The notes under the pieces were generated by a model that made no database searches, was not told the origin of the DNA, and was given only the letters and a program-made list of their open reading frames with translations. The translations under genes and the position numbers were made by a program. Positions 1 to 43,989 of a stretch of DNA of 43,989 nt are shown here, one piece after another. The stretch covers positions 1-43,989 of the forward strand of contig JAUWZV010000004.1 in NCBI GenBank assembly GCA_030615105.1, written 5' to 3'. Source of the DNA: Desulfobacteraceae bacterium. GTDB lineage: Bacteria; Desulfobacterota; DSM-4660; Desulfatiglandales; B25-G16. Each line of letters opens with the position of its first letter. The stretch's first letter is position 1.

Positions 1-819
1 CCCGAGGATCTCAAATATATTGCCATTGCTGAAAGTGCTCTGAGACCGCATGTATCCTCAAAAAGGGGAGCAATAGGGTTCTGGCAGTTTATGAGGCAAA
101 CTGGCATAAAATACGGCCTCACTATCAACGAGCACATTGATGAGAGACGAAATCTGCTTGCATCAACCCAAGCGGCAATTCGGTATTTTGAGGAGCTTTA
201 TCAAAAATTTGGATCATGGACCCTGGCAGCAGCTGCTTACAATATGGGTGACGAGGGTCTTATGGCTGAAATTCTGGAGCAGGAGACCGACACTTATTAT
301 CACCTGTATCTCCCCATAGAAACCCAGAGATTTGTATTTCGGGTTATTTCTGCAAAGCTGATTTTCTCTAACCAAGAAAAATACGGCTTTTTTCTCTCTG
401 AGGAGCACTACTACCCACCTTTGGAATTCGACAGAATTCACCTTAACTGTTTTCAGGATACCCCAATACAGGTTATTGCCCGGGCAGCTAAAACCCACTT
501 TAAGGTGATCAAGGACTTAAATCCAGAAATTCGGGGTCATTACATTGCAAAGGGTGACCATACAATTCTGATCCCAAAGGGTTCAGCAAAAAATTTTCAT
601 TCCCTATATCAAGATCTCTTTAAAAGGTGGGTGGAAACCAAGAAAGAGAGCGTCTATATTGTCAAAAAAGGGGACAACCTCTCTTTAATTGCAGATCGGT
701 TCAATGTGCCCTTAGTGGCCCTCCTTATCTGGAATAAGCTTGATCTAAAGGCACCCATCTATCCAGGTGATCGGCTGATTATTTATCGCAAAGAAGTGAA
801 GAATGGAGACACAGATTAA
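1..819 (+). CDS. Membrane-bound lytic murein transglycosylase (MltD-like) with C-terminal LysM, 5' truncated by the window edge
   Basis: Open frame from base 1: IAIAESALRPHVSSKRGAIGFWQFM...TGIKYGL...DERRN...AAIRYFEELYQKFGSWTLAAAAYNMG is SLT-like; C-terminus VYIVKKGDNLSLIADRFNVPLVALLIWNKLD is LysM. Confidence 0.93.
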   Translation, partial: PEDLKYIAIAESALRPHVSSKRGAIGFWQFMRQTGIKYGLTINEHIDERRNLLASTQAAIRYFEELYQKFGSWTLAAAAYNMGDEGLMAEILEQETDTYYHLYLPIETQRFVFRVISAKLIFSNQEKYGFFLSEEHYYPPLEFDRIHLNCFQDTPIQVIARAAKTHFKVIKDLNPEIRGHYIAKGDHTILIPKGSAKNFHSLYQDLFKRWVETKKESVYIVKKGDNLSLIADRFNVPLVALLIWNKLDLKAPIYPGDRLIIYRKEVKNGDTD

Positions 820-846
820 ATGGTGTCGAGAGAGGGTGAATAAAGC

Positions 847-1185
847 CTATAACCTTTCAAGGAAAACCTGATCACCAAACTTTTCTTTTAAGGCACTGGT
901 TACTTTTTCATAATCCTCTTCTGATTCCATCTCCACAACCAGATCTTCCTCATCAAGTACCTTAAGGTATCCGTGGGGTTTGATGGCCTCAATTACTTGC
1001 TTTACATCCGTTGTAACCCAGCCTTTCATCCTGAGGACCAGCTCTTCTCCAGTGAATGCCCGTTCAATGGTCAGCTCAACCTCCCTCTTCTTTGCCTTCC
1101 ATCCCAGAACAGCAGGTTTAACAATAATAGGTGTCACTGGATCAAACATAGCAGCACAAGTAAACCAAAGTTTTGTCCTGACCAT
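847..1185 (-). CDS. Hypothetical protein, 112 aa
   Basis: Clean ORF with acidic C-terminus; family not recognised. Confidence 0.5.
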   Translation of the reverse strand: MVRTKLWFTCAAMFDPVTPIIVKPAVLGWKAKKREVELTIERAFTGEELVLRMKGWVTTDVKQVIEAIKPHGYLKVLDEEDLVVEMESEEDYEKVTSALKEKFGDQVFLERL

Positions 1186-1403
1186 ATTCGCTTCCTATCT
1201 AAGTTTGTTGCGTTTCTTGCATTTATTGGCCTCATAGGTTTTTAACACAACAAGCTAAAGAAACTCAACAAACTTTTTTATCCTTGACAATAAGTTATCC
1301 CTTTTCTTATTTATATCCTGTTGGAAAGAGAGTCCCGCCACGCTTAAAGGTTCGTTTGATCTTCTGACAGCCTATCATTAAAAAATTAACTGGAGACCAA
1401 CTT

Positions 1404-2051
1404 ATGGAACTTGAAAAAGTTATAAATGAGCGCCACAGTACAAGGGCATTCCTGGACAAGCCAGTCCCTCGGGAGACAATAGAAAAATTGCTTTTCCTTT
1501 CTACCCAGGCCCCTTCAGCAATCAATCTTCAGCCCTGGGAGTTTACGGTGGTTACGGGAGTGGAACGAAAACGTTTAAGCAAGGTTCTGGTAAAAAGCAT
1601 GCGTGAAAGGAATATCTCTTGTGGCCCTGGTGCAGTAAGCCGCCTGCCAGAGCACTTCATGGATCGTCAGCGGAAACTTATGGACAGCATCCTACCCAAC
1701 TTAGAAAAAGGAATCTCCTTTCAGGATTTCATAAATGAGGGCTCCTGCAATTTTTATGGGGCCCCTGCAGCCATTATAGTCACCATTGACCAGGTCTTCT
1801 CAAATGCCAGATTGGTAGATCTTGGTATTGCTATAGGCTATATGGTGCTTGCAGCCCATAACATGGGTTTAGGAACATGCCCAATAGGGCTCATAAGTGC
1901 CTTTGCTGATGAGATTAAGGAGATGTTAAATATAGCTGATGAAAAGGATGTTGTTATGGGTATAGGAGTTGGATATCCCGATCCTGATTCCCCAGTTAAC
2001 CAGGCTATCTCAGACCGGGTGCCCATACATGAAGTGGCGCGATTTTATTAG
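1404..2051 (+). CDS. Nitroreductase family protein
   Basis: INERHSTRAFLDKPVPRETIEKLLFLSTQAPSAINLQPWEF and GLGTCPIGL...GIGVGYPDP. Confidence 0.93.
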   Translation: MELEKVINERHSTRAFLDKPVPRETIEKLLFLSTQAPSAINLQPWEFTVVTGVERKRLSKVLVKSMRERNISCGPGAVSRLPEHFMDRQRKLMDSILPNLEKGISFQDFINEGSCNFYGAPAAIIVTIDQVFSNARLVDLGIAIGYMVLAAHNMGLGTCPIGLISAFADEIKEMLNIADEKDVVMGIGVGYPDPDSPVNQAISDRVPIHEVARFY

Positions 2052-2935
2052 GTAAGAAGCACCTTTATATTTTTCTTTAATTTTTCCAGTCCTGCCCTTT
2101 CAAATGCAGTCTTTCCAAAGGTTCTTTTAAAATCTAACTCATTCATTCCAAGGATAGTATCTGTAGATGGAATAGAAACAACGGGAAGATCTTTTCTATT
2201 AAGAGGACAGACCTCCTGGCAGACATCACAACCAAAAAAGGTATTTCCCGTTTTTCCAGCTGTCCCCTTATCCATATCATCCTTTGACTCAATAGTTAGA
2301 TAGGAGAGACATTTAGAAACATCAATGTAAAATGGGGCCTTCAGGGCCCCTGTAGGGCAATTGTCAATACATTTAGTGCATAAACCACACCCGTTTTCTG
2401 GCTCCTTAAAAGAAGGGATAGGAAATTGGGCAGTGGTAAAGATCTCAGCCAGAAAACAGTATGAGCCATAACCTGGAATAATCAACATATTGTTCTTGCC
2501 GATAAAACCAACTCCTCCTGTTACAGCAAGGCTCCTTTCAAGAATGGGGCCTGAATCCACAAATACCCTGCAACGGCTTTCAGGAAATATCTCTTTAATG
2601 AATTTACATAGTTGTTTTCCTGACCTCCTCAATCGGATATGGTAATCTTCTTCGGTGGGTGTGCTGTATCTCGAAGCGGTGTATCTGTCAGGGGTTGATG
2701 GTTTGCTTGCCGGATATGGGTATGCGAGAGAGATTATTGTTTTTAACCCATAAAGGAGTCTTTTAGGGTCTCTCCGAAAATCGATGTTTCTTTTTAAATA
2801 AGCCATATCCCCTATTTCAACCTCTCTAAGCCAGTGAAGAAAGAAGTCAAAGTAGATGGGTGTATCTGGTTTGGAAAAGCCTATAGCAATAAAGCCAAGT
2901 TCTTTGGCCTTTTCTATGAGAGCCTGGTTAATCAT
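2048..2935 (-). CDS. queG: Epoxyqueuosine reductase-like double 4Fe-4S protein
   Basis: CGLCTKCIDNCPTGAL and CDVCQEVCPLNR Fe-S motifs; GGVGFIGKNNMLI; QueG-like length and N-terminus. Confidence 0.85.
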   Translation of the reverse strand: MINQALIEKAKELGFIAIGFSKPDTPIYFDFFLHWLREVEIGDMAYLKRNIDFRRDPKRLLYGLKTIISLAYPYPASKPSTPDRYTASRYSTPTEEDYHIRLRRSGKQLCKFIKEIFPESRCRVFVDSGPILERSLAVTGGVGFIGKNNMLIIPGYGSYCFLAEIFTTAQFPIPSFKEPENGCGLCTKCIDNCPTGALKAPFYIDVSKCLSYLTIESKDDMDKGTAGKTGNTFFGCDVCQEVCPLNRKDLPVVSIPSTDTILGMNELDFKRTFGKTAFERAGLEKLKKNIKVLLT

Positions 2936-2957
2936 AATTTAAGTGTCTAAAATTAAA

Positions 2958-3187
2958 AAGTGTCTAAAGTGCCCGCCCGCCTCGTCCCACAGAGCGGGAC
3001 GGGCAGGCCTAAATTTTATAATGCTAATTATTCTCAATCCTATCCCTAACTTTAGGCACTTATAACCCTGGCCCAGTCCTGGCCTATAGGTTTACTATGC
3101 TGGTTCGAGCACGTACTCGTTTATAGACTTAGTAGGCACGTCAGAGAGCATCGCGCCAGGGCGGGCTTTAGCGCACTTTAGGCACTT
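2958..3187. repeat. 230-bp MITE-like element with inverted ends AAGTGTCTAAAGTGC / GCACTTTAGGCACTT
   Basis: 15-bp terminal inverted repeats with one mismatch, plus an internal third copy (ACTTTAGGCACTTATA) near 3050. Confidence 0.6.
3066..3161. repeat. Structured 96-bp unit, copy 1 (CCCTGGCCCAGTCCTGGCCT ... TCGCGCCAGGG)
   Basis: CCCTGGC/GCCAGGG inverted ends; same end boxes at 4271..4368 and 36563..36659. Confidence 0.6.
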
Positions 3188-3189
3188 GC

Positions 3190-3375
3190 TTAGTCCAGCC
3201 CTTCAAGGAAGTCCTTTACCCAGGGTGGATTGTATATTATAACATAAGCAAGAAAAAATGCTGTCAGTGGCAGAAAGAAGATGGCAAGGTCAAGTAAAAT
3301 GATACCTATGGCTAAAAGAATACGTTTTTGTAAGCTCATATTTATATATTTACCATAACCCTTGTCTTTGATCAA
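3190..3375 (-). CDS. Small membrane protein, 61 aa
   Basis: ORF with strong hydrophobic segments (LLAIGIILLDLAIFFLPLTAFFLAYVII). Confidence 0.5.
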   Translation of the reverse strand: MIKDKGYGKYINMSLQKRILLAIGIILLDLAIFFLPLTAFFLAYVIIYNPPWVKDFLEGLD

Positions 3376-3592
3376 ATCTGGAGAAAAATTAGTTAGAATC
3401 TGTTAACCTAAATTGAGCGATTCTTGCATGCCAAGATGGCCAAACAACGGTAGGACAGCCGTCTCGGCTGTCCTTGGATTTCGCCTCTTAAGACCCCGCT
3501 CTGCGGGATGCTACTGGTTTAAATATCAGAATAGCTCAAGTTAGGTTTAAATGAACTTGACTTATGAAAATAGCCTTTGGTAGGAAGTAACC

Positions 3593-4177
3593 ATGAATAT
3601 TCTTGATTTTATCATCCTTGGGCTGATAACCTTCTTTATTATAAAGGGTATTTTCAGGGGTTTCTTCAGGGAAATATCCTCCCTTGCCGGTATCATTTTT
3701 GGTCTCTTGATTGGCAATCACTACCATCCCCAGATGGCCAATTTTCTTAAGGCTTACATCCCTTTCGAGAAATCCCTTCCTATTATCAGTTTTATCATTA
3801 TGTTCATCTTGGTGATTATTTTCTTTAATCTGTCTGGAATTCTTTTGCACCATCTCTTTAAAAAATTATTAATTGGATGGCTTGATAGAGGCCTTGGTAT
3901 TGGCCTTGCCCTGATTAAGGGAATTATTATCTCTTATCTCCTTATAGTGCTCCTTACCTTTTTTATGCCCTCCAAGAGCCCACTTATAGCCAAATCTGCG
4001 GCAGCTCGTATGGTAATTGTCACGTATCAATCTATGTCCAGGCTCATATCACCGGATCTTTACAAGACCTGGAAGAAGAGAATTTATAAAGAGTCGAAAA
4101 AGGTGGGTAAGATAATCTCTGAGGGGAAAGAGGCGGTTAAAAAAATCCCACAGGTCCTCCCTGATAAAGAAAAATAG
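3593..4177 (+). CDS. CvpA family membrane protein
   Basis: MNILDFIILGLITFFIIKGIFRGFFREISSLAGIIFGLLIGN N-terminus is typical of CvpA. Confidence 0.88.
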   Translation: MNILDFIILGLITFFIIKGIFRGFFREISSLAGIIFGLLIGNHYHPQMANFLKAYIPFEKSLPIISFIIMFILVIIFFNLSGILLHHLFKKLLIGWLDRGLGIGLALIKGIIISYLLIVLLTFFMPSKSPLIAKSAAARMVIVTYQSMSRLISPDLYKTWKKRIYKESKKVGKIISEGKEAVKKIPQVLPDKEK

Positions 4178-4270
4178 CACGGGTATATACATAGGCTTCC
4201 AGAAAGGCGCTTATCAGTCATGTTTGTGTTTTTTTGGTAGAAAATAAATTCGAACATCGAAATCCGAAAT

Positions 4271-4368
4271 CCCTGACCCAGACCTAACTTATATGGCCAT
4301 AGTTACAAATGCTCAGATACTGAGATATTTAAATGACAACAGGCTGTATCAACTATGTCGCGCCAGGG
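4271..4368. repeat. Structured 98-bp unit, copy 2
   Basis: CCCTGACCCAGACCTAACTTATA ... TGTCGCGCCAGGGCAGGC; internal CTCAGATACTGAG hairpin and CATAGTT/AACTATG stem. Confidence 0.55.
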
Positions 4369-4457
4369 CAGGCCGAAACAAATTCAAAAATTCTAAACCC
4401 AAAATAATATTCATTCTCTTTAGTTGTGTTTTGCATCTGCTCAATAAAGCGTGGAAA

Positions 4458-4518
4458 ATGTAGGGTCGGGTTTTATACCCGACCTTTAATAGGTAGCATA
4501 TAAAATGCCACCCTACAT
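4458..4518. repeat. Three-way-junction-like palindromic element
   Basis: Outer stem ATGTAGGGT/ACCCTACAT enclosing GGTCGGG-TTTTATA-CCCGACC and GGTAGCAT...ATGCCACC. Confidence 0.6.
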
Positions 4519-4763
4519 TTGTATGTTGTTTCAGGTTTTATAACATACAATAAGTCCAAAGGATATTGAGCAATTACTGTGTTTTTAGCCCGCAACGAGT
4601 TGAGTTTGTTGTTTTGAACATTTGATGTTTAAAAATTCGGATTTGTTTCGTACTTCGACCTGCCCGCCATTGCGAGCTCAGGCGAGGCGGGCGGGTATTC
4701 GGATTTCGGATTTGGTTCCCACTTGTCTGGGTTAGGCGCTTTATTTTGTTGAGTTAATGACTA

Positions 4764-5723
4764 ATGACAAATGACAAAAGCGATAGCGTAATTATTACCG
4801 ATGTTACCTTAAGGGAATATGGCCAGAATGTTTCAGCAAGCCACCTGCACATCTTTACCCCAGAAATAAGGGTTGAGATAGTTTTACGGCTCATAGATGC
4901 AGGCTTTAGCAATATTGAAATACTTTCATGCATTCATCCGAAAATAGCCCCGGCCATGAATGAGGAGGCATTAAAAAAGATTGCAACAGATCTTGGCAGG
5001 GTCAATGGCGTAAATCTAATTACACTTGTTCCAAATAAAGCCGGTTATAAAAATTTTCTTGCCCATAACCTTGGCCCTAATGGCTATAATCATACCATGG
5101 GAATATTCTTTTCTGCTATTGAAGCTCATAATATTGCAAATTTAGGAAGGCCCTTAAAAGAGACAATTGAGGAATATAAAATAATTGCGAGGGATGCCTC
5201 TTCTCATAATATAAGGATAATTGGCTACATCTCAGCTGCATCCGGATACTTTGAACCGGAAAGCGGCGTTCTTATCAAACCCAACCTGGATGAGGTAAAC
5301 AATTATATAGATCTGCTAATTGGTCTTGGAGCTAATACAGTGACCCTTTCAGACCTTCAGGGTGTAGCAAAAGAAAAAGAAACAGGCGAGATTTTCGAAA
5401 CTATTCTGAATAAAAGAAAGGGGAAAGATATAGAAAAGTTGGGATATCATCCCCATAATGTATCAGGGGAGGCGGCAATAGGTAACAGCAAAATCGCCTA
5501 TGATTTAGGCATCAGGAGGTTCGATTCATCCCTGGGTGGAACCGGTGGCTGTGTTACAGGTGCCCCTGGCAATCAACCAACCGAGATGCTTGTCTATTTT
5601 TTCAATGAGTCAGGGATTGAAACCTCTGTTGATGAAAAAAAAGTTTTTTCCTTGACCGAAATGGTACGAAGAGAATTATACAGCAAGATTCATCTCGCAA
5701 AGTATAAAGGTGAAAAAATTTAA
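4764..5723 (+). CDS. HMG-CoA lyase-like / pyruvate carboxyltransferase-fold protein (HMGL-like TIM barrel)
   Basis: IITDVTLREYGQNVS; YHPHNVSGEA; FDSSLGGTGGCVTGAPGNQPTEMLVY (glycine loop with Cys). Confidence 0.85.
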   Translation: MTNDKSDSVIITDVTLREYGQNVSASHLHIFTPEIRVEIVLRLIDAGFSNIEILSCIHPKIAPAMNEEALKKIATDLGRVNGVNLITLVPNKAGYKNFLAHNLGPNGYNHTMGIFFSAIEAHNIANLGRPLKETIEEYKIIARDASSHNIRIIGYISAASGYFEPESGVLIKPNLDEVNNYIDLLIGLGANTVTLSDLQGVAKEKETGEIFETILNKRKGKDIEKLGYHPHNVSGEAAIGNSKIAYDLGIRRFDSSLGGTGGCVTGAPGNQPTEMLVYFFNESGIETSVDEKKVFSLTEMVRRELYSKIHLAKYKGEKI

Positions 5724-5753
5724 CCTTTTTCCTTTTGTCTCGTAGCCCTTTAT

Positions 5754-6176
5754 CTACATAATATACATTGTATCTACCCTGTCCTGTTGTTTTAGGAATT
5801 CAAGTTGTTCATCTATTGTAGAAAACTTGGAAAGGTCCAATTCCTCAAACTCATCAGGACTGGTATTCGTTTTCCTTACAACATTTTGAACAATATCCTC
5901 TAATTGTTTTTTTGAAATTTCAGGGACTCTGGTGATAGAGCTTTTCTGCGGGACACTACTTATGATCTTGAAATTGAAGCTTACCATTTCCAACATTCCA
6001 TTGGTCTTTTCTTTTGTTAATATTCTATATTCAAAATGCTCAAGACGCCCGGCGATTGGACGAAAATAATAGAATTTATACAAACGTTCACCCTGTCTTA
6101 TTTTCATCAAATAATGATCATGCTCATCGTGTGGCTTTTTAGATCTTACGTTCTTAAGTCGCTTCTTCATACCCAA
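5754..6176 (-). CDS. Hypothetical protein, 140 aa
   Basis: ORF only; family not recognised. Confidence 0.45.
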   Translation of the reverse strand: MGMKKRLKNVRSKKPHDEHDHYLMKIRQGERLYKFYYFRPIAGRLEHFEYRILTKEKTNGMLEMVSFNFKIISSVPQKSSITRVPEISKKQLEDIVQNVVRKTNTSPDEFEELDLSKFSTIDEQLEFLKQQDRVDTMYIM

Positions 6177-6449
6177 TACTGCTTATATTCTTTGGTTTCC
6201 AACGCGGTAGTTCGGAGGTTTTGAATGTCACCGTTTTTGAGAACAGGACCTTTCGAGGATAATTAGCGGGAAAAATACCTCGCTCGTCCGCCGGCCTTGA
6301 TCTGTCATAGCGCCATAGCGCTTGCCAAGCACATCTTTTCTTTGACGTCATATGTATCTCACCATCAGTTTGTCAACCGAAAAGCGGATCTCATTTATTA
6401 AGACCCGAGTGCCATCGGATCAGGCTTCTTTTTTGATGGTTTTGCTTGT

Positions 6450-6854
6450 TTAAGAACCGGCTAATTGTCTTTCAATTGCTTGAAATATTTCGCCAATTGC
6501 CTTCTCAACGCTCTTCAGCCAATTTTCCACATCGTCTCTATTAAATCGAAAGTAATCACCATAGTCCCCCTTTTCACGTCTATCAAAAAGGGTGTTGTAT
6601 AGAAGCCCCGTTCCTTTTGAAAGTTTACCGGTTTTTATCCAATTTTTATTCAAAAAAGCCCGTGCCGCAGTATGTTTGCCCGGATGTATCCCTTCGGTTG
6701 CCAAAAGAGCTATTACTGCATAGAAGCAAGAGTAATAAAGCCTGTTCACAGCGTCATTGTAATGGCCTTTCTCATACATCAATCCTGCTGCCGATAATGC
6801 CTCTTTTGATCGATCCATACGGTATCGAATCAAGGTTATCTCAGCATCGTTCAT
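6450..6854 (-). CDS. HEPN domain protein, partner of upstream MNT
   Basis: YEKGHYNDAVNRLYYSCFYAVIALLATEGI...HTAARAFLNKNWIKTGKLSKGTG is HEPN-like; overlaps the MNT ORF by 4 bp. Confidence 0.85.
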   Translation of the reverse strand: MNDAEITLIRYRMDRSKEALSAAGLMYEKGHYNDAVNRLYYSCFYAVIALLATEGIHPGKHTAARAFLNKNWIKTGKLSKGTGLLYNTLFDRREKGDYGDYFRFNRDDVENWLKSVEKAIGEIFQAIERQLAGS

Positions 6855-7198
6855 ATACGCACCCCTTCAGCTCTCACATTGATAAAAAGCGGCATGACCT
6901 TTCCCAATGGGCTTTGAAAAAAGCTCTTTTCATAAACGTGCACGCTCAAGACAACTTCAACTTCATACTCCAAATCATATAGAGCAAAACTGATTCGGTC
7001 CTCTATTTCTCTGGTAAGCAAGCCATCAACCAGAACAAAAATATCGTAATCAGAATCCGGCCCCGCCTCTCCTCTAACATGAGAACCGTAAAGAATCACC
7101 TCCGCACCGGGTTCTATCGCAACCACAATATTACGGCATCTTTCCAAAAGCCTCTTCTCAGCCTGTGTTCCATGGTGCCATTCCAAAAGCGTTTTCAC
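6851..7198 (-). CDS. Minimal nucleotidyltransferase (MNT)
   Basis: VILYGSHVRGEAGPDSDYDIFVLVDG. Confidence 0.88.
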   Translation of the reverse strand: MKTLLEWHHGTQAEKRLLERCRNIVVAIEPGAEVILYGSHVRGEAGPDSDYDIFVLVDGLLTREIEDRISFALYDLEYEVEVVLSVHVYEKSFFQSPLGKVMPLFINVRAEGVRI

Positions 7199-7388
7199 CG
7201 TATCACCTCCTTGTTTTGGGAATTACTGCCCCCCCATTGTCATTTTTCATATCTCCATAGGACGCTTTATTCTCACACATGGCTATTCAAGGGAGTTTAC
7301 GTTTCATTTGAGAACTCCTCTTGCTATATCTCTACAGAAATTGAGCGCGGCTACATGCAAGGAATCTGGAATGTTTTCTCACTTACCT

Positions 7389-7870
7389 TTAAATATGCCT
7401 CAATTCTTTGCCTAACAACTGCGGGTCCTGACTAACCTGAAAACACCACTGTCCAAGATTCCCCCAGTTATTCACAGCAGAAACCCAGCGTTTGTCTGCC
7501 GCATGCTTGGCCTTTTGCCAGTGCTTTTCTGCTACCACTAATATGGGCTCAACGACAACTCCATATCCGATGAATCCCGTTTGCCCATTGGATTAGCGCC
7601 TCCTTCGCAAGTTCTGAATCGCTCAACTCCCAATCCTGATGGGCCACGTATTCATTTCCGCTTTCCAAGAGAAGCAAGTGTATGTTCAATCTCCCTACGT
7701 TCTCAGGTGCGAAAGCTGTAGCCCTTCAATATTTTCAATCTCTCTTCTATTTTCCCATAATCCCCTAAATAGGCAGTCATCAGGCTTTTCCAGAGCTTTC
7801 CGTGATTGGAGATCTGAAAATGAAGCAACTCAAGGACGGGACGTTGGTTGTGAAACAATTTATTTATTAT
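7389..7870 (-). pseudogene. Degenerate C-terminal remnant of a large protein, family uncertain
   Basis: Minus-strand fragments in shifting frames: HNQRPVLELLHFQISNHGKLWKSLMTAYLGDYGKIEERLKILKGYSF, then ELSDSELAKEALIQWAN, GFIGYGVVVEPILVVAEKHWQKAKHAADKRWVSAVNNWGNLGQWCFQVSQDPQLLGKELRHI*. Confidence 0.5.
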
Positions 7871-7962
7871 TAATATATGACGAAATAATAAGAAAAAGCA
7901 ATGGCGTTATTTCCCGATATAATCTTTGAGATTGGAGATATCCACTAAGTTCTGAGATTCTC

Positions 7963-8301
7963 TTAAATTAGGCAATCTGAGCTTGATACGCTAAAACCCA
8001 GGGCAAAAAGAAGGGCGGACCGCAATTCTCTCATTTTTTTTGAACTCAGGACCGTAATGAGAGATCCTATCCCCCCTTTTGATACGGTCTGAACGTGATC
8101 GAAGTTTATAGCACAGTCCTTTTGCATTCCATCTGATTTACTCAAAAAGACCTCAGAAGGAATGGCGCGTACTGTGGATGTGATAGGGGCAACCGTGACC
8201 TCCCCAAGGAATTCTAAAGCGGAATCTCTCGTAAGAATCAAAATAGGTCTTTTTTTATCTGGCTTGGCAAACTTGTACCACCTGATTTCTCCGCGTTTCA
8301 T
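7963..8301 (-). CDS. MazF/PemK-type toxin
   Basis: MKRGEIRWYKFAKPDKKRPILILTRDSALEFLGEVTVAPITSTVR; HVQTVSKGGIG. Confidence 0.92.
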   Translation of the reverse strand: MKRGEIRWYKFAKPDKKRPILILTRDSALEFLGEVTVAPITSTVRAIPSEVFLSKSDGMQKDCAINFDHVQTVSKGGIGSLITVLSSKKMRELRSALLFALGFSVSSSDCLI

Positions 8302-8531
8302 TAGTCACCCCAAACATGTTCGCTTTCCCAATCACTGAATTCCCCGGGTTTTACTGGATTCCGTGCATAGCCTTCTCTATGTTTCCGTTCCATCTCTTCT
8401 TCATTGAGTTTATCAATGGCAGCCTGAAGAGCACGACGCGCAAATGCGGATCTCGTTGTCGCTAATTTTTTTACGATTCTATCAATCTCAGCCACCAAAT
8501 CCTCATTAAAGGTCATTTGTACAGTTTTCAT
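8301..8531 (-). CDS. RHH-type antitoxin paired with MazF
   Basis: Start MKTVQMTFNEDLVAEIDRIVKKLATTRSAFARRALQ with GGAGGA upstream; 1-bp overlap with toxin. Confidence 0.85.
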   Translation of the reverse strand: MKTVQMTFNEDLVAEIDRIVKKLATTRSAFARRALQAAIDKLNEEEMERKHREGYARNPVKPGEFSDWESEHVWGD

Positions 8532-8569
8532 ATCACTCCTCCAACATTCCATCAATTATTTTTATAGCT

Positions 8570-8598
8570 ATAATAGTATACATTTTTATAGTAGTCAA
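8570..8598 (-). promoter_or_regulatory. Sigma70-like promoter of the mazEF-like pair
   Basis: Minus strand TTGACT - 17 nt - TATTAT, within a CTATAA...TTATAG dyad. Confidence 0.55.
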
Positions 8599-8944
8599 CC
8601 TTAGATATAAAAAGATGGCAAAAGTACGCACAATATTGGGGAATTCTGACATTCTTGATTTTAAATTAGGCGATTTGCTTATGGAGTGCTGCGAATAGGT
8701 TATAGGTAAATAGAAAAATGGAATGAGGAGATACTGCCTGTGCGTGTTAGCACGCGGGCAGAGCATTAAAGATTTTCAGAAAAGTATTATGATATTAGGA
8801 CGCCCCGGTCAAATATGCTTTGCATTTTACAGGGCAGGCAGATTCACACAAATTATTGAAATTAACATATTGAAAGTAAATATTATCTGCGTGTACCTGC
8901 CCGGCAGGCGGGTGGCAAGCAGTTCTGCGTCCTATTTATGGAAA

Positions 8945-10120
8945 TTATTTCCTTTCCAATACCTCTTTCGGAACCTCGGCCTTTTCTGGCCATCCATCTG
9001 GTATGAGTTGACCGGGCTTCTCTCCGAATTTCTTCTTGTCAGAATGGAGCTTCGGCCTTTTGAATTCCTCTCTGGGCTCCTTTGGGATCCTGCCATTGAG
9101 GATGGACTCCGAGCGCAATCTTCTACCTATGGTCTTTTCCATCAAGGTGCCAAGCTCTAAAACCCTCTCGATATTGATACCATCTATATCAATACCCATC
9201 TCATCTAACATGACACACATATCCTCAAAGGTGACCAGTCCTACTACAGTAGGATCTTTATAATAATAGGCACCTGTGCCAGCCACAGGGGTTCTATCCA
9301 GAAAATTGGTCGGCTGTCCGCCGGTGCCGCCCAGGGTCCCCTCAAAGATCTCAATACCTGCCTGAAGTGCAGCAAGGACATTTGCCAGACCCCAGCCTCT
9401 GGTGACATGAAAATGGGCCACATGCAGATCTGGATTTGGAATCTCATCCATGATCATGGAAAAGTACCTGTATACCTGATCAGGTGGGGCGGAGCCATCA
9501 TGGTCGGCATGTTCGATATCATCGGCACCAATGCTGAGCCACCTTTTTGTAAACTCTACTGCATCCTCTAACTTAGTCGGACCAGATACGGGGCTGCCCC
9601 AGATAGTGCTCACAGTTCCATTCATCTTGATGCCGGCATCTTTGCATTTCTTTATACACCTTTCTGCCTCCTTCCAGTAAGCAGGCAGTGTTGTACCACT
9701 ATTAGCAAAGTGATGCTCCTCATCTGTTGACACCATCATAAGGATTCTGTCAGGGCCATATCCCTTTTCTTTAATCTCAATAGCCCTGTCCACGGCCGGT
9801 TCCCTGATCGTAATAGCTGTCCATTCAATATCGTCTTTGTTTATGCCCCTTTTGGTCAGCCGTTTTTCAAATATAGATCCCCTAACTTCTTTGAACACCT
9901 CTTCTGCATCCTTGAACTGGGGCATACCCCGGGGGTTTCCCAGATTTGTAACCTCAAGTCTCTTTACCCCTGCAAAGGCCAGCTCTTGGAGGTAGTATAT
10001 CTTTGCTGCGGTAGGGATCCATATCTCCTCATGCTGGATACCATCCCTGATGGATATCTCGGCAAGTCTGACCTTTTTAGGCATCCTTGTATTGTGTTTA
10101 AAAATATCATATTCGCTCAT
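8945..10120 (-). CDS. HMGL-like / carboxyltransferase-fold TIM barrel protein
   Basis: VRLAEISIRDGIQHEE; LHVAHFHVTRGWGLANVLAALQAGIEIFEGTLGGTGGQPTN. Confidence 0.82.
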   Translation of the reverse strand: MSEYDIFKHNTRMPKKVRLAEISIRDGIQHEEIWIPTAAKIYYLQELAFAGVKRLEVTNLGNPRGMPQFKDAEEVFKEVRGSIFEKRLTKRGINKDDIEWTAITIREPAVDRAIEIKEKGYGPDRILMMVSTDEEHHFANSGTTLPAYWKEAERCIKKCKDAGIKMNGTVSTIWGSPVSGPTKLEDAVEFTKRWLSIGADDIEHADHDGSAPPDQVYRYFSMIMDEIPNPDLHVAHFHVTRGWGLANVLAALQAGIEIFEGTLGGTGGQPTNFLDRTPVAGTGAYYYKDPTVVGLVTFEDMCVMLDEMGIDIDGINIERVLELGTLMEKTIGRRLRSESILNGRIPKEPREEFKRPKLHSDKKKFGEKPGQLIPDGWPEKAEVPKEVLERK

Positions 10121-10134
10121 TTTATTCCTCCTTT

Positions 10135-11874
10135 CTATCCCTTGATAGATCTTGGGGTCAACATCAGATGATGCGGACAGATACTCTTTGGATTTTGATA
10201 ACAGCTTCCAGCAAAAGCAATAAAATAATCCCTTAGTTGTGTCATGGGCACAATCTCATCCACCAGACCAGCCTTTGCGCAATATGTGGGCCTTGACTGA
10301 TCATAGTACTGTTGAGCAAGGGCATTCATCTTATCAATCACTGGTTCAAGGGGGTTGCCCGCATCCTTTTCCTTTACCAACCTTCTTGAGAAGGCAGCAG
10401 CAGCAGCTGTTTCACCGTGCATTACATAGATTTCTGTGGTAGGTACACCAAGGGTAAAGGCATTATTTCTGGTTGCCTGGGGTCCTCCCATTATGTAATG
10501 GGCAGCAGCTGTCCCCTTTCTCAAGACAACGCACATCATAGGAAGTTCTGAACTCTCAATAGAGTAAATAAGTGACTGCCCAAGCCCGAGGAGTTCTGCC
10601 TTCTCAGCAATGTCGCCAACATCAATACCTGAGGTATCCTGAAACCAGATCATAGGTATCCTGTCCCTGCCACAGAACATGACCAGCTCATTCATCTTTA
10701 TAAGGCCCTGTCTGTAAAGCTTGCCACCTATGCCCAGATATTGATTCTCTGCATATTGGGGATAACCAGGACCTAAAAATCCCTGTCGATTGGCAATAAC
10801 GCCAACCAAGAAACCGTCTATCTTGGCAAGTCCACAGTAAACTTCAGGGGCATAGTCTGGCCTGTATTCCATATGTTCACTTCCATCAAAAACGCGGGCC
10901 AGCACCTGTTCAATGCTATAGGTCTTTTTTTGATTAAAGGGAACAATAAGGTTAAGGTCCTCTGCCGGATAAATCGGATCAGCTGGTTCTGCTACCCTGA
11001 ACGTCGATGGGTCATACATAGGCATACCTGAAACACATTTCTTTACAGCCTCAAGAACACCTTCCTCGGTGTCAAATACCTCTCTCATAAAGCCAGTCGC
11101 ATCATGGTGGATTTTAACACCTCCAGGGGGAACCTGTTTGAACTTTCTTGTTGCATCGATTAAGGTCTCTGCACCATCAAGATCAAATCCTCCCTTGGGA
11201 GACATGCCACTGACAATACCTCCTCCACCTACTGCCATATTGGATTTTTCATGGGCGAAGATGATAGACGGGCTTATCGCATGATATCCACCACCAGCCG
11301 GATTTGTCCCATACATACCACAGATCACGTGTATACCTTTTTGTTCTAGCTCAGAATGCCTAAAAAATGTCCTTCCACCAGACCTCCTGCCAGCGTATAC
11401 CTTTTCTTGTTCAGTTAACTTTACGCCACTGCAGTTAAGTATCCAGACAAGGGGAATGTTCAAACGTTCGGCAATATCCTGGGCCCGAAAAATATGCTCC
11501 CGCTGACCTGGGATCCAGGCCCCTGCAAGGACTTTATTGTCTGAGGCAATAATTAAAGTGTATCTGCCCGATATCTTACCCAAACCAGTTACAACTCCGG
11601 TTGACCCCTCCTGATTGAATTCAGGGTCATAGAGGCTGTTTAATGGTGCAAATGTACCAGGATCAACTAAAAGCTCGATCCGTTCCCAGGCCGTCTTTTC
11701 CCCTCTTTTGTGGATCTTTTCAACCGGAAGACCTGCCATTTTTCTTTTCTCTAAGGCCTCGGCTACCTCCTTTTCAACCTTGGATATCTCAAGGGCATTG
11801 GCCTCTTCCTTTTTTCTTTCATTTTCTTTTAGTTCTTTTCCTATTGGAGCCATTTTTTCAAAATACTGTTTCAT
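10135..11874 (-). CDS. gcdA: Glutaconyl-CoA decarboxylase alpha subunit-type carboxyltransferase
   Basis: Extensive resemblance to the remembered Acidaminococcus GcdA sequence: KRGEKTAWERIELLVDPGTF, VASDN-like LIIASDNKVLAGAWIPGQ, YGTNPAGGGYHAISPS, HEKSNMAVGGGGIVSGMSPKGG, YRQGLIKMNELV, QDTSGIDVGDIAEKAELLGLGQSLIYSI, RKGTAAAHYIMGGPQ. Confidence 0.9.
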   Translation of the reverse strand: MKQYFEKMAPIGKELKENERKKEEANALEISKVEKEVAEALEKRKMAGLPVEKIHKRGEKTAWERIELLVDPGTFAPLNSLYDPEFNQEGSTGVVTGLGKISGRYTLIIASDNKVLAGAWIPGQREHIFRAQDIAERLNIPLVWILNCSGVKLTEQEKVYAGRRSGGRTFFRHSELEQKGIHVICGMYGTNPAGGGYHAISPSIIFAHEKSNMAVGGGGIVSGMSPKGGFDLDGAETLIDATRKFKQVPPGGVKIHHDATGFMREVFDTEEGVLEAVKKCVSGMPMYDPSTFRVAEPADPIYPAEDLNLIVPFNQKKTYSIEQVLARVFDGSEHMEYRPDYAPEVYCGLAKIDGFLVGVIANRQGFLGPGYPQYAENQYLGIGGKLYRQGLIKMNELVMFCGRDRIPMIWFQDTSGIDVGDIAEKAELLGLGQSLIYSIESSELPMMCVVLRKGTAAAHYIMGGPQATRNNAFTLGVPTTEIYVMHGETAAAAAFSRRLVKEKDAGNPLEPVIDKMNALAQQYYDQSRPTYCAKAGLVDEIVPMTQLRDYFIAFAGSCYQNPKSICPHHLMLTPRSIKG

Positions 11875-11875
11875 C

Positions 11876-13093
11876 TTATTGTCCCTCCTTTAATCTATAA
11901 TCTGCCACGCTCTGTTCAAGTGTTCCTATCAGACCTGCCCGGAACCTTGGGTCCCTGTAAATTCTTGCATCTGCCTTCATTTCTCTTTCAACAAATGAAT
12001 TTTCATCAAATTGTAATGGCTCATAACCCTGAAGAAGGCTGTTTAAGGCCTCTATGGATTGTGGTGCCAGAGGCCTTCCCATCTTGGCGATCTCATCCTT
12101 TACCTCTCTTAAGGGTTTCCCCCAGAGATGGGAGTAATTTTCAGGATTCCTTCTACTGTCAACCTCGACAGAGATCTCCTCTTTTGTTGCCAGGGTTAAT
12201 CTGTCTTTTTCACCTACCTTTGGGATTTCTTCTACCGGGCATGTAGCAAGTTCCAGTCCCTTTGGAAGTAAAAGAAGTCCTGCCTCTTCATTGTTGGTCT
12301 CTAAGTCTTCCTGATACTTTGCCTTATCAGCCTCACGGTCATCAGTTTTCTGCCTCTTTGGAAAAGAGAAAGGGATATCTACAACTACATTATAGGTTCC
12401 GATTTCTTTTAGCTGGTTGGCCTTTACCTCCTTTGATGTCTTAGCCATATATTCTGCATTGATTGGGCCAGCCTTAACCAAGGTTCTGGCTATTCCTGAC
12501 CAACCCGGAATAAGGCCAATCGTGGCCTCGCTAAAACACATACCGCTACGGGAGTCACCTACTAAAAAATCAGCCATCAGGGGAATCTCTGCTGAACCAC
12601 CAAATCTTGTGCCTCCTCCGCAAACAGCAACCACCCTCAAGTATTGGGCAATCTTTCTAGCGATTCCATGGAGGGCAACCCCCTTCTTTAACCTGTTATC
12701 CGCCCATTCAAAGAGCTGGTCCACCTCCTCTGCTGAAGCCCCACTCGCCTCCTTGTCCTTTTTTGTCTCTAAGGTCCTGTCCAGTTTGTCCAGGCTTTCC
12801 TTGAGATCTCCACCAGCGTGTACTGGATCATTGGCCCCATAGAGGATAAGAAATTCAAGATCATCCCTTTTCTCAAAAACCTTATCTAAGCCCTCTAAAT
12901 GGGCATCCAGCCCCGGGTTTCCTACCTGATGAACCGGTGGGTTATAATAACATAGAATAGCACCAGCCTTTCCCTTAAAAGTGACCTGGTCAATTATAAG
13001 GTATGCCTTGCCTTCTGACCATTCATAGATTGGTCCGAGATTTTTATATTCCGCAATCTTATCGGATCTGACCAAGCTTGCTGGGCCTTTCAT
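11876..13093 (-). CDS. Crotonase-superfamily (enoyl-CoA hydratase/isomerase-like) protein with long inserts
   Basis: FLILYGANDPVHAGGDLKESL; VAVCGGGTRFGGSAEIPLMADFLVGDSRSGMCFSEATIGLIPGWSGI; likely start MKGPASL after AAGGAGG (ORF extends to 13144). Confidence 0.8.
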   Translation of the reverse strand: MKGPASLVRSDKIAEYKNLGPIYEWSEGKAYLIIDQVTFKGKAGAILCYYNPPVHQVGNPGLDAHLEGLDKVFEKRDDLEFLILYGANDPVHAGGDLKESLDKLDRTLETKKDKEASGASAEEVDQLFEWADNRLKKGVALHGIARKIAQYLRVVAVCGGGTRFGGSAEIPLMADFLVGDSRSGMCFSEATIGLIPGWSGIARTLVKAGPINAEYMAKTSKEVKANQLKEIGTYNVVVDIPFSFPKRQKTDDREADKAKYQEDLETNNEEAGLLLLPKGLELATCPVEEIPKVGEKDRLTLATKEEISVEVDSRRNPENYSHLWGKPLREVKDEIAKMGRPLAPQSIEALNSLLQGYEPLQFDENSFVEREMKADARIYRDPRFRAGLIGTLEQSVADYRLKEGQ

Positions 13094-13218
13094 AAAATGC
13101 CTCCTTTGTATTCGGGTTGATAATTTATGGGACTCTATATACAATGATATTAATCCTTATTCAAGTAATATCGGTGAGTTTAGAGTAAAAATTTATCCAG
13201 GAGAGTAACTTAGATACG

Positions 13219-14109
13219 TTGAGAGCCTTAATTATTCGACCAAGCACCCTAGGTGACACTTTACTGCTGGCTCCAGCCCTTCATCAAATAGCTGATAAGG
13301 CAAAATTAACATTATTGGGGAGAAGACCAGGAATTGATTTTTTAAATCCCCTCTTAAGGCATTGCCTTGATTTTGAAAGGGAGGGATGGCATTCTATATT
13401 TTTGGAAGAACCTAATTGCAAGGATCTCCCATTTCCTGAAGTGGACAGGGTGATCTCCTTTCTGAGTGACCATGATGGTAAGGTAAAAAAAGGCTTAAAA
13501 GTCTGTCTAAAAGATATCCCTATCTTTTCATTTCCACCCTTTCCACAAAGGGAAGAAAAAATACATGTTGCATTATATTTAGCATCCTGCCTTGAAAAAT
13601 CTGGACTGCCTGTTAATCCTGATGAGGCCTTAGAAGAGGCCAGGAGGAGGCCTTTGCTTGGAAAAAACAAACTATCCAGATCAGGGAGCATGGTTGTCTT
13701 ACATCCAGGTTCTGGAAGTAAAAAGAAAAACCATCCACCTGAATTTTGGATTGACCTGATAAAGGGCAAAGAACTTGGGCTATTCCATAAAAAAATCTTG
13801 CTTTTAGGGCCAGCAGAGGAGGAATGGGATCAAATCATCGCTAAAAAGCTATCAGGGATAGAAATAGAGATTATTCATTCCCCTAATAAAGACAGGCTTT
13901 TATCATTGCTCAAAAAGGCCTCATTCTACATTGGACACGATAGCGGTATAACACACCTTACAGCAATGCTTGGAACACCCACAATATGCCTTTTTAAAAA
14001 CAGTGATCCCCTTCAGTGGGCTCCTTTGGGGCCAGATGTTACTGTAATTGCTGGTGTTAAATCTCCTGAAATTATCTATAAGAAAATTAAGGAAAAATTA
14101 CAGCAATAG
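13219..14109 (+). CDS. Glycosyltransferase family 9 (heptosyltransferase-like)
   Basis: RALIIRPSTLGDTLLLAPALHQI; VVLHPGSGSKKKNHPPEFW; FYIGHDSGITHLTAMLGTPTICLF; TTG start. Confidence 0.88.
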   Translation: MRALIIRPSTLGDTLLLAPALHQIADKAKLTLLGRRPGIDFLNPLLRHCLDFEREGWHSIFLEEPNCKDLPFPEVDRVISFLSDHDGKVKKGLKVCLKDIPIFSFPPFPQREEKIHVALYLASCLEKSGLPVNPDEALEEARRRPLLGKNKLSRSGSMVVLHPGSGSKKKNHPPEFWIDLIKGKELGLFHKKILLLGPAEEEWDQIIAKKLSGIEIEIIHSPNKDRLLSLLKKASFYIGHDSGITHLTAMLGTPTICLFKNSDPLQWAPLGPDVTVIAGVKSPEIIYKKIKEKLQQ

Positions 14110-14209
14110 TTCACCGGAGGCAAAATATTTGACAGGATAACAGGATAAACATGATATAAATCCAGTTAATCAAAACTATCTATCACAATCCAGCCAGTGG
14201 CGGGATAAT

Positions 14210-14412
14210 ATGGAATATAAAGAAGTGACGGAAACAATTATCGGCTGCGCTTATCGTGTTTATAATAAAATAGGGTTTGGTTTTCTTGAACCTGCCCGCC
14301 ATCCGGCAGGCGGGAGTGTATATGAAAAATAGTCGCAAAACCTATGAGCCTGATTCTTAATTTTGGAGAAAGAAAGGTTGAAATTAAGCGTAAGATCGAA
14401 GATCTGAACTAA
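14210..14412 (+). pseudogene. GxxExxY protein relic with internal deletion and inserted palindrome
   Basis: MEYKEVTETIIGCAYRVYNKIGFGFLE-[PARHPAGG]-SVYEK* then, in another frame, LILNFGERKVEIKRKIEDLN*. Confidence 0.75.
14291..14314. repeat. 24-bp GC palindrome CCTGCCCGCCATCCGGCAGGCGGG inserted in the GxxExxY relic
   Basis: Separates GFLE from SVYEK, normally contiguous in GxxExxY proteins. Confidence 0.7.
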
Positions 14413-14576
14413 GAGATCAACAGGATTAGAAAAAACTATCATGTCAATCCTGTTTATCCTGTCTAAAAATAGCTGAACTATTACCTTTTGGCTTGACTGA
14501 TGCAAGGGGCTTAAGTATCCTTCTGTGAAATAATTTCAGGCAATATTGTAAGATAATTTTAAAAGCAGGGGTATAT

Positions 14577-15728
14577 ATGGATTTTTCATTATCAATGGAA
14601 CATGAGATCTTAAGAAAATCTGTACGGGATTTTGCTGAAAAGGAGATAAAGCCTGTAGCCAGGGAACTGGATGAGAAAGAGGAATTCTCTTACGATACCA
14701 TGAAGGCCATGGCTGGACTGGGCCTTTTTGGTATGTTTGTGTCTGAAGAATATGAAGGCCAGGGGATGGATTATGTCTCCTATATTATTGCTACTGAAGA
14801 AATTGCCAGGGTTGATGGGTCCCATGCTGCCACCATCGCTGCTGGTAATTCCCTGGGTATTGGGCCCCTTTATTATTACGGAAGTGAGGAACAGAAAAAA
14901 AAGTATCTCCCAAAGGCATGCAGTGGTGAGACTCTCTGGGCCTTTGGGCTGACTGAGCCTAATGCCGGCTCTGATGCTGGAAATACAAAGACAAACGCTG
15001 TTCTTGATGGAGACGAATGGGTAATAAATGGGAGCAAGATATTTATTACAAATGGTTCAACTGATATTACTGCTGGTGTCATAGCACTGTGCAGGACAGG
15101 AATAAGGGACGATGGCCGGCCAGAACTAACATCGATTATAGTGGAAAAAGGTACCCCTGGATTTGAGGCCAGGACTATGCATGGTAAATTGATGTGGCGA
15201 GGATCCGATACGAGTGAGCTGTATTTTGATGACTGCAGGGTACCAAAGGAAAATCTTCTGGGCCCGGTAGGTGATGGCTTTCATCAGATGCTTGGAACCC
15301 TGGATGGAGGCAGGCTCTCCATAGGTGCAATGGGTTTAGGTGGGGCACAGGGCGCCTTTGATATGGCCCTTAAATATTCCAAGGAGAGGGTTCAATTTGG
15401 CAAGCCAATATCTACATTTCAGGTCAATTCCTTCAAATTGGCAGATATGGCTACAGAGATAGAGTGTGCGAGACTGCTCCTCTATAAGGCCTGCTGGCTG
15501 AGAGACAATGAACAGCCATTTGGAAAACTTGCAGCCATGGGTAAATTATACTGCTCTGAGGTCATGGGTAGGTGTGTTAACCATGCTGTACAGCTACATG
15601 GTGGATACGGGTTGATGAAAGAATATGATATTGAGAGATTCTATCGGGACCATAAGCTGTTAGAGATTGGCGAAGGAACCAGTGAGGTTCAGCGGATTGT
15701 AATTTCTCGATTAATCGATGCAGTTTAG
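14577..15728 (+). CDS. Acyl-CoA dehydrogenase
   Basis: FGLTEPNAGSDAGNTKTNAVLDGDEWVINGSKIFITNG; QLHGGYGLMKEYDIERFYRDHKLLEIGEGTSEVQRIVI. Confidence 0.96.
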   Translation: MDFSLSMEHEILRKSVRDFAEKEIKPVARELDEKEEFSYDTMKAMAGLGLFGMFVSEEYEGQGMDYVSYIIATEEIARVDGSHAATIAAGNSLGIGPLYYYGSEEQKKKYLPKACSGETLWAFGLTEPNAGSDAGNTKTNAVLDGDEWVINGSKIFITNGSTDITAGVIALCRTGIRDDGRPELTSIIVEKGTPGFEARTMHGKLMWRGSDTSELYFDDCRVPKENLLGPVGDGFHQMLGTLDGGRLSIGAMGLGGAQGAFDMALKYSKERVQFGKPISTFQVNSFKLADMATEIECARLLLYKACWLRDNEQPFGKLAAMGKLYCSEVMGRCVNHAVQLHGGYGLMKEYDIERFYRDHKLLEIGEGTSEVQRIVISRLIDAV

Positions 15729-15732
15729 TTAA

Positions 15733-17547
15733 ATGTTAGACAAAATTCTCGGTAGGGATATTGCTACATATGTTAAGGCACATCGGGGCCTTTTAATAGT
15801 GACAATTATCCTGACTGCCGTGTCAGCCCTTTTTGTTATAGTGCCTGTCTACCTCCTTCAGCCCTTTATTGACGAAGGAATGAAAAGTGCAACTGATCCT
15901 GTTGAATGGAGGATTCCATGGCTGACATTCCGATCTCCCCTGTCATTTGAGAGAACAGAACTGACACTTGTAACCGGGATCTCACCGAATCGGTTGCTAA
16001 TCCTTCTTACCGGTATTGCATTCCTTTCAGTAATCTTTAAATCAATTACCCTTTACTTCAGTGAACTTACAGCAACAGCCTTCTCAAACAGGGCCATTAA
16101 AACATTACGGGTTGATCTGGCTGAAAAGTTTATCTCTCTACCCTTAACATTTTATCATAAACGTAAGAGTGGTGAGCTTATTGCAAGGGCTACAGCAGAC
16201 CTGGCAGTAATGCAGGGTTATATAAGCAATATCATCATCGGTCTTGTACAGCACCCCCTAACAGCAGCGGTCTTTCTTGCCTATCTCCTTTTGATGAATT
16301 ATAAACTTACCATACTAACTATTATTGTTGCCCCTTTAATTATTGGCCTGGTCAGGCTTTTTGGTCGTAAGGTTAAAAAACATTCTACAAGGGTACAGGA
16401 CGCAACAGCAGATGTGACATCAAGCTATCAGGAGATTCTCTTATTACTCAAGGTCATTAAGGGATTCTGTAGGGGTGAATATGAATCCGATAGGTTTAGG
16501 AAGCTTGCTGATAATCTGTATAAAAAGGTTATGCACTGGAATAGGTGGCAGCTTGGTATTGGCCCTATGATGGATTCAAGTGTATTCTTGATCCTCCCAG
16601 TTGTGTTATTAATGGGAAAGATATACTTCCATCATACCTTAGGAGAACTTATTGCAATACTTTATGCCTTTTCCCGGGCTTACTCTCCTATAAAGAATCT
16701 GGCCAGGATAAATACTAATTTGAGGACACTTCAGGGTGCAACCAGAAGGGTCTTTGATATAATACATACTGTGCCGGACATACAGGATAAGCCAGGAGCA
16801 AGGAAGATGCCGAGGCTAAAGAATGCAATAGAGTTTTCCCATGTTGATTTTAGCTATGAACCAGGGGAATTGATTTTAAATGATATCTCTTTTAAGGTAA
16901 ATGCAGGAGAGATGGTGGCCTTTGTCGGCTCAACCGGGGCAGGTAAAAGCACCCTCTTGGATCTAATTCCCCGTTTTTACGAGATAGGCTCTGGCTCTAT
17001 AACCATTGATGGAATGGATATCAGGGATGCAACACTGGAGTCCTTAAGAGGTCAAATTACTACTGTAAGCCAGGAGAGTCTCCTTTTTCATGACACTATT
17101 GCCAATAATATCAATTATAATGGAGACCATTATAAAAAGGAACAGATTGAAAATGCGGCCAAGATTGCCCAGGCCCATGATTTTATCATGGCCTTTCCAA
17201 ATAAATATGAAACAATTGTTGGTGATAGAGGGACACTTCTATCTGGTGGACAGAGACAGAGAATTGCCATTGCCAGGGCTATTCATAAAGACCCGGCTAT
17301 CATGATACTTGATGAGCCTGCCTCAGCCCTCGACCCAGAAAGCGAGCTCCTTATCCAGGAGGCTATCGAGAGCCTTCTTGGACAGATGACCATCTTTATT
17401 GTTTCCCACCGCCTGAATACAATCAGAAGGGCTGATACGATTTATGTTCTGGAGAATGGCACGATTGTTGAGTCAGGCACACATGAGGAACTTATTGCCA
17501 CAAATGGCAGATATAGGAACCTCTATGATATCCAGATTAAGGCCTAA
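15733..17547 (+). CDS. ABC transporter permease/ATP-binding protein (MsbA-like exporter)
   Basis: VAFVGSTGAGKSTLLDLIPRFYE; LLSGGQRQRIAIARAIHKDPAIMILDEPASALD; N-terminal TM domain. Confidence 0.94.
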   Translation: MLDKILGRDIATYVKAHRGLLIVTIILTAVSALFVIVPVYLLQPFIDEGMKSATDPVEWRIPWLTFRSPLSFERTELTLVTGISPNRLLILLTGIAFLSVIFKSITLYFSELTATAFSNRAIKTLRVDLAEKFISLPLTFYHKRKSGELIARATADLAVMQGYISNIIIGLVQHPLTAAVFLAYLLLMNYKLTILTIIVAPLIIGLVRLFGRKVKKHSTRVQDATADVTSSYQEILLLLKVIKGFCRGEYESDRFRKLADNLYKKVMHWNRWQLGIGPMMDSSVFLILPVVLLMGKIYFHHTLGELIAILYAFSRAYSPIKNLARINTNLRTLQGATRRVFDIIHTVPDIQDKPGARKMPRLKNAIEFSHVDFSYEPGELILNDISFKVNAGEMVAFVGSTGAGKSTLLDLIPRFYEIGSGSITIDGMDIRDATLESLRGQITTVSQESLLFHDTIANNINYNGDHYKKEQIENAAKIAQAHDFIMAFPNKYETIVGDRGTLLSGGQRQRIAIARAIHKDPAIMILDEPASALDPESELLIQEAIESLLGQMTIFIVSHRLNTIRRADTIYVLENGTIVESGTHEELIATNGRYRNLYDIQIKA

Positions 17548-17569
17548 CCCGGCCAAGCTGGATCTAAAT

Positions 17570-18151
17570 ATGGTTCATGCCCGATTTTCACACGGATTAT
17601 GCAGCTTGAATATGCTAAAAGTCAGGAATGATCTTATGATTCTTCCTGTAGCAATAGAATGGAAATCTGATCTTAGTATTGGTCAGGAAGTTAAGAGTTT
17701 GGAGATTCCCTGGGAATATTTAGGCCAAGAGATAAAGGACAGGGGAAGCTATCTTTTGGTTTTAACATTAGAAAGAGAGAAGTTCATAGAGATTGGTAGA
17801 TTGGGTAAGCTCATGTTTCAAAAGGGCTACTATATCTATGTTGGATCTGCAATGAGTAATCTCAGGGCCAGGATTAAAAGACATAGACAAAAAAGAAAAA
17901 AACAGCACTGGCACATCGATTATCTTACCCATGTTGCTGATGGGTTTTTTTCCATCCCGATCAGATCCTCTCAAAGGCAGGAATGCGAGATCTCTCAATC
18001 ACTTTCTTCAATTATAAAAAGTGGACCCTCTGGATTTGGCTCGTCAGATTGTAGTTGTTTAACCCACTTATTTTACAGTGAGAAAAATCCGCTTCAGATA
18101 GAGGCCTTTCATGATGTGCTTCAAAGATTCAGGATGAGACATCCTTTTTAA
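17570..18151 (+). CDS. DUF123 / GIY-YIG-type nuclease domain protein, likely truncated from an SfsA-DUF123 fusion
   Basis: GSYLLVLTLEREKFIEIGRLGKLMFQKGYYIYVGSAMSNLRARIKRH...HWHIDYL...GFGSSDCSCLTHLFY; short frame-shifted FHTDYA upstream. Confidence 0.75.
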   Translation: MVHARFSHGLCSLNMLKVRNDLMILPVAIEWKSDLSIGQEVKSLEIPWEYLGQEIKDRGSYLLVLTLEREKFIEIGRLGKLMFQKGYYIYVGSAMSNLRARIKRHRQKRKKQHWHIDYLTHVADGFFSIPIRSSQRQECEISQSLSSIIKSGPSGFGSSDCSCLTHLFYSEKNPLQIEAFHDVLQRFRMRHPF

Positions 18152-18395
18152 TCTTCCCTGACCCCATTTACATGTTTCTATGACTACTTGACTATTAACT
18201 TTCCATGAGTTATTGACAGCCAGGGAAAGTAAGGATCAGTGACCATCATATGAAAGAAAATGAAATAGTATCTAAAGTAATAAATAGTGTATTGTTTAAG
18301 CTGGCGAAAAAAGGTAAAAAGACATGTAGCTTCTTAAAAGAGGAATAGTAATGTGCGGCTTTGCACAATAGAGCGTTACCTTATCAGGCGTTTAT

Positions 18396-20609
18396 CTATT
18401 GACGTCTCACACGTCCTTGTATGATTGCCTCTACCACTTCTCGCACTTCTGGATTGAGGCGATCAAGAACCTCGTCTCTGGCTTGCTTATCCTTCTGCCA
18501 GTATTCAACCGCTTTGCCGACAGGTTCCAGAACCCCAAGTAGTTTTTCCAGGTTTCGCTTTTGCATGAGGCTAAACAGTTCAGCACAAATCCCTGCTGTT
18601 TGCTCTATTAATACATTCTTGAAGAATGTAAAAAACTCATGTAATGCCAGATCTTCTCTGGCCCGGGGAAGCTGGTCAAGCGCGAGGCTAAACATGTTGC
18701 GTGCCTGGCCGATATTTTCTGCCTTTATCGCAATTTCACAACGAAGCAGGGCAATATGCGTGAAATGTGCTGAGTAGAAAGTCGTTCCTTCTCGGTTTTT
18801 TTGTAATAAAGCAATCCGGATAGCCTCATTAATTTTCTGTAAAGAACTCTCGAATAGATGCTCTTGTTCCGCTCCTTCCTTTGTGCGCGCGAGATAGCCC
18901 AGGTCAGTGCCCCAGTTGTTGAGGGCTTCGTGAAGGTCCGGCTTTATCTTTACTGCCGCCTCATATTTTTCAAAGGCAAGCAGGAAAAGCCTCTCCTGTT
19001 CCGCTCCTTCCTTTGTGCGCGCGAGATTGCCCAGGCCAGTGCCCCAGTTGTTGAGGGCTTCAGGGAATTCCGGGCGGAACTTAACAGCCTTTTCCAGGGC
19101 GTTTATTTCCTCTTCCGCTCTTTTCTGTTCGTTTCGAAGATATGCCATTAAATACCAGCACTGGGACAAGCGATCATTATTTCGCTTGCGTGAATACTCA
19201 TTAATTCGTTCGTTTAGTATTTCTTCTGCCCGTTTGAAATCACCGGACTCAATGCAGGATCGTATTGTTGCATCAGTCACAGAATACCCCATTTCAGGCC
19301 TGGGTGCAGCTTCAGCGAGGTATTCGAGATGCTCGATAAATCTCCCCGCTTCACCAAATTGCCTTTCTGCTGTGGCGCTTTGGTATTCGACCATAAGACG
19401 ACGAGTTTCCTTAACCCACTCATGTTCCGTATACCAGATACGCAGGAACTCGATGAAAAATTCGAGTTTACTTCGACCTAAAGCGGAAAACCGCATCTGA
19501 TACCAGATGCGAAACACCCTTTCAGAAACCATGTAGAGGGTGGTCTTACGGCGTTTCTGTGGTGATATTGATACAAATCCCAGATCCCGCAGCCGCTTGA
19601 GAATGCTGTTGATCTGGTTAACGGGCAGACGAGTTTCTTTTGATAGCTCGGTGGGGTTTGCAGGCCGACCCAGGCGGGCGAATGTGTCCAGTACCTTTCG
19701 CTGCTGGGGGGCGAGAACTTCGATCCGGTGCTTGTAATAGGGAGTTAAGTCATCGAGCAGGGTCTGGATTGATTCTCGCACTTCCGGAAGTTCGGTGCGT
19801 GTGTAAAGCTGATAGAGCATGAGCACGAGACGGGGGTTGCCGCCTGTGAGGTGGTGCACCGCATTGATGCGAGGCTTGAGTTCTTTAAAGCGCTCGAGCA
19901 GCGTCCGGTTTTCCTCTAATGTAGCCTGTTTTTGCAGTAGTTCTGTCATCTCTTTAACTGACAAATCTTTAAGCTCGATGGGATGGAAGAACTGGTAAAA
20001 AGGTCGCTGGTAGCCGCTCACTTCCTTGAAATGGGTGGGAGCAGTAGCCAGCAGCGTCAGGAAGGAACCGTTCATCAACAGGTCACGCAGCCTGCCCATT
20101 TGCGCCTCGTCCAGGATTCTGTCGTCCAGGATCAAGTCAAAATTGTCTAAAAGTAGTAGTATTTTCCTGTCAAAACGTTCACAGAATCTCTTGACCGCAT
20201 CAATGGCGATCTCAGCGGCGTGTTCGTCATCATCGGTCAATGCTATGGATTCCGCTGATGCACGCAGATCGTCATCCGGTTCGACCGCTAGCAGCAACTC
20301 GAGCACTTTTGTGAATAAGTCGCGCAGACTGACGATGGAATATTCCTCCTCCGCCGTCTGAAGCGGTAGATATGCCTTGAAGAGAGCATCATCGTTTTCA
20401 ACCCGATGTTTTAATATGAGAAGCAGGTTGGTTTTTCCTATGCCGCGGGAGCCGATAATAAGAAAATGCTGATTTGTAGGGGTATTGGTTCTTTCACGCA
20501 GCACGCTGAGTATGTTATCAAGTATAACTTCACGGCCTACAAAGGTGGCTTCGAGTTCTTCCGGCCTGCATTGTCCCGGATTATATTTGTACAGTTCCAG
20601 TTGTCTCAT
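18396..20609 (-). CDS. STAND/AAA-type ATPase with winged-helix-like region and C-terminal TPR-like repeats
   Basis: Walker A LIIGSRGIGKTNLL; Walker B KILLLLDNFDLILDD; repeated ALNNWGTxLGxLARTKEGAEQExLF; likely start MRQLELYKY (ORF extends to 20648). Confidence 0.85.
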   Translation of the reverse strand: MRQLELYKYNPGQCRPEELEATFVGREVILDNILSVLRERTNTPTNQHFLIIGSRGIGKTNLLLILKHRVENDDALFKAYLPLQTAEEEYSIVSLRDLFTKVLELLLAVEPDDDLRASAESIALTDDDEHAAEIAIDAVKRFCERFDRKILLLLDNFDLILDDRILDEAQMGRLRDLLMNGSFLTLLATAPTHFKEVSGYQRPFYQFFHPIELKDLSVKEMTELLQKQATLEENRTLLERFKELKPRINAVHHLTGGNPRLVLMLYQLYTRTELPEVRESIQTLLDDLTPYYKHRIEVLAPQQRKVLDTFARLGRPANPTELSKETRLPVNQINSILKRLRDLGFVSISPQKRRKTTLYMVSERVFRIWYQMRFSALGRSKLEFFIEFLRIWYTEHEWVKETRRLMVEYQSATAERQFGEAGRFIEHLEYLAEAAPRPEMGYSVTDATIRSCIESGDFKRAEEILNERINEYSRKRNNDRLSQCWYLMAYLRNEQKRAEEEINALEKAVKFRPEFPEALNNWGTGLGNLARTKEGAEQERLFLLAFEKYEAAVKIKPDLHEALNNWGTDLGYLARTKEGAEQEHLFESSLQKINEAIRIALLQKNREGTTFYSAHFTHIALLRCEIAIKAENIGQARNMFSLALDQLPRAREDLALHEFFTFFKNVLIEQTAGICAELFSLMQKRNLEKLLGVLEPVGKAVEYWQKDKQARDEVLDRLNPEVREVVEAIIQGRVRRQ
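18866..19061. repeat. 64-bp near-identical direct repeats (18866..18929 and 18998..19061), period 132 bp, encoding TPR-like units
   Basis: GTTCCGCTCCTTCCTTTGTGCGCGCGAGAT(A/T)GCCCAGG(T/C)CAGTGCCCCAGTTGTTGAGGGCTTC, two mismatches. Confidence 0.85.
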
Positions 20610-20623
20610 GATTTCAACCTCCC

Positions 20624-21850
20624 TTAAAATGTATAGTAGCGTCGCCACCAGTCGCAGAGAATTTTCGAGGCGAATACATATTTTTCATCATCTTCCGCTT
20701 GGCGGATGTAGAAGTCGTTCAACAGGTTTGCCATCAACTGGTTGAACCCGTCGTCAGTTGCTGATTCCCCCACTTCCTTCCAGTAAATAGTACGCAGTTG
20801 ACTTTTTTTAATTGGCTGAGGTTGAGCAATGGCCAACTCTCTCAAGATGGCTTTTGAGGCATTTTGCAGGGCTTTGTCATAGTATCGCAGGCGATCGTAG
20901 TAATGTTGAAAATAGGTCTTGTATTCCGGGCCAAGGAATCTGTTCAAATAAATTTCCTTGATCTTCCGGGGGCCGATACGCGTTACGCCATTTGCACTTT
21001 CTATGGCGATAGTGGCAACAAACATCTGAATAAAATAGGGAATAGGTGTGCCCATAAGGGCCAATATCTTTCTTTGCCCAGCAATACTCAGCGGGATCTT
21101 GCGAGATTTCAGCAGCTTCCTGAGAAAATCGACCGCACCCTCTGGACTTAACTCTTTCAGAGGAATGCGCTGGAAATCATTGAACGAGTCTACCGCTCCC
21201 AGTTGAGAGAGGTAATTTTCTATACCGATTGACCCACCCACCAGAAAGCGGCAATTGGTTAAACCAATCTTCGGATCAGTCCGCAGTTTTCGGAACCAGT
21301 AGAGAAATGTCTTGGTTTCCGCGCCTGGTATCTTATTTTCGCGAAAGAGGTGTAGCATAACAGGAAGTTCATCGATAATGATCAGCAGTTTTTCTTTCCT
21401 GTAATTTTGCAGCAATTGCAGAAGGCTTTCACCCCGTTCCTGCCAATGAGAACCTATCTTTTCCTTTAACTTGATCTTCAATCCAACGTCCCAGGGAGCG
21501 GTTACCCCAAATTCTTCAATTAATCCTCTAAGCCACTTTCCGCTATTCTTCCAGGTAGAGATAAAAAAATTCTGTATGTGACGGTCTGCCATAAGTGAGT
21601 CGAGCAACGAGATGATAAAGTTTACCGGCATTCCGATTGATTCAGCATCCACATGAATTGGTTTCCAGCCCGGATTTGGTTGATCGATAAGTCGATACAT
21701 GAGGCTTGTTTTTCCGTAGCGCCGGGGAGCGGCCAATAGAATGTTATTCCCTCCCTCTAAATAGTCCCATACCAGTTCTATCAATTCTTCACGATCATAA
21801 AAATCATCTCCCCTTGCAGGTAGTCCAACCAGATTTTTAATCATTTTCAA
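20624..21850 (-). CDS. AAA-family ATPase
   Basis: FYDREELIELVWDYLEGGNNILLAAPRRYGKTSLMYRL; Walker B-like EKLLIIIDELPVML; transcribed ahead of the STAND ATPase. Confidence 0.85.
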   Translation of the reverse strand: MKMIKNLVGLPARGDDFYDREELIELVWDYLEGGNNILLAAPRRYGKTSLMYRLIDQPNPGWKPIHVDAESIGMPVNFIISLLDSLMADRHIQNFFISTWKNSGKWLRGLIEEFGVTAPWDVGLKIKLKEKIGSHWQERGESLLQLLQNYRKEKLLIIIDELPVMLHLFRENKIPGAETKTFLYWFRKLRTDPKIGLTNCRFLVGGSIGIENYLSQLGAVDSFNDFQRIPLKELSPEGAVDFLRKLLKSRKIPLSIAGQRKILALMGTPIPYFIQMFVATIAIESANGVTRIGPRKIKEIYLNRFLGPEYKTYFQHYYDRLRYYDKALQNASKAILRELAIAQPQPIKKSQLRTIYWKEVGESATDDGFNQLMANLLNDFYIRQAEDDEKYVFASKILCDWWRRYYTF

Positions 21851-21875
21851 TACCTCGTTTAATATTATTTTGTTT

Positions 21876-21915
21876 TACAACAAAAGCATTGTACAACAAA
21901 ATCGTTGTATGTCAA
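21876..21915 (-). promoter_or_regulatory. Near-consensus promoter TTGACA-16-TACAAT with two overlapping 18-bp dyad operators
   Basis: Minus strand TTGACATACAACGATTTTGTTGTACAATGCTTTTGTTGTA; dyads TACAAC-N6-GTTGTA (21892..21909) and TACAAT-N6-GTTGTA (21876..21893). Confidence 0.7.
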
Positions 21916-22166
21916 GTAAAAAACGCCTGTGATGAGAAAAGAAAAGGGGGGGAGGACATCAATTCTTCTTGCATTTCCTGCCGGAAGGGATGCTAAGTTT
22001 CATCATCCTGTCAATTCTGCCTCGGATCATAGCCAGGACCTGTTAGCTTTAGTAAGGGACCACGTTATCTAACTTATGTGACTGTTCATCAGGCCGGTGA
22101 ATGGGGCATTCGTACAGAAAATGCAATACGAATATATAGTCAGAGATTTAAAAGAATGTTGACTAC

Positions 22167-22346
22167 CTTACTACTCGTGAACGAGAAGTTTTTGCCCTCA
22201 TGGTCACCGACATGTTGAACAAGCAGATCTCATACGATCTCGGCGTCAGTGAGAAAACCGTCAAAGTGCACCGGGCCGCCGAATCCCTGGCGGATCTTGT
22301 TCAGCTGGCCGAAAAGGCGGGAATCGGGCCACAAATAATGGAATAA
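22167..22346 (+). pseudogene. LuxR/FixJ-type HTH remnant with internal deletion
   Basis: [59 protein letters not shown]; segment expected between VHR and AESLADL is missing. Confidence 0.8.
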
Positions 22347-22366
22347 TGGAATATTGGCTTGTATTG

Positions 22367-22422
22367 TATCGAATTGAGAAATATTTTTTATTGACTTTGA
22401 GTCATCGAATTGATAACTATTT
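22367..22422 (+). promoter_or_regulatory. Promoter/operator region of second MazF-type pair
   Basis: Direct repeats TATCGAATTGAGAAATATTT (22367..22386) and CATCGAATTGATAACTATTT (22403..22422) flanking TTGACT. Confidence 0.45.
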
Positions 22423-22457
22423 GTGTGTCATAAAATTGAACAAAGGAGGCTTACTAT

Positions 22458-22715
22458 ATGCATCAAAATATATCAACAAAAAATGTCCGGCTTAATGTTC
22501 AAATCCCTTTTGAACTAAAAGATAAACTTAACTGGGCATCTGCCATTGAAGGTAAAAAGATGTCGGTTTTGGTTAGGGAATCCATTGAGCAAGAACTAAG
22601 ACGCATTGAAAAAAAAGTATTTGAAGAAAAAATGAAAAACGCTTACCTGGGTCTGGCACAAGAGAACATGGAAATTTCAAAGGATTTTGAATATTCGGAT
22701 GCAGAAAATCTTTAA
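22458..22715 (+). CDS. RHH-type antitoxin
   Basis: VRLNVQIPFELKDKLNWASAIEGKKMSVLVRESIEQELRRIE, directly upstream of toxin. Confidence 0.8.
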   Translation: MHQNISTKNVRLNVQIPFELKDKLNWASAIEGKKMSVLVRESIEQELRRIEKKVFEEKMKNAYLGLAQENMEISKDFEYSDAENL

Positions 22716-22727
22716 AAAGGCAGGAAT

Positions 22728-23087
22728 ATGGATGACCTGATGATTAAACGGGGTGATGTATATTATGCGAATCTTGATCCGGTCAAAGGCCATGAAACAG
22801 GAAAGACCCGACCTGTGGTTGTAATTCAAAACGATATTGGAAACATGTACTCACCTACGACCATTGTGGCGATAGTTACGGAATACTCCGATAGAAAGGC
22901 ATCTTACCCAATCTGTGTTACCGTCAAAAAGGAAAAAGGATTAAAAAAAGATTCGATTGTAAACTTATCACAGATCCGAACGATTGATAAGAAACGGCTT
23001 AAAGCACCAAAGATAACTGAACTATCAGATAATGTAATGAAAAAGGTTGATGAAGCCATCATGAGCAGCCTGGGGATCTGCGGATGA
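22728..23087 (+). CDS. MazF/PemK-type toxin
   Basis: [49 protein letters not shown]. Confidence 0.95.
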
Positions 23088-23229
23088 TTCTTTATTCACT
23101 TCACGCTTCTAAGGCCAACCGGTATAGGACTAAAGTTCAATCTTTATTACCCCAAGATCCAGTTGAAGGATGGAAACAACAGTAGATTCCAGGATGAGAG
23201 TGGTAGCCTTAAGCGATGGGGAGTAACTA

Positions 23230-23994
23230 TCAAACTGATAAAGACATCAGATCTGCTGCGAGGATAAGCTCTCCGTGGTAGGTTTTCCGGCATTGCTTTT
23301 CTATATCGGTTTTTAGGCATTCCGGATAAAAATGGGTTAGAACTAATTTTTTGACCTCTGAGCGGGTAGCTATATCACCTGCCTGGGATGGGGTCAAGTG
23401 CCCTTCGATCCCTTGGCCATCAGGAAAGGAAGACTCGAGGATCAAAAGGTCTGCACCTCTGGCCAAAGCAATGAGTTCCTCACAATAACCGGTGTCTCCT
23501 GAATATACAATACTTCTCCCTAAGTTATCTTCTATTCTCAGGCCAATACTATCTGGAGTATGATTTATAGGAGCGGATATTATCCTAAATTTATCAAATT
23601 CTTTCTTGTCCTTTTCCCCGGTGTTTAACTCCTCTATCTCCATAAGACCAGCAGGGAGATCAAGCCAGCTTCCATAAAGTCTTCTCAAGAGTGTTAAAAA
23701 CCTATTCAATCCTTTTGGTCCTATTATTGTAAAGGGTTTTCTCTTATTAAGGATAGGGGGATGCCTTGTAGCAAAGATGAAATGGATGAGATCGGCTGTA
23801 TGATCTGGATGAAAATGACTGATACAGATGTAGTCAATCTCTTCGTGTTTAAGGCCAGCAATTGTTAGTTGTCTGACTGTTCCAGGGCCTATGTCCATCA
23901 AAAGGAATTGATCATCAATGAAAATGGCAACAGAGGGGGATGCCCTTTGAGGGTGAGGAACACTTGTACCTGAACCTAAAATAATGACATCCAT
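23230..23994 (-). CDS. MBL-fold metallo-hydrolase (RNase Z-like)
   Basis: ILGSGTSVPHPQRASPS; ISHFHPDHTADL; IVYSGDTGYCEEL; LVLTHFYPE. Confidence 0.93.
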   Translation of the reverse strand: MDVIILGSGTSVPHPQRASPSVAIFIDDQFLLMDIGPGTVRQLTIAGLKHEEIDYICISHFHPDHTADLIHFIFATRHPPILNKRKPFTIIGPKGLNRFLTLLRRLYGSWLDLPAGLMEIEELNTGEKDKKEFDKFRIISAPINHTPDSIGLRIEDNLGRSIVYSGDTGYCEELIALARGADLLILESSFPDGQGIEGHLTPSQAGDIATRSEVKKLVLTHFYPECLKTDIEKQCRKTYHGELILAADLMSLSV

Positions 23995-24089
23995 TTTTTA
24001 TGAGTAAGCAGTAGACAGTATGCAGTAAGCAGTTACTCTTTATCCTCTATTTGCCTACTCCTTACTGCTTACTGCCTACTCCCTCCTTA

Positions 24090-25262
24090 TTAGCCCCATC
24101 TTCCGGGGATAGGTGTCTTACAGAACTTACACCTGCCATTATTTATATTAAATTCTGCAATATTATATCCTACTCTCTTAATCAGAATCTTATGACAGTT
24201 ATGGCAATAGGTATTGTATGCATCATGACTGGGGACATTCCCAAGATAGACATAATGTATTCCTTCCTTAATGGCTATATCCCTTAAAAGCTCAAGTGTT
24301 TTAACTGGGGTGGCTGGCAGTCTGTTCAATTTATATCGAGGAAAAAAGCGCAAAAAGTGCAGGGGATAATCAGGCCCGAGTTCCTTTAATATCCAGCCAC
24401 ACATTCTCTTTATCATCTCTGGTTTATCTATATATCCAGGTACTACAAGTGTGGTCATCTCAAACCAGACTCCTTTTTCGTGAAGAAGCTTAAATGTATT
24501 AAGTACTGGCTGAAGCCTTCCGCCATTAAGCCTCCTGTATGTATCATCGTCAAATGATTTGAGGTTTACGTTGGCAGCATCTAAGTATTTGGCGAGATCC
24601 TCCAATGGCCTTTTATTTATATATCCGTTAGAAACTAAAACATTTTTAATACCTTCTTCTCTTGCAAGCCTTGCGGTATCATACATATACTCGTAATAAG
24701 AGATAGGTTCTGAATAGGTATAGGCAATAGAGGGGATATTTTTTTCCTTGGTGATCCTGACAACATCGGCTGGAAAGAGTTCGTGATGACGAACCTCTTC
24801 AGGTTTTCTCTGGGAAATCTCCCAGTTCTGACAGTTGAGGCATCTGAAATTACAGCCAGTAGCCGCTATAGAAAATACATCGGTAGTTGGATAGAAATGA
24901 CTGAGGGGCTTTTTCTCAATGGGGTCAATATGAACGGCACATGGGTTACCATATGCAAGGGAGTAAAGCTTTCCTCCTATATTTATCTTTGACCTGCACA
25001 CACTCCTGTCTCCAGGGGTTAAGTAACATCTGTTTGGGCATACCATACACTGGACATCTTTACCATTTGTTGTATAGTAGAATCCCTCGATTGACCACTT
25101 CCAGAGTTTCTCGGGAGCATCGTTTTTAAAGACATGGCCCCTGATATCGGCCTTTTCCTCACCTTCATTTTTAGGCCAGAAACAGTGCCCTTCTGTTGTT
25201 ATGAGAAGGGACAAAAGCCCCATCTCTTTTAAGAATTCACTTCTGCTTATATATCGTTTCAT
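24090..25262 (-). CDS. AmmeMemoRadiSam-type radical SAM protein
   Basis: CMVCPNRCYLTPGDRSVCRSKINIGGKLYSLAYGNPCAVHIDPIEKKPLSHFYPTTDVFSIAATGCNFRCLNCQNWEISQ. Confidence 0.9.
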   Translation of the reverse strand: MKRYISRSEFLKEMGLLSLLITTEGHCFWPKNEGEEKADIRGHVFKNDAPEKLWKWSIEGFYYTTNGKDVQCMVCPNRCYLTPGDRSVCRSKINIGGKLYSLAYGNPCAVHIDPIEKKPLSHFYPTTDVFSIAATGCNFRCLNCQNWEISQRKPEEVRHHELFPADVVRITKEKNIPSIAYTYSEPISYYEYMYDTARLAREEGIKNVLVSNGYINKRPLEDLAKYLDAANVNLKSFDDDTYRRLNGGRLQPVLNTFKLLHEKGVWFEMTTLVVPGYIDKPEMIKRMCGWILKELGPDYPLHFLRFFPRYKLNRLPATPVKTLELLRDIAIKEGIHYVYLGNVPSHDAYNTYCHNCHKILIKRVGYNIAEFNINNGRCKFCKTPIPGRWG

Positions 25263-25283
25263 CTAATTACCCACGAGACAATT

Positions 25284-27371
25284 CTAACCTTTCAAGATCA
25301 CAAGAGTGCTTGCTATCTTTATGAAGATCAGGGCAATGATAGCTGCCTGAATACCCAAAAGAGGGATTAACAAGGTTCCAATTGCAAGGGTGCCAGCACC
25401 AGCGCCTACAAGGTCAGCGGCAAAGAGACCGGCTGCAGGACTTTTCTTCTCCCCAATTATCTCTGCTGCAACAGGAAACTGAACCCCGCATAGCATGGAA
25501 AAGGTAAAACCATATAAAAAAAAGACAATCTCCGGCATCATGCACTGGTAGAAGGTTACCCAGATCAGATAAGTCATAAGCAAAAGGATCATCCCGGCCT
25601 CTGCCATTATGAGCATATCTTTCCCCCTTTTTTTCCATCTATTTCCAAGTACCGCACCAGGCAAAAGGCCAAGCAAAAAACATGTAATTATAGCACCTAC
25701 CTTAAGATATATATAGCCATAGATTACCTGAAAGGAGAATAAAATTAACATCTCCACACCCATGACAGCAAAGCCAGTTGAAAAAAGAAGGTACTCCTCC
25801 TTTTTTATTAAGGATATGTAAAAAACAAGAAGCCCAATCAGGGTTGCAATAAACCAATTAGGTGAGGTCCCGTATTTTTTGAACCACTCTTTGAACATGA
25901 TGTTTATAACCCTGGGGTGAAAGTCAGTGTTAATAAACTCATCTGGATTAATGGATTCATTAATGGACTTTATCCTCTCCTTAGTAACATTGCCGTAGTA
26001 AAAGCCATCAATGTAAGATGTGGTAATGGATCTTTTTCTCAACTTTAAAGGAATATCAGCAGTGAGCTTTCCATCGCTTGCAAGGAAATAGACCTCCTCT
26101 CCTGGTATGAGGAGAACATTAAGAAAGTATTTTTTAACAGTATTGAAAATGGAGGATAATTTCTTTACCCTGACCTCTGATAAATAGGTAGGGTTTGCAA
26201 TGAGAGAGAAAGAGAGGATGCCATCTTTCTTTAAAATCCTCTTAGCCTTGTCAAAGAACTCACTCGTGTAAAATCGGTTTATCTGGAAGGTATCTGGTTC
26301 TGGCAGATCAAGGATAATAGCTGAATACCTTTTATTGGTATCAGCTATATATCTTCTTCCATCGGTAGGGATGATAGTAACCTTTCCTTCAGGACTTAAA
26401 AGACCATATTGGCTTGCCACCTTAATCAATGCAGGATCTAACTCCACATAATCTATGCGGCGAGGAGAGTATTTCAAGATCTCATTAAATGTTTCACCCA
26501 TACCCCCAGATACCAGAAGAACATCTTCTATTTTATCAAGCTGGCAGAGGGGATAGTGGACCTTCTCCTCGCTATTGATTACGTTGAAGGTGGAAAAGAT
26601 AGGTGTTCCAGATTCCCAGAAGGAATATTGCCCTTTTTCTTTGGTCAGCACTATTCTCCCATAGGGCGATTCCTGGTAATTGACTATATTCGGGCCATAT
26701 TGGTTATAAAGGGTCCAAAGTTCGAACCTTTTTTCAAAGGCAAGGGTAAAAAAGAGGGTGACGGATAAAAAGGCCACCAAAAAAAGGAGATATCTTTTTA
26801 AACAGATAATAAGGACAAGAGAAATAAGGATTAAAAGAAATGAGGTGAAGGCTATTATCTTAAAAGGGCTAAAGTAATATACCAAAATAAAACTAAATAA
26901 AATCCCACCGGTTATATCCCCTATATTGTCAGTTATGTATAATGCTCCTGATGTAAATTCTCTGCCCTTTGCCTTGATAACAGTAAGTGAGTAAGGGAGT
27001 ATAAAACCAATCAAGAAGGTGTAGGGTGCACTTAAGATCAGAATGAAAAAAAAGATAGGATAAAAACCTGGAGATTCTCCATGGATAAAGATGGTGTCTC
27101 TGAAAAACCTTATTGCAATTATCTGAATCAACGGAAAGAGGCCTATTATGAGGACAAGGATTGAATAGAGGGTGACGGATTTTTTTTTAAAAAATTTTGA
27201 TGCAAGAGAGCCAAGCCCGCTAACCATCAACCAGCAAAAAAGAACAAGGGAGATCGTAATCTCATTACCGGAAAACTGGGAAAGAAATTCTCTTACTGTG
27301 ATTATTTGAACAGCTATAGAGGATATTCCCGCCCCAATAATGGATATTATTATAAGATTGGTAAGATTCAT
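25284..27371 (-). CDS. Membrane protein with spermidine synthase-like domain
   Basis: Multiple TM helices; VLLVSGGMGETFNEILKYSPRRIDYVELDPALIKVA; AIILDLPEPDTFQINRFYTSEFF. Confidence 0.85.
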   Translation of the reverse strand: MNLTNLIIISIIGAGISSIAVQIITVREFLSQFSGNEITISLVLFCWLMVSGLGSLASKFFKKKSVTLYSILVLIIGLFPLIQIIAIRFFRDTIFIHGESPGFYPIFFFILILSAPYTFLIGFILPYSLTVIKAKGREFTSGALYITDNIGDITGGILFSFILVYYFSPFKIIAFTSFLLILISLVLIICLKRYLLFLVAFLSVTLFFTLAFEKRFELWTLYNQYGPNIVNYQESPYGRIVLTKEKGQYSFWESGTPIFSTFNVINSEEKVHYPLCQLDKIEDVLLVSGGMGETFNEILKYSPRRIDYVELDPALIKVASQYGLLSPEGKVTIIPTDGRRYIADTNKRYSAIILDLPEPDTFQINRFYTSEFFDKAKRILKKDGILSFSLIANPTYLSEVRVKKLSSIFNTVKKYFLNVLLIPGEEVYFLASDGKLTADIPLKLRKRSITTSYIDGFYYGNVTKERIKSINESINPDEFINTDFHPRVINIMFKEWFKKYGTSPNWFIATLIGLLVFYISLIKKEEYLLFSTGFAVMGVEMLILFSFQVIYGYIYLKVGAIITCFLLGLLPGAVLGNRWKKRGKDMLIMAEAGMILLLMTYLIWVTFYQCMMPEIVFFLYGFTFSMLCGVQFPVAAEIIGEKKSPAAGLFAADLVGAGAGTLAIGTLLIPLLGIQAAIIALIFIKIASTLVILKG

Positions 27372-27416
27372 TACGTACCAGGTCTTATGGAAAATCGAAG
27401 ATCTTGTGGGTTGTTG

Positions 27417-28151
27417 TCATTTCAATTTTTCCTCTTCAAATGCCTGAACCTGGTAGGTGGATACCTGGAGTTTCTCTGTCTTCCAGCTATCGGCAGAAAG
27501 TCCTGCCTTCAAACAGAGATGTGATAAAAACTCTTCCTTCTTAGGAAGTTGTTCCCAGACCTGGGGCAGAAACGTGGCCTCGTGAAATCCCATTTTTATA
27601 ATTACCCCGTGTATTCCTGGTCTCAATTTTTTCAAAAGATCTTCGGTATCTGTATAGGAAAGCTCCTTGGGGGCAGTAAGGACACTTATCTCAATCTCTA
27701 TTCTGTCGAATTCCTCTTTTGATAAAGAATGGAACCTGGGATCCCTGAAGGCCGCATTAATAGCATTTACTTTTATCCCTTCAATCAATGTTTCTCGAGG
27801 TATAATATGCCCAATACATCCTCTCAAGTCACCCTCTATGGTAATAGTAACAAAGGTGCCGAGTTTTTTTTGAAATATCTTTGGCATGTCTTCCCAGTCA
27901 ATTTGGGGCTCCTCTAATTTAAACAATCTATTGTTTATAGTTTTTCTGGCCACCCCTAAAAGATATTTTCCTTCATCTTCAGATAGCCACTTTGTTGTAT
28001 CCATTTTCTCATCCCCCTTTTTATTAACCGGTGTTTTACCCTCTTTTTTTTGCTGCTTATCATTTTTTTCAGGATATAATGCTCCAGAACCAAGTAGGCA
28101 GGAAAATAGAATAAAAATAGTAAGAGATAATAGGAATTTTTTGTTCACCAT
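27417..28151 (-). CDS. AMMECR1 domain protein with N-terminal signal/lipoprotein-like sequence
   Basis: LGTFVTITIEGDLRGCIGHIIPRETLIEGIKVNAINAAFRDPRFHSLSKEEFDRIEIEISVLTAPKEL; N-terminus KKFLLSLTIFILFSCLLGS. Confidence 0.92.
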   Translation of the reverse strand: MVNKKFLLSLTIFILFSCLLGSGALYPEKNDKQQKKEGKTPVNKKGDEKMDTTKWLSEDEGKYLLGVARKTINNRLFKLEEPQIDWEDMPKIFQKKLGTFVTITIEGDLRGCIGHIIPRETLIEGIKVNAINAAFRDPRFHSLSKEEFDRIEIEISVLTAPKELSYTDTEDLLKKLRPGIHGVIIKMGFHEATFLPQVWEQLPKKEEFLSHLCLKAGLSADSWKTEKLQVSTYQVQAFEEEKLK

Positions 28152-28489
28152 TCTTCCCCCCGGGGCTTAAGCTCTATGGGCTGGATGCAAGGCTATATTA
28201 TACCCCGAAAGTTTTTTAACACTATAGAAAAATATGATAAATTTCCAAATTTCTTCATGTAAAATTTGACATTTGACATTGATTTGGGCTTTGACCTTTG
28301 ACATTTAACATTTTTTACTTTGTATCATTTTAATAAATCTGTCAAAATCATTTTTTAGCATCTTCTTGGCATAGTAGTATAGTATAAAGGCAAAAGCGAA
28401 AAGTAAAAGATTTTAACATTTACCCTGTTAAATCCCCGTTGTGGGCCACCAGAGGTGGCATTTAACAGGGCAGATAAATCCAACATCTT

Positions 28490-31400
28490 ATGACTCAGAT
28501 CACATACCTGATAGGCCAGACAGTTGAGGTGAGAAGAAGACTCCTTAAGGAAGATATGGCTTCTAAGGGAGCTTCCTTTAGGAATTCCCTCCATATAATC
28601 CCCACCCGTAACATGCTCAGGGAACTGGAAGGCCAGGGACCTGGCTGGCTCAGCAGGCCAGTAGATACACTTATCTCTATTATTGGCAGGATATTTTATG
28701 ATGATATCTTCTATCAATCCTTTAAGGATTTCTCCTATATGGATGATACTATGAAAGAGCTGGCAGTTAGGGTTATCCTGAATAATAGATATGAGATGCC
28801 TGATGGGCTAAAATATTTTTTCCCCTTATTTAGCCCACATTTAAGAAATGAAACCCTGTCTGGCGTATACCAACATATCTTGGGATTTTTTTCCCTTTTG
28901 GTGAGCAACAATTTTGAAGATAGATTTGTTGATCAACTTTCCCGTAAGATAATCATGTTGGATGATATAAGGCCCGGGGCCGGAGAAGAGAGGTATGCCC
29001 TCGATACAGATCTCGCCTTACTCTTTGGTGATTATGAGGAATTTAAAAGAAGCAACCGCTTTTACGATAATGAAGATATAATTGGTAGTGTGCGATCTTT
29101 CCTGGCCGGTGGTAACCCCCCAGGCCTTTTAAAAGATGTTAATGTTATTGTCTTTGATGGATTTATCAGTATCAACAGGAAAGAGGAAGAGATCCTATTT
29201 TATCTATTCAAAAATGTAGACGAGGTTCTCTGGCTCCTTGATTTTGACCCCCAGGTAGATGATCCCATTAATGCATTCAAAGAGGTATCTGGAGATGAAA
29301 GAGATGGCAAGTCCGGGGAATATGAGGCCTTTAGGATCTTTACATCTCTCCTTTCTCTAATGGAAAGAATAGAGAAGGCTGGATTTCCCACCCTCATTAA
29401 AAGAGCCCCAGCCCAGAAATTCAAAAATCCTTTTGCCATAGGCCTTTATGGGTCGGGCAGATACGATAATAGTAAAGAAAAAGGACTAAGGATAAGGTCT
29501 TTCAATACAAGGCTGGATGAGATTAGGGGGATTGCAAGCGAAATAAAGAAGATTTCAAACCTGAAAAAAATAGATGACCTCAGTGGAATAAGGGTCATCT
29601 TCCCTGATTTAAATGAGTATTCTTCTGTTATTTATGAGATATTTCCAGAATATGGAATCCCTTTCAATATAGGTAAGGGCTTACCTCTTGTTTCATCTCC
29701 TATATCAACACTCTTTCAACTGATAATCGATATTCCCCTCAATGGTTACAGGAGAGATGATATACAGAAATTTTTCTCATCCAGTCTCGTTTCCCCGATT
29801 AAAAGTAAGATGGATAAGGAAAAACAACTTAATTGGCTGATGCTTTTGGGAGATGAGGGAGCCTTTTTTGCCGAAGAAAGAATGTCAGATGTTGCCACCT
29901 TTTTGGAGTCAAGATGTAATGACAAGGAAGAATGTCGACTTGATATAGCCTCTGTAGATAGAGTTGCCAGGCAATGTGGTATTAAAGGTGGAAAGGTAGT
30001 TACTGACTGGTTGCCCCGTGCAAGAGATTGGTTCTTTTCCCTTTATACCAACTGCCCTGAAGATAAAAAGAGGGCAGATATTCTCTCCGATTATTATCTC
30101 TTCATCTATCAGCTTTTTTACTTAAATGAGAGCCTTAAACCTTTTGGGAATTTGTTACGTAAGAGAAATCCAAAGGAAACTGTTCAAGGCCTTTTTTATT
30201 TGCTTGATATATTTGGTATTCAAAACAAAATTCTTTTGCTCCTCAAAGATGAAAAAGGTCTTGACCGGGAGGTGATCGAGAGGATTATCAGAAGAGATAT
30301 AAGGGCCTTAAATACATTGAAAGATCTTGCAATCAGGGTAGCCAGGGACCTGGAGAAAACAGAGTCATATTTGGCTTCCAGTAAAAGCATCCCTCTGCTG
30401 GAACGTTTTAAAAGAGGGTTCAATAGACTTCTCAATCGTACCAGGATTGTGGAGGATCTATATAAAGGGGCCGTGGATATATCTGAATGGCCCGATGTAA
30501 TGGGGTGCTCATTTGATTTTATCTTTGCCGGGGGCTTAAGTGCCGATGAATTTCCCCTTAAGGAGCCAGATGATTTTATCATACCTGAGAGTTCAGGCGG
30601 GCATCTAAGGAAGATAGATCTTGTGGATCAATCACGGCATCTTTTTAGTCATATTCTTTGTAATTACCGGAATGATCTTTATCTATCTTATCCTAAAAGA
30701 ATAAAGGAAAAAGATGCTCAGCCATCCCCAGTCCTGCTGGATATGGTCGCAATGAAAAACGATGGATCCCCCTATTCTGGGATAGAGGAGTTAGAAAAGA
30801 CGTTTCCCTGGGAAGAGAATCCTTACTTTACAAGCAATGAAGAATTTATGAATACAGTCGAGGTAGAAAAAAAGATCCCTATCCCGATAAAAGAAAGCCA
30901 GTTCACCCATAAGCATATTCTCCTGGGTGACCATAGTTTTCTTAATGAATCGGTGATAAGGAGCGCACGTTCCTTGATGGCAAGGAGCTCTGTTGACGGG
31001 CTTTCAGAGTATGATGGGCTTGTTTTTAGCTCACAAAACTTCCCTGAATATCTCTCCAATTTCAGGGATATATTTTCTACTTCAAGGCTGGATATGATGG
31101 CAAACTGCCCTTTACGCTATCTCTTTGGCGAGGTCTTTTCTCTCGAGCCCATAGAGGAGGTAGAAGAGGAGGTATCTTTAAGGGATATAGGCTCTCATGT
31201 TCATGCAATATTGAAGATGATCTTTGATGAATTGAAAAAAAATGGTGAAAATGTGGCCTCAATTGGTCTATCCAAGGCCTTTGCCCTGGCAAGGGAAATT
31301 GGGGAACACTATTTTTCTCACCTAAAATACTTAGAAGGATTAGATTTTTTCGAGACACAAAAAAGGGATATTATGGATGGCTTGGAGACAACATCTACAT

Positions 31401-32248
31401 TGACTGAGCATGGGCTTCCCAAAAGGGAGGGCCTGCTTGCCCAGATCCTCCGTTTTGAAGAACAAAATCTGAATAATGAGCGAATAATAGCCCTTGAATA
31501 CTGGTTTGGAGATAAAGCAAATAATCCAGTTATGATAGGCAAAGTTAGGATAAGGGGTTATATAGATAGGATAAATAGGTTGCCTGGAAAAGAAAATATT
31601 TTCCTTACCTATGACTATAAAACCGGAAGGGCCCCTACACTGAGTGAAATCAAGAAAGGGCTCTCCTTTCAACTCCCTGGTTATATATCGGCAATACAGA
31701 AGGAAAAGCATCCAAAAGGTGTAATGGCGAGATATTACTTGGTAAAAAGAAGATCCCTTTCCGAGGGTAATCCCTTTACTTCCCCTATCAATTATAATTA
31801 TGCTCAAAAAACCGGAATTGATCTCAGTGGAATCAAACTGATAGGGGATTATGCCGATCGGCTAATCAGCCTATTAAAAAGAGGTATCTTTCATCATTCA
31901 ACTGATGAACTTATCTGTTCCTTTTGTGAATTCAAATATGCCTGTTATAAAAACACAAGGCGGATAGCTCACCTTATAGATTCAGGGGTCTTTCCTGATT
32001 TATATTCTGGAAGGAAAAATCTGGAAAGATGGAAAAAGGCAGAAAATTTTCAAAAAATGTGGAAAGAGATTCAAAAAAAGATAGATGATCCAGCCGAAAT
32101 AAAGAGTGAGGCAAAGAGGAGAGATAATTTTGAGAAAGTAATGGAATTTAAGGAATGGTTAGAAGAAAACAGGCAATCTCTCCCTTTTGATGAAAGGTAC
32201 ATCGACCAAATAATCGAAGAGATAGGGGATTATCAGAAGTCCTTTTAA
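28490..32248 (+). CDS. AddB/RexB-like PD-(D/E)XK nuclease
   Basis: C-terminal ...RLDMMANCPLRYLFGEVF...GYIDRINR...TYDYKTG...ICSFCEFKYAC (CX2CX5C) arrangement; 1252 aa; no obvious N-terminal Walker A. Confidence 0.83.
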   Translation: MTQITYLIGQTVEVRRRLLKEDMASKGASFRNSLHIIPTRNMLRELEGQGPGWLSRPVDTLISIIGRIFYDDIFYQSFKDFSYMDDTMKELAVRVILNNRYEMPDGLKYFFPLFSPHLRNETLSGVYQHILGFFSLLVSNNFEDRFVDQLSRKIIMLDDIRPGAGEERYALDTDLALLFGDYEEFKRSNRFYDNEDIIGSVRSFLAGGNPPGLLKDVNVIVFDGFISINRKEEEILFYLFKNVDEVLWLLDFDPQVDDPINAFKEVSGDERDGKSGEYEAFRIFTSLLSLMERIEKAGFPTLIKRAPAQKFKNPFAIGLYGSGRYDNSKEKGLRIRSFNTRLDEIRGIASEIKKISNLKKIDDLSGIRVIFPDLNEYSSVIYEIFPEYGIPFNIGKGLPLVSSPISTLFQLIIDIPLNGYRRDDIQKFFSSSLVSPIKSKMDKEKQLNWLMLLGDEGAFFAEERMSDVATFLESRCNDKEECRLDIASVDRVARQCGIKGGKVVTDWLPRARDWFFSLYTNCPEDKKRADILSDYYLFIYQLFYLNESLKPFGNLLRKRNPKETVQGLFYLLDIFGIQNKILLLLKDEKGLDREVIERIIRRDIRALNTLKDLAIRVARDLEKTESYLASSKSIPLLERFKRGFNRLLNRTRIVEDLYKGAVDISEWPDVMGCSFDFIFAGGLSADEFPLKEPDDFIIPESSGGHLRKIDLVDQSRHLFSHILCNYRNDLYLSYPKRIKEKDAQPSPVLLDMVAMKNDGSPYSGIEELEKTFPWEENPYFTSNEEFMNTVEVEKKIPIPIKESQFTHKHILLGDHSFLNESVIRSARSLMARSSVDGLSEYDGLVFSSQNFPEYLSNFRDIFSTSRLDMMANCPLRYLFGEVFSLEPIEEVEEEVSLRDIGSHVHAILKMIFDELKKNGENVASIGLSKAFALAREIGEHYFSHLKYLEGLDFFETQKRDIMDGLETTSTLTEHGLPKREGLLAQILRFEEQNLNNERIIALEYWFGDKANNPVMIGKVRIRGYIDRINRLPGKENIFLTYDYKTGRAPTLSEIKKGLSFQLPGYISAIQKEKHPKGVMARYYLVKRRSLSEGNPFTSPINYNYAQKTGIDLSGIKLIGDYADRLISLLKRGIFHHSTDELICSFCEFKYACYKNTRRIAHLIDSGVFPDLYSGRKNLERWKKAENFQKMWKEIQKKIDDPAEIKSEAKRRDNFEKVMEFKEWLEENRQSLPFDERYIDQIIEEIGDYQKSF

Positions 32249-32542
32249 TCTTTCCTGTGTCAAGGGCCACCACCCTAATCCATACCCAGTCCAGAGGGAA
32301 AACTCCCTTTATGTGACATGCATCAAATATCCACCGCCCTCTAACTCTATAATGTTTTATACCTACCTTTAGAGGGAAAATTGCAGAGTATAGGGCGTAT
32401 TTCTTGATAAATTGCCGCAACAGGTAGCCTTGACCAATAATGTAATTAAATGGTATTCTCACTTATATTTCAACAAAATAGATATTAACCCTTAAAAGAG
32501 AGAGCCATGAATTGATTGCCTTATTTAAAAGGAGAATGGAAT

Positions 32543-32833
32543 ATGAAAAAATATGAAATTCTTAAAATGCTTGAAAGAATAAGAGGAGAGGTTAAGCAGA
32601 AATATAAAGCGGATATAAAGGGAATTTTTGGTTCTTATGCCAGAGGGGATAATAGAAAGGAAAGCGATATAGATGTACTGGTTGATTTTGAAGAAGAGGC
32701 CGACCTTTTTGATCTTGTAGGGCTTTCCCTATTTCTTGAGAAAAAGTTAAACTGTCAGGTTGATATAGTTCCTCAAGGTTCGCTTCGAGAAGAAATAAAA
32801 CCATATGTTTTGAAGGAGGTCATGTATCTATGA
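32543..32833 (+). CDS. MntA-like nucleotidyltransferase antitoxin
   Basis: GIFGSYARGDNRKESDIDVLVDFEE; start at MKKYEILKM after GGAG. Confidence 0.9.
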   Translation: MKKYEILKMLERIRGEVKQKYKADIKGIFGSYARGDNRKESDIDVLVDFEEEADLFDLVGLSLFLEKKLNCQVDIVPQGSLREEIKPYVLKEVMYL

Positions 32834-33171
32834 GAGATTACAAGCTCTATTTGAAAGACATCGTTGAAGCTATGGAAGCCATAGAAAATTTTGTAGAAGG
32901 TATAGAACTCGATGAATTCAAACAAGATGATAAGACATCAAGCGCAGTTATCAGAAAGTTTGAAGTCATAGGAGAAGCCACAAAAAGAATTCCGGAAGAC
33001 ATCAGACATAAATACTCTCAGATTCCGTGGAAAGAGATGGCAGGAATGAGGGATAAACTTATACACTTTTATTTTGGTGTTGATTACAAGCTTGTTTGGA
33101 AAACCATAAAACATAGAATACCGCAGATAAAACCTGTAATACGCCAAATCATGGAAGATTTAGGTAATTAG
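32830..33171 (+). CDS. HepT-like HEPN (DUF86-type) toxin
   Basis: SSAVIRKFEVIGEATKRIP...MAGMRDKLIHFYFGVDYKLVW (RX4HXY motif); 4-bp overlap with MNT. Confidence 0.92.
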   Translation: MRDYKLYLKDIVEAMEAIENFVEGIELDEFKQDDKTSSAVIRKFEVIGEATKRIPEDIRHKYSQIPWKEMAGMRDKLIHFYFGVDYKLVWKTIKHRIPQIKPVIRQIMEDLGN

Positions 33172-33281
33172 ATGAGAATTTTGTATAAGAAAAAAATTTG
33201 ATCCCCTTTATTCAGGAGAGGAGAAGGAAACCATAGAGTTTGAAAATAGATAAGAAGCATCTTGAGCAACACCGCACGGCA

Positions 33282-33377
33282 CAATGGATAATATAGCATA
33301 AGAGGCTTTTACGTGCCAAGCGGACTCACCAAAATCCCGCTTTGCGGGAATTCTTTTCTGTTGAGAACGTTAGGTTA
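33282..33377. repeat. Dispersed palindromic repeat, copy A (ATAATATAGCATAA ... TCCCGCTTTGCGGGA ... GAGAACGTTAGGT)
   Basis: Related to 36391..36461. Confidence 0.55.
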
Positions 33378-33393
33378 CGAACATTGGAGAAAA

Positions 33394-33918
33394 ATGATGG
33401 ATAAAAAGAGGAGGAATTCAGGAATGTTGATTCCAACAATAGTAATGGGAGTACTTGCAATTATTTTGCTTACTATGGGTTACTACAAAGGACAAGGACA
33501 ACACATTAGTGGTGTGAAAGCAGGCCTGAATATGACCGTTGAAATCCTGCCATTGTTAATTTTTGCATTTATCGTGGCTGGTATGATTCAGGTTCTTCTC
33601 CCTAATGAACTAATATCAAAATGGGTGGGTGTGGAATCTGGTATGCGAGGGATACTCATTGGTTCAGTGGCTGGAGGTTTGACCCCTGGAGGACCTTTTG
33701 TTAGTTTACCCATCGTTGCTGGACTCCTGCGCTCTGGTGCCAGCGTTGGGACCATGGTTGCTTTTCTAACAGGTTGGTCATTATGGGCGCTTTCGCGATT
33801 ACCAATGGAGGTGGGGATATTAGGCTGGAAATTTACGCTCATCCGTATTGCATGCACATTCTTCTTTCCACCCATTGCTGGATTGTTAGCCCAGGCGCTA
33901 TTTGCAGGTGCCAAATGA
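33394..33918 (+). CDS. Permease-like membrane protein (YraQ/DUF318-like)
   Basis: FIVAGMIQVLLPNELISKWVGVESGMRGILIGSVAGGLTPGGPFVSLPIVAGLLRSGASVGTMVAFLTGWSLWAL; likely start MMDKKRR. Confidence 0.75.
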   Translation: MMDKKRRNSGMLIPTIVMGVLAIILLTMGYYKGQGQHISGVKAGLNMTVEILPLLIFAFIVAGMIQVLLPNELISKWVGVESGMRGILIGSVAGGLTPGGPFVSLPIVAGLLRSGASVGTMVAFLTGWSLWALSRLPMEVGILGWKFTLIRIACTFFFPPIAGLLAQALFAGAK

Positions 33919-33958
33919 ATATCGACAATGTAAAGAAAATGTAATATCGCCGAATGCT

Positions 33959-34007
33959 AAAGATTGTATCCGGAATTCTGCTGTATTCTACTCCGTATAC
34001 AATCTTT
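33959..34007. repeat. 49-bp near-perfect palindrome (terminator or miniature element)
   Basis: AAAGATTGTAT-c-CGGA ... TCCG-t-ATACAATCTTT. Confidence 0.7.
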
Positions 34008-34054
34008 ATCATTATCTGAAATTGCAGCATTTAAAAAAATAAAGGGTAAAGGCT

Positions 34055-35427
34055 GTGGAGAAAGAAATATTTAATAATTATGTTATTGACATAGGACCAA
34101 TGGGGCCAATAGGTGAGGGAGCAGCTCTGATATTGAGAGTAACCCGGAACTGTCCTTGGAATAAATGTTTGTTTTGTCCAACTTATAAGGGAAACAGGTT
34201 TGGTCACAGAGATGTTGAAGAGATAAAGAGAGATATTGATGCAGTAAAGAGAATAGAAGACTTAATAAAGGCGACCTTCAAGAAAGTTGGCTGGCCGGGG
34301 ATAATAAAACCGGAAATAATAAATATGATAATGATTCGAAGCTATCCAGAAATTTATAGTAAAGATGATCACAATCTAACTCCTGAAAATTATATTGCCA
34401 GATTAACTCTTAATAATGTTGTAAATTGGATTTTGTATGGCAAAAAAAGGGTGTTTTTGCAAGACGCAAATTCGCTTTTTGTGAAGTCCAACAAGTTGAT
34501 TGAAGTGTTAGAATACTTAAAGGCAACTTTTCCAAATATTGAAACAGTCACTTCCTATGCCAGGTCAAAAACCTGTGCTCAAAGGTCTCCTGAGGAGTTA
34601 GAAGGATTACACAAAGCAGGTCTTTCTTGGCTCTTTGTTGGAATAGAATCAGGCTGCGATGAAGTCTTAGAGTATATGAAAAAAGGGGTAGATATAAGAG
34701 AACATATTGAAGGTGGTCAAAAAGTTATGGCAGCCGGAATAAATTTAGCTGCCTTTGTAATGCCGGGCCTGGCCGGTAAGAATGGGGAATTAACAGAAAA
34801 ACATGTTTTGGAAACAATTAGAGTTTTAAATGAGATAAAACCGACTGAGGTTAGAATGCGGCAGTTGAGCAGTGCCCGAAGGGCATCTGTCTCGAACTCC
34901 TGGTTCTCCCCGCAGCGGAGCGTAGGGGAAATCAGGAGTTTACTGCTCAACTGCCGCATTCCCCCCGGAGCGAAGCGAAGGGGGGAATAAGAAGTTTAGC
35001 AGTCCTTAGGGATTCGCCACTTTATCTTAGATGGGAATCAGGAGAATTTGAGGCTCCAACTGAAGATCAAATGATTGAGGAAATGGGAATGATCATCGAG
35101 AATTTGAATTTTAACTGCATTATAGAAACACTCCAGATGACTAATGTTCTTTTTAATCTCAGAGGAGAGTTGTCAGTAGAAAGAGAGAAAATACTGGCAA
35201 ATATTGCCTCTTACAAAGCACTACCTCCCTTAGAAAGGTTAAGGTTTAGATTGAATAGATATTTATCCGATGGCTACCTTGACTTTGTTAAAAGATGGGG
35301 AAAATTTGATTCTCAGTTAAGTCAATTGATTGAAGAGGTAAAAGAAGGCCTTGAAAAAGAATCACCGGATGCAGAAACAAAAACGGAGCAGGCGATATTT
35401 GCTATCAAATCAAAGGGTATTCCTTAA
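34055..35427 (+). pseudogene. Radical SAM protein gene interrupted by a palindromic insertion
   Basis: LRVTRNCPWNKCLFCPTYKG (CX3-4CX2C-like) in the 5' part; 3' part ...SLAVLRDSPLYLRWESGEFEAPTEDQMIEEMG...IFAIKSKGIP* lies in another frame after the insertion. Confidence 0.88.
34858..34988. mobile_element. 131-bp palindromic insertion with GAAT target-site-duplication-like flanks
   Basis: GAAT at 34854..34857 and 34985..34988; 19-bp perfect IR AATGCGGCAGTTGAGCAGT (34855..34873) / ACTGCTCAACTGCCGCATT (34942..34960); adjacent CCCCCC...GGGGGG hairpin. Confidence 0.8.
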
Positions 35428-35560
35428 AGGTAATTTATGGATTTAAGGTAGAAGAAGAGAAGAAGGTTTTAGAGAATGCATTGACAGGTTTGTGTTTTCC
35501 GTTGAACATTAAGCTTAATGGTGATATATAGTAATGTATATCACAAGTTTGGAGGTCATC

Positions 35561-35800
35561 ATGAGCAGTAAGCGAACCATAATTACTCTTTCGGAAGAGG
35601 ATAAAATTTGGCTGGAAGGATATAGTAAAGCTTTCAACGTATCTGTTGCAGAGGTGATTCGACAAGGAATAAAAAGATTAAGAGAATCCCATGAATCGGA
35701 GACTTACCACAAGCTCGTTGAAAATACCCGTGGTATCTGGAAAGATGGTGACGGACTGAAATATCAAATGGATATCCGATCGGAATGGGAGACACAATGA
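35561..35800 (+). CDS. VapB-like antitoxin (RHH-type)
   Basis: SSKRTIITLSEEDKIWLEGYSKAFNVSVAEVIRQGIKRLRE; overlaps downstream PIN gene; GGAGG upstream of the chosen start. Confidence 0.8.
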   Translation: MSSKRTIITLSEEDKIWLEGYSKAFNVSVAEVIRQGIKRLRESHESETYHKLVENTRGIWKDGDGLKYQMDIRSEWETQ

Positions 35801-36171
35801 TTGAGAGGTTGGTTGATTCAGTTATTTTAATTGATCACTTAAACGGGATTGATAAGGCGACGAAATTTGTTCTCGATCTTGACCCTAATGAGACAGCCAT
35901 ATCAGTAATCACGTGGGCTGAAATACTTGTCGGAATAGATGAAACGGGGGAGTCACTGGTAAAAGCATTTTTAAACCAATATCACCTTTTAATCATTGAC
36001 AAACCAATCGCTGATTTTTCAGCTACCCTGAGAAGAAAATATGGGTGGAAACTACCAGATGCTTTTCAGGCTGCTTTAGCCATACATCACAAGATAAAGC
36101 TTACCACACGAAACAAAAAGGATTTTGATCCGAAAAAACACGATTTTATAGAGATCCCCTATTCCATTTGA
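35785..36171 (+). CDS. PIN domain VapC-like toxin
   Basis: LVDSVILIDHLNG...ISVITWAEILVG...KLPDAFQAALAIHHKIKLTTRNKKDFD. Confidence 0.92.
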   Translation: MGDTMIERLVDSVILIDHLNGIDKATKFVLDLDPNETAISVITWAEILVGIDETGESLVKAFLNQYHLLIIDKPIADFSATLRRKYGWKLPDAFQAALAIHHKIKLTTRNKKDFDPKKHDFIEIPYSI

Positions 36172-36390
36172 TCAAGAACAGCGAATCTGGTCTGATGTGA
36201 TAACATCAGGTAAAGATATCTATGCAGCGCCTTAACTCCTTAACTCAACAATTACATCTGGGGTTCCCTAAACGAAAGGCACATCAAATAAATGATCGAA
36301 GTAGTGGAACATTTCTATTATTTCCAGTGATATTTAATTCACCAAAATTATTTGATTTTCAAGAAAAAAGATGAAAGGAACGTAGCGAAA

Positions 36391-36461
36391 CAATATATAA
36401 TATAGTATAAAAAGTCCGTCCCGCTCTGCGGGACTTCTTTTATGCTAAGAATGTTATATGA
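36391..36461. repeat. Dispersed palindromic repeat, copy B
   Basis: ATAATATAGTATAAAAAGTCCGTCCCGCTCTGCGGGACTTCTTTTATGCTAAGAATGTTATATGA. Confidence 0.55.
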
Positions 36462-36536
36462 GATAGCGGCTTAAGATTAAGGAATGGATGGGGATATGAT
36501 ACCAAGCTGCATTCAAACGACCAATATTTATAAACG

Positions 36537-36707
36537 TCATTGCGAACGAATGTGAAGCAATCCCTGGCCCAGGCCTGGCCTTTAAGAATATGGTGATGGC
36601 AAGGCACTCTTGCAGAATGAGCGGGAACTGTAGCATATCCAAATCATGTCGCGCCAGGGCGGGCTCAATAAGATAGATTGCCACGTCACTTCGCTCCTCG
36701 CAATGAC
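36537..36707. repeat. 171-bp element with inverted GTCATTGCGA / TCGCAATGAC ends
   Basis: GTCATTGCGAACGAATGTGAAGCAATC ... GATTGCCACGTCACTTCGCTCCTCGCAATGAC. Confidence 0.7.
36563..36659. repeat. Structured 97-bp unit, copy 3, nested in the 171-bp element
   Basis: CCCTGGCCCAGGCCTGGCCT ... TGTCGCGCCAGGGCGGGC; internal GCAAGGCACTCTTGC hairpin. Confidence 0.6.
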
Positions 36708-36762
36708 ATGATTGCAACTTGGTATGAGGCGACATAAAGTGATACTTGGTGATTCAAGGCGA

Positions 36763-38190
36763 ATGAAAGAAAAAAATGGGTTATTGCTATTATTTCTCTT
36801 TATTGTCGTTATATGGGTCTTTGTGGTTAAAGCTGACACCATCCACCCCCAGGGTTCCTATCAGACTAAGGAAGCTTATACTATTTTAAAAGGAACACAG
36901 AACACAGCCTTGAGCCAAGATCGACTTATTCAGGTAAAAGGAGATTCAGATATTGAGCAGAGGTCCCAGAAGCAAAGTGCAGGTGCAAGCATCTGGTTTA
37001 CATTGCTTGCAATCTTTCTTGGGGGCCTGGCCCTGAATCTTACGCCTTGTGTTTATCCTCTTATTCCCATAACTGTATCCTATTTCGGTGGAAAGAGTGA
37101 GAGGATACGAGGTCAAACTATAATTCATGGGTTATTATATATATTTGGCCTGTCAATGACCAATTCTTTGCTGGGCCTGTCAGCCGCTTTGTCAGGGGGT
37201 ATGCTCGGCTTTGCACTCCAGAATCCTTTTGTTTTGATATTCGTAGCCGGTGTAATGGTTGCTATGGCTCTGAGTTTCTTCGGTTTGTGGGAACTCAGGC
37301 TACCTATAGGGCTCACACGGGTGGCATCGAAGAGCTACGCCGGTTTCTTAGGAACATTCTTTATGGGCCTGACCCTGGGAATAGTAGCTGCTCCATGTCT
37401 TGGCCCCTTTATACTGGGACTTTTGGTATACGTAGGGCGAATGGGAGACCCCTTTCTGGGTTTCCTTTATTTCTTCGTACTTAGCATCGGCCTTGGTTTA
37501 CCTCTTTCGGTTTTGGCCGTTTTCTCAGGAGCCATAGCCAGGTTACCCAAGTCAGGGGACTGGATGCTGTGGATAAGAAAGTTTATGGGCTGGGTTCTCC
37601 TCGGCATGGCAGCCTTTATGATAAGCCCTTTAATATCCCACCTTTTTGGAAGGCATTGGCTCTTGGCCGGAGTATCTGCAGCAGCAGGCATCCATCTTGG
37701 TTGGCTTGATAAGACAGGAGCTAAGCTCAGGATTTTTCCATATCTCAAAAAGGTCATTGGAATCGTCATGGTATGTGGTGGAATTTTCTACCTGGTGCTA
37801 ACAAGCCAGCACATTGGAGGGATCGAATGGATTCCATACGATGAATCCATTATTGCAAAGGCTGTGGAAGAAAAAAAACCTATGATTATAGATTTCTATG
37901 CTGACTGGTGTGGGCCATGTGTGGCAATGGAGAAGGAAGTATTTACGGATCCTGAGGTGATAAAGTTAAGCCGTGATTTTATTACCATGCGTTTAGACCT
38001 AACTAAGGTGAAACCATTTCATGATGAGGTAATGAGAAAGTATCAGATCAGGGGTATCCCCACAGCAGTTTTTATAAACAGGCGGGGCGTTGAAGAGAAA
38101 AAACTGAGGGCCGTAGGCTTTGTAGGTAAATCCGAGTTTCTCAATAGGTTAACATGGCTACTTAATAAATCGCCTTCCGCCCAAGAATAG
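36763..38190 (+). CDS. dsbD: DsbD-type thiol:disulfide interchange protein (TM domain plus thioredoxin domain)
   Basis: LNLTPCVYPLIPITVSYFGG; MIIDFYADWCGPCVAMEKEVF; no full N-terminal alpha domain seen. Confidence 0.88.
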   Translation: MKEKNGLLLLFLFIVVIWVFVVKADTIHPQGSYQTKEAYTILKGTQNTALSQDRLIQVKGDSDIEQRSQKQSAGASIWFTLLAIFLGGLALNLTPCVYPLIPITVSYFGGKSERIRGQTIIHGLLYIFGLSMTNSLLGLSAALSGGMLGFALQNPFVLIFVAGVMVAMALSFFGLWELRLPIGLTRVASKSYAGFLGTFFMGLTLGIVAAPCLGPFILGLLVYVGRMGDPFLGFLYFFVLSIGLGLPLSVLAVFSGAIARLPKSGDWMLWIRKFMGWVLLGMAAFMISPLISHLFGRHWLLAGVSAAAGIHLGWLDKTGAKLRIFPYLKKVIGIVMVCGGIFYLVLTSQHIGGIEWIPYDESIIAKAVEEKKPMIIDFYADWCGPCVAMEKEVFTDPEVIKLSRDFITMRLDLTKVKPFHDEVMRKYQIRGIPTAVFINRRGVEEKKLRAVGFVGKSEFLNRLTWLLNKSPSAQE

Positions 38191-38310
38191 CTTATCTCCC
38201 TTCTAACCCTTGCAAGAAGCTCATTCTATCCTGATCATCTATAAAAATATCTGCTTTGTTTACCCCCTTACTATTACTAAGGGGAGCACAAAATAGATTG
38301 CGTAAGAACT

Positions 38311-38399
38311 GTCATTGCGAGGAGCGTTAGCGACGACGCAATCTCTGGAATAAGTTTACCCATGAGATTGCTTCGCTCCCTTCAGTCGCTCGCAATGAC
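38311..38399. repeat. 89-bp inverted repeat element, GTCATTGCGAGGAGCG family
   Basis: GTCATTGCGAGGAGCG...GACGCAATCTC / GAGATTGCTTCGCTCCCTTCAGTCGCTCGCAATGAC. Confidence 0.75.
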
Positions 38400-38669
38400 C
38401 ATAGGTAGCGTCATTAGATGTAAACTATTTTTTGCCCCAGTAGTATGTAGTGTAGGTCTCCCGGAATGTCTAATCGAGATTGACGTAGCATGTGAAAATT
38501 TTATTGCATTACTCTTTTCTATAAATATTTATTCACGGTAGGATGTCCTCATTACAAAAGGCAAGATATGATAACCGGATTATCTGGATGTAGCATATTC
38601 CGGGCCAATCCGGCCACCCATCCCGATTGATTCAGAATGAGTTTTCATGGCGATTGTCAAGAGATTGAG

Positions 38670-38838
38670 GGTTTACCCGCCTCTGGCGGGCTTGCCCGCC
38701 GTCTTTGTGGAGGGCTTGTCCGCCGTTATTTTGGCGGGCTTGTCCGCCGTTATTCTTGTCCGCCGTCTTTCTTGTCCGCCGTCTTTGTGGCGGAGTGGCG
38801 GACTGGAGGGCTTGTCCGCCGTTATTTTGGCGGGCTGA
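38670..38838. repeat. Clustered TTGYCCGCCGT-n-GGCGGGC palindromic repeats
   Basis: Repeated CTTGTCCGCCGTTATTTTGGCGGG and CTTGTCCGCCGTCTTTGTGG units. Confidence 0.8.
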
Positions 38839-39024
38839 CCTGAATTCTTTGGGGAGGAGGTAATTGAGTCAGAAATAAAGATTTGAACCGCAAATTCTCT
38901 TCAAAACTATTAGTCAAGAGAAGACTCTTTTATTGTTGTCAGGCATGTGAGTAGTTTTTGACTTGACATGATTTTGCAATGTGGCTACAATATTAAACAA
39001 TTATGTACAAAATAGGAGCAAATC

Positions 39025-39300
39025 ATGGAAACCGTAGGTGTCAAGCAGCTCAGGGACAATCTGAGCCGGATTCTTAAAAGGGTCGAGAGAGGAGAGGTGG
39101 TAAAGGTATTGCGTCACGGAAAAGACGTGGTGGAATTAAGGCCCATAAGAAAGAATGCAGGACAAGAATTCTTGAATCGCCTTAAGGATAAAAATCTCTT
39201 GGCTGGTGGAGGGATCGGAGCAATCAGTTTGGTGAAGACTGTTAAAAATCTCAAGCCTGAGTCACCTGTCTCTGATTTTATCGCTGAGGATCGAAAGTGA
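39025..39300 (+). CDS. Phd/YefM-type antitoxin
   Basis: METVGVKQLRDNLSRILKRVERGEVVKVLRHGKDVVELRPI. Confidence 0.88.
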   Translation: METVGVKQLRDNLSRILKRVERGEVVKVLRHGKDVVELRPIRKNAGQEFLNRLKDKNLLAGGGIGAISLVKTVKNLKPESPVSDFIAEDRK

Positions 39301-39731
39301 TTGCATATTTCGACAGCAGTAGCATTGTTAAATGGTTTTTTGACGAGCCTTTTATGGATTTGGCCAGAGACATCAGAGATAAATCTGAGATCGCTTTCAC
39401 CTCACTCATTTCCTTTCCTGAAGTTATGTCAGCTTTCAACCGCGCCTGGAGGGAAGGCCGTTGTTCCAAATCAGACATGGAACTGGTTCGGAGTGAATTC
39501 TTAAAGATCTGGCCTGACTTCCAATGGATAAAGGTAAGTGAATTGTTAATGCATCAAGCAGGGCAACTCATTTTCGGTCATAGCCTGAAGGGGGTTGATG
39601 CTGTACATCTAGCCTCAGCCCTCTTGTTGAAAGAAGAAGGTGATAGGATTTATCTTTTTTTCTCATGCTTTGACAAAAATCTGAACCAGGCCGCTCAAAG
39701 AGAAGGATTAATGACCCACAAGGCATTATAG
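39297..39731 (+). CDS. PIN domain VapC-like toxin
   Basis: IAYFDSSSIVKWFFDEPF...FTSLISFPEVMSAFNRA...LKGVDAVHLASALLL; GTG start overlapping the antitoxin stop. Confidence 0.9.
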   Translation: MIAYFDSSSIVKWFFDEPFMDLARDIRDKSEIAFTSLISFPEVMSAFNRAWREGRCSKSDMELVRSEFLKIWPDFQWIKVSELLMHQAGQLIFGHSLKGVDAVHLASALLLKEEGDRIYLFFSCFDKNLNQAAQREGLMTHKAL

Positions 39732-39904
39732 CGAAATTTGACATGCACCAGATACGTTTATGATATTCATGGTTTCAATGAACCCATTTTATCAAACAAG
39801 TTCCCAATCTTATTATCCCACACCAATGTTAGTCAGGGTATCTACTTTGTTAAATGTTGAAACTTGAACCAGGTTCTCAGAAATCGAAAAATACTCTTAA
39901 TTAC

Positions 39905-40110
39905 TTAAGCTTGCCCGCCGTGTTTTTGGAGGGCCTGTCCGCCGTTTTTCTGGAGGGCCTGTCCGCCGTTTTTCTGGAGGGCCTGGCCCCATTCATGACT
40001 ATAATACTTTTTCCCTGAATTCCCTCGTTCGTTGGTTTACCAGAATCAATTTTCAGGGGCATCGTCAATATATCAAGGGCTTGCCCGCCGTTTTTGTGGC
40101 GGGCTGGCCT
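39905..40110. repeat. Second cluster of TTGCCCGCCG/TGTCCGCCG palindromic repeats
   Basis: CTTGCCCGCCGTGTTTTTGGAGGGCCTGTCCGCCGTTTTTCTGGAGGGCCTGTCCGCCG and TTGCCCGCCGTTTTTGTGGCGGGC. Confidence 0.75.
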
Positions 40111-40209
40111 GCTGGCCATCTCATGACCGCACCATTCGCATGAAGGAAAAATCAAGTAAGACATGCCCCCTATTCATAAGTTGCTTTAGACGGTAAGTCC
40201 TCCTCTAAG

Positions 40210-40317
40210 AATGAACTACCTCGCAGCAAGCTACGAGGTATCGAAAACCAGGAAAAGTATGAACGCAGCAAGCTACGGGGAATGAACCCTTGTCCGCCTT
40301 CGGCGGATTCAATCCCT
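40210..40317. repeat. Composite hairpin repeat, left copy
   Basis: AATGAACTACCTCGCAGCAAGCTACGAGGTATC...GAACGCAGCAAGCTACGGGGAAT...TGTCCGCC...GGCGGATT. Confidence 0.85.
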
Positions 40318-40320
40318 GAC

Positions 40321-40527
40321 CTATAGATTTTTATTTAGAAATTTAAGAGCGTCCCGCGTCAGATATGTTTCGATCTTCTTCTCTCCTTCACTCAGGTCAT
40401 CGCGCGACTTCATGTTGAAGTGAAGGACAAAGCGCTTCACCCATCCGCAGTAGCTTCGTTCAGTTCGAATCGAATAGTGTCTCCGCCGCATCACATCGCG
40501 CATATCATCAAGAATCTTACTTGACAT
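40321..40527 (-). pseudogene. Integron integrase (IntI-like) N-terminal remnant
   Basis: ILDDMRDVMRRRHYSIRTERSYCGWVKRFVLHFNMKSRDDLSEGEKKIETYLT matches the N-terminal SAM-like domain of IntI proteins (from memory); catalytic domain absent. Confidence 0.8.
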
Positions 40528-40585
40528 AGATTTCTTCCTATTTTATCGTGTTTTTCATGATCAAAAAGAATATACTATATTGAAT

Positions 40586-40712
40586 AATGAACTACCTCGC
40601 AGCAAGCTGCGAGGTATCAAAACGGAAAAATTCGGAACGCAGCAAGCTGCGGGGAATCAAACCCCTGTCCGCCGTGTTTATGGCGGGCTTGTCCGCCTCT
40701 GGCGGATTGAAA
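40586..40712. repeat. Composite hairpin repeat, right copy
   Basis: Same order of motifs as 40210..40317, direct orientation. Confidence 0.85.
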
Positions 40713-40795
40713 GCAAGTAAATTTGCCTGTTTGTCTGTTCAATATCAGGATATCAGGCAAAATTGCCTTATACGTAAATGTTATAGTTTAAATCC

Positions 40796-41233
40796 ATGAT
40801 ATCACATCTTATTACATTTGTTCTAGGTGCATTTACCGGTGCTGCTGGGAAATATCTCGCAGATAAATATACTGATAAACGGCGGAGCAAGGAAAAAGAA
40901 ACAGGGAAACGGAAAATATTTCTCAACTTAGCGGAGAAGATGCCAGATGTTATCAAAGAAATGCAAGAGGATCTTTCGAAGCCTGAATGTATGGTGATAC
41001 GTGAGTTTTATCTCCTTCCAAACGACCGGGTTTTATTTAACTCCGGTGGGGAGAGGTGTCTGTTCTATTATGAGGATCAACATGAAAATTTAACACACAA
41101 AATAAAACTACTTGAAAATAATGGATTCGTCGAAGATGTAACCCATACAAACACTCCAAAATATCGAATGACAGAAGAATTTGTTGATTGCGTTATTAAA
41201 GCCAAAATCAAATCAAAAAAGGTGAAATTATAA
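40796..41233 (+). CDS. Cassette-type hypothetical protein, N-terminal TM
   Basis: Stop codon lies at the 5' edge of attC-A. Confidence 0.7.
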   Translation: MISHLITFVLGAFTGAAGKYLADKYTDKRRSKEKETGKRKIFLNLAEKMPDVIKEMQEDLSKPECMVIREFYLLPNDRVLFNSGGERCLFYYEDQHENLTHKIKLLENNGFVEDVTHTNTPKYRMTEEFVDCVIKAKIKSKKVKL

Positions 41234-41298
41234 CAACGGAATTCACCAGATCCCAAAAGCCTTGCGGCTTTTGGTCCAGGTGATTCCGGCCGTTAGGC
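41228..41298 (+). other. attC site A
   Basis: TTATAACAACGGAATTCACC ... GGTGATTCCGGCCGTTAGGC; R' GTTAGGC; stem CGGAATTCACC/GGTGATTCCG with one extrahelical base. Confidence 0.8.
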
Positions 41299-41382
41299 AG
41301 CTCGGTTGGCTCTTGAATGGGTGCAAATACATACCGAGAAAAAAGAAAGGAGATGAAAGAAGATAATTAAAGGAGATAGCTA

Positions 41383-41631
41383 ATGAGGATAGACCCTAAA
41401 AACTTAAGTGATGAAGAAATTGTTGAAAAAGTCAGAGGTACATCACTTCTTTCAGATCAAATATCTTGTTTAGCAGAAATGATGAGAAGATTAAGAAACT
41501 CTATTGATGAGTTTAATGTACAATCTACTCTTTGGTCAAGGAGAATATATGGACTGACAGTTCTTATTACAATACTAACTTTGCTCATGTTATTGGCTGT
41601 AGGATTCCAAGTTTGGATAGTTTTAAAATAG
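41383..41631 (+). CDS. Cassette-type hypothetical protein with C-terminal TM, 82 aa
   Basis: Between attC-A and attC-B; GLTVLITILTLLMLLAVGFQVWIVLK. Confidence 0.65.
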   Translation: MRIDPKNLSDEEIVEKVRGTSLLSDQISCLAEMMRRLRNSIDEFNVQSTLWSRRIYGLTVLITILTLLMLLAVGFQVWIVLK

Positions 41632-41766
41632 GCTCAAGAGTCTTAATTAACATAAGGTGAAGAAGACTGGAGAGGGCATATAGTGCTCGACCTTGATTGT
41701 TTAATTTTTTGGGGCAAATTTTAATAATTCCAATTTTTGCGAAGACGATTGCAGGAGGAAGCTTTT

Positions 41767-41840
41767 GCCTAGCAAATCAATGAAGCTGCCATTTCTCACA
41801 TCGCTTCACTCTGCGGGAAATGGCAGCTTATCTCGGATGG
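41767..41840 (+). other. attC-like site B (degenerate)
   Basis: GCCTAGC ... AAGCTGCCATTTC / GAAATGGCAGCTT stem; R' poorly conserved. Confidence 0.5.
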
Positions 41841-41931
41841 GGTGCCTTAACATCAACTCCAAATAGCCATGGTAATAATTTGATAGAACAATTGGCCAGT
41901 ATATTTGGAGCACACACACTGAGAGGTCATA

Positions 41932-42369
41932 ATGCGGAGAAGAAAGGGATGGTGGCAACAGCTTAAGGATAATGACTATCCGAAAACAAAAACCAGCTAT
42001 GGACAAGACATATATGCACTTGATCCGAGACTTTTGGACAAGATACCTCGTGAAACCAAAAAAATTGATGTGAAGAAATCAAAGGAAAAGCCTCCCCATT
42101 TAGAACCTCAATCTGCCAATAAGCCAATAATTCCTACTTCCCAAGAACCACGAGAAGTATATGTATTGCGTTGCAGTTCTTGTGGTCATAAAAAGTTGTT
42201 AACATCTGAATACCTGAAGTACCTTCGAGAAAGTCTATCCATAGATATTTCATTTCTCGATATAGCTCCTTTAAGGGAAAAATTGGGCAGATTTAAATGT
42301 TCATGTTGTGGAGAAAAAAACACTCAACTGATTTCGGAACATCATAAAGTAGATAGTACTCCAACTTGA
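41932..42369 (+). CDS. Cassette-type hypothetical protein with zinc-ribbon-like CX2C pairs, 145 aa
   Basis: LRCSSCGHKKLL...FKCSCCGEKN; stop 3 bp before attC-C. Confidence 0.7.
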   Translation: MRRRKGWWQQLKDNDYPKTKTSYGQDIYALDPRLLDKIPRETKKIDVKKSKEKPPHLEPQSANKPIIPTSQEPREVYVLRCSSCGHKKLLTSEYLKYLRESLSIDISFLDIAPLREKLGRFKCSCCGEKNTQLISEHHKVDSTPT

Positions 42370-42372
42370 TCA

Positions 42373-42444
42373 GCCTAACAAGGCACTCAAGCTGCCCGTG
42401 AAAACGCTGGCGCATTTTCACGGCAGCTTAGTTTAGCGTTAAAT
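42373..42444 (+). other. attC site C
   Basis: R'' GCCTAAC, R' GTTAAAT; stem AAGCTGCCCGTGAAAA / TTTTCACGGCAGCTT with one extrahelical base. Confidence 0.88.
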
Positions 42445-42476
42445 TCCATATGACATATTTTCCATAGGGGTTTCGC

Positions 42477-43670
42477 ATGGAATCATCACTATTAAAAGCA
42501 GTAGATTTTGTAAAAATGGGGGATACTAAAAGTGCCAGAAATATACTGGGCATAAAGGATAAGAACATTTCTGATAGTGATATCGTTGATTCATTAATGT
42601 CGTTTCAAAAAGGATACAAATACTTGCTATCAGGCCACCATTCAAAAGCATTTGAACCTTTGAGAAAATCCCTACCCATGATCAACAATTCAACAGATTC
42701 TGAGGCGCAGTTTGTTACCGCGTTGTTGGCTGATTTTTCGGAAGGTATTTCGAGACTATTTTCAGGGGATGCAGTAGGAGCTTACAACTTATTAAATTTC
42801 AGTGCAGAATCATTTGAAAGAGTTAGCTTTTTTTTGCCAGACTTCGCGAAAGCTGCTCTCAGTACAAAAGCTGCTGCTAATGTCGCATTAGCCAGAAGAT
42901 ACCTCAGTATCGGTGATATTGGTGCGGCTGAATCTCTATCTGGCGCAATTCAACAGATATATTCAGAGCTAATTGCAAAATTAGATGAAGGGGATGAAAA
43001 TGATCTAATTTTTTTTGCAGAGGCTAACGCCGTTCAGATAGAATTTGTTAATATGATGGCTACATTCGATCTCAGTGTCATAAATTTTGATATTGCGGAA
43101 AAACGCCTAATATCTGGAGAAAAGTTGTACTCTGATTTAATTCAGTTATTACCAAAACTAAAAAATACGCCATTTAAACTAGTGGTCGAGATCGATTGTA
43201 CCTTATACTCTGCCGTAAAGAAGATTGTAAAATTAGGTAAAAAAGTAATCGACGAAAAAGCTTTTCTTCAAGAGGCTGAGATTGCCGAATTAAGAGAGTT
43301 AGATTACAGTCTATTTAACGCAAGAACCCTTGCCCATAAAGCTCAGGATCGGGGTAAAGGATACTTGTTTACTATTAATCAACTTAGTCGTTTTCAAGAG
43401 AGGTTGTTGATTTTAGGAAAAATACGAAAAAGAGACTTTATCAACATCAGTGGGCCTATTTCTCTCATATCATTTATTATACTTTTGTTTTCAGTTCATT
43501 TAACTATCCATCCCTCAGGCTACGAGGCTATTCCCTATTTCATAGGTGAACTAATTGTTTCGCTTATTGTTGGTTTCGGTTACGGAGCCCTTCGATTCAT
43601 TCCACTTATTAGATTGTTTACAAAGGCTATCGAGGGCAAAAAGGACAAAATAGATACTTCGATGGACTAA
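42477..43670 (+). CDS. Cassette-type hypothetical protein, helical repeats with two C-terminal TM segments, 397 aa
   Basis: ORF between attC-C and attC-D; stop overlaps attC-D; ISLISFIILLFSVHL and FIGELIVSLIVGFGYGAL. Confidence 0.75.
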   Translation: MESSLLKAVDFVKMGDTKSARNILGIKDKNISDSDIVDSLMSFQKGYKYLLSGHHSKAFEPLRKSLPMINNSTDSEAQFVTALLADFSEGISRLFSGDAVGAYNLLNFSAESFERVSFFLPDFAKAALSTKAAANVALARRYLSIGDIGAAESLSGAIQQIYSELIAKLDEGDENDLIFFAEANAVQIEFVNMMATFDLSVINFDIAEKRLISGEKLYSDLIQLLPKLKNTPFKLVVEIDCTLYSAVKKIVKLGKKVIDEKAFLQEAEIAELRELDYSLFNARTLAHKAQDRGKGYLFTINQLSRFQERLLILGKIRKRDFINISGPISLISFIILLFSVHLTIHPSGYEAIPYFIGELIVSLIVGFGYGALRFIPLIRLFTKAIEGKKDKIDTSMD

Positions 43671-43742
43671 TTTAACCATGTGCTTGACGCTGACTGGTGT
43701 TTCGCTGGCGCTCAACCCCATCAGGTCAGCACCTCGTTAGGA
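43670..43742 (+). other. attC site D
   Basis: R'' ATTTAAC, R'-like GTTAGGA; stem GCTGACTGGTG / CATCAGGTCAGC. Confidence 0.75.
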
Positions 43743-43808
43743 GTCCATTTTGCTATAATTATTGCCACACTCATCCATACATCTTTTGTGGAAAACCTGG
43801 TGACTTTT

Positions 43809-43989
43809 ATGACAGAATCAAAATTTTCTTTACTCGCAGACTATTATGAATACCCCGTAAAGGAAATGAAACAACGCTCAGCTGTATTTTACGCAGACAT
43901 GAAGCGGCGACGAACAGTGCGCCACTTTTCGGACCGGCCGGTGCCCCGTGCGATTATAGAAGATTGCTTGCGCACAGCTGCGACGGCAC
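43809..43989 (+). CDS. Nitroreductase family protein, 3' truncated by window edge
   Basis: [60 protein letters not shown]. Confidence 0.8.

Follow-up and report, generated by a model that had tools for sequence, protein, structure and literature searches.

A chromosomal integron with a truncated intI gene, a retained attI region and three attC sites beside dsbD in a draft Desulfobacteraceae genome

Results

The window, i.e., the whole stretch of 43,989 nucleotides that was analysed, is the entire contig C16 of a draft MAG (2.46 Mb in 171 contigs, 81% complete, 2.7% contamination). Past a dsbD-like gene (36712..38190, plus strand) it carries an intI remnant on the minus strand, an attI region and, on the plus strand, an array of cassettes that runs to the contig end. 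The dsbD-like gene is the left flank of the insertion and shows 93% DNA identity with the same-genus genome G001. There, an ABC transporter gene follows about 130 bp after dsbD, no array is present at this position, and an integrase match was not found in G001. Because only about 130 bp separate dsbD and the ABC gene in G001, synteny places the platform in the dsbD-ABC interval, where the locus would either have been gained in the host or lost in G001. Two further observations concern this part of the window. A gene pair for a Phd/YefM antitoxin and a PIN-domain toxin (39025-39731) resides between dsbD and the intI remnant and thus outside the array. The region from dsbD to the array is also crowded with two families of REP-like and GC-rich repeats, which occur at about 38690-38850 and 39909-40110 as well and have related copies on other contigs.

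Integron integrases are IntI proteins that carry an extra domain. The minus-strand ORF at 40321..40527 comprises codons 1-57 of IntI (40357-40527), followed by 11 foreign codons and a stop. The first-pass annotation had described it as the N-terminus of IntI only and had proposed a comparison with an IntI HMM. This comparison bears the description out: the ORF matches TIGR02249, the model for integron integrases, over positions 1-54 of 315 (E 1.4e-10) and also Phage_int_SAM_4 (E 3.3e-11), which represents the SAM-like N-terminal domain of phage integrases. An intact intI, which the same annotation had suggested looking for in related genomes, is present in the host MAG itself. Contig C124 encodes a complete IntI of 321 amino acids (L013 7194-8159), which scores 437 bits with TIGR02249, above the cut-off, and aligns end to end with IntI4 of PDB entry 2a3v (319 residues, E 4.6e-92). 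All 57 residues of the remnant are identical to this protein, and the 171 nt compared contain 2 synonymous differences. Because the remnant matches TIGR02249 and its intact homologue aligns with the IntI4 structure, we assign it by homology to IntI and not to another recombinase. No integron integrase is left at the locus, as only codons 1-57 have been retained and the catalytic domain is absent.

Past codon 57 (40357), the remnant switches to a segment that is repeated on three other contigs. This intergenic segment (40308..40355) abuts the intI break point, is 48 bp long and AT-rich (CCCTGACCTATAG..TTTTTATTTAGAAATTTAAGAGCGTCCC), and has copies on C4 (98%), C58 and C128. A link of the repeat to Y1/RAYT transposases was considered and rejected, as no match lies near any of those transposases. 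On the other side of the remnant, between the intI start codon and attI, a REP-like element with two hairpins is located at 40592..40705 (fold z -4.2 over 40580-40720; repeats D3/D4/D7 fall there). The intact copy on C124 lacks this element, as seen from the blastn gap from 40591 to 40706 against L013. A second REP-like element was found in the repeat search at about 40207-40316. The hexamer ATTGAA flanks the element in the leader and would be a possible 6-bp target duplication; we do not claim it as such, since nearly the same letters end another copy.

Apart from the inserted element, the leader closely resembles that of the intact platform. Window positions 40357-40591 are 96.2% identical to the C124 copy (blastn), and the attI region (40706..40783, plus strand, core TAAATGTTA) is 98.7% identical, with 1 difference in 78 nt and a match that ends at TAAATG/TTA. 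In an alignment with C124 and with L021, L022 and L023, three integron platforms from other records, conservation extends up to GTT, beyond which the window sequence is unrelated. The alignment thus identifies the conserved block ending at GTT as the attI site, to which the first cassette is joined between G40780 and T40781, the expected crossover position. An attI site beside intI, as in other integrons, is accordingly present at 40706-40783. Neither this site nor the intact relatives of the integrase had been part of the first-pass annotation. Promoter-like sites sought as Pc lie at 40521-40549 and 40552-40581 on the plus strand; the total count of such sites is no greater than in shuffled sequences.

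In an attC site, an R'' box (RYYYAAC) and an R' box (GTTRRRY) enclose an imperfect stem, whose unpaired bases generally sit on the top-strand 5' arm. At least four such sites had been proposed in the window, and a covariance search with IntegronFinder had been suggested as a check. We used a model of our own, built from 40 attC sites of arrays divergent to other integrases, none of them from the window, and searched the whole 44-kb window with filters off. An earlier cmsearch model of the attC ends alone could not span the variable loop, found neither A nor C and was replaced. With the final model, for which E-values are rough, attC A (41228..41298, plus strand) scored 24.1 bits (E 0.0014) and attC C (42373..42444, plus strand) 42.6 bits (E 8e-8). 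Beyond these two, the best match in the 44 kb reached 9.4 bits, and site D was missed by the model. An Rfam scan gave no match of note. Site A has the R' box GTTAGGC (41292-41298) and a bottom-strand fold z of -6.2, while site C has the boxes GCCTAAC (R'') and GTTAAAT (R') and a fold z of -5.7.

attC D (43670..43742, plus strand; R'' ATTTAAC, R' GTTAGGA, fold z -3.8) emerged from a motif-plus-hairpin scan, in which R'' and R' boxes must surround a single hairpin. Its stem is GTGCTtGACgCTGAcTGG / CCATCAGGTCAGCAC, with unpaired bases in lower case, and the three unpaired bases sit on the 5' arm of the top strand. Over 49 nt it is 86% identical to an attC in the array on contig C4 (L125 2007-2080). 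On the plus strand of the whole window only A, C and D pass the scan, on the minus strand the sole pass is the self-complementary C site, and dinucleotide shuffles yield 0.13 passes per 44 kb on both strands; because the thresholds were set after A, C and D had been seen, we treat the scan as supporting evidence only. Matches to the R'' and R' boxes amount to 7/7 and 7/7 for C, 7/7 and 6/7 for D, and 5/7 and 7/7 for A. All three sites combine these boxes with an imperfect stem, and all three lie on the plus strand, divergent from the minus-strand remnant. On sequence and predicted structure, we regard A, C and D as real attC sites. Site B (41767..41848, plus strand), the fourth of the proposed sites, has an attC-like stem, the R''-like motif GCCTAGC and a fold z of -3.7. 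It has no R' (GTTRRRY) box and no match to the covariance model, and would be either a decayed attC or a chance, false site and not a complete attC. Likewise, the proposed proximity of each site to an ORF stop holds for A and D, which overlap the stop codon of the ORF before them, and for C, which follows such a stop within 4 nt, but not for B, which is situated about 135 nt past its ORF.

Cassette 1 (40781..41292, plus strand) extends from the attI core to the R' box of attC A and encodes a protein of 145 amino acids (40796..41233, plus strand) with an N-terminal hydrophobic stretch and weak similarity to cyanobacterial plasmid proteins (31% over 89 aa). Cassette 2 (41293..42438, plus strand), bounded by attC A and C, contains two ORFs: one for 82 amino acids with a C-terminal hydrophobic segment (41383..41631, plus strand), the other for 145 amino acids (41932..42369, plus strand) with two CxxC pairs, zinc-ribbon-like in character and weakly matching Zn_ribbon_4 (E 0.09). 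It is probably a fusion of two cassettes in which the inner attC, site B, has decayed. Cassette 3 (42439..43736, plus strand), between attC C and D, carries an ORF for 397 amino acids (42477..43670, plus strand) with C-terminal hydrophobic segments; searches of 85 genomes from the order and of 72,556 plasmids found no relative of this protein. The remaining stretch (43737..43989, plus strand) is the start of the next cassette or the end of the array and holds a nitroreductase-like ORF (PF00881, E 1e-4) cut by the contig end. In agreement with the first-pass annotation, which had called the cassette genes uncharacterised, Pfam, NCBIfam, PHROGs and PADLOC assigned none of the four complete cassette ORFs to a characterised family, and a search for defence genes among the window cassettes found nothing.

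The far side of the interval appears on another contig of the host MAG. An orthologue of the ABC gene (95%) opens contig C123; ahead of it lie a YefM/YoeB toxin-antitoxin pair, another antitoxin gene and a weak attC-like match (12.2 bits, E 0.19). Chromosomal integrons are known to carry toxin-antitoxin cassettes (PMC11023631). As expected from synteny and from the very weak attC-like match, the start of C123 would represent the far end of the array. Contig C4 was also considered as the continuation of the window array and was set aside, since synteny favours C123. C4 (L125 1-6850) carries a second array with aminotransferase, aspartyl-protease-like, SYLF-domain and methyltransferase-like genes, and no integrase match was present on this stretch.

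The integron on C124 shares the IntI N-terminus and attI with the window but differs from it by its complete 321-aa integrase and by its other cassettes. Its four attC sites reside on the strand divergent from the integrase and score 39.5, 32.9, 45.7 and 23.6 bits with the covariance model. One C124 cassette gene (L013 5929-6852, minus strand) codes for a protein that combines a TIR domain with an Mrr-type nuclease domain, a defence-like architecture. We infer that C16 and C124 stem from one cell lineage; because the genome is a draft MAG, the two contigs could also derive from co-assembled strains.

Discussion

It is very probable that the window contains a chromosomal integron in the dsbD-ABC interval with an intI gene truncated at codon 57, a retained attI and three retained attC sites, on which the IntI encoded on C124 could act in trans. 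The original platform would have consisted of a complete intI divergent from the array, between dsbD and the ABC transporter gene. The part of intI downstream of codon 57 would have been lost or replaced beside the intergenic repeat, and the intI leader would have acquired a REP-like element. With intI lost or replaced past codon 57, no catalytic integrase can be made from the window locus. By their anatomy, attI and the three attC sites are predicted to remain ready for recombination, and the C124 integrase could insert and excise cassettes at the window platform in trans. An integrase acts on attI and attC at any location, and arrays lacking an integrase can be mobilised in trans (PMC12444791), which is why the C124 enzyme could serve the window platform. 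It is this order of events, together with the activity in trans, that we infer. The core of the first-pass reading, a chromosomal integron with an N-terminal intI remnant and a divergent cassette array, is thereby upheld by homology, the attC model, the attI alignment and synteny with G001.

The same annotation had gone further and described the locus as CALIN-like, its integrase lost. This applies locally: a CALIN is defined by two or more attC sites with no functional integrase beside them, and here the covariance model finds two sites, to which motif, structure and homology add a third. Unlike a CALIN, the window still has a recognisable intI remnant and attI attached, and on the scale of the genome the description fails, as attI is intact and a complete IntI is encoded on C124. 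For the same reason, the window array is not necessarily frozen, since the complete integrase on C124 has the same N-terminus and is accompanied by the same attI. The opposite position, that the array is inert and no integrase acts on it, the intact copy coming from another strain of the bin or not being expressed, would fit the decay of site B with its fused cassette, the nature of the genome as a MAG and the view of CALINs as degraded integrons (PMC9024848). We consider it doubtful, given an attI almost without decay (1 difference in 78 nt) and a near-canonical attC C. A different history, in which the dsbD-ABC interval received a copy of attI and of the 5' part of intI from the intact integron, so that a whole intI never existed there and cassettes were added in trans, appears unlikely. 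It would account for attI and remnant being near-identical to C124 whereas flanks and cassettes differ, and for a remnant without amino-acid change, but the only left boundary of such a duplication is a repeat also present elsewhere, and decay in place requires fewer assumptions. Quite unlikely, in our judgement, is a split system in which a platform of attI and a 57-codon intI is kept as an additional docking site and the complete integrase of its sister platform, on the same chromosome, acts on it in trans. Finally, REP-like repeats do adjoin the remnant, and the palindromes might thus be taken for REP-like or terminator hairpins and the ORF for the remnant of an ordinary phage-type tyrosine recombinase; the identity with IntI, the attC model, the motif scan and the alignment of the homologue with the IntI4 structure contradict this and leave it with hardly any probability.

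Integrons in which intI is truncated and the array left over are well known, and one decayed in place, as we prefer to read the window, is in this respect an ordinary broken integron. Arrays retained beside a truncated integrase are well documented (PMC12444791; for class 2 integrons, PMC8876359). Chromosomal integrons of Xanthomonas with truncated or deleted intI likewise occupy a fixed locus and keep mostly unknown cassettes (PMC12444791), whereas the window belongs to a different phylum, has an intact attI and is accompanied by a near-identical complete integrase elsewhere in the MAG. Class 2 integrons also combine a truncated integrase, with a stop codon at position 179 of intI2, with intact attI and array (PMC8876359), but they are mobile, Tn7-borne and carry resistance cassettes, whereas the window integron is chromosomal, has unknown cassettes and is truncated after codon 57. 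The general understanding of integrons is unchanged by the locus; it provides a clearly delimited example of integrase loss from a lineage that has been little studied, and its cassette genes add further uncharacterised proteins. The near-identical intact sister platform makes service of a broken integron in trans testable.

Among named records, the integrases most similar to that of the host genome come from a Candidatus Aegiribacteria MAG (93% identity) and a Thermodesulfobacteriota MAG (85%). The former (L020 3-908) sits at a contig end in a bin that by name belongs to a different phylum, and points either to recent transfer or to misbinning. The same-family genome G007 has two C-terminally truncated IntI genes (L162 5571-6077, minus strand, and L163) that match only to residue 149, which suggests that the integrase has been truncated repeatedly in this family.
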